NCBI GenBank assembly: GCA_902776415.1
Contig: CACYPY010000009.1
Location: 1-40,844, forward strand
Source of the DNA: an uncultured Ruminobacter sp.
GTDB lineage: Bacteria > Pseudomonadota > Gammaproteobacteria > Enterobacterales > Succinivibrionaceae
Direction of reading: 5' to 3'
DNA length: 40,844 bases
The translations under genes were made by a program, and so were the position numbers. Position 1 is the stretch's first letter; the number at the start of each line of letters is the position of its first letter. Under the pieces are notes generated by a model. That model made no database searches. It was not told where the DNA came from and saw nothing but the letters and a program-made list of their open reading frames with translations. Shown piece after piece: positions 1-40,844 of this stretch.

Positions 1-13
1 TAGGCATAAATTT

Positions 14-940
14 TCAAAAATCAGTACGAGTTTGGAAATTTTGCAGATCGTGGGTAGGGTGTGGGTGTGTCGAATTTGGAGCTTTTATACTGGACTCATC
101 AATGGAAGGGATGGCAATATTATGACCGGTATGATCCGCAATGTTACGGATAACCGAGGCTGCCACCATCGGTCCCAGGTAGGACGGGAGAGTAATGTTC
201 ATGCCGGCAAGCCATTTTATAACAAGCCATCCGGCCAGGACCGCCAGGGATATGATGAGAGCGGCCCTGAAAAGAGACTGTTCGGTTGCGGGGTAAACCG
301 CGGCAGATCCGTTGTCCGGAACTCCTTCGTATGCGGAGTCCTGGTTTTTGCAGGATATCCGGTGTCTTGCCAAGAGAAGCTTGCCCACCGGACCTCCGAT
401 TACTGAGCCGGCAATCAGTCCGAAGGTGGCGCAGGCCACTGATATTGAAAGTCCTCCGGCCAGCCCGCATTTTTCAAGTTCGGGGCCGAAAGCGGCAGAA
501 GTGCCATGTCCGCCGGAAAGAGAGACCGAACCGGCGGCAATTCCCAGAAGAGGGGGCTCTCCGAACAGTGAGGCGATGGAAATGCCGGCCAGATTCTGAC
601 AGATTATCAGGAGTGTCGAACATATGAGAAAAAGAAATACCCCGATTCCTCCCCGTGTCAGCATTTTTGCGGAAGCCATAAATCCGATGCTGGTGAAGAA
701 GGCCATCATGAACAATTCTCTGAGTTCAGAGTCGTAAGTGAATTCGCATATCCGGAATTCATGAAGAGCGAAGGTTAACAGGGCAAAAACCACGCCGCCG
801 ATAACCGGGGACGGAATATAGAATCTTTTGAGAAAAGGCACGATTTTTTTCAGGAAATGACCGGCTATGAGAATAGCCGTGGCGGTTCCAAGTGCTGTTA
901 TCATATCAAGATGGTACGTCAGTACCGCACTGTCTGACAT
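14..940 (-). CDS. gltS: Sodium/glutamate symporter GltS, 3'-truncated (probable pseudogene)
   Basis: 308 codons read as a Na+-dependent glutamate importer of the ESS family in the inner membrane. Family hallmarks seen: the FLKK/IPSPVIGG segment near residues 35-50, AFFTSIGF near 80, and the Gly/Ser-rich SLSGGHGTSAAFGPE pore loop near 140. The start at 940 has a GGAGGA ribosome site 6 bases upstream. Similarity to the family runs to about residue 280 (AIPSID), after which the chain ends in an unrelated His/Pro/Thr-rich tail of roughly 25 residues and a stop at 14-16. Family members are about 400 residues, so the last membrane helices and the second re-entrant repeat are missing. The break lies near bases 95-105. 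The remaining reading frame is open, so the 5' part may still be translated, but transport activity is doubtful. No partner gene is adjacent. Confidence 0.8.
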   Translation of the reverse strand: MSDSAVLTYHLDMITALGTATAILIAGHFLKKIVPFLKRFYIPSPVIGGVVFALLTFALHEFRICEFTYDSELRELFMMAFFTSIGFMASAKMLTRGGIGVFLFLICSTLLIICQNLAGISIASLFGEPPLLGIAAGSVSLSGGHGTSAAFGPELEKCGLAGGLSISVACATFGLIAGSVIGGPVGKLLLARHRISCKNQDSAYEGVPDNGSAAVYPATEQSLFRAALIISLAVLAGWLVIKWLAGMNITLPSYLGPMVAASVIRNIADHTGHNIAIPSIDESSIKAPNSTHPHPTHDLQNFQTRTDF

Positions 941-1142
941 TGCCGTTCCTCCGTAACTCAGGCACTTTCTGTTATCCGGATCTGCCGGAATGTGATTTCA
1001 GAAAGCGGTATTTTATCAGAAATACAGTCTGTTTTGAGAAAACCGGACAGGATGCCCGGCATGCGGAGATTCTGTAACCGTTTCTGCCGTTTTTCGTTAT
1101 ACTTCCGTAAATGTTTATTGCTGATGATTTTGAGGAAACAGG

Positions 1143-1421
1143 ATGAAATATTTCAAACTTGCTGCGGTGTCAGCGCTGGTATTTTTCTGCATGGGATTTA
1201 ACGTGGCCGGAGCCTTTTGCACCAAAGCTCACAGTGATGTGCATCCCCTTTGTTCCAGGTATATCGCTTTCAGCGAAGGAGTGAAGGATGCCTGCAAGAA
1301 CTGCGGCAGCGACGGTACCTGCAAATCGGAGGTCAGTCTTTATATTGTCAATACTCTGACAGATCAGGATCTGCTGTATTACATGAAAAAGGAGCGCCTG
1401 TCCCGTCCCTCCTGCCGTTAG
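1143..1421 (+). CDS. Small Cys-rich secreted protein, unknown function
   Basis: A 92-residue protein that I do not recognise. Residues 1-24 form a Sec signal peptide: Lys at 2 and 5, then a hydrophobic core, then an AGA-type cleavage site before Phe25. The predicted mature chain is about 68 residues and has six cysteines (26, 37, 51, 54, 60, 91), including a CxxC followed by GxxxxC. This even number suits up to three disulfides in the periplasm, or a metal site. The start is supported by an AGGAAACAGG ribosome site immediately upstream of the ATG. It stands alone between divergent gltS and the pyrG promoter. No lipobox is present. Expression and export are inferred only from the sequence; function is unknown. 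Confidence 0.7.
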   Translation: MKYFKLAAVSALVFFCMGFNVAGAFCTKAHSDVHPLCSRYIAFSEGVKDACKNCGSDGTCKSEVSLYIVNTLTDQDLLYYMKKERLSRPSCR

Positions 1422-1467
1422 ACTCGGATGGCAGTTCCGGGTTTTTGTCTTCTGACTCCAATCCTGG

Positions 1468-1496
1468 TTGTTGAATCCCGGCTCATTTGATAAAAT
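1468..1496 (+). promoter_or_regulatory. pyrG promoter (sigma70, extended -10)
   Basis: A TTGTTG -35 at 1468-1473, a 17-base spacer, and TAAAAT at 1491-1496 preceded by TGA, giving an extended -10. The predicted start near 1503 leaves a leader of about 75 bases before the pyrG ATG at 1580. I see no attenuator or initial pyrimidine-tract signal in that leader. Confidence 0.6.
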
Positions 1497-1498
1497 AG

Positions 1499-3238
<1,740 letters not shown>

Positions 3239-3258
3239 CGATCGGATTTATTTTTCAG

Positions 3259-3293
3259 GCCCCGAGGTATTTCTCCCGGGGTTTTTTGTTTTT
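3259..3293 (+). terminator. Intrinsic terminator after pyrG
   Basis: Stem CCCCG (3260-3264) with CGGGG (3277-3281), extended by GG/CC past a bulged A, followed by a T-rich run from 3282. Confidence 0.8.
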
Positions 3294-3358
3294 GTGGGGG
3301 ACTGTTTTTAGGCAGATCCGGATTTTGAGGAGGCTCGGATTTTACCATCCCGTATCTG

Positions 3359-3387
3359 TTGTTTTTTAAGGAGGGAGACATTATAAT
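3359..3387 (+). promoter_or_regulatory. eno promoter
   Basis: TTGTTT at 3359-3364, a 17-base spacer, and a perfect TATAAT at 3382-3387. The predicted start near 3394 gives a leader of about 110 bases that contains a hairpin at 3456-3476. Confidence 0.7.
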
Positions 3388-3452
3388 CACATGTCGGGAG
3401 TGAGCGGTTTGCTGTATGGATAATCTTCTTATTTCCCGTGTGCAGAATTTAA

Positions 3453-4811
<1,359 letters not shown>

Positions 4812-4851
4812 TCTTCTGACGTCATACTGAGTTTTTCAGTTTTCAGAAAAC

Positions 4852-4883
4852 GGGGGTGCTTTCGGGGCACCCTTTTTGTTTTT
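4852..4883 (+). terminator. Intrinsic terminator after eno
   Basis: Stem GGGTGC (4854-4859) with GCACCC (4867-4872), loop TTTCGGG region, followed by TTTTTGTTTTT from 4873. Confidence 0.85.
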
Positions 4884-4943
4884 CGGATCAGTCCTTTTCA
4901 GGGGATGTTATCTCCATAATGTTCAAATGCCGGTGGCATGGAT

Positions 4944-4949
4944 TATAAT
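4944..4949 (+). promoter_or_regulatory. -10 element for the ftsB-nlpD operon
   Basis: A perfect TATAAT at 4944-4949, 25 bases upstream of the chosen ftsB ATG. No good -35 is visible. An RNA starting near 4956 would exclude the alternative ftsB ATG at 4938. Confidence 0.5.
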
Positions 4950-4973
4950 GTTCCGGTTTTCGGGGTGTTTGTT

Positions 4974-5279
4974 ATGCGCTACATCAATGTCATTTTAATT
5001 CTGGTAATCATTTATCTCGGACACACGCTGGTACACGGTCCCAACGGACTGCGCCGTTATCAGCAGGTTACTGCGGAGCTCCGACAGGCGAAGGAATATA
5101 CCAAAAGTCTTGAGGAGCGCAACATGATGATGAAAATTGACATTGAGTCTCTTAAAAAGACCGAAGGATCTGCTACCGTAGAAAATCTTGCCCGTTCGAA
5201 TCTGGGAATGATTAAGTCCGGTGAGAAGTTTTACCGGGTCATTTTTCCAAGCCGGCAGGAGGCTCCCGAGTATAAATGA
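4974..5279 (+). CDS. ftsB: Cell division protein FtsB
   Basis: 101 residues (E. coli 103). A bitopic inner-membrane protein of the FtsQLB divisome complex that signals septal peptidoglycan synthesis. A short cytoplasmic start leads into one membrane helix (about residues 4-20). A GPNGLRRY segment follows, then a heptad-rich coiled coil (about 30-65), and then the conserved periplasmic ARSNLGMIKSGEKFYRVI block, which matches the E. coli ARNELSMTRPGETFYRLV region. An upstream in-frame ATG at 4938 would add 12 residues but precedes the likely transcription start. It overlaps ispD by 4 bases (ATGA), so the two are translationally coupled. The ftsB-ispD-ispF order is conserved in gammaproteobacteria. 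Confidence 0.93.
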   Translation: MRYINVILILVIIYLGHTLVHGPNGLRRYQQVTAELRQAKEYTKSLEERNMMMKIDIESLKKTEGSATVENLARSNLGMIKSGEKFYRVIFPSRQEAPEYK

Positions 5280-5953
5280 ATTCACTGATTGATGTTGTAA
5301 TTCCCGCCGCCGGAATCGGAAAAAGAATGCAGGCCGATCGTCCCAAGCAGTACCTTCCTTTTGCTTCCAGCACCATTCTCGAGGAAACACTGAAGCGCAT
5401 TTTGCGTTTTTCCCGTCTGGGGAGAATTGTCCTGGCTCTTAACCCCGAGGATCATTTTTTTGAAAAAACTTCGCTGGCCGGGGATGACAGAATTATGATC
5501 GTTACCGGAGGAGCCGAAAGAGGAGACAGTGTTCTTGCCGGTCTCCGGGCGGCCTCTGCGGAATATGCAATGGTTCATGATGCGGCAAGACCGTGCATTA
5601 TGATGGAGGACCTTGAGCGACTGGCTGCCGGTGCCGCCAATGACAACGGCGGCATTCTGGCGGTAAAAATTCCTGACACCGTTAAGAGGGGGGACGGCAG
5701 CAACGTTATTACGGCAACCGTTCCCAGAGCCGGACTCTGGAGGGCCCTTACTCCGCAGATGTTTAACAGAAAGCTTCTTATTGCCGCCTATGAAAAGGCA
5801 ATGGCTGACGGACAGGTACTGACTGACGAGGCTTCAGCCATGGAATATGCCGGTTATCATCCGTTGCTGGTTCCGGGCTCCGGTCTTAATATTAAAATCA
5901 CAGAGCCTCAGGATCTGGCTCTGGGAGAACTGTTTTTCAGGGAAATGGACTGA
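5276..5953 (+). CDS. ispD: 2-C-methyl-D-erythritol 4-phosphate cytidylyltransferase
   Basis: 225 residues. Couples CTP with MEP to give CDP-ME, the third step of the non-mevalonate isoprenoid pathway. The N-terminal nucleotide-binding signature is PAAGIGKRM (10-18), followed by RPKQYLPF with the conserved Lys24. VHDAARPC and the [10 protein letters not shown] block near the C-terminus are typical of IspD. The ATG overlaps the ftsB stop (ATGA). The next gene, ispF, starts 11 bases after the stop, so the two enzymes of the same pathway are separate proteins rather than the IspDF fusion found in some proteobacteria. Confidence 0.96.
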
Positions 5954-5964
5954 TAGGAGAGATG

Positions 5965-6450
5965 ATGATATTCAGAGTCGGACATGGTTTTGACGTGCAT
6001 CGTTTTGGGGGCACAGGCCCGGTAACTTTGGGCGGTGTCAGAATCCCTTATGAACAGGGATTAATAGCTCATTCGGACGGTGATGTGGTTCTTCATGCTC
6101 TTACAGATGCCCTTCTGGGAGCTTCGGGGCTCGGAGACATCGGCCGCCTCTATCCTGACAATGATGACCGTTTTTTGAATATCGACAGCAGAATTCTTCT
6201 CAGAGATGCCTGGCAAAGAGTTCAGGAAAAAGGATGGAAGCTCAGTAACGTTGATATTACCATTCTGGCTCAGGCTCCGAAGATAGCTCCGGTGGAGCAT
6301 GAAATGCGTTTAAACATTGCCGGGGATCTGGGACTTGATCCTGATGCCGTCAATGTCAAGGCAACCACTACCGAAAAACTTGGATTTACCGGAAGAAAGG
6401 AAGGAATTGCCGTGGAGGCCGTGGCCCTTATTTTTAAGGATAAGTGCTGA
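5965..6450 (+). CDS. ispF: 2-C-methyl-D-erythritol 2,4-cyclodiphosphate synthase
   Basis: 161 residues (E. coli 159). Cyclises CDP-ME 2-phosphate to MEcPP with release of CMP; a trimeric zinc enzyme of the MEP pathway. The metal ligands are visible as Asp10 and His12 (GFDVH) and His44 (AHSDGDV), matching E. coli D8/H10/H42 with an offset of two. The [14 protein letters not shown] block near the C-terminus is also diagnostic. Two adjacent ATGs occur at 5962 and 5965; AGGAGA at 5955-5960 is better spaced for 5965. The stop overlaps the surE ATG by one base. Confidence 0.96.
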
Positions 6451-7196
6451 TGAGAATTCTGATAAGCAATGATGACGGCATTTATGCCGAAGGCATAAAC
6501 CGGCTCTATGAACAGGTATCCCCGGAGTATCCGGATACCTGGGTGGTGGCGCCGGACCGTAATCAGAGTGCGGCCAGTCATTCCCTTACCCTGGATAATC
6601 CCCTGAGAACCCAGGAGATTTTAAAAAAGCATTTTACTGCTGTCAGAGGAACGCCTACGGACAGTGTTTATCTGGCACTGAATTCTCTTTTGAACCCCAG
6701 GCCTGATGTGGTGGTTTCCGGCATTAACGAGGGGGCCAACCTGGGTGATGATGTTATCTACTCGGGAACCGTGGCTGCTGCTATGGAAGGACGCGGGTGC
6801 CGTTATCCCGCCCTGGCGGTATCTCTCTGCGGTTCCCGATTTTATGATACTGCGGCCGCGTTTGTGATGAGGATTCTTCGTAAAATTCAGGAAACGCCGC
6901 TTCCCGGGCAGCAGATTCTGAATGTGAACGTTCCGGATCTTCCGCTGTCTCAGATTAAGGGGATTATGGTAACCCGGCTGGGACGCCGCAAGAATGCCGA
7001 AAGCATCATTGAAAGCAAGGATCTCAGAGGTGTCCCCATTTATTGGGTCGGACCGCAGGGAAGTCCCGTGGATCGTGACAGCGATACCGATTTCTGGGCG
7101 GTGGAAAACGGATATGTTTCGGTTACGCCGCTGCATATTGATTTAACAGCCTACAACAGTCTTGATGATCTGGGAGACTGGGCGAGTATGATATAG
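6450..7196 (+). CDS. surE: 5'/3'-nucleotidase SurE
   Basis: 248 residues. A metal-dependent survival protein that hydrolyses nucleoside 5'- and 3'-monophosphates and short polyphosphate. The N-terminal [10 protein letters not shown] carries the metal ligands Asp8 and Asp9, and PDVVVSGINEGANLGDDVIYSGTVAAAMEG, cited here only by its key parts SGIN and YSGTV, is the family core. The ATG at 6450 is chosen over an upstream GTG at 6444 because the family starts at MRI and an AAGGA lies about 10 bases ahead. In enterics surE is followed by pcm, nlpD and rpoS; here a membrane protein replaces pcm and rpoS is absent. Confidence 0.96.
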   Translation: MRILISNDDGIYAEGINRLYEQVSPEYPDTWVVAPDRNQSAASHSLTLDNPLRTQEILKKHFTAVRGTPTDSVYLALNSLLNPRPDVVVSGINEGANLGDDVIYSGTVAAAMEGRGCRYPALAVSLCGSRFYDTAAAFVMRILRKIQETPLPGQQILNVNVPDLPLSQIKGIMVTRLGRRKNAESIIESKDLRGVPIYWVGPQGSPVDRDSDTDFWAVENGYVSVTPLHIDLTAYNSLDDLGDWASMI

Positions 7197-7202
7197 CCTG
7201 TT

Positions 7203-7826
7203 ATGAAATTATTTACCGGAATTTATGACTATTGCATAAACCTGTCGAAACACCGTATGGCACCGGTTTTTCTGACGGGAAGCAGCTTTATAGAGTCGGT
7301 GTTCTGGCCTATTCCTGTGGATATTATGCTGGCACCCATGTGTCTTGCCAAACCGGAAAAGGCAGTTCACTACGCTTTTCTGGCTACAGTGGCCTCGGTT
7401 CTGGGAGCGGTTCTGGGTTACGGCCTGGGGTATTATCTTTACGATCCCTGGATTCAGGATATTGTAATCAGATTCGGCTATGAGGACGCGGTTGCCCGGG
7501 CCTCGGGGTACCTGCACCGGTATGGGGCCCTGTTTATCATTATCGGATCCTTTACCCCGCTGCCTTATAAAATCGTTGCTATCTGTTCCGGACTGATTGC
7601 CTCGCAGCAGGCGGGGCTCGGACTGGGGGCCGGCCAGCTTCATTTGATACCGTTTATACTGGTGTCCTTTCTTGGCCGCGGCCTGAGATTCTTTCTGATT
7701 GCGCTGGTAATAAAATTCGGCGGGGCCAGGATGGAACAGAAGCTCAGGCGTTATATCGACATTATCGGATGGCTGACACTGGTTCTGGTGGCCGTGTTTT
7801 TCTGTTACTACATGATAAAGGACTGA
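7203..7826 (+). CDS. YqaA/DedA-like VTT-domain membrane protein
   Basis: 207 residues with about five hydrophobic segments (roughly 18-40, 57-80, 105-130, 140-175, 183-203). The SSFIESVFWPIPVDIML stretch near 27-43 and GSFTPLPYK near 118 match the SNARE-associated/VTT fold shared by DedA and YqaA proteins. Members of this broad family are implicated in lipid-carrier or proton-coupled transport across the inner membrane, but for the YqaA branch the substrate is not established. It starts 6 bases after surE and ends 3 bases before nlpD, so it belongs to the same operon and takes the place pcm holds in enterics. The assignment to the family is good; the function is open. Confidence 0.8.
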   Translation: MKLFTGIYDYCINLSKHRMAPVFLTGSSFIESVFWPIPVDIMLAPMCLAKPEKAVHYAFLATVASVLGAVLGYGLGYYLYDPWIQDIVIRFGYEDAVARASGYLHRYGALFIIIGSFTPLPYKIVAICSGLIASQQAGLGLGAGQLHLIPFILVSFLGRGLRFFLIALVIKFGGARMEQKLRRYIDIIGWLTLVLVAVFFCYYMIKD

Positions 7827-7829
7827 ACA

Positions 7830-8897
7830 ATGCTGCGAAGAACTGCAATTTTGACAATGTCAGGAATTATGGCCTTTGCAATGGGAGCCTGCACCACATA
7901 TACCGGCAGCGGCTATTCAGCCCGGGATCTTGCTTCTGATTCCCGTTCCTCGAAGGCTCAGAACGGCACATATACGGTACGTGCCGGGGATACTCTTTAT
8001 TCGGTGGCCTTTGCGAATAACATTGACATGAAGACCCTGGCATATATTAATAATCTTCATAAGCCCTATAACATTTACAGGGGACAGGTGCTTATTCTGG
8101 ATCCGTCCCGGGTGGGGGTTCAGACCTATCGGGTGCAGAAAAACGATACGGTATATGCCATTTCCAGAAAGTTCGGGGTTCCCATTAAGGAACTTGTGCA
8201 GATCAACGATATTGATTCTAACTACACGATTATGGTGGGGCAGCTTTTGGTGGTGAGCCGTAAAAAACCGGTTTTGATTACCCGTACCGAACCGGCACGT
8301 CAGGCGGCTCCGGGAGCTGTTTCGGCACCGGCCGTAAATCCTCCGGGAAAGCCGGAAACAGGGAAAACGGATCAGAAGCCGGTCAGGCCGGCAAATTCTG
8401 TCATGAGACCTCCGGTTCCCCGAACTGACAATGCCCCCGACATGACAGCCTCTGACAGCAGAAGGAAGGAAAATACCAGGGCGGTGGAGGATGTCAGAGT
8501 CCCGACCCAGTCCCGGGGCAGTGTCAACTGGAAGTGGCCTGCCGGCGGGAGAGTAATCGAAGGTTTTTCAAGCTCGGAACACGGAAACAAGGGGATTGAT
8601 ATTTCCGGAAGCAGGGGCTCCGATATCAGAGCGGCTTCCGGAGGAAAGGTTGTATATGCCGGCAATGCCCTGAGAGGATACGGAAATCTTATCATCATCA
8701 GTCATAATGATGATTTTCTGTCCGCATATGCCCATAACGATTCCATTCTGGTGCGCGAGGGACAGCAGGTATCCAGAGGTCAGGTCATAGCAAAAATGGG
8801 GGATTCGGAAGCCAAATCGGTGCGGCTACATTTTGAGATCCGTTATCGCGGGCAGACGGTAAATCCTATGAAATATCTGCCGGCCGGCAAAAAGTAG
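7830..8897 (+). CDS. nlpD: Lipoprotein NlpD, LysM/LytM amidase activator
   Basis: 355 residues. The signal peptide ends in the lipobox MGAC with Cys21; position +2 is Thr, so sorting to the outer membrane is expected. Two LysM peptidoglycan-binding domains follow (about 48-90 and 99-142), where E. coli NlpD has one. After a Pro/Ala-rich linker comes a LytM (M23) domain (about 235-345). That domain is degenerate as in E. coli NlpD: GNKGIDI replaces the zinc HxxxD, and RLHFEIR lacks the first His of HxH. NlpD-type proteins therefore do not cut peptidoglycan but activate the amidase AmiC during daughter cell separation. Last gene of the ftsB operon; rpoS does not follow. Confidence 0.92.
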   Translation: MLRRTAILTMSGIMAFAMGACTTYTGSGYSARDLASDSRSSKAQNGTYTVRAGDTLYSVAFANNIDMKTLAYINNLHKPYNIYRGQVLILDPSRVGVQTYRVQKNDTVYAISRKFGVPIKELVQINDIDSNYTIMVGQLLVVSRKKPVLITRTEPARQAAPGAVSAPAVNPPGKPETGKTDQKPVRPANSVMRPPVPRTDNAPDMTASDSRRKENTRAVEDVRVPTQSRGSVNWKWPAGGRVIEGFSSSEHGNKGIDISGSRGSDIRAASGGKVVYAGNALRGYGNLIIISHNDDFLSAYAHNDSILVREGQQVSRGQVIAKMGDSEAKSVRLHFEIRYRGQTVNPMKYLPAGKK

Positions 8898-8997
8898 TAT
8901 CCTCTTTGCAATTCCCCGGATCCTTGTCGCAGGGCAGGTTTGGCTCCGCATGTCGTGGTTTTACGTTTTCAGATTTCGGAGGCGGTGTCTTTCCTGT

Positions 8998-11577
8998 TCA
9001 GATGTAGCTGACTTCTTCGGTCAGATCGTAAATCAGGTTCAGGGCTTCCCGGGCCGTCAGCGTGTCCGGTCTGACATTCCTGAGGATCTCAATGACCTTC
9101 CGGTATTCTTCGGGGATTGCTCCCGCATTGTTGCCGTTCTTTGTTTCTGTATTGTCTCCGGGGATTTCCGGTCTTATTTTTCCGGCCAGAAGCTTCATGC
9201 GTTTTCGGGCGGTCTGGATTACCTTTTTCGGGATTCCTGCCAGCTGAGCCACTTCAATGCCGTAGGAGCTGGTAGCAGGACCGTCTTCGGCATTGTGCAG
9301 AAATACGATGTTTTCTCCGGATTTCACCGCTGAAAAATGCAGATTCCGGACGGTTTTAATTTCATTCGGGAGTTCGGTAAGCTCAAAATAGTGGGTTGAA
9401 AACAGGGTATAGGATCTGTTTCCTTCTGCCAGATGCTCCGCAGCCGCCCAGGCCAGGGCCATACCGTCGTAGGTGCTGGTGCCGCGCCCGATTTCGTCCA
9501 TAAGCACCAGACTTTTTTCCGTGGCGTTATGAAGGATATTCGCGGTTTCCGTCATTTCCACCATAAAAGTGGATCTGCCGGATGCCAGATCGTCGCTGGC
9601 TCCGATTCTGGTGAATATTCTGTCAATGTCAGGGATTATCGCTTTTTCCGCGGGTACAAAGGAACCGCTCAGAGCCATAAGGACAATAATGGCGCATTGC
9701 CTCATATAGGTTGATTTGCCTCCCATGTTCGGTCCGGTAATCACAAGAAGCTTGTGAGCATCGGTTATCGAAATATCATTGGGAATGAATTCTGCCGTGC
9801 CGGCCTGCTCGATTACCGGGTGTCGTCCCTTCGTAATGGCGATTTCAGTGCCGTCGGTAAATTCCGGACGGGTATAGTCGTTTTCAAGAGCTGTCTTGGC
9901 CAGTCCGGCGAGCATGTCGATGGCGGCAAGTCCCGATGAAAGCTCCGAAAGTTCCTCCAGATGCGGCAGCATGAGGGCGATAAGATCGTCATAAAGCTTT
10001 TTTTCCAGAGCCAGGGCCCGGCTTTGGGCGGTGAGGGCGGTTTCCTCGTATTCCTTTAGCTCCCGGGTTATAAAGCGTTCGTTGTTTTTAAGGGTCTGGC
10101 GTCTGATATAATCCGCAGGAAGACTGTTCTGTTCGGCCTGAGTCCGGGACATTTCTATATAGTAGCCTGAAACCTTGTTGTAGCCCACCTTCAGAGTGTT
10201 TATTCCGGTGCGTTGCCTTTCCCGGATTTCCACGTCCCGGAGATAATCCTCGGCTCCCGATGACATGCTGCGGAGTCTGTCCAGTTCCGGAGAGTATCCC
10301 GGAGCAATGACACCGCCTTCTCTGATGACGGCGGGCGGGTTTTCATTTACTGCCTTTTCCAGAAGCTCTCTGATGTCCGGAATAAGCGGCAGTTTGTTCT
10401 GATATTCGGAAAGCAGGCCTTTGGCAGAATTCAGAAGCTCCCGTATAAGAGGGGTTACCTGAAGGGCAGTGCGAATTTTTGAGAGATCCCGGGGCCTCAC
10501 GTTGCTGAGGGCCAGTCGGGCCGTTACTCTTTCCAGATCCCCGATTTCCCTGAGATAATCCCTAAGGGTATCAGATTCCGAACATCTCTGAAGCTCCTCA
10601 ATGAGATCCAGTTTTTGGTTTATCTCCTGGCGGGACCGCACCGGATTCAGCAGGGAACGCTGCAGAAGCCGGGAGCCCATGGGGGTGGAAGTCTGGTCCA
10701 GAACTGAAAGCAGGGTATGCTCTCTGCCTCCCTGGAGATTTTCGGTGATTTCCAGATTTTTCTGGGTGCTGGCATCCATGGCAAGATGGGAGTTTCTGCT
10801 TTCCAGACGCAGAGAGCGAATGTTAAGAAGTGCGGTTTTCTGGGTTTCCCGGACATAGCCGAGAAGCGCTCCGGCCGGACAGATGCCGATGGTAATGCCA
10901 TCTAGGCCGAAACCGGACAGATCCTTGGTTTTAAAGTGTCCGGTCAGTATGCGTTTTGCCGTTTCATAGTCAAATTCCCATACCGGACGTCTTCTGAGTC
11001 CGCGGAATCCGGAGATGGCGTCCAGGGAGCGGCAGTCCTCGGAATACAGGAGTTCCGCGGGCTTCAGGCGTTCGAGAACCGCGAGAATCCCGGTGATGTT
11101 CTCGGCTTCAAGACAGCAGAAATCTCCGGTGGAAAGATTAAGATAGCTGAGACCGAAGGCAAACTGATCGCTGGTCAGACAGGCGATGAAATTATCCTGT
11201 TTTTCCTTGAGAAGAGCTTCGTCGGTAACCGTTCCGGGAGTGATTATTCGGGTGATTTTTCTTTCCACAGGCCCTTTGGAGGAGGCCGGATCGCCTATCT
11301 GTTCGCAGATAACGGCGCTTTCCCCCTTGTCCACGAGACGGGCAAGATAGGTGTCCACGGAATGGTAGGGAACTCCGGCCATTGGAATCGGCTGTCCGTT
11401 CATGGTACCGCGTTTTGTCAGAGTGATATCCAAAAGCTCGGATGCTCTTCTGGCATCATCGAAAAACATTTCATAAAAGTCCCCCAGTCTGTAGAAAAGC
11501 AGAGTATCGGGGTACTGTTTTTTGAAGGAAAGATACTGCTGCATCAGCGGAGTGATATTATTATTGCTGTCTGACAT
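8998..11577 (-). CDS. mutS: DNA mismatch repair protein MutS
   Basis: 859 residues (E. coli 853). Dimeric ATPase that recognises mispairs and small loops and recruits MutL. The mismatch-reading Phe34-x-Glu36 lies in GDFYEMF near the N-terminus. The C-terminal ABC-type ATPase has the Walker [11 protein letters not shown] and Walker [17 protein letters not shown]. The last 60 residues include the family tetramerisation tail ([15 protein letters not shown]). The start at 11577 has only a weak ribosome site, but the [17 protein letters not shown] region needs nearly the full length. It is transcribed convergently toward nlpD with a 100-base gap in which I see no clear terminator. In enterics rpoS lies in that gap. 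Confidence 0.97.
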
Positions 11578-11774
11578 TTGATTTTTCTAACCTAACTGAT
11601 TGGTTCGGAACGGGCGGTGCAAAGTTTAGCATACTGGCCGGAAGATCATAAGTGCCAGAGAATCCGGCCCGGTAAAATTTCGGGAGTCGGGGAGGTTTCG
11701 GAGGGCAGGGCGGTTCTGAATCCGAAGCCGGATTTTATTATGCCGGAACCGTTATATTTATACAGGAGTCAGCA

Positions 11775-12323
11775 ATGCCGGATTCGGGACAGAACGGTGT
11801 TTTTCTGGATTATGTGATAGAGCAGATGGCCTGCGACACGGGGGCGGAGCTTAAGAGAGTCGGGTTCAGGGCGGTAACCGCCGAGTCCTGTACCGGAGGA
11901 CTGGTCAGTGCGGCGCTTACGTCTGTGCCGGGATCCTCGGAATGGTTTGACCGGGGCTTTGTCACCTATTCCAATGAAGCCAAAACGGAAATGCTGGGGG
12001 TGCGGGAGGATACTCTTGAGATATACGGAGCGGTAAGTGAAGAAACTGTCCGGGAAATGTGTCTCGGAGCTCTGAAAAATTCCCGGGGGGACATTGCGGT
12101 ATCCCTGAGCGGTATCGCCGGTCCCGGAGGCGGCACTCCGGAAAAGCCGGTGGGCACGGTCTGGCTGGCCTGGGCCTTCAGGGGGAAGATACTCCATACC
12201 TGTTTGGCGCATTTTCCGGGAAATCGTGAAATTGTCAGAAAATACGCAGTAATAAAAGCACTCTCCGATATCTATATTTTTTGTAAAGGTAAAAGGAAAA
12301 GTAGAGGCAAAACTAAAAAATAA
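11775..12323 (+). CDS. pncC: Nicotinamide-nucleotide amidohydrolase PncC (CinA C-terminal domain)
   Basis: 182 residues (E. coli PncC 165). Deamidates NMN to nicotinate mononucleotide, returning DNA-ligase-derived NMN to NAD synthesis. Family motifs are TAESCTGG near 40, GFVTYSNEAK near 70, GAVSEETV near 100 and SGIAGPGGGTPEKPVGTVW near 120. The N-terminal molybdopterin-like domain of full CinA is absent, as in E. coli PncC. The C-terminus is a Lys/Arg-rich tail not usual in the family. The ATG follows AGGAG by 7 bases. It precedes recA, a conserved pair, but recA has its own promoters in the gap. Confidence 0.93.
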   Translation: MPDSGQNGVFLDYVIEQMACDTGAELKRVGFRAVTAESCTGGLVSAALTSVPGSSEWFDRGFVTYSNEAKTEMLGVREDTLEIYGAVSEETVREMCLGALKNSRGDIAVSLSGIAGPGGGTPEKPVGTVWLAWAFRGKILHTCLAHFPGNREIVRKYAVIKALSDIYIFCKGKRKSRGKTKK

Positions 12324-12324
12324 T

Positions 12325-12352
12325 TTGCAATTGAAGATTAACTACGTATAAT
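12325..12352 (+). promoter_or_regulatory. recA distal promoter candidate
   Basis: TTGCAA at 12325-12330, a 16-base spacer and TATAAT at 12347-12352, directly after the pncC stop. It would give a leader of about 250 bases. Confidence 0.5.
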
Positions 12353-12471
12353 AGCAATAAATGTTCAATGCTTTGAAGTTTTGAATGACGCTGAAATGTT
12401 GCATTGCGGATTCGGGATTCAGGCACGGGGCATTCCGGCAGGTGCCGGCGGCCGCAAAACGCCGCGGACGG

Positions 12472-12480
12472 TGCTATAAT
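12472..12480 (+). promoter_or_regulatory. recA proximal promoter candidate (extended -10)
   Basis: TGCTATAAT, a consensus extended -10, with no recognisable -35. The 285-base region ahead of recA contains no CTGT-N8-ACAG LexA box. The only neat palindrome near the gene is GGTATATACC at 12539-12548, inside the predicted leader. Confidence 0.5.
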
Positions 12481-12608
12481 GCCGGGGCCGGCTTTCCACG
12501 AAACAGGGTGCCGGATTATCAGTCGGGAGAAGGATTCAGGTATATACCGTCAGGTTTAACTGAAGGCCGTTTTTAAGTTTTTTAGCTAGTATTGACAAGG
12601 AAATAATT

Positions 12609-13745
12609 ATGGCAGCTAAAGAAAAGGACGAAGAGAAGAACAGCAAGGCTAAGGCACTTCAGGCTGCAATGGAGCAGATTGAAAAGCAGTTTGGCAAGGG
12701 AGCCATCATGAGACTTGGTGAAAACAAGCTCATGAGCGACATCGAAGCGGTTTCCACCGGTTCGCTTTCCCTGGATATCGCCCTCGGCATCGGCGGTCTT
12801 CCTCTGGGGCGCATTGTGGAAATTTACGGACCGGAATCCTCCGGCAAGACTACTCTGACTCTTGAGATCATTGCCCAGGCTCAGAAAAAGGGCAAAACCT
12901 GTGCCTTTATCGATGCCGAGCATGCTCTGGATCCGGTATACGCGGCCCGTCTCGGGGTAGATGTGAATTCACTTCTGGTTTCCCAGCCCGATACCGGCGA
13001 GCAGGCCCTGGAGATCTGCGACATGCTGGTAAGATCCGGCAGCGTTGACGTGATTGTGGTTGATTCGGTGGCTGCCCTGGTTCCCAAGGCCGAAATCGAG
13101 GGAGATATGGGAGAGTCCCATGTTGGTCTTCAGGCCCGTCTCATGTCCCAGGCGCTTCGCAAGCTGACCGGCAACCTGCAGCAGGCCAACTGTATGTGCA
13201 TTTTCATCAACCAGCTCCGCATGAAGATCGGGGTGATGTTCGGCAATCCGGAAACCACCACCGGCGGCAATGCCCTCAAGTACTATGCCTCGGTGCGTCT
13301 GGATATCAGAAAGGGTGCTGCCATCAAGACCAAGGACGGAGATATTCTGGGCAATGAGACCAAGGTCAAGGTGGTAAAGAACAAGGTGGCACCTCCTTTC
13401 AAGTCTGCCGAGTTCCAGATTCTCTATAACAAGGGGATCAGCAAGGGCAGCGAGATTGTCGATCTTGGCGTCAAGATCAAGGCAATAGTCAAGTCCGGAG
13501 CCTGGTTTTCCTATAACGGCGAAAAGATCGGACAGGGCAAGAGCAATGTTATTGACTATCTTGCCGAGCATCCTGATGTCAGTGATGAAATCGAGACCAA
13601 AATCAGGGAGTTCTACAGCAACAAGGAGGATTACAATGCCACTGCCGATGTTGGGGGCGAGGTATATTCCGAGGACAGCGAAGGCTCCGATGATGTCGAG
13701 GTGGCTCCGGAGTTTGAAAAGGTGGAAATCCCCGAAGATCTGTAA
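12609..13745 (+). CDS. recA: Recombinase RecA
   Basis: 378 residues (E. coli 353). Forms filaments on single-stranded DNA, drives strand exchange and stimulates LexA self-cleavage. Walker A is GPESSGKT at 74-81 (Lys80), about eight residues later than in E. coli because of a Lys/Glu-rich N-terminal extension. The loops [13 protein letters not shown] and [28 protein letters not shown], recognisable by their key parts ESHVG and NPETTTGG, are intact. The C-terminus is a long acidic tail rich in Asp, Glu and Ser, which in RecA restrains filament growth. AAGGA sits 7 bases ahead of the ATG. It is followed by a terminator and then recX. Confidence 0.98.
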
Positions 13746-13790
13746 AACGGAATGTCCGGTCAAGAGCCTCTAGCGGCATGATCGTCTTTC

Positions 13791-13823
13791 AGGGGTGTCA
13801 GACTGTTTCTGATGCCCTTTTTT
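13791..13823 (+). terminator. Terminator between recA and recX
   Basis: A 10-base stem with two G-U pairs, GGGTGTCAGA (13793-13802) and TCTGATGCCC (13808-13817), followed by TTTTTT. As in E. coli, recX lies beyond it with no clear promoter of its own, so limited read-through probably sets RecX levels well below RecA. Confidence 0.8.
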
Positions 13824-13871
13824 CGTTTCATGGCTTCCCGAAAAAGTTTCCGGGGGCCTTCTGAGGTTTTT

Positions 13872-14351
13872 ATGGAAGAAACTGATAATTTTGACAGAGT
13901 TTATACGGCTGCTCTTAATATTCTTGCTTTGAGAGAGCATTCCGAAAAGGAACTCCGGGAAAAGCTTGTCAGGAAGTTCGGAAGTGCCGGGGAGACAACG
14001 GATCGGGTTATTGCGAGACTCTCGGAACTCGGCTATCTTTCTGATGTCAGATATGCCGAAATGGCGGTACGGCATTTTTCCGGAAAGGGATACGGCCCGC
14101 ACCGTATCAGGGCGGAGCTCCTGAAAAAAGGGGTGAATCCCGAGGAGCAGGAAGCGTGTCCGGTACCGGACGACGAAGAGTTTGTGTCCCGGGCCCGGGC
14201 TCTTGTCGAAAAGAAATACGGCGCTCCGGAGGATATGGATTTTGCCGTCAGGCGAAAAGCCATGGCTTTTCTGGCACGCCGGGGCTTTACCGGAGAACAG
14301 TGTCTGAAGGCGCTCAGGGCCGATGCCGATGATTTTGGCGGGGACTGGTGA
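13872..14351 (+). CDS. recX: RecA regulator RecX
   Basis: 159 residues (E. coli 166). A small three-helix-repeat protein that caps or destabilises RecA filaments. The N-terminal [19 protein letters not shown] segment, which contains the typical REHSxxELxxKL pattern, and the [11 protein letters not shown] block near residue 60 are characteristic. The ATG at 13872 has TGAGG five bases ahead. An in-frame ATG at 13812 falls inside the recA terminator stem and is rejected. It is co-directional with recA and precedes alaS, the conserved order. Confidence 0.9.
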
Positions 14352-14408
14352 GCCTGCCCGGCACCGAATCGCTAATTCCTGTTCCCTGTATAATTTGCCC
14401 CCTCTTAA

Positions 14409-14417
14409 TGCTATAAT
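14409..14417 (+). promoter_or_regulatory. alaS promoter (extended -10)
   Basis: TGCTATAAT, identical to the recA proximal element; a second TATAAT lies at 14389-14394. No good -35 for either. The leader would be about 100 bases. Confidence 0.55.
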
Positions 14418-14523
14418 CTGCACGGTTTTATCCGGGGGCGTTCCCTGCTTCCCGAAACCGTGCCTTGCCGCAGTCAGCACTGTGTTTCCGCAAGGTCCAG
14501 ATATATTGAAAAAGGTTTTTTGT

Positions 14524-17154
14524 ATGTACATGACAACCTCGGAGATACGCTCCGCGTTTCTTGAATATTACCGGTCTCACGGACATGAGGTAGTACGTTC
14601 CAGTTCACTGGTGCCGGTAAACGATCCCACGCTTCTGTTTACGAATGCCGGGATGAATCAGTTTAAGGATGTTTTTCTTGGCAAGGAGTCAAGAAGCTAC
14701 AAGAGAGCGACTACCGCCCAGCGCTGCGTCAGGGCCGGCGGCAAGCACAACGATCTTGACAATGTAGGATATACCGCCCGGCATCATACCTTTTTTGAAA
14801 TGCTCGGCAATTTCAGCTTCGGCGATTATTTTAAGAAGGATGCCATCCATTTTGCCTGGGGATTTCTGACAGGAGTTCTCGGGCTTCCCGCGGAGAAACT
14901 CACGGTTACTGTTTATCAGACCGATCAGGAAGCCTATGATATCTGGAACAGGGAGATCGGAATTCCTGCCGAGCGCATAGTTCGCATCGGCGACAACAAG
15001 GGAGCTCCGTATGCTTCGGACAATTTCTGGCAGATGGGGGATACCGGTCCGTGCGGCCCCTGTTCCGAAATTTTTTATGACCACGGTGCCGATATCTGGG
15101 GAGGTCCTCCCGGATCCGCAGAGGAGGACGGGGATCGGTTTATCGAGGTGTGGAACATCGTTTTCATGCAGTTTAATCGCAAATCGGACGGCACCTTTGA
15201 GCCGTTGCCGCATCCTTCTGTTGACACCGGCATGGGACTGGAGCGTATCGCCGCCGTGATGCAGGGAGTTCATTCCAACTACGAAATTGATCTTTTCAGG
15301 GAACTTATAGCCGGTGCGGCAGAGATTCTTCAGGTTTCCGACCTTTCCAGCAAGTCTCTCAGGGTAATAGCAGACCATATCCGCTCCTGTTCTTTCCTGA
15401 TTTGTGACGGAGTGATTCCCTCCAACGAAGGCAGAGGATATGTACTGCGCCGTATTATCCGGAGAGCAGTGAGACATGGCCGTCTTCTGGGGGCCAGAGA
15501 GGTATTTTTCTACCGGCTGGTGGAAAAACTTGCCGCGCTGATGGGGGATGCCTATCCGGAAATCAGGGAATCCCGGGCTCTTATCGAGAAGACTCTCAGA
15601 AAAGAGGAGGAGCAGTTCCTGAGGACACTGGATCGCGGTCTCGAACTCCTTTCCGGAGAACTGTCCAGACTCGGAGACAGTAAGGTTGTTCCAGGCGAAG
15701 TGGTGTTCCGTCTTTATGATACCTACGGATTCCCGGTGGATCTGACTCAGGATGTGGTCAGAGACAATGGTTATACTGTGGATACTGCCGGATTTGATGC
15801 CGAAATGGAGAAGCAGCGTAAAAGAGCCAAGGCGGCTTCCAATTTTGCGGTTGACTACAACAGTCAGCTCAAGGTATCGGCAACCACCGAATTTACCGGT
15901 TATGATCGGCTGGAGGATGAAGCGGTAATCCTGAATATTTTTAAAGGTATTGAAAGCGTCAGCTCTGTGGCAACCGATGAAGAAGCTGTCATTGTGCTTG
16001 ACAAAACTCCTTTTTACGCCGAAAGAGGCGGTCAGGTAGGGGATACCGGCCTCATTCTGGGCGGCGATAATTTTGAATTTCAGGTCACTGATACCAGACA
16101 TGCCGGAAATGCCGTGATTCACACCGGAAAGGTGCTGCTTGGCGAGTTTGCGGCGGGAGACAGGGTTCGTGCCCGGGTTGATGTTTCCGCCAGAAACAGC
16201 ATTGCCCGTCATCACAGTGCCACCCATCTTCTGCAGTCTGCCCTCAGAAAGGTGCTGGGAGATCATGTGGTTCAGAAGGGATCCTTTGTGTCCGGGGATC
16301 GGCTTCGTTTTGACTTTTCTCACGGCGAGGCTCTGACTGCGGAGGAAATCCGCAGTGTTGAAGCTTTTGTGAATGGCTATATTATGGCCAATCTTCCGGT
16401 GACTACCGAGGTGATGGATCTGGAATCCGCCAGGGCCACAGGTGCCATGGCGCTCTTTAACGAAAAGTACGAAGGTACGGTAAGAGTGGTGAGCATGGGG
16501 GACGTTTCCCGGGAGCTCTGCGGCGGCACGCATGTTTCCGCTACCGGCAATATCGGTTTCTTCAAGCTGATTTCAGACAGCGGCATTGCTGCCGGAATCC
16601 GTAGAATCGAGGCGGTTACCGGCATGGCAGCCGTGGAATACACAGCTCTTTTGAGTCAGGAACTGGAAAAGAGCTCCGGAATTCTGCGCAGTGAGACCTT
16701 CGGCGTGTATGACAAGGTTGCCGCTCTCGAGCAGCATGCCAGGGATCTGGAGCATCAGAATTCCAGACTTCGCGAGCAGCTGGCTCTGGCCGAGGCCAGG
16801 GGGCTTGTCGGTTCAGTGGTTTCAGTAAACGGCGTGAAGACCCTGGTAGCCACGCTGGATGCGGTTCAGGTTCCGGAACTGCGGACAGTGATGGATGATT
16901 TGAAGAATCGTCTGGGAAGCGCGGTAATTCTGCTGGCTTCGGTTAACAGCGGCAAGATTTCGTTTATTGCCGGAGTCACCAATGATCTGGTATCCCGTGT
17001 CAAGGCCGGAGAGCTGGTCAAGTTTGTGGCAGCTCAGGTTGGCGGGAAGGGCGGCGGCAAGCCGGATATGGCGCAGGCAGGAGGCACCGACACTGCCAAA
17101 CTGCCTCAGGCTATGAACAGCGCGGCAGGCTGGCTTGAGGAGCATCTGGGGTAA
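14524..17154 (+). CDS. alaS: Alanyl-tRNA synthetase
   Basis: 876 residues, the same length as E. coli AlaS. Charges tRNA-Ala and clears mischarged Ser/Gly. The N-terminal class II catalytic core includes [29 protein letters not shown] and [17 protein letters not shown], cited by their key parts NAGMNQF and [11 protein letters not shown]. The editing site zinc ligands fall at His564, His568, Cys666 and His670, exactly the E. coli positions. The C-Ala domain ends with the glycine-rich [15 protein letters not shown]. The start at 14524 has AAAAAGG about 8 bases upstream; ATG 14530 is a close alternative. The frame stays open a further 200 bases upstream, but that part has no similarity and contains the promoter. 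Confidence 0.97.
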
Positions 17155-17182
17155 TACCGGATATTTCTTTGATACACGGAAT

Positions 17183-17215
17183 GGCCCCCGGTTTACGGGG
17201 GTCTGTTCATTTTTA
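17183..17215 (+). terminator. Terminator after alaS
   Basis: Perfect 6-base stem CCCCCG (17185-17190) with CGGGGG (17196-17201) and a GTTTA loop; the T-run after it is interrupted (TCTGTTCATTTTTA). Confidence 0.6.
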
Positions 17216-17488
17216 TCAGGGTAAACCGTGAGTTGTGAACTGCCTGATGTTTTAAAAGGAAGTCCTGAAAGACGACTTGGATGTGCTTTGCGGAGTTCGG
17301 ATCCGCTCATGAAAATCATGTGCCATGAAGGAAGGGGGGACGGGAGTCCGGGAGATTTTCAGTCTCTGTATTTAATATTTTTTTACTTTTAGAGTAAAAG
17401 CAGATATTATTTGTATATAGCCGGCGGGTACTTACAGGAAGGTCACAGACCGCTTTATGCGGCCGGCAGTTTTTTCGGAGTTGAAATT
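17216..17488 (+). other. Intergenic region ahead of csrA
   Basis: The alaS-csrA gap (17155-17488) has no recognisable gene. It contains the alaS terminator, a 54-codon open frame from GTG 17228 to TAG 17392 with a weak AGGG ahead of it and no recognisable product, and the csrA promoter and leader. The leader has two GGA motifs, ACAGGA near 17435-17439 and GGAG at the csrA ribosome site, the pattern through which CsrA represses its own translation in E. coli. Autoregulation here is inference. Confidence 0.4.
17382..17410 (+). promoter_or_regulatory. csrA promoter overlapped by a 7-base inverted repeat
   Basis: TTTACT at 17382-17387, a 17-base spacer and TATTAT at 17405-17410. A perfect inverted repeat TTTTACT-N5-AGTAAAA (17381-17399) covers the -35 and half the spacer, so it could be a repressor site. 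Confidence 0.55.
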
Positions 17489-17707
17489 ATGCTAATTCTG
17501 ACGCGAAGACAGGGAGAGTCTATCATTGTCGGAGACAATGTCAGGATTACCGTTATTTCCGTAAAGGGGAATCAGGTTCGCATAGGTGTTGAAGCCCCGA
17601 AGACCGTTTCCGTTCAGCGTGAGGAAATTGCCGTGAAAAAGGATCATAATTCCGGCGGTCTCTCTGATGGCAATGAGGTTTCGGAGCCTGTTCATCAGGA
17701 TTCCTGA
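17489..17707 (+). CDS. csrA: Carbon storage regulator CsrA
   Basis: 72 residues (E. coli 61). A dimeric RNA-binding protein that blocks or stabilises mRNAs at GGA hairpins, controlling central carbon metabolism, motility and biofilm genes. The sequence [11 protein letters not shown], the [13 protein letters not shown] core and VQREEI are nearly identical to E. coli, including RNA-contacting Leu4, Arg6 and Arg44-type positions. The C-terminal tail of about 20 residues is longer and polar. The ATG follows GGAG by 8 bases; an in-frame ATG at 17411 is upstream of the leader hairpin and is rejected. The alaS-csrA-tRNA order is conserved with E. coli, except for the extra gene inserted next. Confidence 0.96.
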
Positions 17708-17789
17708 GCAGAATAGTCGTTGATGTGGCGGAGTTTTGCCTTCCTTTTTATTTCTTCAGATTATTCTGCCTTGATTTGCTTTTTTGATT

Positions 17790-17795
17790 TATAAT
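17790..17795 (+). promoter_or_regulatory. -10 element for the 17885 gene
   Basis: A perfect TATAAT 90 bases upstream of the ATG. TTGATT lies only 13 bases upstream, too close to be a normal -35. Confidence 0.4.
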
Positions 17796-17884
17796 GATTC
17801 GCACTGAAGACTGCGTGTTAAGAGCAGTTTGGTTGTTGTCGTGGTTTTCAGGTGATTCTTACTTTTATCTGTAAAGGAATTAAT

Positions 17885-18271
17885 ATGAAAAAATTACTTG
17901 TTGCAGCAATTGCACTGACTCTTTCCGCTTCAGCATTTGCAGACTGGGAAGTTGTTGAGCAGAATGACCAGTCCGTAACTTTTGCTGATAAGGACCTTGG
18001 CATTGCAATGAACGTAACTGCTGCCGGTAAGTCTGGCTCTGCTCCTATCAAGGATGTTGCCGAATCTGCTGCAAAGACCCTTAGCTGCGGTGCCGTTTCC
18101 GAAGCCGCTATCGGTGAGTATCCTGCATATCATCTGAGCTCCTGTCCTAACGAAGTTCAGGTATTCGTTGTTGATGACGGCAAGGATATTGTTGCAATTT
18201 CCGGAAAGTGCGGCAGTCAGGATTCCTGTGCTGCGGTTGATTCTCTTCTTGAAAAGATTATCAATAATTAA
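17885..18271 (+). CDS. Small secreted four-Cys protein, probably highly expressed
   Basis: 128 residues that I do not recognise. Residues 1-19 are a textbook Sec signal peptide (MKKLL, an Ala/Leu core, AFA cleavage before Asp20). The mature domain of about 109 residues has four cysteines (68, 87, 109, 115), suggesting two disulfides in the periplasm, and is acidic. AAGGA precedes the ATG at good distance; an ATG-less extension upstream to 17852 is rejected because it would bury the signal peptide. Codon choice (GTT, GCT, CTT, GGC/GGT, AAG) is like eno rather than like most other neighbours, which points to strong expression. It has its own -10 and a strong terminator. It sits between csrA and the serine/arginine tRNAs, a junction that has no such gene in E. 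coli. Confidence 0.75.
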   Translation: MKKLLVAAIALTLSASAFADWEVVEQNDQSVTFADKDLGIAMNVTAAGKSGSAPIKDVAESAAKTLSCGAVSEAAIGEYPAYHLSSCPNEVQVFVVDDGKDIVAISGKCGSQDSCAAVDSLLEKIINN

Positions 18272-18315
18272 TTCTGTGATTTTCAGCAAACAAAAATTAG
18301 TGCTGTGACGATCAT

Positions 18316-18348
18316 GGGGGCGGGATGGATTCCTGCCCTTTTTTTTTT
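18316..18348 (+). terminator. Strong terminator after the 17885 gene
   Basis: 8-base stem GGGCGGGA (18318-18325) with TCCTGCCC (18331-18338), one G-U pair, then ten T residues. Confidence 0.9.
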
Positions 18349-18450
18349 GGGGAAAAACATGTTTTTGGCTTTATTCAGGTTATAAAGTGAGCAAAATGGC
18401 TTCCCGAATGGCTATTTTTGTAATAATTTGAAAATTTTCAGGCTTATCTC

Positions 18451-18478
18451 TTGACAGATTTTCATTATCAAGTAAAAT
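18451..18478 (+). promoter_or_regulatory. tRNA operon promoter
   Basis: Consensus TTGACA at 18451-18456, a 16-base spacer and TAAAAT at 18473-18478. A GC-rich discriminator (GCCCCGC) follows, the hallmark of stringently controlled stable-RNA promoters. Confidence 0.85.
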
Positions 18479-18504
18479 TAGCCCCGCAACGAACGAATAG
18501 TTGC

Positions 18505-18595
18505 GGTGTGATGACCGAGAGGCCGAAGGTGCTCCCCTGCTAAGGGAGTATACCCCAAAAGGGTATCAAGGGTTCGAATCCCTTTCGCACCGCCA
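18505..18595 (+). tRNA. tRNA-Ser (GCU)
   Basis: 91 bases including encoded CCA. The acceptor GGTGTGA pairs with TCGCACC, discriminator G. The anticodon arm CTCCC-CTGCTAA-GGGAG has GCT at 18539-18541. The long class II variable arm (TACCCC/GGGTA) and GGTTCGAATCC T-arm identify a serine tRNA. It is equivalent to E. coli serV downstream of csrA and reads AGC/AGU codons. Confidence 0.97.
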
Positions 18596-18605
18596 GTTCG
18601 TTACT

Positions 18606-18682
18606 GCACCCTTAGCTCAACTGGATAGAGTACTCGGCTACGAACCGAGCGGTTGAAGGTTCGAGTCCTTCAGGGTGCGCCA
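18606..18682 (+). tRNA. tRNA-Arg (ACG), copy 1
   Basis: 77 bases with encoded CCA. Acceptor GCACCCT pairs with AGGGTGC, discriminator G. The anticodon arm CTCGG-CTACGAA-CCGAG carries ACG at 18640-18642, whose A34 is normally deaminated to inosine so that it reads CGU/CGC/CGA. It corresponds to the E. coli argVYZQ series. Confidence 0.97.
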
Positions 18683-18692
18683 CTGTCTGTTT

Positions 18693-18769
18693 GCACCCTT
18701 AGCTCAACTGGATAGAGTACTCGGCTACGAACCGAGCGGTTGAAGGTTCGAGTCCTTCAGGGTGCGCCA
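18693..18769 (+). tRNA. tRNA-Arg (ACG), copy 2
   Basis: Base-for-base identical to the copy starting at 18606, 87 bases downstream, with anticodon ACG at 18727-18729. A tandem duplication, shorter than the four-copy E. coli array. No obvious terminator follows. Confidence 0.97.
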
Positions 18770-18848
18770 TTCTTTCCTTGAATATTCTCCTGTTCCCCAG
18801 TTCTTTTTGTTTGGTGTTCCTTTTTTGTTCAGGGGGCTGTCCGGCTTT

Positions 18849-18877
18849 TTGTTTATTCTGATTTTTCATTCTATAAT
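18849..18877 (+). promoter_or_regulatory. dnaB promoter
   Basis: TTGTTT at 18849-18854, a 17-base spacer and TATAAT at 18872-18877, the same element pair as the eno promoter. Confidence 0.65.
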
Positions 18878-18923
18878 AGCCTCCTGATTTACTTGCAGAA
18901 TGCGGATGTTCCGGAGTTTAATC

Positions 18924-20429
18924 ATGGTTGATGTGCTTGATTACGCAAAGAAAAATTTGAGCGCCCCGGAGAGGGATTCGGAACGGAATTATTCAAAAAA
19001 CCGCAAGGGTTCCCGGGAAGAATCGGAGAGAACAGCCCCTTATTCGTTTGAGGCTGAAAAAGCATTTTTGGGCAGTATTCTTATAAGCCCCGGCAAACTG
19101 GATGCGGTTTCCAGCATTCTGAGTGCCGATGATTTCTACGATCCCAGACATCAGCTTATTTATGAGGCTATGCTGAGTCTGGATAACAATCACCGTGTTA
19201 TAGATACAATTTCCCTGCAGGAAACGCTGGAAAACACACAAAGCCTTGAAAAAGCCGGTGGTCAGGCCTACCTTCTGCAGCTGTTTCAGGCCGTTCCGGA
19301 TACCATCGATGCGGTAACCTACGCCCATACGATTGTTAATAAATCCCGGGCCAGGATGCTGCTCAAGGCCTGTCAGGAAATCGAAGAGGATGTTTATGTT
19401 CCCCGGGGGAGATCCATTGGCGATATTCTGAACGGCGCGGAGCAAAAAATTTTCAGGATATCCGAGAATTCTCTTCATAAGGGGGGCGGGCCGGTATCCA
19501 TCACCAGGGTAACCATGGACCTTCTTAACACTCTCAGGGAGAATCAGAAAAACAATCTTTCCGGAATTACCGGTGTCCCCACGGGATACAAATTCCTGGA
19601 TCAGTATCTTTCGGGATTCCATAAGAGTGATCTCATTGTTATCGGAGCCCGGCCGGGCGTTGGCAAAACCACCTTCGGCATGAATCTGGTGCAGAATGTG
19701 GCCATGAATCCGGATGTGAATTTCCCGGTGCTGGTATTTTCTCTGGAAATGCCGGCATCTCAGATTGCCGCCAGACTGCTGGCAGCCATGGCTCATGTGG
19801 ATCAGACAAAAATCCGTAATTCCAATCTGGATGATGACGACTGGGTGAATCTTATCGGAGTGGGGCAGACTCTTCTCAAGGAACGTCCTGACTGTATCTA
19901 TATCGATGATACCCAGGGACTGACTCCGGCGGACATCCGGTCCCGTTCCCGCAGGCTGAAGCAGGAAAAGGGCGGCATCAGCATGATTATGGTGGATTAT
20001 CTTCAGTATATGCATATTCCCGGGTATGACGCCAATTCCCGTACCCAGGAGGTGGCGGAGTGCTCCAAGAGTCTCAAGATGCTGGCCCGTGAGCTTGATG
20101 TGCCGGTAATAGCCATGGCTCAGGTGAACCGGGGAGTTGCAGGACGCAAGGACAAGCGCCCTGGAAATGCCGATCTCCGCGAATCAGGCGCCATTGAGCA
20201 GGATGCTGATGTTATCATGTTTATCCATCGTCCGGAAATGGATGATGACAAGAAGGATGATCCTTCGCAGATTGGCAAGGCGGAAATTATAATCGGCAAG
20301 CAGAGAAATGGTCCGGTGGGAATTGTTCCCATGGTGTTTCTTCATGAGTATTCCCGCTTTGAGACTGTGGAGTTCAGCGGCGGACCGGTGCCGCCTCCCG
20401 GTGCGGAAACTCCTCCTTCCGGCAGTTAA
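18924..20429 (+). CDS. dnaB: Replicative DNA helicase DnaB
   Basis: 501 residues (E. coli 471). The hexameric 5'-3' helicase that opens the replication fork and contacts primase. An N-terminal polar extension of about 35 residues precedes the helical primase-binding domain, which starts near APYSFEAEKAFLGSILI. The RecA-like motor carries Walker A GARPGVGKTT, the FSLEMP block, IMVDYLQ (Walker B) and AMAQVNRGV with the downstream Arg-finger region. The ATG at 18924 follows CCGGAG by 7 bases; an ATG at 18900 is in frame but poorly placed. The C-terminus has a Pro/Gly-rich tail. dnaB followed by alr is a conserved gammaproteobacterial pair. Confidence 0.95.
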   Translation: MVDVLDYAKKNLSAPERDSERNYSKNRKGSREESERTAPYSFEAEKAFLGSILISPGKLDAVSSILSADDFYDPRHQLIYEAMLSLDNNHRVIDTISLQETLENTQSLEKAGGQAYLLQLFQAVPDTIDAVTYAHTIVNKSRARMLLKACQEIEEDVYVPRGRSIGDILNGAEQKIFRISENSLHKGGGPVSITRVTMDLLNTLRENQKNNLSGITGVPTGYKFLDQYLSGFHKSDLIVIGARPGVGKTTFGMNLVQNVAMNPDVNFPVLVFSLEMPASQIAARLLAAMAHVDQTKIRNSNLDDDDWVNLIGVGQTLLKERPDCIYIDDTQGLTPADIRSRSRRLKQEKGGISMIMVDYLQYMHIPGYDANSRTQEVAECSKSLKMLARELDVPVIAMAQVNRGVAGRKDKRPGNADLRESGAIEQDADVIMFIHRPEMDDDKKDDPSQIGKAEIIIGKQRNGPVGIVPMVFLHEYSRFETVEFSGGPVPPPGAETPPSGS

Positions 20430-20528
20430 GTCCGGGACAGACTGCTTGGATTTTCAGTACAGGTAATTATGATCACCCCGAGATTCCGACGATGGTTGCG
20501 GGTGAGAAAAGGACAGAGGATTTGTCAG

Positions 20529-21623
20529 ATGGAAACCGTGGCTGCTGATATTGATTTGGCCGCATTGAAGCATAATATGGCCGTAATAAGAGGAATGGCG
20601 CCTGACAGCAGGATAATTGCCGTGGTGAAGGCCAATGCCTACGGACATGGCAGTGTGGAATGTGCCAGAGCCATGGACGAATTTGCTTATGGCTATGCGG
20701 TTGCGCGGCTTGAAGAGGCCCGGGAGCTCCGGAACGCCGGGATCTCCAAGCCTGTTGTTATGCTTGGCGGCTGTGCCGCTGCCGGAGACCTGGATGATGT
20801 GGCAAAGCTTGACCTTTCAGTCACGGTTCACAGCTTCGAAATGCTGGAGGAACTGAAAGCCTTCTGCCGTGCCAATCCCGGATCCGGTCTCAGGGTCTGG
20901 TGTCAGGTTAATATCGGAATGCAACGGCTGGGCTTCAATGAGGATGAAATTGTCAGAGCCATGGATGAAATCCGGAGTTTTCCGGGATTTGTGCATCCGG
21001 TAGGAATGATGGCTCACCTTTCATGTTCTGATGAGGCTGCCCTGAGGGAATATCACCTGAAGCAGCTGGCATCTTTTAACCGGATGAGCGTATTTGCCGA
21101 GGGGGCGCTTTGTCTTGCCAATTCAGCCGGTATTATTTACTATCCGGACACTCACACCGAATTTGTGCGTCCCGGAATTATTCAGTACGGAATTTCTCCT
21201 TCCTCGGGGAAGACTGGCGCCGATTTTGGTCTTCGGCCGGTAATGACTCTGCGTACGGTAGTTTATGCGGTACGTGAACTCAGACCGGGAGATGCGGTGG
21301 GCTACGGTGCCTCCTGGGTAGCCGACAGGCCGACTCGGATTGCCGTGCTGGGAGCCGGCTATGCAGACGGCTATCCCCGTTCCATGCCCAACGGTTCCCC
21401 GGTATATCTTAACGGCACTGTCGTCCATACGGTGGGACATGTGTGCATGGACATGATGTTTGTGGATATCGGAGCGGATCTCAGGGTGGTTCCCGGGGAT
21501 TCCGCCGAGCTCTGGGGGCCTCATATTCCGGTGGAAAAGGTTGCGGAACTTATTGGAACCATCCCGTATGAACTGGTGACCAGACCTACCAAAAGGGTGC
21601 GTTACCGTTATCTTCCGGCGTGA
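20529..21623 (+). CDS. alr: Alanine racemase
   Basis: 364 residues (E. coli 359). PLP enzyme that makes D-alanine for peptidoglycan. The PLP lysine is Lys34 in VVKANAYGHG, the same position as in E. coli. VRPGIIQYGISP and VGYGASWV (catalytic Tyr) follow, with the C-terminal VGHVCMDM block. The ATG at 20529 follows AGAGGA by 8 bases and begins right at the family N-terminus. An upstream in-frame ATG at 20469, also with an AGGT, would add a basic 20-residue extension that has no family counterpart. It shares the strand with dnaB, 100 bases downstream. Confidence 0.95.
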   Translation: METVAADIDLAALKHNMAVIRGMAPDSRIIAVVKANAYGHGSVECARAMDEFAYGYAVARLEEARELRNAGISKPVVMLGGCAAAGDLDDVAKLDLSVTVHSFEMLEELKAFCRANPGSGLRVWCQVNIGMQRLGFNEDEIVRAMDEIRSFPGFVHPVGMMAHLSCSDEAALREYHLKQLASFNRMSVFAEGALCLANSAGIIYYPDTHTEFVRPGIIQYGISPSSGKTGADFGLRPVMTLRTVVYAVRELRPGDAVGYGASWVADRPTRIAVLGAGYADGYPRSMPNGSPVYLNGTVVHTVGHVCMDMMFVDIGADLRVVPGDSAELWGPHIPVEKVAELIGTIPYELVTRPTKRVRYRYLPA

Positions 21624-21655
21624 TTTTCAGCCGCTTCCGGTTCTCTGTCAAAGAC

Positions 21656-21690
21656 TAAAAAAGCCCCGAAACTGTTTTGGGGCTTTATTC
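21656..21690. terminator. Bidirectional terminator between alr and the 21734 gene
   Basis: AAAGCCCC (21660-21667) pairs with GGGGCTTT (21679-21686), and the stem continues with A-T pairs to a CTG loop. An A-run lies upstream and T residues downstream, so it can serve both converging genes. Confidence 0.88.
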
Positions 21691-21733
21691 ATGGCACAAA
21701 CACTGCCTTTGCGAAGGCAGGTTTTACTTGCCG

Positions 21734-22159
21734 TCAGAATTCAAACTTCGGGCGCTCGTACTTGCGGGAAAGCTTAACCTCATCGCCCTTTTCCTGCATA
21801 ATGTCTTCAAGTTTTTCGGAAGCATCCTGCAGTTTGTCCTTCAGATCCTCGGCGGCTGATTCGGCAGTAATGCACTTTTCGCCGTCGGGGCTTGCCTTGC
21901 ATTCCTCTTCCATAACCTTGAGGGCTTCATTGTATTTTTCGGTAAAGTAACGGAATTCAAGATCATCAGGAGCCTGGGTGCTAAAACCGTGCTCATCGGC
22001 AAAAATGTAGAACCACGGATGTCCCCAGTCCCATCTCGGGAAGATAAACTCCACAGCGTTGTCAGCTGTTTTGTACAGAGACGTGGCATAGTTCAGCTGT
22101 CCCATCGACACCAGAAGTGCAAGTATGAGAACTGTGTAGATAACGACCTTGAAAAACAT
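21734..22159 (-). CDS. Uncharacterised membrane-anchored protein
   Basis: 141 residues that I do not recognise. Residues 4-22 form one strongly hydrophobic segment with a single Lys at 4, either an uncleaved anchor or a signal peptide. An aromatic patch follows (FPRWDWGHPWFYIF near 40-53), then a highly charged helical C-terminal half rich in Glu, Lys and Asp with two cysteines (CKASPDGEKC). The orientation suggests the soluble part is periplasmic. TATAAT on the minus strand at 22234-22239 may drive it. The ribosome site is weak. Neighbouring alr converges on it from one side and nadC lies upstream on the same strand. Function is unknown. Confidence 0.65.
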   Translation of the reverse strand: MFFKVVIYTVLILALLVSMGQLNYATSLYKTADNAVEFIFPRWDWGHPWFYIFADEHGFSTQAPDDLEFRYFTEKYNEALKVMEEECKASPDGEKCITAESAAEDLKDKLQDASEKLEDIMQEKGDEVKLSRKYERPKFEF

Positions 22160-22312
22160 GTTGCAAACTCACTTATTATCGCATTTGCCAGATTGGCGGT
22201 TTATGCGGATTATCGGGACAAGTTACAGCGTAAATTATATGAAAAAAACGCAACCATGTGGCATTTTTTTGACCTGAAAAACCGCATTATTATCACATTT
22301 AGACCCGTTTTG

Positions 22313-23263
<951 letters not shown>

Positions 23264-23340
23264 TCAAAAAACTTCTGAAAATCAGGCCGGCAAATTCGGC
23301 TCCGGCGAATGCATTTCCATGCGAATACAGTGGCAATTAA

Positions 23341-23349
23341 TGATATAAT
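23341..23349 (+). promoter_or_regulatory. prfB promoter (extended -10)
   Basis: TGATATAAT, an extended -10 without a clear -35, 71 bases upstream of the prfB ATG. Confidence 0.6.
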
Positions 23350-23419
23350 CCGCTCCTGTTTTATGCCGGAGGAATCTCCGTCTGCATAGCCGTCAGTTAA
23401 TCGTTTAGGAATAAAGCAA

Positions 23420-24536
23420 ATGCTGGAAATATCAGCTCAGGAAAACCGTTTGTCAGCTCTCAGAGCACGCGCCGATGTGCTCAGGGGGTATCTTTGACCT
23501 TGATGCGAAGAAGGAACGCCTTGAAGAGGTGAATGCGCTTCTCGCGGAACCTTCGGTGTGGAATGATCGGGAGAAATTTCAGAATCTCAGCAAGGAAAAA
23601 ATCTCGCTGGATTCCTGTCTTGACATGTTCAGGGCCATAGATCAGGGGTTTCAGGACACCGAGGATCTTATCCAGATGACTCGGGACGAAGAGGCTGAAA
23701 ACCCGGAGGAGGCTCAGGCTTCCTACGATGAGGCCGAATCCGAAATGAAGAGGCTGGACGGACGTCTTGGCGAGCTGGAGTTTCAGAGGATGTTTTCCGG
23801 TGAAAACGATGCCCGGGACTGCTATATGGATATCCAGTCGGGTTCCGGCGGCACAGAGGCCCAGGACTGGGCCAGCATGGTTATGAGGATGTATCTCAGG
23901 TTTGCAGAAAAGAACGGCTTCAAGAGCGAGATCATCGAGCTTTCCGAAGGAGATGTGGCCGGTATCAAGTCTGCAACCATCAAGTTTACCGGCGATCATG
24001 CCTACGGATGGTTCCGTACGGAGACCGGGGTGCACCGGCTGGTCCGAAAGTCTCCGTTTGATTCCGGTAACCGGCGTCATACATCCTTCTGTTCCGCGTT
24101 TGTCTATCCGGATGTGGAGGATAATATCAATATAGAAATCAATCCCGCAGATCTCCGTATTGATGTATTCCGTTCCTCCGGGGCCGGCGGACAGCATATT
24201 AATAAAACCGACTCGGCGGTGCGCATAACCCATATTCCTACCAATACCGTGGTTTCATGCCAGAACGAGCGTTCCCAGTTTCAGAACCGGGATCAGGCCA
24301 TGAAGCAGCTCCGGGCCAAGCTGTACGAGCTGGAGCTCAGGAAGAAGGAGGCCGAGAAACAGGCCCTGGAGGATTCCAAGGCTGATATCGGCTGGGGCAG
24401 TCAGATTCGCTCCTACGTTCTGGATGATTCCCGTATCAAGGATCTCAGAACCAATTATGAGGTCAGCGACACCCAGTCGGTGCTGAACGGGGATTTGAAG
24501 GGTTTTATCGAAGAGAGCCTCAAGGCAGGTCTTTAA
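23420..24536 (+). CDS. prfB: Peptide chain release factor 2 (programmed +1 frameshift)
   Basis: Encoded by two frames: 23420-23494, then 23496-24536, giving 371 residues (E. coli 365). RF2 ends translation at UGA and UAA. The first frame runs 25 codons from ATG 23420 (TAGGA upstream) to an in-frame TGA at 23495-23497. The slip site AGGGGGTATCTTTGAC is identical to E. coli: an internal SD-like AGGGGG, then CTT TGA C. Slow reading of UGA at low RF2 promotes the +1 shift, so RF2 autoregulates. The stop-reading tripeptide SPF lies in VRKSPFDSG, and the hydrolysis motif GGQ in [11 protein letters not shown]. The residue ahead of SGAGGQ is Ser, where E. coli K-12 has the less active Thr. lysS follows 17 bases on. 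Confidence 0.97.
23485..23498 (+). promoter_or_regulatory. RF2 frameshift site
   Basis: AGGGGG stimulator three bases upstream of the CTT-TGA-C slip site; the zero frame stops at 23495 and the +1 frame continues as GAC CTT GAT. Confidence 0.95.
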
Positions 24537-24553
24537 AATAGCGAGTAATAATT

Positions 24554-26071
24554 ATGGAAAATCAGGAACAGGATCTTACGAACGAGCTTAATGTCCGTCA
24601 CGAGAAGCTGGAAAAGCTTCGTCAGGAGGGAAATGCCTTTCCGAATGATTTCAGACGGGATCATATATCATCTCAGATCCGCGAAAAATACGAAGACTTT
24701 GACAACGAGGTCCTGGAAGCCGAGAAGCATCCGGTAAAGATTGCCGGACGTCTGGTTGCCCGCCGTATCATGGGCAAGGCATCCTTTGGCAGTATTCAGG
24801 ACATGGGCGGCAGAATGCAGATTTACGCTTCCCGGGATTCCCTGCCGGAGGGGGTGTATCAGGATGTTTTCAAGAAGCTGGATCTGGGTGATATTATCGG
24901 GGCGGAAGGTTATGTGTTCAAAACCAAAACCGGTGAGCTTACCGTGCATCTTTCCGGTGTCAGGCTGCTGACCAAGGCGCTTCGTCCGCTTCCTGAAAAG
25001 TTCAGGGGGCTGCAGGATCAGGAAGCCCGTTGCCGTCAGAGATACCTGGATCTGATTGCCAACGAGAAGTCCCGCAATACCTTTGTCATGAGATCCCGGA
25101 TTATTCAGGAGATCCGCAGATATATGACGGATCACATGTTCATGGAGGTGGAAACTCCCATGATGCAGACCATTCCCGGAGGAGCTTCGGCCCGGCCGTT
25201 TATCACTCATCATAACGCTCTTGATATGGATATGTACCTCCGCATTGCTCCGGAGCTTTTCCTGAAGAGACTCGTGGTCGGGGGGTTTGAGAGAGTTTTC
25301 GAGATCAACAGAAATTTCCGCAACGAGGGCATCGATGTCCGTCATAATCCGGAATTCACCATGATGGAGTTCTACATGGCCTATCATGATTTCAATGATC
25401 TCATCGATCTTACCGAGGATCTTCTGAAGACCCTGGCCGGCAAGATTCTGGGCGATACCAGAATTCATTATGCCCGCGAGGGAGAGGAGGGTTTTGACAT
25501 CGATTTCGGGAAACCTTTTGACAGGCTGACCATGAAGGAAGCCATTCTCAAGTACAACAGCTGGATCTGCCCTGAAGATCTGGAAGATTTTGACCGGGCA
25601 AAGGCGATTGTGGAAAAGCTCCATGTGGATATTCTCAGCACCTGGAAACTGGGACACCTGGTTTCTGCGATCTTCGAGGAAACTGTGGAGGATAAGCTTA
25701 TTAATCCGACCTTTATTACGCAGTACCCCTTCGAGATTTCGCCGCTGGCAAGGAGAAATGACCAGAATCCCGACTACACGGATCGTTTTGAGTTCTATAT
25801 TGCCGGACGTGAGCTGGGAAATGCATTCTCCGAGCTTAACGACGCCGAGGATCAGGCCGCCCGCTTCAGAGCTCAGGTGGAACAGAAGAATGCCGGCGAT
25901 GATGAGGCCATGTACTATGACGGAGACTTTATCACTGCGCTGGAGCACGGACTTCCTCCCACAGCCGGAGAGGGGATCGGAATTGACCGTCTGGTAATGC
26001 TTTTCACCAACAGTCATACCATTCGTGATGTCATTCTTTTCCCGACATTGCGGCCCACAGTTAAAAAGTAG
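24554..26071 (+). CDS. lysS: Lysyl-tRNA synthetase (class II)
   Basis: 505 residues, the same as E. coli LysS. The N-terminal OB-fold anticodon-binding domain (about 60-150, [17 protein letters not shown] region) is followed by the class II core. Motif 1 lies at FMEVETPMM, motif 2 at [13 protein letters not shown] with the ATP-binding Arg, and motif 3 at [15 protein letters not shown] weak GCGAG precedes the ATG. It is 17 bases downstream of prfB, presumably the same transcript, as in E. coli, and ends at a terminator that abuts the dapA promoter. Confidence 0.97.
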
Positions 26072-26107
26072 TTAAAATATCGGCTGTGGATTTTTAAGGA
26101 CAAAAAA

Positions 26108-26132
26108 GAAGGGGGACAGGTTCTCCCTTTTT
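26108..26132 (+). terminator. Terminator after lysS
   Basis: GGGGGA (26111-26116) pairs with TCTCCC (26122-26127), one G-U pair, followed by five T residues. Confidence 0.8.
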
Positions 26133-26140
26133 GTTATAAT
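26132..26140 (+). promoter_or_regulatory. dapA promoter (extended -10)
   Basis: TGTTATAAT directly after the lysS terminator, sharing its last T. No -35 match. Confidence 0.55.
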
Positions 26141-26178
26141 TGTTGACCAAAAGACCGTGTTTTGCTGAGGATTAAAAA

Positions 26179-27054
26179 ATGATTCATGGTTCAATTGTAG
26201 CCCTGGTTACTCCGTTTAAGGACGGAAAGCTTGATGAAGATGCCCTGCGCCGGATGGTGGCATGGCATGTGGAACAGGGAACTGACGGCATAGTTCCCGT
26301 GGGAACTACCGGAGAATGTCCTACACTGTCTCATGATGAGCATTTCCGGGTCATCGAGATTACATCCGAAGTTGCCAAGGGAAAATGCGCCATTATTGCC
26401 GGAGCCGGTTCCAACAATCCGGTAGAGGCGATAGAGTACACCCGCGCAGCGGAGAAATTCGGTGCCGATGCCACCCTTCATATTGCCGGATATTACAACC
26501 GTCCCAATCAGGACGGCCTTTATGCCCATTTTAAAATGGTGCACGATGCCACCAATATCCCCATTATTCTTTATAACGTTCCGGGCCGGGCCGTGGTTAA
26601 CATTCAGCCTGACACAGTGGCGCGTCTCGCCGAACTGCCCCGGGTGATTGGCATCAAGGATGCGACCGGAGATCTGGCGCGGCCGTGGATTGAAAGACTT
26701 AAGGTCAGGAAAAAGGATTTTATCTGGTTATCCGGAGAGGATGCCACTGCCGTCAGCTATAACGTGGCGGGCGGTACCGGGGTGATTTCGGTTACTGCAA
26801 ATGTGGCACCGCGTCTCGTACATGAGGTTCAGGAGCTCTGCCTTGCCGAGCGTTACACCGAGGCCAGGGACAGGCAGGATCGGCTGACACGTCTTCACAA
26901 GCTGATGTTCAAGGAACCCAGTCCGGCAGGAGCAAAGTATGCCTGTTCGCTTCTGGGGCTCTGTACTGAGGAATGCCGCCTGCCCATTACTCCGCTGTCT
27001 CAGGAAACAAAAAATGAGATTAAGGCGGAAATGGAGGCTTTGAACCTGATCTGA
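26179..27054 (+). CDS. dapA: 4-hydroxy-tetrahydrodipicolinate synthase
   Basis: 291 residues (E. coli 292). Condenses pyruvate with aspartate semialdehyde, the committed step to lysine and meso-diaminopimelate. The Schiff-base lysine is Lys160 in IGIKDATGD. The catalytic triad partners are Thr43/Thr44 in VGTTGE and Tyr132 in LYNVPGR, one position earlier than in E. coli. GAGG lies 10 bases ahead of the ATG. It stands between two terminators, so is probably monocistronic. The lipoprotein gene bamC, which follows dapA in E. coli, is absent here. Confidence 0.97.
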   Translation: MIHGSIVALVTPFKDGKLDEDALRRMVAWHVEQGTDGIVPVGTTGECPTLSHDEHFRVIEITSEVAKGKCAIIAGAGSNNPVEAIEYTRAAEKFGADATLHIAGYYNRPNQDGLYAHFKMVHDATNIPIILYNVPGRAVVNIQPDTVARLAELPRVIGIKDATGDLARPWIERLKVRKKDFIWLSGEDATAVSYNVAGGTGVISVTANVAPRLVHEVQELCLAERYTEARDRQDRLTRLHKLMFKEPSPAGAKYACSLLGLCTEECRLPITPLSQETKNEIKAEMEALNLI

Positions 27055-27085
27055 TGCTTTTGCGAAGGACGCAGGGATAAATACT

Positions 27086-27122
27086 GAGGCTTTATCCATT
27101 ATGCTGTGGATAGAGCCTTTTT
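27086..27122 (+). terminator. Terminator after dapA
   Basis: 11-base stem GGCTTTATCCA (27088-27098) with TGGATAGAGCC (27107-27117), one G-U pair, then five T residues. Confidence 0.88.
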
Positions 27123-27152
27123 CAGCTTTACCGGTTATATGGGATTACAAGA

Positions 27153-27983
27153 ATGTCTGAAAATACAGCTTCGGATGAAAATGACGTTTTTGCTGCTGCG
27201 GGAAATACGGAAAAAGAGTTGCCCGAGATTGTAAGAGAGCTGGATGAATCCGGAGCCTATGTCAGGCACCGGCTGTCGTCTGCAGATGCCGAAAAGGATT
27301 ACCGGAACCGGCGCATCAAAAGCTTTGTGGTTCGGGAGGGGCGTCTTACAGCCGGACAGGAGCATGCCCTGACCGAGTACTGGAAGGCTTACGGAATTGA
27401 TTATCAGAACCGGCCGCTGGATATTACCGGAGTGTTCGGAAGGACAGCTCCCCTGGTTCTGGAGATTGGTTTCGGCATGGGGAAGTCTCTGGTGGAGATG
27501 GCGGTCAGGGATTCGGGACGCGACTTTATCGGGATTGAGGTGCATACTCCGGGAGTGGGGGCCTGTATTATGGCTGCTCATGAGGCGGGAATTTCAAATC
27601 TCCGGGTGATTCATTACGATGCCGTTGACGTGATCGGCAATATGATCCCCGACGGTGCGGTTGACAGACTGCAGCTTTATTTCCCGGATCCGTGGCATAA
27701 GGCCAGGCACAACAAGCGCCGTCTCGTGAAGCCGGATTTTCTGGATCTGATTATTCCGAAACTTTCGCCGAACGGGATTATTCATATGGCCACTGACTGG
27801 GAGCCCTATGCCCAGCAGATGCTGGAGGTGCAGAGTGCCGATCCGAGAATTGAAAATCTCTCTCCGGACGGCACCTATGCCGAAAGACCTGATTACCGCC
27901 CTCTGACAAAATTTGAGGCCCGGGGACAGAGACTGGGACACGGGGTATGGGATTTACTGTTCAGGAAAAAACAATGCAGCTAA
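27153..27983 (+). CDS. trmB: tRNA (guanine-N7)-methyltransferase
   Basis: 276 residues (E. coli 239). SAM-dependent methylation of G46 in the tRNA variable loop. The SAM motif [10 protein letters not shown] lies near residue 104, followed by [11 protein letters not shown], the catalytic [16 protein letters not shown] region and TDWEPYA. The [20 protein letters not shown] end is diagnostic of TrmB. An acidic N-terminal extension of about 35 residues has no E. coli counterpart. It is the first gene of a four-gene overlapping operon; its last 10 bases overlap amgK. Confidence 0.95.
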
Positions 27984-28978
27984 GTAAAAGATTTCGGGAT
28001 CTGGAGTCCTGGTATCGGGGGATTTTTCCCGATGACCGGGAACTTCCGGAGATGGTGAGCGGCGATGCCTCGTTCCGGAAATTTTATCGGTGCCGGCATG
28101 GTATTCTGATGGATGCACCTCCGGAGACCGAAAAGAACCGCGAGTTTGTTGAATACAGTCGCCTTCTGAATTCAGCAGGAGTGCCGGCGCCGGAGGTTAT
28201 TGCCGCTGATTCTGACCGGGGATTTCTGCTGGTTTCGGATCTCGGGAATGCCACATTTGCCAAAGCCCGCACTCCGGAAAACGAAAAGTTTTTATACGAA
28301 AAAGCCACGGACCTTCTGATAAACATGGCAGAGGTGCCGTGCGATTCCCTTGCCCCCTATGATCAGGAATTTCTGGATCGGGAGGCCGGCATCTGTCTTG
28401 AATGGTATTTTGAAAAGGGCGAGGGACAGGCGCTTTCCGGCGACGCTCTGGAAACCTTTGACAATATGAAGGCGCTGTGGAGCCGGGTATTTCTGGAGCA
28501 GCCGGTTATTGCCGTGCACCGGGACTATCACAGCAGGAACATTATGGTTCTTCAGGACGGGACTCTTGCGGTGGTGGATTTTCAGGACATGGTCAGGGGA
28601 CCTGTTACCTATGATCTGATATCCCTTATCGGCGACTGCTACCATGAGCTGTCCCCGAAGCTCCGGGAACATCTTATAGGCAGAGCTTACGGCAATTACT
28701 GCCATGCCGGATTTCTTTCCGGTATTTCCCGCGATCTTTTTGAGAGATGGTGCGATTTCACCATGCTTCAGCGCCATGTCAAATGCGTCGGCATTTTCCG
28801 GAGGCTTTATCTTCGCGATGGTAAATCCGGCTATCTCGGGGATATTCCCCGGGTTATGAGATACATAAAATCCTGCACTGACAAATACCGGGAACTGAAA
28901 CCGCTCTGGGATCTGTTTTCCGGTACCGAGTACGGATGTTTTTTGGAAAAATCGGAGCATGTATGCATACGGCAATGA
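27974..28978 (+). CDS. amgK: N-acetylmuramate/N-acetylglucosamine kinase AmgK
   Basis: 334 residues (P. aeruginosa AmgK about 339). An aminoglycoside-phosphotransferase-fold kinase that puts phosphate on the anomeric carbon of MurNAc, the first step of the MurNAc recycling bypass described in Pseudomonas. Kinase motifs are [12 protein letters not shown] (catalytic loop) near residue 180 and [11 protein letters not shown] (metal site) near 203. [11 protein letters not shown] near the N-terminus is typical of the AmgK branch. AGGA is 7 bases ahead of the ATG, which lies within the end of trmB. The adjacent murU supports the assignment over a generic phosphotransferase. E. coli lacks this pathway. 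Confidence 0.88.
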
Positions 28979-29658
28979 TTCTTGCTGCCGGACGCGGAGA
29001 AAGAATGCGTCCACTGACCGATACCATCCCGAAGCCTCTTCTGAAGGCCGGAGGAAAGCCTCTCATGGTTTACCATATTGAGCGTCTTGCAGTCCTGGGG
29101 ATTTGTCATATTGTGATAAATCATGCATGGCTGGGGGAATGTATCGAATCCTGGCTGGGAGACGGCAGTCGCTACGGGGTGAAGATTGAATATTCTCCCG
29201 AGGTTCCGGGCGGATTGGAAACCCTGGGAGGTATCAGACATGCCCTGCATCTTCTGGGGGAGGATCCGATTCTGGTGGTGAACGGCGATATCTATACGGA
29301 ATATGATTTTCGGGGCCTTAAGGATATTCCCATGAATGACCGGGATTGTCATATGGTGCTGGTTCCCAATCCGCCCCATCATCCCGCCGGGGATTTTTCC
29401 CTGAGTGCGGAGGGCCGGGTGCTGGATGTGCCCGGATATACTTTCAGCGGGGTGGCGGTCTACCGTCCGGACGCTTTCAGAGATGTTCCCGAGGGACATG
29501 CTCCCCTGAAGCCTTTTTTTCAGAAGCTTATTCGCGAAGGCCGGATAACCGGGGAAGTGTCAGATGCATTCTGGTGCGACGTGGGAACTCCGGAACGTCT
29601 TCATGATCTTGACAGGCGGCTTGTAGCATTAAGCGGAAGCAGGGAGGAGACTGTCTGA
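28963..29658 (+). CDS. murU: N-acetylmuramate alpha-1-phosphate uridylyltransferase MurU
   Basis: 231 residues. Sugar-phosphate nucleotidyltransferase that makes UDP-MurNAc from MurNAc-1-phosphate, bypassing MurA/MurB and hence fosfomycin. The nucleotide-binding signature is LAAGRGERMRPLT near the N-terminus with KPLL, and VNGDIYTEYD near 110 provides the metal Asp. GTPERL at the C-terminus matches the family. The ATG at 28963 follows GGAG by 5 bases and lies inside the last 16 bases of amgK. Its stop overlaps the djlA ATG (TGATG). Confidence 0.9.
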   Translation: MHTAMILAAGRGERMRPLTDTIPKPLLKAGGKPLMVYHIERLAVLGICHIVINHAWLGECIESWLGDGSRYGVKIEYSPEVPGGLETLGGIRHALHLLGEDPILVVNGDIYTEYDFRGLKDIPMNDRDCHMVLVPNPPHHPAGDFSLSAEGRVLDVPGYTFSGVAVYRPDAFRDVPEGHAPLKPFFQKLIREGRITGEVSDAFWCDVGTPERLHDLDRRLVALSGSREETV

Positions 29659-30587
29659 TGCCGGAATTTCTTCGGGTGTTTTTGGGATTCGGAATCCGGA
29701 TCCTGACGGCGTGTTTGATTGTTTTTGCTTACACTCAGATTGTCGGGCTGATTTTTTCGCCGTTTTTCTTTTTCGGGTTGCTCCTGTTCTTTGCAGGACT
29801 CCCTGTTTCCATCGGCTTTATGATATGGGCTTATGTTATGGAAAAAAGGCATAATCCCTGGTACGGCCCCAGAAAGCTTACGGCTGAGGAGCGCGATATT
29901 CTGCAAACCGGAACCTTCAGACTTGCCGGATATGTTGCAGCCGGCGAGGGGGAAATAAGTTCCGAGCATATTGCCAAGGTAAAGGAATATCTGCAGGTAC
30001 TGACATCTGATTCCGGGAAAAGGGCGGAGCTTTTCAGGGCTTTTGAGGAAGGAAAGACGGGCGGGTATGATCCGGAGCCGGACTGCCGGGCCATCAGATC
30101 CGCAGTGCATGACGGCAGGGTATTCAAGCACCGGCTGGTGGAATTTTTGATTGAAGTTCTCTTTGCGGACGGGGTAATGCAGCCAGGGGGATATTCCCGT
30201 CTTGCCAGCGTTTCTTTTAATCTCAAGGTTTCCACCCTTGTCATGGAACGGCTTATCAGACAGGCTCAGGCCATTGCCCAGTTTAAGAGCTTCTTTAATG
30301 CCGGAGGCTTCAGTTCTCAGGATCGTTTTTACCGGGGAGCAGGATCCGGCAGCCAGAATTCCTATGTGCCGCATGACGATATTGCTAATGCCTACAAGGT
30401 TATCGGAGTTCCCGAGGGTTCGGATTTTGAAACCGTCAAGAAGGCGTATCACCGCATGATGCGCAAGTACCATCCGGACAGGCTGCAGGCTCAGGGAGTG
30501 AGTGAGGAGATGATGCGGGCCTATACCGAAAAGGCGCAGAATATTCAGCAGGCCTATGACCTTCTGAAAAGGCATCTCAATAAGTGA
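29658..30587 (+). CDS. djlA: DnaJ-like co-chaperone DjlA
   Basis: 309 residues (E. coli 271). Membrane-anchored J-domain protein that stimulates DnaK. The N-terminal 60 residues are hydrophobic with room for one or two membrane helices (about 9-32 and 38-60), where E. coli has one. A TerB-like helical domain follows (about 85-210). The C-terminal J domain (about 243-309) carries YHPDRL with the essential HPD. The link between the last two is Gly/Ser-rich. Its ATG overlaps the murU stop by one base. In Pseudomonas amgK-murU-djlA also cluster; in E. coli djlA neighbours rluA, which here lies 2.3 kb away on the other strand. Confidence 0.88.
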   Translation: MPEFLRVFLGFGIRILTACLIVFAYTQIVGLIFSPFFFFGLLLFFAGLPVSIGFMIWAYVMEKRHNPWYGPRKLTAEERDILQTGTFRLAGYVAAGEGEISSEHIAKVKEYLQVLTSDSGKRAELFRAFEEGKTGGYDPEPDCRAIRSAVHDGRVFKHRLVEFLIEVLFADGVMQPGGYSRLASVSFNLKVSTLVMERLIRQAQAIAQFKSFFNAGGFSSQDRFYRGAGSGSQNSYVPHDDIANAYKVIGVPEGSDFETVKKAYHRMMRKYHPDRLQAQGVSEEMMRAYTEKAQNIQQAYDLLKRHLNK

Positions 30588-30615
30588 CTTTTGCAGACTG
30601 ACTTTGCCGATACAA

Positions 30616-30649
30616 ACAGGCCCGCGTTTCCGGAGATTCGCGGGCCTGT
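30616..30649. terminator. GC-rich hairpin between djlA and the dehydrogenase gene
   Basis: A perfect 11-base stem ACAGGCCCGCG (30616-30626) with CGCGGGCCTGT (30639-30649). It lacks a T-run on either strand, so it may act as a transcript-end stabiliser rather than a classic terminator for the converging genes. Confidence 0.6.
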
Positions 30650-30696
30650 CCTTATCAGGCGTTTCGTCGGATTTCAGATTCCGGACACTGTTTCAT

Positions 30697-31662
30697 TCAG
30701 ACGATTCTGTTTCTTTCCTCTCCCCGGACAAAGGCCTCCATATTTTTCACAAGTTCGCCTCCGATTTTTCTGACAGCAAGATCCCCAAGCCATGCGGTAT
30801 GCGGGGTAATAACCAGGTTACCGGTTTTCAGAAGCGGCAGGAGCGGGTTTTCGGGATCAGCCGGTTCCTTCTCGAGAGTGTCAAGTCCGGCACCTCCCAG
30901 CCGCTCCTGAAGCAGGGCTTCTGCCAAATCCTTTTCGCAGACGATGCCGCCCCGGCCGGTATTGATCAGAAAGGCTCCGGGTTTCATTATGGCCAACTCT
31001 TCTCTGGCGATAAGATTCCTGGTTTCCGGGAGATAGGGACAGTTTATGCTGACAATGTCGGCTTCTTTAAGTCCCTGGCAAAACGGTACTCTTCCGGTTC
31101 GGCACTCCGAAGCTCCCTTTCTTTCGGAAACCATAATCTCCATGTTAAATCCCTTTCCGGCAATTTCGGCGATTCTTTTGCCGATGGCCCCCATGCCGAT
31201 AATAAGCAGCTTTTTTCCGTAAAGGTCCGTAATGGGGTAGTTCATAAGACAGAAATTGTTCTGTCCGCTCCATGTGAGATCAGAAACCCGTTCCCGGTAT
31301 CTGATAATATTCCGGGCCAGAGTCAGCATCATTCCCACGGCATGCTCTGCCACCGACTCGGTACCGTACCCTCTGATATTGGCCAGAGCGACACCGTGTC
31401 TTTTGCAGGCGGCAGTATCAATGTTGTTATAGCCGGTGGCCAGCATGGCGATCATTCGGAGTTCCGGAAGTTTATCAAGTATTTCGGAGGTGATGCGGAG
31501 CTTGTTGATTACCAGGATGTGATAGCCACGGGCCTTTTGAACAAGTTCGTTCTGCGGGGTGTGCCGGAGACGATCCCAGATGTGGGGAAATTCCGGAACC
31601 GGAAAGGCCATGTCGGGATGTTCTGTATGGGCTTCGGGACTGAGTATTCTGATGGTATTCAT
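30697..31662 (-). CDS. D-isomer-specific 2-hydroxyacid dehydrogenase
   Basis: 321 residues. NAD(P)-dependent oxidoreductase of the D-2-hydroxyacid dehydrogenase family, closest in feel to hydroxypyruvate/glycerate dehydrogenases. The dinucleotide motif is GMGAIGKR near 157. The catalytic Arg, Glu and His appear in NTGRGGIV, LEKEPA and TPHTAW. The substrate is not decided by sequence alone; glycerate, glyoxylate or a larger 2-oxoacid are possible. AAGGA lies 7 bases ahead of the ATG on the minus strand. It converges on djlA. The 200-base upstream gap holds two hairpins at 31688-31722. Confidence 0.88.
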   Translation of the reverse strand: MNTIRILSPEAHTEHPDMAFPVPEFPHIWDRLRHTPQNELVQKARGYHILVINKLRITSEILDKLPELRMIAMLATGYNNIDTAACKRHGVALANIRGYGTESVAEHAVGMMLTLARNIIRYRERVSDLTWSGQNNFCLMNYPITDLYGKKLLIIGMGAIGKRIAEIAGKGFNMEIMVSERKGASECRTGRVPFCQGLKEADIVSINCPYLPETRNLIAREELAIMKPGAFLINTGRGGIVCEKDLAEALLQERLGGAGLDTLEKEPADPENPLLPLLKTGNLVITPHTAWLGDLAVRKIGGELVKNMEAFVRGEERNRIV

Positions 31663-31687
31663 GAGGCTTCCTTAAACAATGGGTGTG

Positions 31688-31722
31688 CCGGGAATCCTCC
31701 CGGAGGGACGGCAGATGCCGTC
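31688..31722 (-). promoter_or_regulatory. Twin inverted repeats upstream of the dehydrogenase gene
   Basis: CCGGGA-ATCC-TCCCGG at 31688-31703 and GACGGCA-GA-TGCCGTC at 31707-31722, four bases apart, 26-60 bases ahead of the start codon. Either could be a regulator site or leader stem; neither has a T-run in the minus direction. Confidence 0.4.
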
Positions 31723-31864
31723 AGGAACCTAGATTTCCTGATTCTGGGAAACATTTTACCTGTTGCCGGCACTGAAGTTCAAAAAAGATTTCCGGCCGTT
31801 ATGATGAGGAAGACCGGGGCATATCGGGATAATTCGTGCTGTTTCCGGAAGTCGGAGGCCTGTT

Positions 31865-32725
31865 TTAATGGAATCGGAACTTCGATTTAACACGTTCCTT
31901 GAGCATATGGATATCATGTTCGGCCCGGGCCCGATCCAGAATGGCCTTGACTGCCAGATCCACCGGACTTGATTCCCGGTAGTCGGCATTGAATATCAGA
32001 GATACCCGGTTTCCGCCGCAGGCAATTTTTTCCACCTGCGCCCGGGCTTCTGGAGAGCTTTCGTCAAAAACCGCCACTGACGAGCCGCCGGCATTTGTCA
32101 GCACCCGGAAGCAGGGGATATCCGTGGCTCCGTCACCGATGTAAAGCATGTAGTGAAACGGAATCAGTCTTTTTTCATCAGGGACAAAGGCATTCACCAG
32201 TTCATTGTTGCTTTCGTCAAGAACTCCCTTGTTGATCCTGAAAAGATACTGGGTTTTGGAGGTGTAGTTAATAGCCGTTCCCGGCCATACGGCATTCCCG
32301 GCATCATCATAGATAAAGCTGGAGGCGAATATTTTTTTAAAATATCCGGCAATGGACGTGCCTTCGATGATCTCCCTGGTGCCGGTGGAGATGATATAGT
32401 GGGAAACAGTGATGTTCTGCCGTTTTCCGTATTCGGTAATGCGCGGAAACCAGGTGTCCACCCCGGGGAAAAGCCGGATGTTTCTGCCGCAGTTTTTGAG
32501 GTAGTCACGGGTAACCCGGATCCCGCACTTTCGGGCTTCCTTCAGCATGGTAAAGAGGTATCCCAGTGTCTGATCCGTATCCGGAGGGCATTTTTTGGTA
32601 AGCTCCCAGAAGTCCCGGGGATTCTGATATCCCAGAGCGGGGATAAAGGAGTATTCCTGCATGTTTCCGGGGCTCAGTGTCCCGTCGAAGTCGTAGGCAA
32701 TGGCAAAGCTGAAATTATCGCTCAT
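31865..32725 (-). CDS. HAD-family phosphatase
   Basis: 286 residues. A haloacid dehalogenase superfamily hydrolase with all four motifs: AYDFDGTLSPGN (nucleophile and acid Asp near residues 11 and 13), the Thr/Ser of HYIISTGT, a Lys in the YTSKTQY region, and YIGDGATDIP. A large insert between motifs I and II forms the cap, so the substrate cannot be inferred, though the layout resembles phosphoserine-phosphatase-like members. GAGGA lies 8 bases ahead of the ATG at 32725; the frame extends to 32767 without support. A 6-base inverted repeat ATACAT-N5-ATGTAT at 32770-32786 overlaps a possible -10 (TATACT) upstream. Confidence 0.82.
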   Translation of the reverse strand: MSDNFSFAIAYDFDGTLSPGNMQEYSFIPALGYQNPRDFWELTKKCPPDTDQTLGYLFTMLKEARKCGIRVTRDYLKNCGRNIRLFPGVDTWFPRITEYGKRQNITVSHYIISTGTREIIEGTSIAGYFKKIFASSFIYDDAGNAVWPGTAINYTSKTQYLFRINKGVLDESNNELVNAFVPDEKRLIPFHYMLYIGDGATDIPCFRVLTNAGGSSVAVFDESSPEARAQVEKIACGGNRVSLIFNADYRESSPVDLAVKAILDRARAEHDIHMLKERVKSKFRFH

Positions 32726-32843
32726 TGATTTTTCCTCAGAATCTGTAGCGGGAATGTGCTGTCTCAAGTATACATAATCAATGTATCATCTCCGATAATT
32801 TTTTCTTTTTGCCGTTCTGAATTTGCGGCAGTTTTTTTCGTCG

Positions 32844-33530
32844 CTAGAAAAGCTTTACCGGGACGGCGAACGGGGGATCATGCCGGAATGTCATTTTCTG
32901 ATTTGATACCGGATGGTAGAAGGTCAGAGACCAGGCATGAAGCTGCAGATCCGGGGCCATTTCCCTGATTTCCGGGGAGGCATAGAGACGATCTCCGAGA
33001 ATGGGATGTCCGATTTCCTTCATATGAACTCTGAGCTGATGGGATCTTCCGGTGAGGGGGTGCAGCCGAACCAGACTGCGGGATTTGTCCGGAGCCGTGA
33101 AAACAACGGTGTACTGGGTTATGGCCTCTCTGCCGTTTTTGAAATCCACTATCTGGTAGGGACGGTTGGCAAAATCAGTAATCAGGGGCAGCTTTATAAC
33201 TCCTTCGGGACTTTCCGGTTCTCCGTAAATCCAGGCATAATATATCTTTGAGGTGCTCCGGTTCTGAAACTGCTTTCCCAGAATTCCTGATATCCGGCTG
33301 TTCTTGGCAACGGCCATTATTCCGGAGGTGGCCATGTCCAGCCGATGTACTGCCTGTGCCTCCGGAGCGTCCCGGCGCACTCTGGAGACAATGCTGTCAT
33401 TATGACGGGGGTCTCTTCCCGGAACGCTGAGAAGCCCTGCCGGCTTATTTACCACAATAATGGCATCGTCGTTGTGGAGAATTTCCAAAAAAGGCTCCAG
33501 GGGCGGATTGTATATGAATTCGTTAGGCAT
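32844..33530 (-). CDS. rluA: Pseudouridine synthase RluA (23S rRNA 746 / tRNA 32)
   Basis: 228 residues (E. coli RluA 219). Makes pseudouridine at position 746 of 23S rRNA and 32 of some tRNAs. The N-terminal YNPPLEPFLEILHND and the VNKPAGLLSVPGR blocks match RluA specifically. The catalytic Asp is in VHRLDMATSG. LTGRSHQLRVHM, GHPILGDRLYASPE and MAPDLQLHA follow. It lacks the S4 domain seen in RluC/RluD, as expected. AGGAG lies 9 bases ahead of the ATG, and TGATATAAT on the minus strand at 33555-33563 is a likely promoter. Confidence 0.93.
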   Translation of the reverse strand: MPNEFIYNPPLEPFLEILHNDDAIIVVNKPAGLLSVPGRDPRHNDSIVSRVRRDAPEAQAVHRLDMATSGIMAVAKNSRISGILGKQFQNRSTSKIYYAWIYGEPESPEGVIKLPLITDFANRPYQIVDFKNGREAITQYTVVFTAPDKSRSLVRLHPLTGRSHQLRVHMKEIGHPILGDRLYASPEIREMAPDLQLHAWSLTFYHPVSNQKMTFRHDPPFAVPVKLF

Positions 33531-33554
33531 GCTGTGTTCTCCTGTCGGGGGTGT

Positions 33555-33563
33555 ATTATATCA
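33555..33563 (-). promoter_or_regulatory. rluA promoter (extended -10)
   Basis: TGATATAAT on the minus strand, identical to the prfB element, 24 bases upstream of the rluA ATG. Confidence 0.55.
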
Positions 33564-33649
33564 AACCCCCGGGGATGTTTCCGGGCTTTGCTTCCGGAAG
33601 CCGGCCGGTTCGGGTATTCCGGCAGCGAAAAATACCTGCGTAATCAGTG

Positions 33650-33655
33650 TATAAT
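33650..33655 (+). promoter_or_regulatory. -10 element for the 33776 gene
   Basis: A perfect TATAAT preceded by GTG; no -35 match. The leader would be about 115 bases. Confidence 0.4.
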
Positions 33656-33775
33656 GCAGTCAGCGATTTTATACGGAAGGACTTTTTGCAGCGCCGTTCC
33701 CGGATTCGGGAATTTTCGTTGCAGTTGAGATGGGAAAACCGTTCCCCGAAACATTTCTTTGAGAGAGAATTATTG

Positions 33776-34735
33776 ATGTCGGTACTTCAGATTACAGGTT
33801 ACGGCGGGATCAATACGCTGTCATTCACGGAGGATTTTCCCCTGCCTCCTCCGGGTGATGATCAGGTAAGAGCAAAAGTGCTTGCTGCCGGGGTAAACGT
33901 TATTGATACCAAGATCCGGCAGGGAACCAGCTTTGCCGCCAAGAGCCGCGGAGAGCGCTTTCCCTGGGTGATCGGTTTTGACATGGCCGGAGAGATTGTC
34001 AGGGGACGCCAGGATTTCAGAAAAGGAGATCTGGTGGCCGGTCTGGTGGGTTTTCCCATGGACGGCGGGGCCTACAGTTCAGAAAATAATTTCAAGCTTA
34101 CCGATCTGGTGAAGATTCCGAAGGGCTGTTCCGTAAAGGCGGCCGGAGCACTTCCTCTGGCAGGTCTTACCGCTTATCAGGCTCTCTTTGATGTCGGTCG
34201 GCTCAGGGCCGGAGAAAGCGTGGTGATTTCCGGAGCATCCGGCGGGGTGGGGCATCTGGCAGTGCAGCTGGCCAAAAAAGCCGGGGCCAGGGTGCTGGCC
34301 ATCTGCTCTGAAAAGAACTTTGACTTTGTCAGGGATCTGGGGGCCGATGAGGTGGAATCGTACGAGGAGGATTCCTATATGCACTGGCAGAGCGAAGCGG
34401 ATATGGTGCTGGATCTTATCGGAGGTCAGAGTGGCATCAACTGTCTGTCGCTTCTGAAAATCAAATCTCGCATGGTATCCGTGCCCACGATTACCTATCA
34501 GTCGGTTAAACTGGCAGCCTCAAATCTTTCCTCGGAGGTTCTGGGAATGGTGGTCAAGCCTAACAATGATCAGCTCAGGAATCTTCTGGAAATGGTGGCC
34601 CGGGGGGATCTCAGGGTTCATATTTCGGAAAGCTTTTATCTGAGAGACGGCAGCAGAGCTCATTCGGTTATCGGAAACGGCCACGCGGTAGGAAAGCTTA
34701 TCCTGCTTCCCAATGGTATTGTCAGGGAGAACTGA
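33776..34735 (+). CDS. Quinone oxidoreductase-like medium-chain dehydrogenase (zinc-free type)
   Basis: 319 residues. A medium-chain dehydrogenase/reductase of the NADPH:quinone oxidoreductase branch. The GroES-like N-terminal domain shows AAGVNVIDTKIRQG near 40, then GFDMAGEI. The Rossmann domain has SGASGGVGHLAVQLAKKAGA near 148. The structural-zinc cysteines of alcohol dehydrogenases are absent. Substrates for this branch range over quinones and enones and cannot be assigned here. The ATG at 33776 follows a GAGAG ribosome site; the frame is open from 33647, but the extra residues precede family similarity. It stands alone between rluA and bamD. Confidence 0.85.
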   Translation: MSVLQITGYGGINTLSFTEDFPLPPPGDDQVRAKVLAAGVNVIDTKIRQGTSFAAKSRGERFPWVIGFDMAGEIVRGRQDFRKGDLVAGLVGFPMDGGAYSSENNFKLTDLVKIPKGCSVKAAGALPLAGLTAYQALFDVGRLRAGESVVISGASGGVGHLAVQLAKKAGARVLAICSEKNFDFVRDLGADEVESYEEDSYMHWQSEADMVLDLIGGQSGINCLSLLKIKSRMVSVPTITYQSVKLAASNLSSEVLGMVVKPNNDQLRNLLEMVARGDLRVHISESFYLRDGSRAHSVIGNGHAVGKLILLPNGIVREN

Positions 34736-34762
34736 TTTATCCCGGTCATGCCTGTCCGAAAA

Positions 34763-34803
34763 CGGCAAACCCGGAAACCGATGTTGCCGGGTTTGCTGTT
34801 TAC
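34763..34803. terminator. Hairpin terminator between the 33776 gene and bamD
   Basis: 10-base stem GCAAACCCGG (34765-34774) with CCGGGTTTGC (34787-34796). The T content after it is low on the plus strand. Confidence 0.65.
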
Positions 34804-34864
34804 CGAACTGCCCAGGAAATTCCGGGATTTAAAGAAGTTTCCGGTATACTGCCAGGCATCATTT

Positions 34865-35602
34865 TCAGCGGAGGTTCATTTTTTTTAACTGTCTGGTGCG
34901 ATCTGCCAGTTCGGGAAGCTTCAGGGCCGTATAATCCTTTTCCAGGAGGGTCAGCGCGTCCTCAAGGATGTCGGTGTCCCGGAAGCTTGTCAGGATGTTC
35001 TGGCATCTTCTGGCACTGGACAGATAGGCTCCCTTGCGATAATAGAAGTCTGCAACGTCATATTCATGCCGGGCCAGAGCATTCCTTATGTATACCATCC
35101 GGGCATAGGAATCGGCGGCATACATGCTTTCAGGGTATTTGGCAATAAGAAGTCTGAAATCACTGAAGGCCTGTTCCAGATGGCTGACATCGCGATCATA
35201 GGTGTCGATGAACAGCAGATTCAGCATGCGGTTTGTGGCCTTTTGCATATTTGTCAGTCCCCGCATGTACAGGACATAGTCGATATTCGGATCCTGAGGG
35301 TTCAGACGCAGAAACTTGTCGATTTCCGCAATGGCAAGATCATCTTCGCGGTCCTTGTAGTAGGTATAGATAAGATCCATTTGCACCTGATGAGCATACG
35401 GGCCGAAGGGGTAACGGCTGTCAATGGCCTCAAGATATTCCTTCGCCTTGCCGTAATTTTCCTCCGCAAGCGATTCATACGCCAACATGTACAGCTCTTC
35501 CGGCTCCTTGTCGGGAACCACATCCTTGTTGACGGACGAACATGCCGAAAGCCACAGCACAGTCAGCGGAAGCATGCCGTATTTGAGTAAATTGCCAATC
35601 AT
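34865..35602 (-). CDS. bamD: Outer membrane assembly lipoprotein BamD
   Basis: 245 residues, the same as E. coli BamD. The essential lipoprotein of the BAM complex that inserts beta-barrel proteins. The signal peptide ends in the lipobox LSAC (Cys21), with Ser at +2 for outer-membrane sorting. TPR-like repeats follow: YESLAEENYGKAKEYLEAIDSRYPFGPYA, identified by its NYxxAxxxLE and YPFGPYA parts, then FLRLNPQDPNIDYVLYMRG and RLLIAKYPESMYAADS. The ATG at 35602 follows GAGG by 6 bases; the frame is open to 35638 without support. It is divergent from rluD, the conserved gammaproteobacterial arrangement. Confidence 0.95.
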   Translation of the reverse strand: MIGNLLKYGMLPLTVLWLSACSSVNKDVVPDKEPEELYMLAYESLAEENYGKAKEYLEAIDSRYPFGPYAHQVQMDLIYTYYKDREDDLAIAEIDKFLRLNPQDPNIDYVLYMRGLTNMQKATNRMLNLLFIDTYDRDVSHLEQAFSDFRLLIAKYPESMYAADSYARMVYIRNALARHEYDVADFYYRKGAYLSSARRCQNILTSFRDTDILEDALTLLEKDYTALKLPELADRTRQLKKMNLR

Positions 35603-35612
35603 ATGAACCTCG

Positions 35613-35640
35613 TTGTGTATCAGGGGTAAATGATACACAA
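35613..35640. promoter_or_regulatory. Perfect 10-base inverted repeat in the bamD leader / bamD-rluD gap
   Basis: TTGTGTATCA (35613-35622) and TGATACACAA (35631-35640), separated by 8 bases. In bamD mRNA it would fold directly ahead of the GAGG ribosome site; as DNA it is a good dimer site. TATCAT within the right arm (minus strand) could be a -10. Confidence 0.6.
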
Positions 35641-35718
35641 AATGGCGCGGTTTTGCACCTGTGCCGGCGGTACGGGGCGAAAGTTTAAAGATTATGTCTT
35701 GTTTCGTTCCCCTGCCGG

Positions 35719-35724
35719 TATAAT
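35719..35724 (+). promoter_or_regulatory. -10 element for rluD-pgeF
   Basis: TATAAT, about 95 bases upstream of the rluD ATG; TGTCTT 18 bases upstream is a poor -35. Confidence 0.4.
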
Positions 35725-35818
35725 GTACAGAAAATCATGTGGAGAGATTGTCGGATATCCGGCTTTCGGGGCGGCGACTTTGCAATGCCGTGAGAAGGGC
35801 AGCTTTGGAGGAAAGGTC

Positions 35819-36805
35819 ATGACGCAGACTATTGAGCTTGCGGACGAAATTACGGAGGATCTTCACGGGGAGAGACTGGACAGGGCTCTGGCCATAATCT
35901 TTCCGGATTATTCCAGAAGTCAGCTGAAGGGCTGGATTGAGAAAGGACTGGTAACCGTGGACGATATTCAGGTTACGGTCCCCAAAACCCCGGTGCTGGT
36001 AGGTCAGGAGGTGACAGTCAGTGCCGAGGTTCAGGATGACGGATATTTTCAGGCTGAGGATCTTCCCCTGAATGTCATTTTTGAAGATGAATATCTGATG
36101 ATTATTGACAAGCCGGCGGGACTTACGGTGCATCCCGGGGCAGGATGCCGTTCCGGTACCCTGATGAACGGAATCCTGTTTCATTATCCGGAAAGCGGAC
36201 AGCTGCCGCGGGCGGGGATTGTGCATCGTCTGGACAAGGATACCTCCGGGCTTATGGTGGTGGCCAAAACCATTCCTGCGGTGCACCGGCTGGTGAAGAT
36301 GATTTCCCGCCATGATGTGGTGAGGGAGTACGAGGCAGTGGTAAGCGGACATATGACTGCCGGCGGAACTGTGGATGAGCCCATAGGCAGAAGTTCCCAG
36401 AACCGGATAATGATGGCCGTTAAACCCGAGGGCATGGGCAAGGAAGCGGTAACCCATTACAGAATAATGGAGAAGTTCCGGGCTCATACCAGGCTCAGAC
36501 TGCGTCTGGAAACCGGAAGGACGCACCAGATCAGAGTGCATATGGCCCACATCAGGCATCCTCTGGTGGGAGATCCGCTGTATGCCGGAAAACGTTCCCG
36601 GCAGATTTCGGGAGCTTCCGAGGAGTTTACCAGATATGTAAGCACCTTCCCCAGACAGGCTCTTCATGCAGTGATCCTGGAATTTGAGCACCCCTTCACC
36701 GGTGAACAGATGTCCTTCAGTTCTGAAATATCCCCGGATATTGCAGAGCTTCTGGCGGTACTCAGAAAGGATACCGCGGAGCATCCGGAGGATATTGTCT
36801 GGTGA
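35819..36805 (+). CDS. rluD: Pseudouridine synthase RluD (23S rRNA 1911/1915/1917)
   Basis: 328 residues (E. coli 326). Modifies helix 69 of 23S rRNA, important for ribosome assembly and termination. An N-terminal S4 RNA-binding domain (about 17-80, LDRALAIIFPDYSRSQLKGWI region) precedes the catalytic domain with IDKPAGLTVHPGAG, the catalytic Asp in VHRLDKDTSGLMVVAK, and LETGRTHQIRVHM. The ATG at 35819 has GGAGGAAAGG just upstream; an open 63-codon extension to 35630 is rejected because it contains the -10 and part of the bamD palindrome. It overlaps pgeF by 4 bases. Confidence 0.96.
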   Translation: MTQTIELADEITEDLHGERLDRALAIIFPDYSRSQLKGWIEKGLVTVDDIQVTVPKTPVLVGQEVTVSAEVQDDGYFQAEDLPLNVIFEDEYLMIIDKPAGLTVHPGAGCRSGTLMNGILFHYPESGQLPRAGIVHRLDKDTSGLMVVAKTIPAVHRLVKMISRHDVVREYEAVVSGHMTAGGTVDEPIGRSSQNRIMMAVKPEGMGKEAVTHYRIMEKFRAHTRLRLRLETGRTHQIRVHMAHIRHPLVGDPLYAGKRSRQISGASEEFTRYVSTFPRQALHAVILEFEHPFTGEQMSFSSEISPDIAELLAVLRKDTAEHPEDIVW

Positions 36806-37584
36806 TTTGCAGTGAAAATGGAAATACGGTGTCCCGGCCTCGGGTGATTAAGGTTTTTCAGGATATCCCCGGAGTCCGGGCATTTTTTACCACGAGAGAA
36901 GGCGGAGTCAGCCAGGCTCCCTGGAACAGTCTCAATCTGGGAGATCATGTGGGCGATAATCCCGGGCATGTTCAGAAGAACAGGAGCAGGGTGCTTGGTC
37001 TCCTGCCGGGGGCTTCCGGGATTTTCTGGATGCATCAGACTCATTCCGCGGCGGTGGCCGAGATCACCGGGGAATTGTCATCTTCCGTGCCTCAGGAGGC
37101 GGATGCGGAATATACTGTGCTCCCGGGAAAGGCCCTGGCTGTTATGACTGCTGACTGTCTTCCGGTTTTGGTGGCATCGGTAAACGGGAGTTTTATTGCG
37201 GCCGTTCATTGCGGCTGGCGGGGAATTCTCGGGGGAATTATCGAGAACACTTTGGAAAAGGCGACCGGATATTCGGATTCCGGGGTTCTTGCGGCGGCAA
37301 TCGGTCCCTGTATCCGAAGAGGAGCCTTTCAAATCGGACCTGAGATAAGGGAACTATTTTTGAAACGCGACGGGGATTTGTTCCCATATTTTGCAGGGGA
37401 CCCGTCCTGTGAGGGAAAACTGCTGGGAGATCTTCCGGGGATTGCCGCTCATATTCTCAGAAAATGCGGAGTATCCGACATCCGGGATACCGGATGCTGC
37501 ACCTGGTCGGATCCGAAGCGTTTCTTTTCCTACAGAAGGGACGGATGCACGGGCCGTCTCGCAGGTATTATCGTGAGATCATGA
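36802..37584 (+). CDS. pgeF: Purine nucleoside phosphorylase / peptidoglycan editing factor (YfiH, DUF152)
   Basis: 260 residues (E. coli YfiH 243). Member of the multicopper-polyphenol-oxidoreductase-like/laccase-domain family; in E. coli linked to removing wrongly incorporated serine from murein precursors, and related proteins act on purine nucleosides. Zinc ligand residues are visible in MHQTHS, TADCLPV and VHCGWRG. AIGPCI and the SYRRDG end are typical. The start is GTG at 36802, overlapping the rluD stop, which implies translational coupling; no ATG in the frame is better placed. Order rluD-pgeF-clpB is conserved. Confidence 0.92.
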   Translation: MICSENGNTVSRPRVIKVFQDIPGVRAFFTTREGGVSQAPWNSLNLGDHVGDNPGHVQKNRSRVLGLLPGASGIFWMHQTHSAAVAEITGELSSSVPQEADAEYTVLPGKALAVMTADCLPVLVASVNGSFIAAVHCGWRGILGGIIENTLEKATGYSDSGVLAAAIGPCIRRGAFQIGPEIRELFLKRDGDLFPYFAGDPSCEGKLLGDLPGIAAHILRKCGVSDIRDTGCCTWSDPKRFFSYRRDGCTGRLAGIIVRS

Positions 37585-37798
37585 TAATGCCCCGGGGATG
37601 GGAACAACTGACTTCTGCGTTCCGAACGCCGTTCTGTCAATCATATCTTTCTCTTGTTCATCATAAGTATGTCAGCCTGGAGTGGGGCGTCAGGCTGTGT
37701 GCCGGATCCTGATTTTTGCGGCGGCATGCTATGTCCCCTCCGGCTTTGCCGGTAACGCATTTCGGGAGAACTGCAATCATAAATAATCACCGCAGGGA

Positions 37799-37828
37799 CT
37801 TGAATTTTTGTCTGGCAGCCTTACTTAT
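37799..37828 (+). promoter_or_regulatory. clpB heat-shock (sigma32-type) promoter
   Basis: CTTGAAT at 37799-37805, a 13-base spacer and CCTTACTTAT at 37819-37828, close to the sigma32 pattern CTTGAAA-N13-CCCCATnT. It lies 36 bases ahead of the clpB ATG. The same bases could also act as a weak sigma70 promoter (TTGAAT, 16, TACTTA). The remainder of the 279-base gap ahead of clpB shows no gene. Confidence 0.65.
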
Positions 37829-37863
37829 TGATCAGAGGTTAGGTTTTCGAGAGGTAAGCGAAT

Positions 37864-40443
37864 ATGAGACAGGACAGATTTACGAATCAGTTCCAGGAAG
37901 CTCTTTCGGATGCTCAGTCACTTGTCATTGGGAATGACCAGCAGATGATCGAGCCGGTGCATATTTTAAGTGCGCTTTTAAATCAGAACGGCGGCACGAC
38001 GGCACCGCTGATGACTTTAGCGGGGGCTGATCCGAAGGCCGTTGATATTCTTTTGAACGAAAAGATAAAAGGGTACCCGACAGTACGCGGGGCCGGCGGC
38101 GATATTCAGCTGTCGAATTCTTCCATAAAGGTTCTCAATATTTGTGATCGTCTGGCTCAGAAGGCCAACGATGGCTATATATCGACGGAATTTTTCGTAA
38201 AGGCGGCCTTTGAAAATGATTACGATGTTCAGACCATTCTGAAAAAGTGTAATGTCACTGCCGCCCGCATTGACGAGGCAATCGAAAAGATTCGCGGCGG
38301 CGAGAATGTTAATTCAGCAGAATCAGAGAGCACCCGGCAGGCGCTCAGCAAATACACTGTGGATGTTACGGCCCTGGCTGAAAAGGGCAAACTGGACCCG
38401 GTAATCGGGCGAGACGACGAAATCCGGCGTACCATGCAGGTTTTGCAGAGAAGAACCAAGAACAATCCGGTGCTTATCGGAGAACCGGGGGTTGGCAAAA
38501 CTGCCATCTGCGAAGGTCTGGCACAGCGCATAGTGAAGGGAGAGGTTCCCGAAGGCCTTAAGAACAAGAGAGTTCTTTCATTGGATATGGGGGCTCTTTT
38601 GGCAGGTGCCAAATATCGCGGTGATTTTGAGGAACGGCTGAAGTCGGTACTGAACGCTCTGGAAAAGGAGAGCGGAAATATCATCCTGTTCATTGACGAG
38701 TTGCATACTCTCGTGGGAGCCGGAAAGGCCGAGGGGTCCATGGACGCCGGGAATATGCTGAAGCCTGCTCTGGCCCGTGGTGCTCTTCACTGCATGGGAG
38801 CCACAACCCTTGATGAATACCGGAAGTATGTTGAAAAGGATGCCGCACTGGAAAGACGGTTCCAGAAGGTGTTTGTCGGCGAGCCCTCGGTTGAAAGCAC
38901 TATAGCTATTCTGCGCGGACTAAAGGAAAAGTACGAGCTTCATCATCATGTGCAGATCACCGATCCGGCGATTGTGGCTGCGGCTACCCTGTCTAACCGT
39001 TATATCACGGACAGACAGCTTCCGGACAAGGCGATAGATCTTATAGACGAGGCAGCCGCCAGTATCAGACTGCAAATGGATTCCAAGCCGGAACCGCTTG
39101 ATGTGCTGGAGCATAAGCTCATTCAGCTGAAAATGGAGCGGCAGGCGGTATCCAGGGAATCAGACGAAGCCAGCAAGAAACGACTTCAGGCCATTGATGA
39201 CGACATAGCCGCGAAGGAAGCTGAATTCCAGAAGCTGACTGCCATCTGGAAGGCGGAAAAAGCGGGACTTACCGGAGTCCAGCATCTCAAGGAGGAGCTG
39301 GATTCTGCCAGATATCAGTATGAAGTTGCCTTCCGTAACGGTCGGTACGAAGATGCCTCAAAGCTCAGCTATGAGACAATACCAAACCTTGAGAGACAGA
39401 TTGCCGAAAGCGAAAAGGTCAAGCAGGACGGAAGCGCGAACAAGCTGCTGCGCAACAAGGTCTCCGAAAATGAGATTGCGGAAGTGGTTTCCCGGGCTAC
39501 TGGGATTCCGGTATCCAAGATGCTGGAAGGGGAAAGACAGAAGTTGCTTCATATGGAAGATAATCTGCATCAGAGGGTTATCGGCCAGGAGGAAGCTGTC
39601 AATGCCATTTCCAATGCCATCAGGAGAAGTCGTGCCGGACTTGGCGATCCCCAGAGACCCATCGGCTCCTTCCTCTTCATGGGGCCTACCGGAGTGGGCA
39701 AGACAGAACTGTGCAAGGCGCTGGCCGAATTTATGTTCGATACGGTCAATGCCATGGTGCGCATTGACATGAGCGAATTCATGGAGAAGCACAGTGTGTC
39801 GCGTCTGGTGGGAGCACCTCCGGGATATGTGGGCTATGATGAAGGCGGCTACCTTACCGAGGCGGTACGGAGAAGACCGTACAGTGTGGTGCTGCTTGAC
39901 GAGATTGAGAAGGCTCATCCGGATATTTTCAACATTCTGCTTCAGGTGCTGGATGACGGAAGGCTGACTGACGGTCAGGGGCGGACGGTGGATTTTAAGA
40001 ATACGGTGATAATCATGACGTCCAACCTCGGATCCGACATTATCCAGGAGGAAACAGGTAACAAGGAATATGCCGAGATCAAGGCAGATCTTATGTCTCT
40101 CCTGCAGTCTCACTTTAAGCCGGAATTCCTGAACCGTATTGATGAGACTGTGGTATTCCATCCGTTAGGAAAGGAGCACATCAAGAATATTTCCCGGATT
40201 CAGCTGGATGTTCTCAGGAACAGACTGGTGCAGAACGGGTGCGAGGTTGCGTTCCCGGAGCATCTTTTGGACAGAATTGCCGACATCGGTTATGACCCGG
40301 TATTCGGAGCCCGTCCTTTGAAGAGAGCTATTCAGACTTATATTGAAAATCCGCTGGCAGAGGCAGTGCTGAAGGGTGAATTGGCTTCAAATCGGGTAAC
40401 CAGCGTGGATCTGGATGAAAACTGCAGGCTCGTGCTGAACTAA
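37864..40443 (+). CDS. clpB: Disaggregase ClpB
   Basis: 859 residues (E. coli 857). Hexameric Hsp100 that pulls proteins from aggregates together with DnaK. The N-terminal Clp repeat domain (1-145) is followed by AAA1 with Walker A GEPGVGKT (Lys212) and Walker B ILFIDELH, a coiled-coil middle domain (about 405-525) that marks ClpB rather than ClpA or ClpC, and AAA2 with GPTGVGKTE (Lys613) and [11 protein letters not shown]. The pore loops KYRGDFEER and GYVGYDEGG are intact. GAGAGG is 8 bases ahead of the ATG. It is followed by a terminator and an rRNA promoter, as clpB is in E. coli. Confidence 0.98.
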
Positions 40444-40485
40444 TCGGGTATTCGTGCCGGAGAGGGATTCTGCCGGTATTCTCAG

Positions 40486-40523
40486 AAAATCCTTCCATTG
40501 TGAGATATGGAGGGATTTTTTTT
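40486..40523 (+). terminator. Terminator after clpB
   Basis: 11-base stem AATCCTTCCAT (40488-40498) with ATGGAGGGATT (40507-40517), one G-U pair, followed by eight T residues. Confidence 0.9.
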
Positions 40524-40756
40524 GACTGTTTCGTTAATTTGTATGTTATTTGACCGCTGATGTTCTTAAAAACACGGGAAAACCTCTGAGAGATGCAAAA
40601 ATACTGATTTTTCGGTCAGATGATTAAAAAATGAACAACATGAATGATAAGTATAAAAAAAATAATTAATGTTTTCAAATGTTTTTAAAATAAGGAATAG
40701 AGAGCGTTAACACGACAGAAAGGAAGAGAAAAAATTAAAAATTTCTCAAAAAAGTG
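40524..40756 (+). promoter_or_regulatory. A/T-rich upstream region of the rRNA promoter
   Basis: No gene. The stretch becomes very A/T-rich toward 40756, as expected of an UP element and Fis-binding area. GAGAAA (40726-40731) and TTTCTC (40742-40747) form an inverted repeat ending just ahead of the -35. Individual Fis sites cannot be assigned by eye. Confidence 0.5.
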
Positions 40757-40784
40757 TTGACGGGTTGCAAAAAATCTCTAAAAT
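40757..40784 (+). promoter_or_regulatory. Ribosomal RNA operon promoter
   Basis: TTGACG at 40757-40762, a 16-base spacer (typical of rrn P1) and TAAAAT at 40779-40784, with a GC-containing discriminator (ACGCAC). Confidence 0.85.
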
Positions 40785-40791
40785 ACGCACT

Positions 40792-40827
40792 CGCTGACAG
40801 GGTAAAGCTCAGCGAAGTTCTTTAACA
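40792..40827 (+). promoter_or_regulatory. rRNA antitermination leader (boxB hairpin and boxA)
   Basis: Hairpin CGCTGA (40792-40797) with TCAGCG (40809-40814), then GTTCTTTAACA at 40817-40827, which matches boxA. The following GACAATCT resembles the E. coli rrn leader. These recruit NusB/S10 so that polymerase reads through 16S-23S-5S. The 16S gene itself lies beyond the window. Confidence 0.85.
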
Positions 40828-40844
40828 AACAGTTTAGACAATCT

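Follow-up and report, generated by a model that had tools for sequence, protein, structure and literature searches.

In this work, we examined a 128-residue open reading frame (ORF) located between csrA and a group of tRNA genes in a 40,844 nt stretch (hereafter the window) of contig CACYPY010000009.1 from an uncultured Ruminobacter sp. of the Succinivibrionaceae, and found that it is a real gene with near-ribosomal codon usage. Our preferred interpretation, to which we give a probability of about 45%, is that it encodes an abundant, soluble, disulfide-stapled periplasmic protein with a Mog1p/PsbP-like domain, transcribed as its own unit and serving as an accessory or chaperone-like binding protein. 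An earlier note, made by a model from the letters of this DNA, had proposed a highly expressed periplasmic protein between csrA and the tRNAs, and as an inference from sequence that proposal is upheld. Neither outcome that the note had named as refuting it, average codon adaptation or a match to a known family, was obtained. With codon usage on par with that of enolase and GroEL, the product probably ranks among the most common envelope proteins of these rumen-type bacteria, and it is named by neither Pfam nor NCBIfam. With a predicted fold and disulfide pattern in hand, its role can be tested in the cultured type strain.

Genomic Context and Transcription Signals

The ORF was found as previously described, in the gene order alaS, csrA, 128-residue gene, tRNA-Ser, tRNA-Arg, tRNA-Arg and a replicative-helicase-like (dnaB-like) gene, the names of alaS and the helicase-like gene having been assigned by eye (Table 1). 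The genome is Succinimonas-like. Its closest named relative, Succinimonas amylolytica DSM 2873 (L002), has an identical gene order, and in a second ortholog-bearing genome, the Succinivibrionaceae MAG UBA3769, csrA is followed by the gene and then by the contig end. In UBA3769, a type IV pilin-like gene on the opposite strand, identified by reading, separates alaS from csrA (L003:2905-3519), and its product has an N-terminal zinc-ribbon-like stretch. The expectation that Escherichia coli carries no such gene at the csrA-tRNA junction proved correct, as the 315 nt gap between csrA and serV in strain K-12 contains no CDS. Among 30 csrA loci surveyed in the family, 12 were parsed by motif (the other 18 were uncounted and UBA3769 is outside the count); the gene was present at two of these junctions, both of Succinimonas, and absent from nine, in which tRNA-Ser follows 90 to 530 nt downstream of csrA, with the remaining junction cut by a contig end. 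The gene at the junction is therefore so far a feature of the Succinimonas group only.

Transcription of the gene as its own unit would start at a promoter shortly after csrA and finish at its own terminator. Of the earlier claim that the gene has its own -10, the perfect TATAAT hexamer stands, as it starts 95 nt ahead of the start codon and is kept in S. amylolytica; the promoter itself is less certain, since a promoter scan called no site at 17790-17795, hence no acceptable -35, and the hexamer occurs often in the window (22 copies versus 11.9 expected). The terminator that had been described as strong is real in form, with a stem of 10 pairs and a T-run, but its region has a fold z-score of only -1.9. 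A hairpin-like GGGGCA...TGCCCC with a T-run was read from the alignment at the corresponding position of S. amylolytica.

Table 1. Features of the 128-residue gene and its immediate neighbors in the window.
Feature	Position	Strand	Basis
csrA, upstream neighbor (outside the finding)	17489..17707	+	PF02599 match, E 2.8e-22; ORF list
Candidate -10 hexamer TATAAT, perfect, no clear -35	17790..17795	+	Sequence; conserved in S. amylolytica
Shine-Dalgarno AAAGGA	17873..17878	+	Sequence; AAGGA kept in S. amylolytica and UBA3769
CDS, 128 aa putatively secreted Mog1p/PsbP-like (predicted fold) protein	17885..18271	+	ORF, selection, codon adaptation, fold model
Probable signal peptide, residues 1-19, cut after AFA	17885..17941	+	By eye; MKKL...SA.A.A conserved in alignment A1
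Mature domain, 109 aa, 11.25 kDa, pI 4.2	17942..18268	+	Composition; AlphaFold model
Cys68 codon, probable partner Cys87	18086..18088	+	In 20/20 aligned members
Cys87 codon, probable partner Cys68	18143..18145	+	In 20/20 aligned members
Cys109 codon, probable partner Cys115	18209..18211	+	In 15/20; lost jointly with Cys115 in 5
Cys115 codon, probable partner Cys109	18227..18229	+	In 15/20; lost jointly with Cys109 in 5
Putative intrinsic terminator, stem 18316-18340 and T-run	18316..18350	+	Hairpin scan, fold z-score
tRNA-Ser(GCU), tRNA-Arg(ACG), tRNA-Arg(ACG), downstream neighbors	18505..18769	+	tRNA search

Selection and Codon Adaptation

Comparison with the S. amylolytica ortholog revealed 41 synonymous differences against 14 nonsynonymous ones (omega 0.07, dS 0.70), and omega relative to UBA3769 was 0.18; the ORF is a real gene under strong purifying selection. 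For codon adaptation, the weights were derived from 23 ribosomal-protein genes of this genome, which themselves scored 0.589-0.766 when each was left out in turn. The gene scored 0.734 (0.780 for the mature part), far from the background median of 0.434, placing it above 99.4% of 330 background ORFs and third among them behind eno (0.750) and groEL (0.744), whose names were assigned by eye, despite its longer mechanical start. Those ORFs, which include the gene itself, were called mechanically (at least 90 residues, greedy non-overlap) from the window and 19 stretches of 14.7-20 kb of the 3.04 Mb, 85%-complete genome. The result bears out the suggestion that codon choice resembles that of eno and, with codon adaptation taken as a proxy, expression looks very high. 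Fourth in the ranking is a paralog on contig C67 of the same genome (0.667). That contig, which thus bears a codon-optimized family member, also has a CRISPR-like array (L055, 327-1836) with ~20 copies of a ~36-nt repeat at 72-75 nt spacing and unique spacers.

In an alternative reading of these values, amino-acid composition or local base composition would produce the codon bias as an artefact, and the protein would not be abundant. In its favor, codon adaptation is no more than a proxy, and the S. amylolytica ortholog is lower at 0.653, above 89% of 45 ORFs. However, none of 5000 synonymous redraws of the same protein from background usage (mean 0.497, sd 0.033) reached the score of the gene, redraws from ribosomal usage having a mean of 0.698, and the neighboring alaS and dnaB-like genes score only 0.46-0.47. 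In addition, the bias recurs in other genera, as of 13 family members tested in six genomes, eight, representing three genera if the two-Cys sister family is counted, exceed background synonymous usage by more than 3 sd. We consider an artefact very improbable. Individual members range widely, with the caveat that backgrounds are small for G017, G011 and G010 (14, 13 and 14 ORFs, respectively) and contain the member itself for G017 and G005: 0.653 and 0.667 in S. amylolytica (z 4.1 each), 0.842 in G017 (z 9.8), 0.717 in G005 (z 3.6), 0.720 and 0.606 for the two-Cys members of G011 (z 11.8 and 7.5), and 0.684 and 0.539 in G010 (z 2.6 and 0.1). Below background, and counting against high expression, are the divergent third copies of the genome studied here (G000) and of G001, a genome of the same genus (z -2.3 and -2.9), as well as the four-Cys copy of G011 (z -2.2).

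Features of the Probably Exported Protein

The first 19 residues form a typical signal peptide by eye, with KK, a hydrophobic stretch and AFA|D, from which export can be inferred; the protein would be exported by Sec and the peptide removed. The mature product is probably soluble, since by eye it has no lipobox and no other hydrophobic stretch. As had been noted, it contains four cysteines, Cys68, Cys87, Cys109 and Cys115. Their distribution was determined in a 20-member alignment (A4) that omits, among others, the third copies (L017, L018), L028 and the second L032 copy. The third and fourth cysteines are either both present or both absent, which implies disulfides 68-87 and 109-115, and the mature protein would then be a single Mog1p/PsbP-like domain stapled by both.

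Predicted Mog1p/PsbP-Like Fold

The AlphaFold model of the protein (pLDDT 81.7 for the whole chain, pTM 0.73) has the predicted topology bbb-a-bbbb-a. The top match by VIA-align was SciW (Z 9.5, rmsd 3.1, 107 residues aligned), followed by human Mog1 (Z 9.3, rmsd 3.4, 117 aligned), EagT6 (Z 9.3, rmsd 3.0, 107 aligned), PA94 (Z 9.3, rmsd 3.4, 109 aligned), LpqN (Z 8.5, rmsd 3.8, 116 aligned), DcrB (Z 8.4, rmsd 3.6, 101 aligned), Tsi3 (Z 7.2, rmsd 3.2, 100 aligned) and PsbP (Z 7.2, rmsd 4.1, 114 aligned), with START-type domains at Z 6.6 and below. Foldseek returned no match at E <= 0.001, its best being PsbP at 8.7e-3. When modeled on its own, the two-Cys sister (pLDDT 81.2) matched Mog1 first (Z 10.1, rmsd 3.1, 115 aligned), then LpqN (Z 8.4, rmsd 3.4, 111 aligned), EagT6 (Z 8.1, rmsd 2.8, 98 aligned), DcrB (Z 7.4, rmsd 3.4, 93 aligned) and Tsi3 (Z 7.1). 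The structure search thus gave a predicted Mog1p/PsbP-like fold at the top for two independent predicted models.

The predicted topology is shared with Mog1, PsbP, PA94, LpqN and EagT6/SciW over ~96-117 residues (Z 9.5-7.0), although sequence identity to these proteins is only ~6-13% and no Pfam family of the Mog1p/PsbP fold matches the protein. It also differs from them in being probably exported and soluble, with two likely disulfides. The DcrB lipoprotein (PF08786) resembles it in predicted fold and in its likely envelope location, but the protein studied here has no lipobox cysteine, its signal peptide ending AFA-DW and its first cysteine being residue 68. We found no profile homology to DcrB: PF08786 matched neither the protein in a Pfam scan nor anything in its genome, and hhalign gave a probability of 0.3 with only four divergent DcrB sequences used. 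Eag chaperones are cytoplasmic and are encoded beside their own effectors; in contrast to EagT6 and SciW, the protein here has a signal peptide and its gene lies between csrA and tRNAs.

A Lineage-Restricted Family

The term orphan, previously applied to this protein, was only partly right. No known family was found above cut-off in Pfam or NCBIfam, but the protein is part of a family confined to the Succinivibrionaceae, of which a genome may have as many as three copies, and its predicted fold is assignable. Family matches (E <= 0.001, ten-row profile) were detected in 11 of 56 Succinivibrionaceae genomes. At the order level, 10 of 394 genomes matched, and the single one outside the Succinivibrionaceae (G123, E 3.5e-4, positions 1-65) looks like chance, as by eye the protein is a different one whose signal peptide is similar. 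A class sample yielded one of 369 genomes, the source genome itself (20-row profile), which has three family copies, the maximum per genome. The two-Cys sister profile matched 10 of the 56 genomes, none of them Succinimonas. The four-Cys and two-Cys profiles match at 96%, but that match includes the signal peptide and is therefore weak evidence of kinship; the common predicted fold is better evidence.

Searches of NCBIfam and PADLOC gave nothing, and a literature search at record level, metaproteome papers included, found no published description of the protein. The best Pfam match, PF01883 (FeS_assembly_P), reached 15.8 bits against a cut-off of 23.5 (E 0.017) and was taken as chance, as were other sub-threshold Pfam and PHROG matches. 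The same applies to a PDB sequence match to a covalently linked trimer of cytochrome c555 (0.03, and 8.2e-5 when the broad profile was used), because only ~30 residues are covered and, in the broad-profile search, the repeated chain supplies three stretches.

Tandem family copies occur in G076, G011 and G010. No conserved neighbor hinting at a partner was evident across the family loci inspected. Cys-rich proteins that by eye are Sel1-repeat-like adjoin members in G011 and G076, which represent two genera (L125:8256-10382, L126:5711-6418); this is not the case in the genome studied here. In a 15-member tree, support for the position of the junction gene was weak (60/91) and its group included a very long G011 row. 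Our proposal that this is an undescribed, Succinivibrionaceae-specific family of abundant periplasmic chaperone-like proteins with a disulfide-stapled Mog1p/PsbP domain and top-ranking codon optimization, in which Succinimonas gained the junction copy, is tentative and in our estimate has rather less than an even chance of being correct.

Possible Functions

Proteins with the Mog1p/PsbP fold mostly bind partners, for which reason we favor an accessory or chaperone-like binder. The role considered most likely is a non-enzymatic one in which the protein would bind partners among envelope or secreted proteins, although a common fold is by itself no proof of function. Eag chaperones are described as stabilizing effector transmembrane domains (PMC12881460), MmpL3 and MmpL11 as interaction partners of LpqN (PMC7458404), and the Mog1p/PsbP group, by the authors on PA1624, as diverse in function and possibly associating with membrane-anchored complexes (PMC7716261). 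Counting against this reading, the gene is dispensable across the Succinivibrionaceae, being present in 11 of 56 genomes.

A second possibility is that the protein is not partner-specific and acts in the periplasm as a general chaperone under stress or acid, or that it is an acidic binder of metals or small ligands. The mature protein is small and acidic (pI 4.2, charge about -10), an acidic D97-D98 turn is conserved in most members of alignment A1, and the very high codon adaptation is in keeping with such a role, as a protein acting stoichiometrically needs to be abundant. The rows of the fold search, however, included no known small acid chaperone, and we regard this possibility as unlikely, albeit the best of the alternatives.

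Considerably less probable is that the protein confers immunity to a type VI secretion effector in the manner of Tsi3, the periplasmic immunity protein of Pseudomonas aeruginosa, to which it is similar in predicted fold (Z 7.2; sister model 7.1), in small size and in probable export. A Tsi3-type immunity gene is paired with its effector gene. The genome studied here has two TssC matches, and TssC was found in all eight strict four-Cys carriers versus 23 of 48 other genomes (Fisher p 0.006, phylogeny ignored) and in 10 of 11 carriers by the ten-row profile versus 21 of 45 others (p 0.015, phylogenetically confounded); the tandem copies noted above are also consistent with immunity genes. However, the association falls to p 0.06 once two-Cys carriers are included (11/14 versus 20/42), the Z-score is below those of the chaperones, and near-ribosomal codon usage is unexpected for an immunity gene. 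Moreover, the gene has csrA and tRNAs as neighbors, with no effector-like ORF seen by eye between them or in the immediate neighborhood.

The least credible alternative, that the protein serves the disulfide-forming machinery as substrate or partner, draws on the four-Cys and two-Cys members flanking dsbB in G025 and G029 and the two-Cys member doing so in G005, and is highly improbable given that a family neighbor was found at only three of the 30 dsbB loci examined (from 49 of 56 genomes with dsbB), all in one genus, and that the dsbB of Succinimonas has none.

Two further observations concern these loci. The TssC (PF05943) matches are ~5 kb apart on contig C76 (7031-7933 and 12144-13049), which suggests a single type VI region with two TssC-like genes. 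The two-Cys sisters directly adjoining dsbB in the three genomes of one genus are at L062:2015-2416, L064:958-1431 and L072:907-1374.
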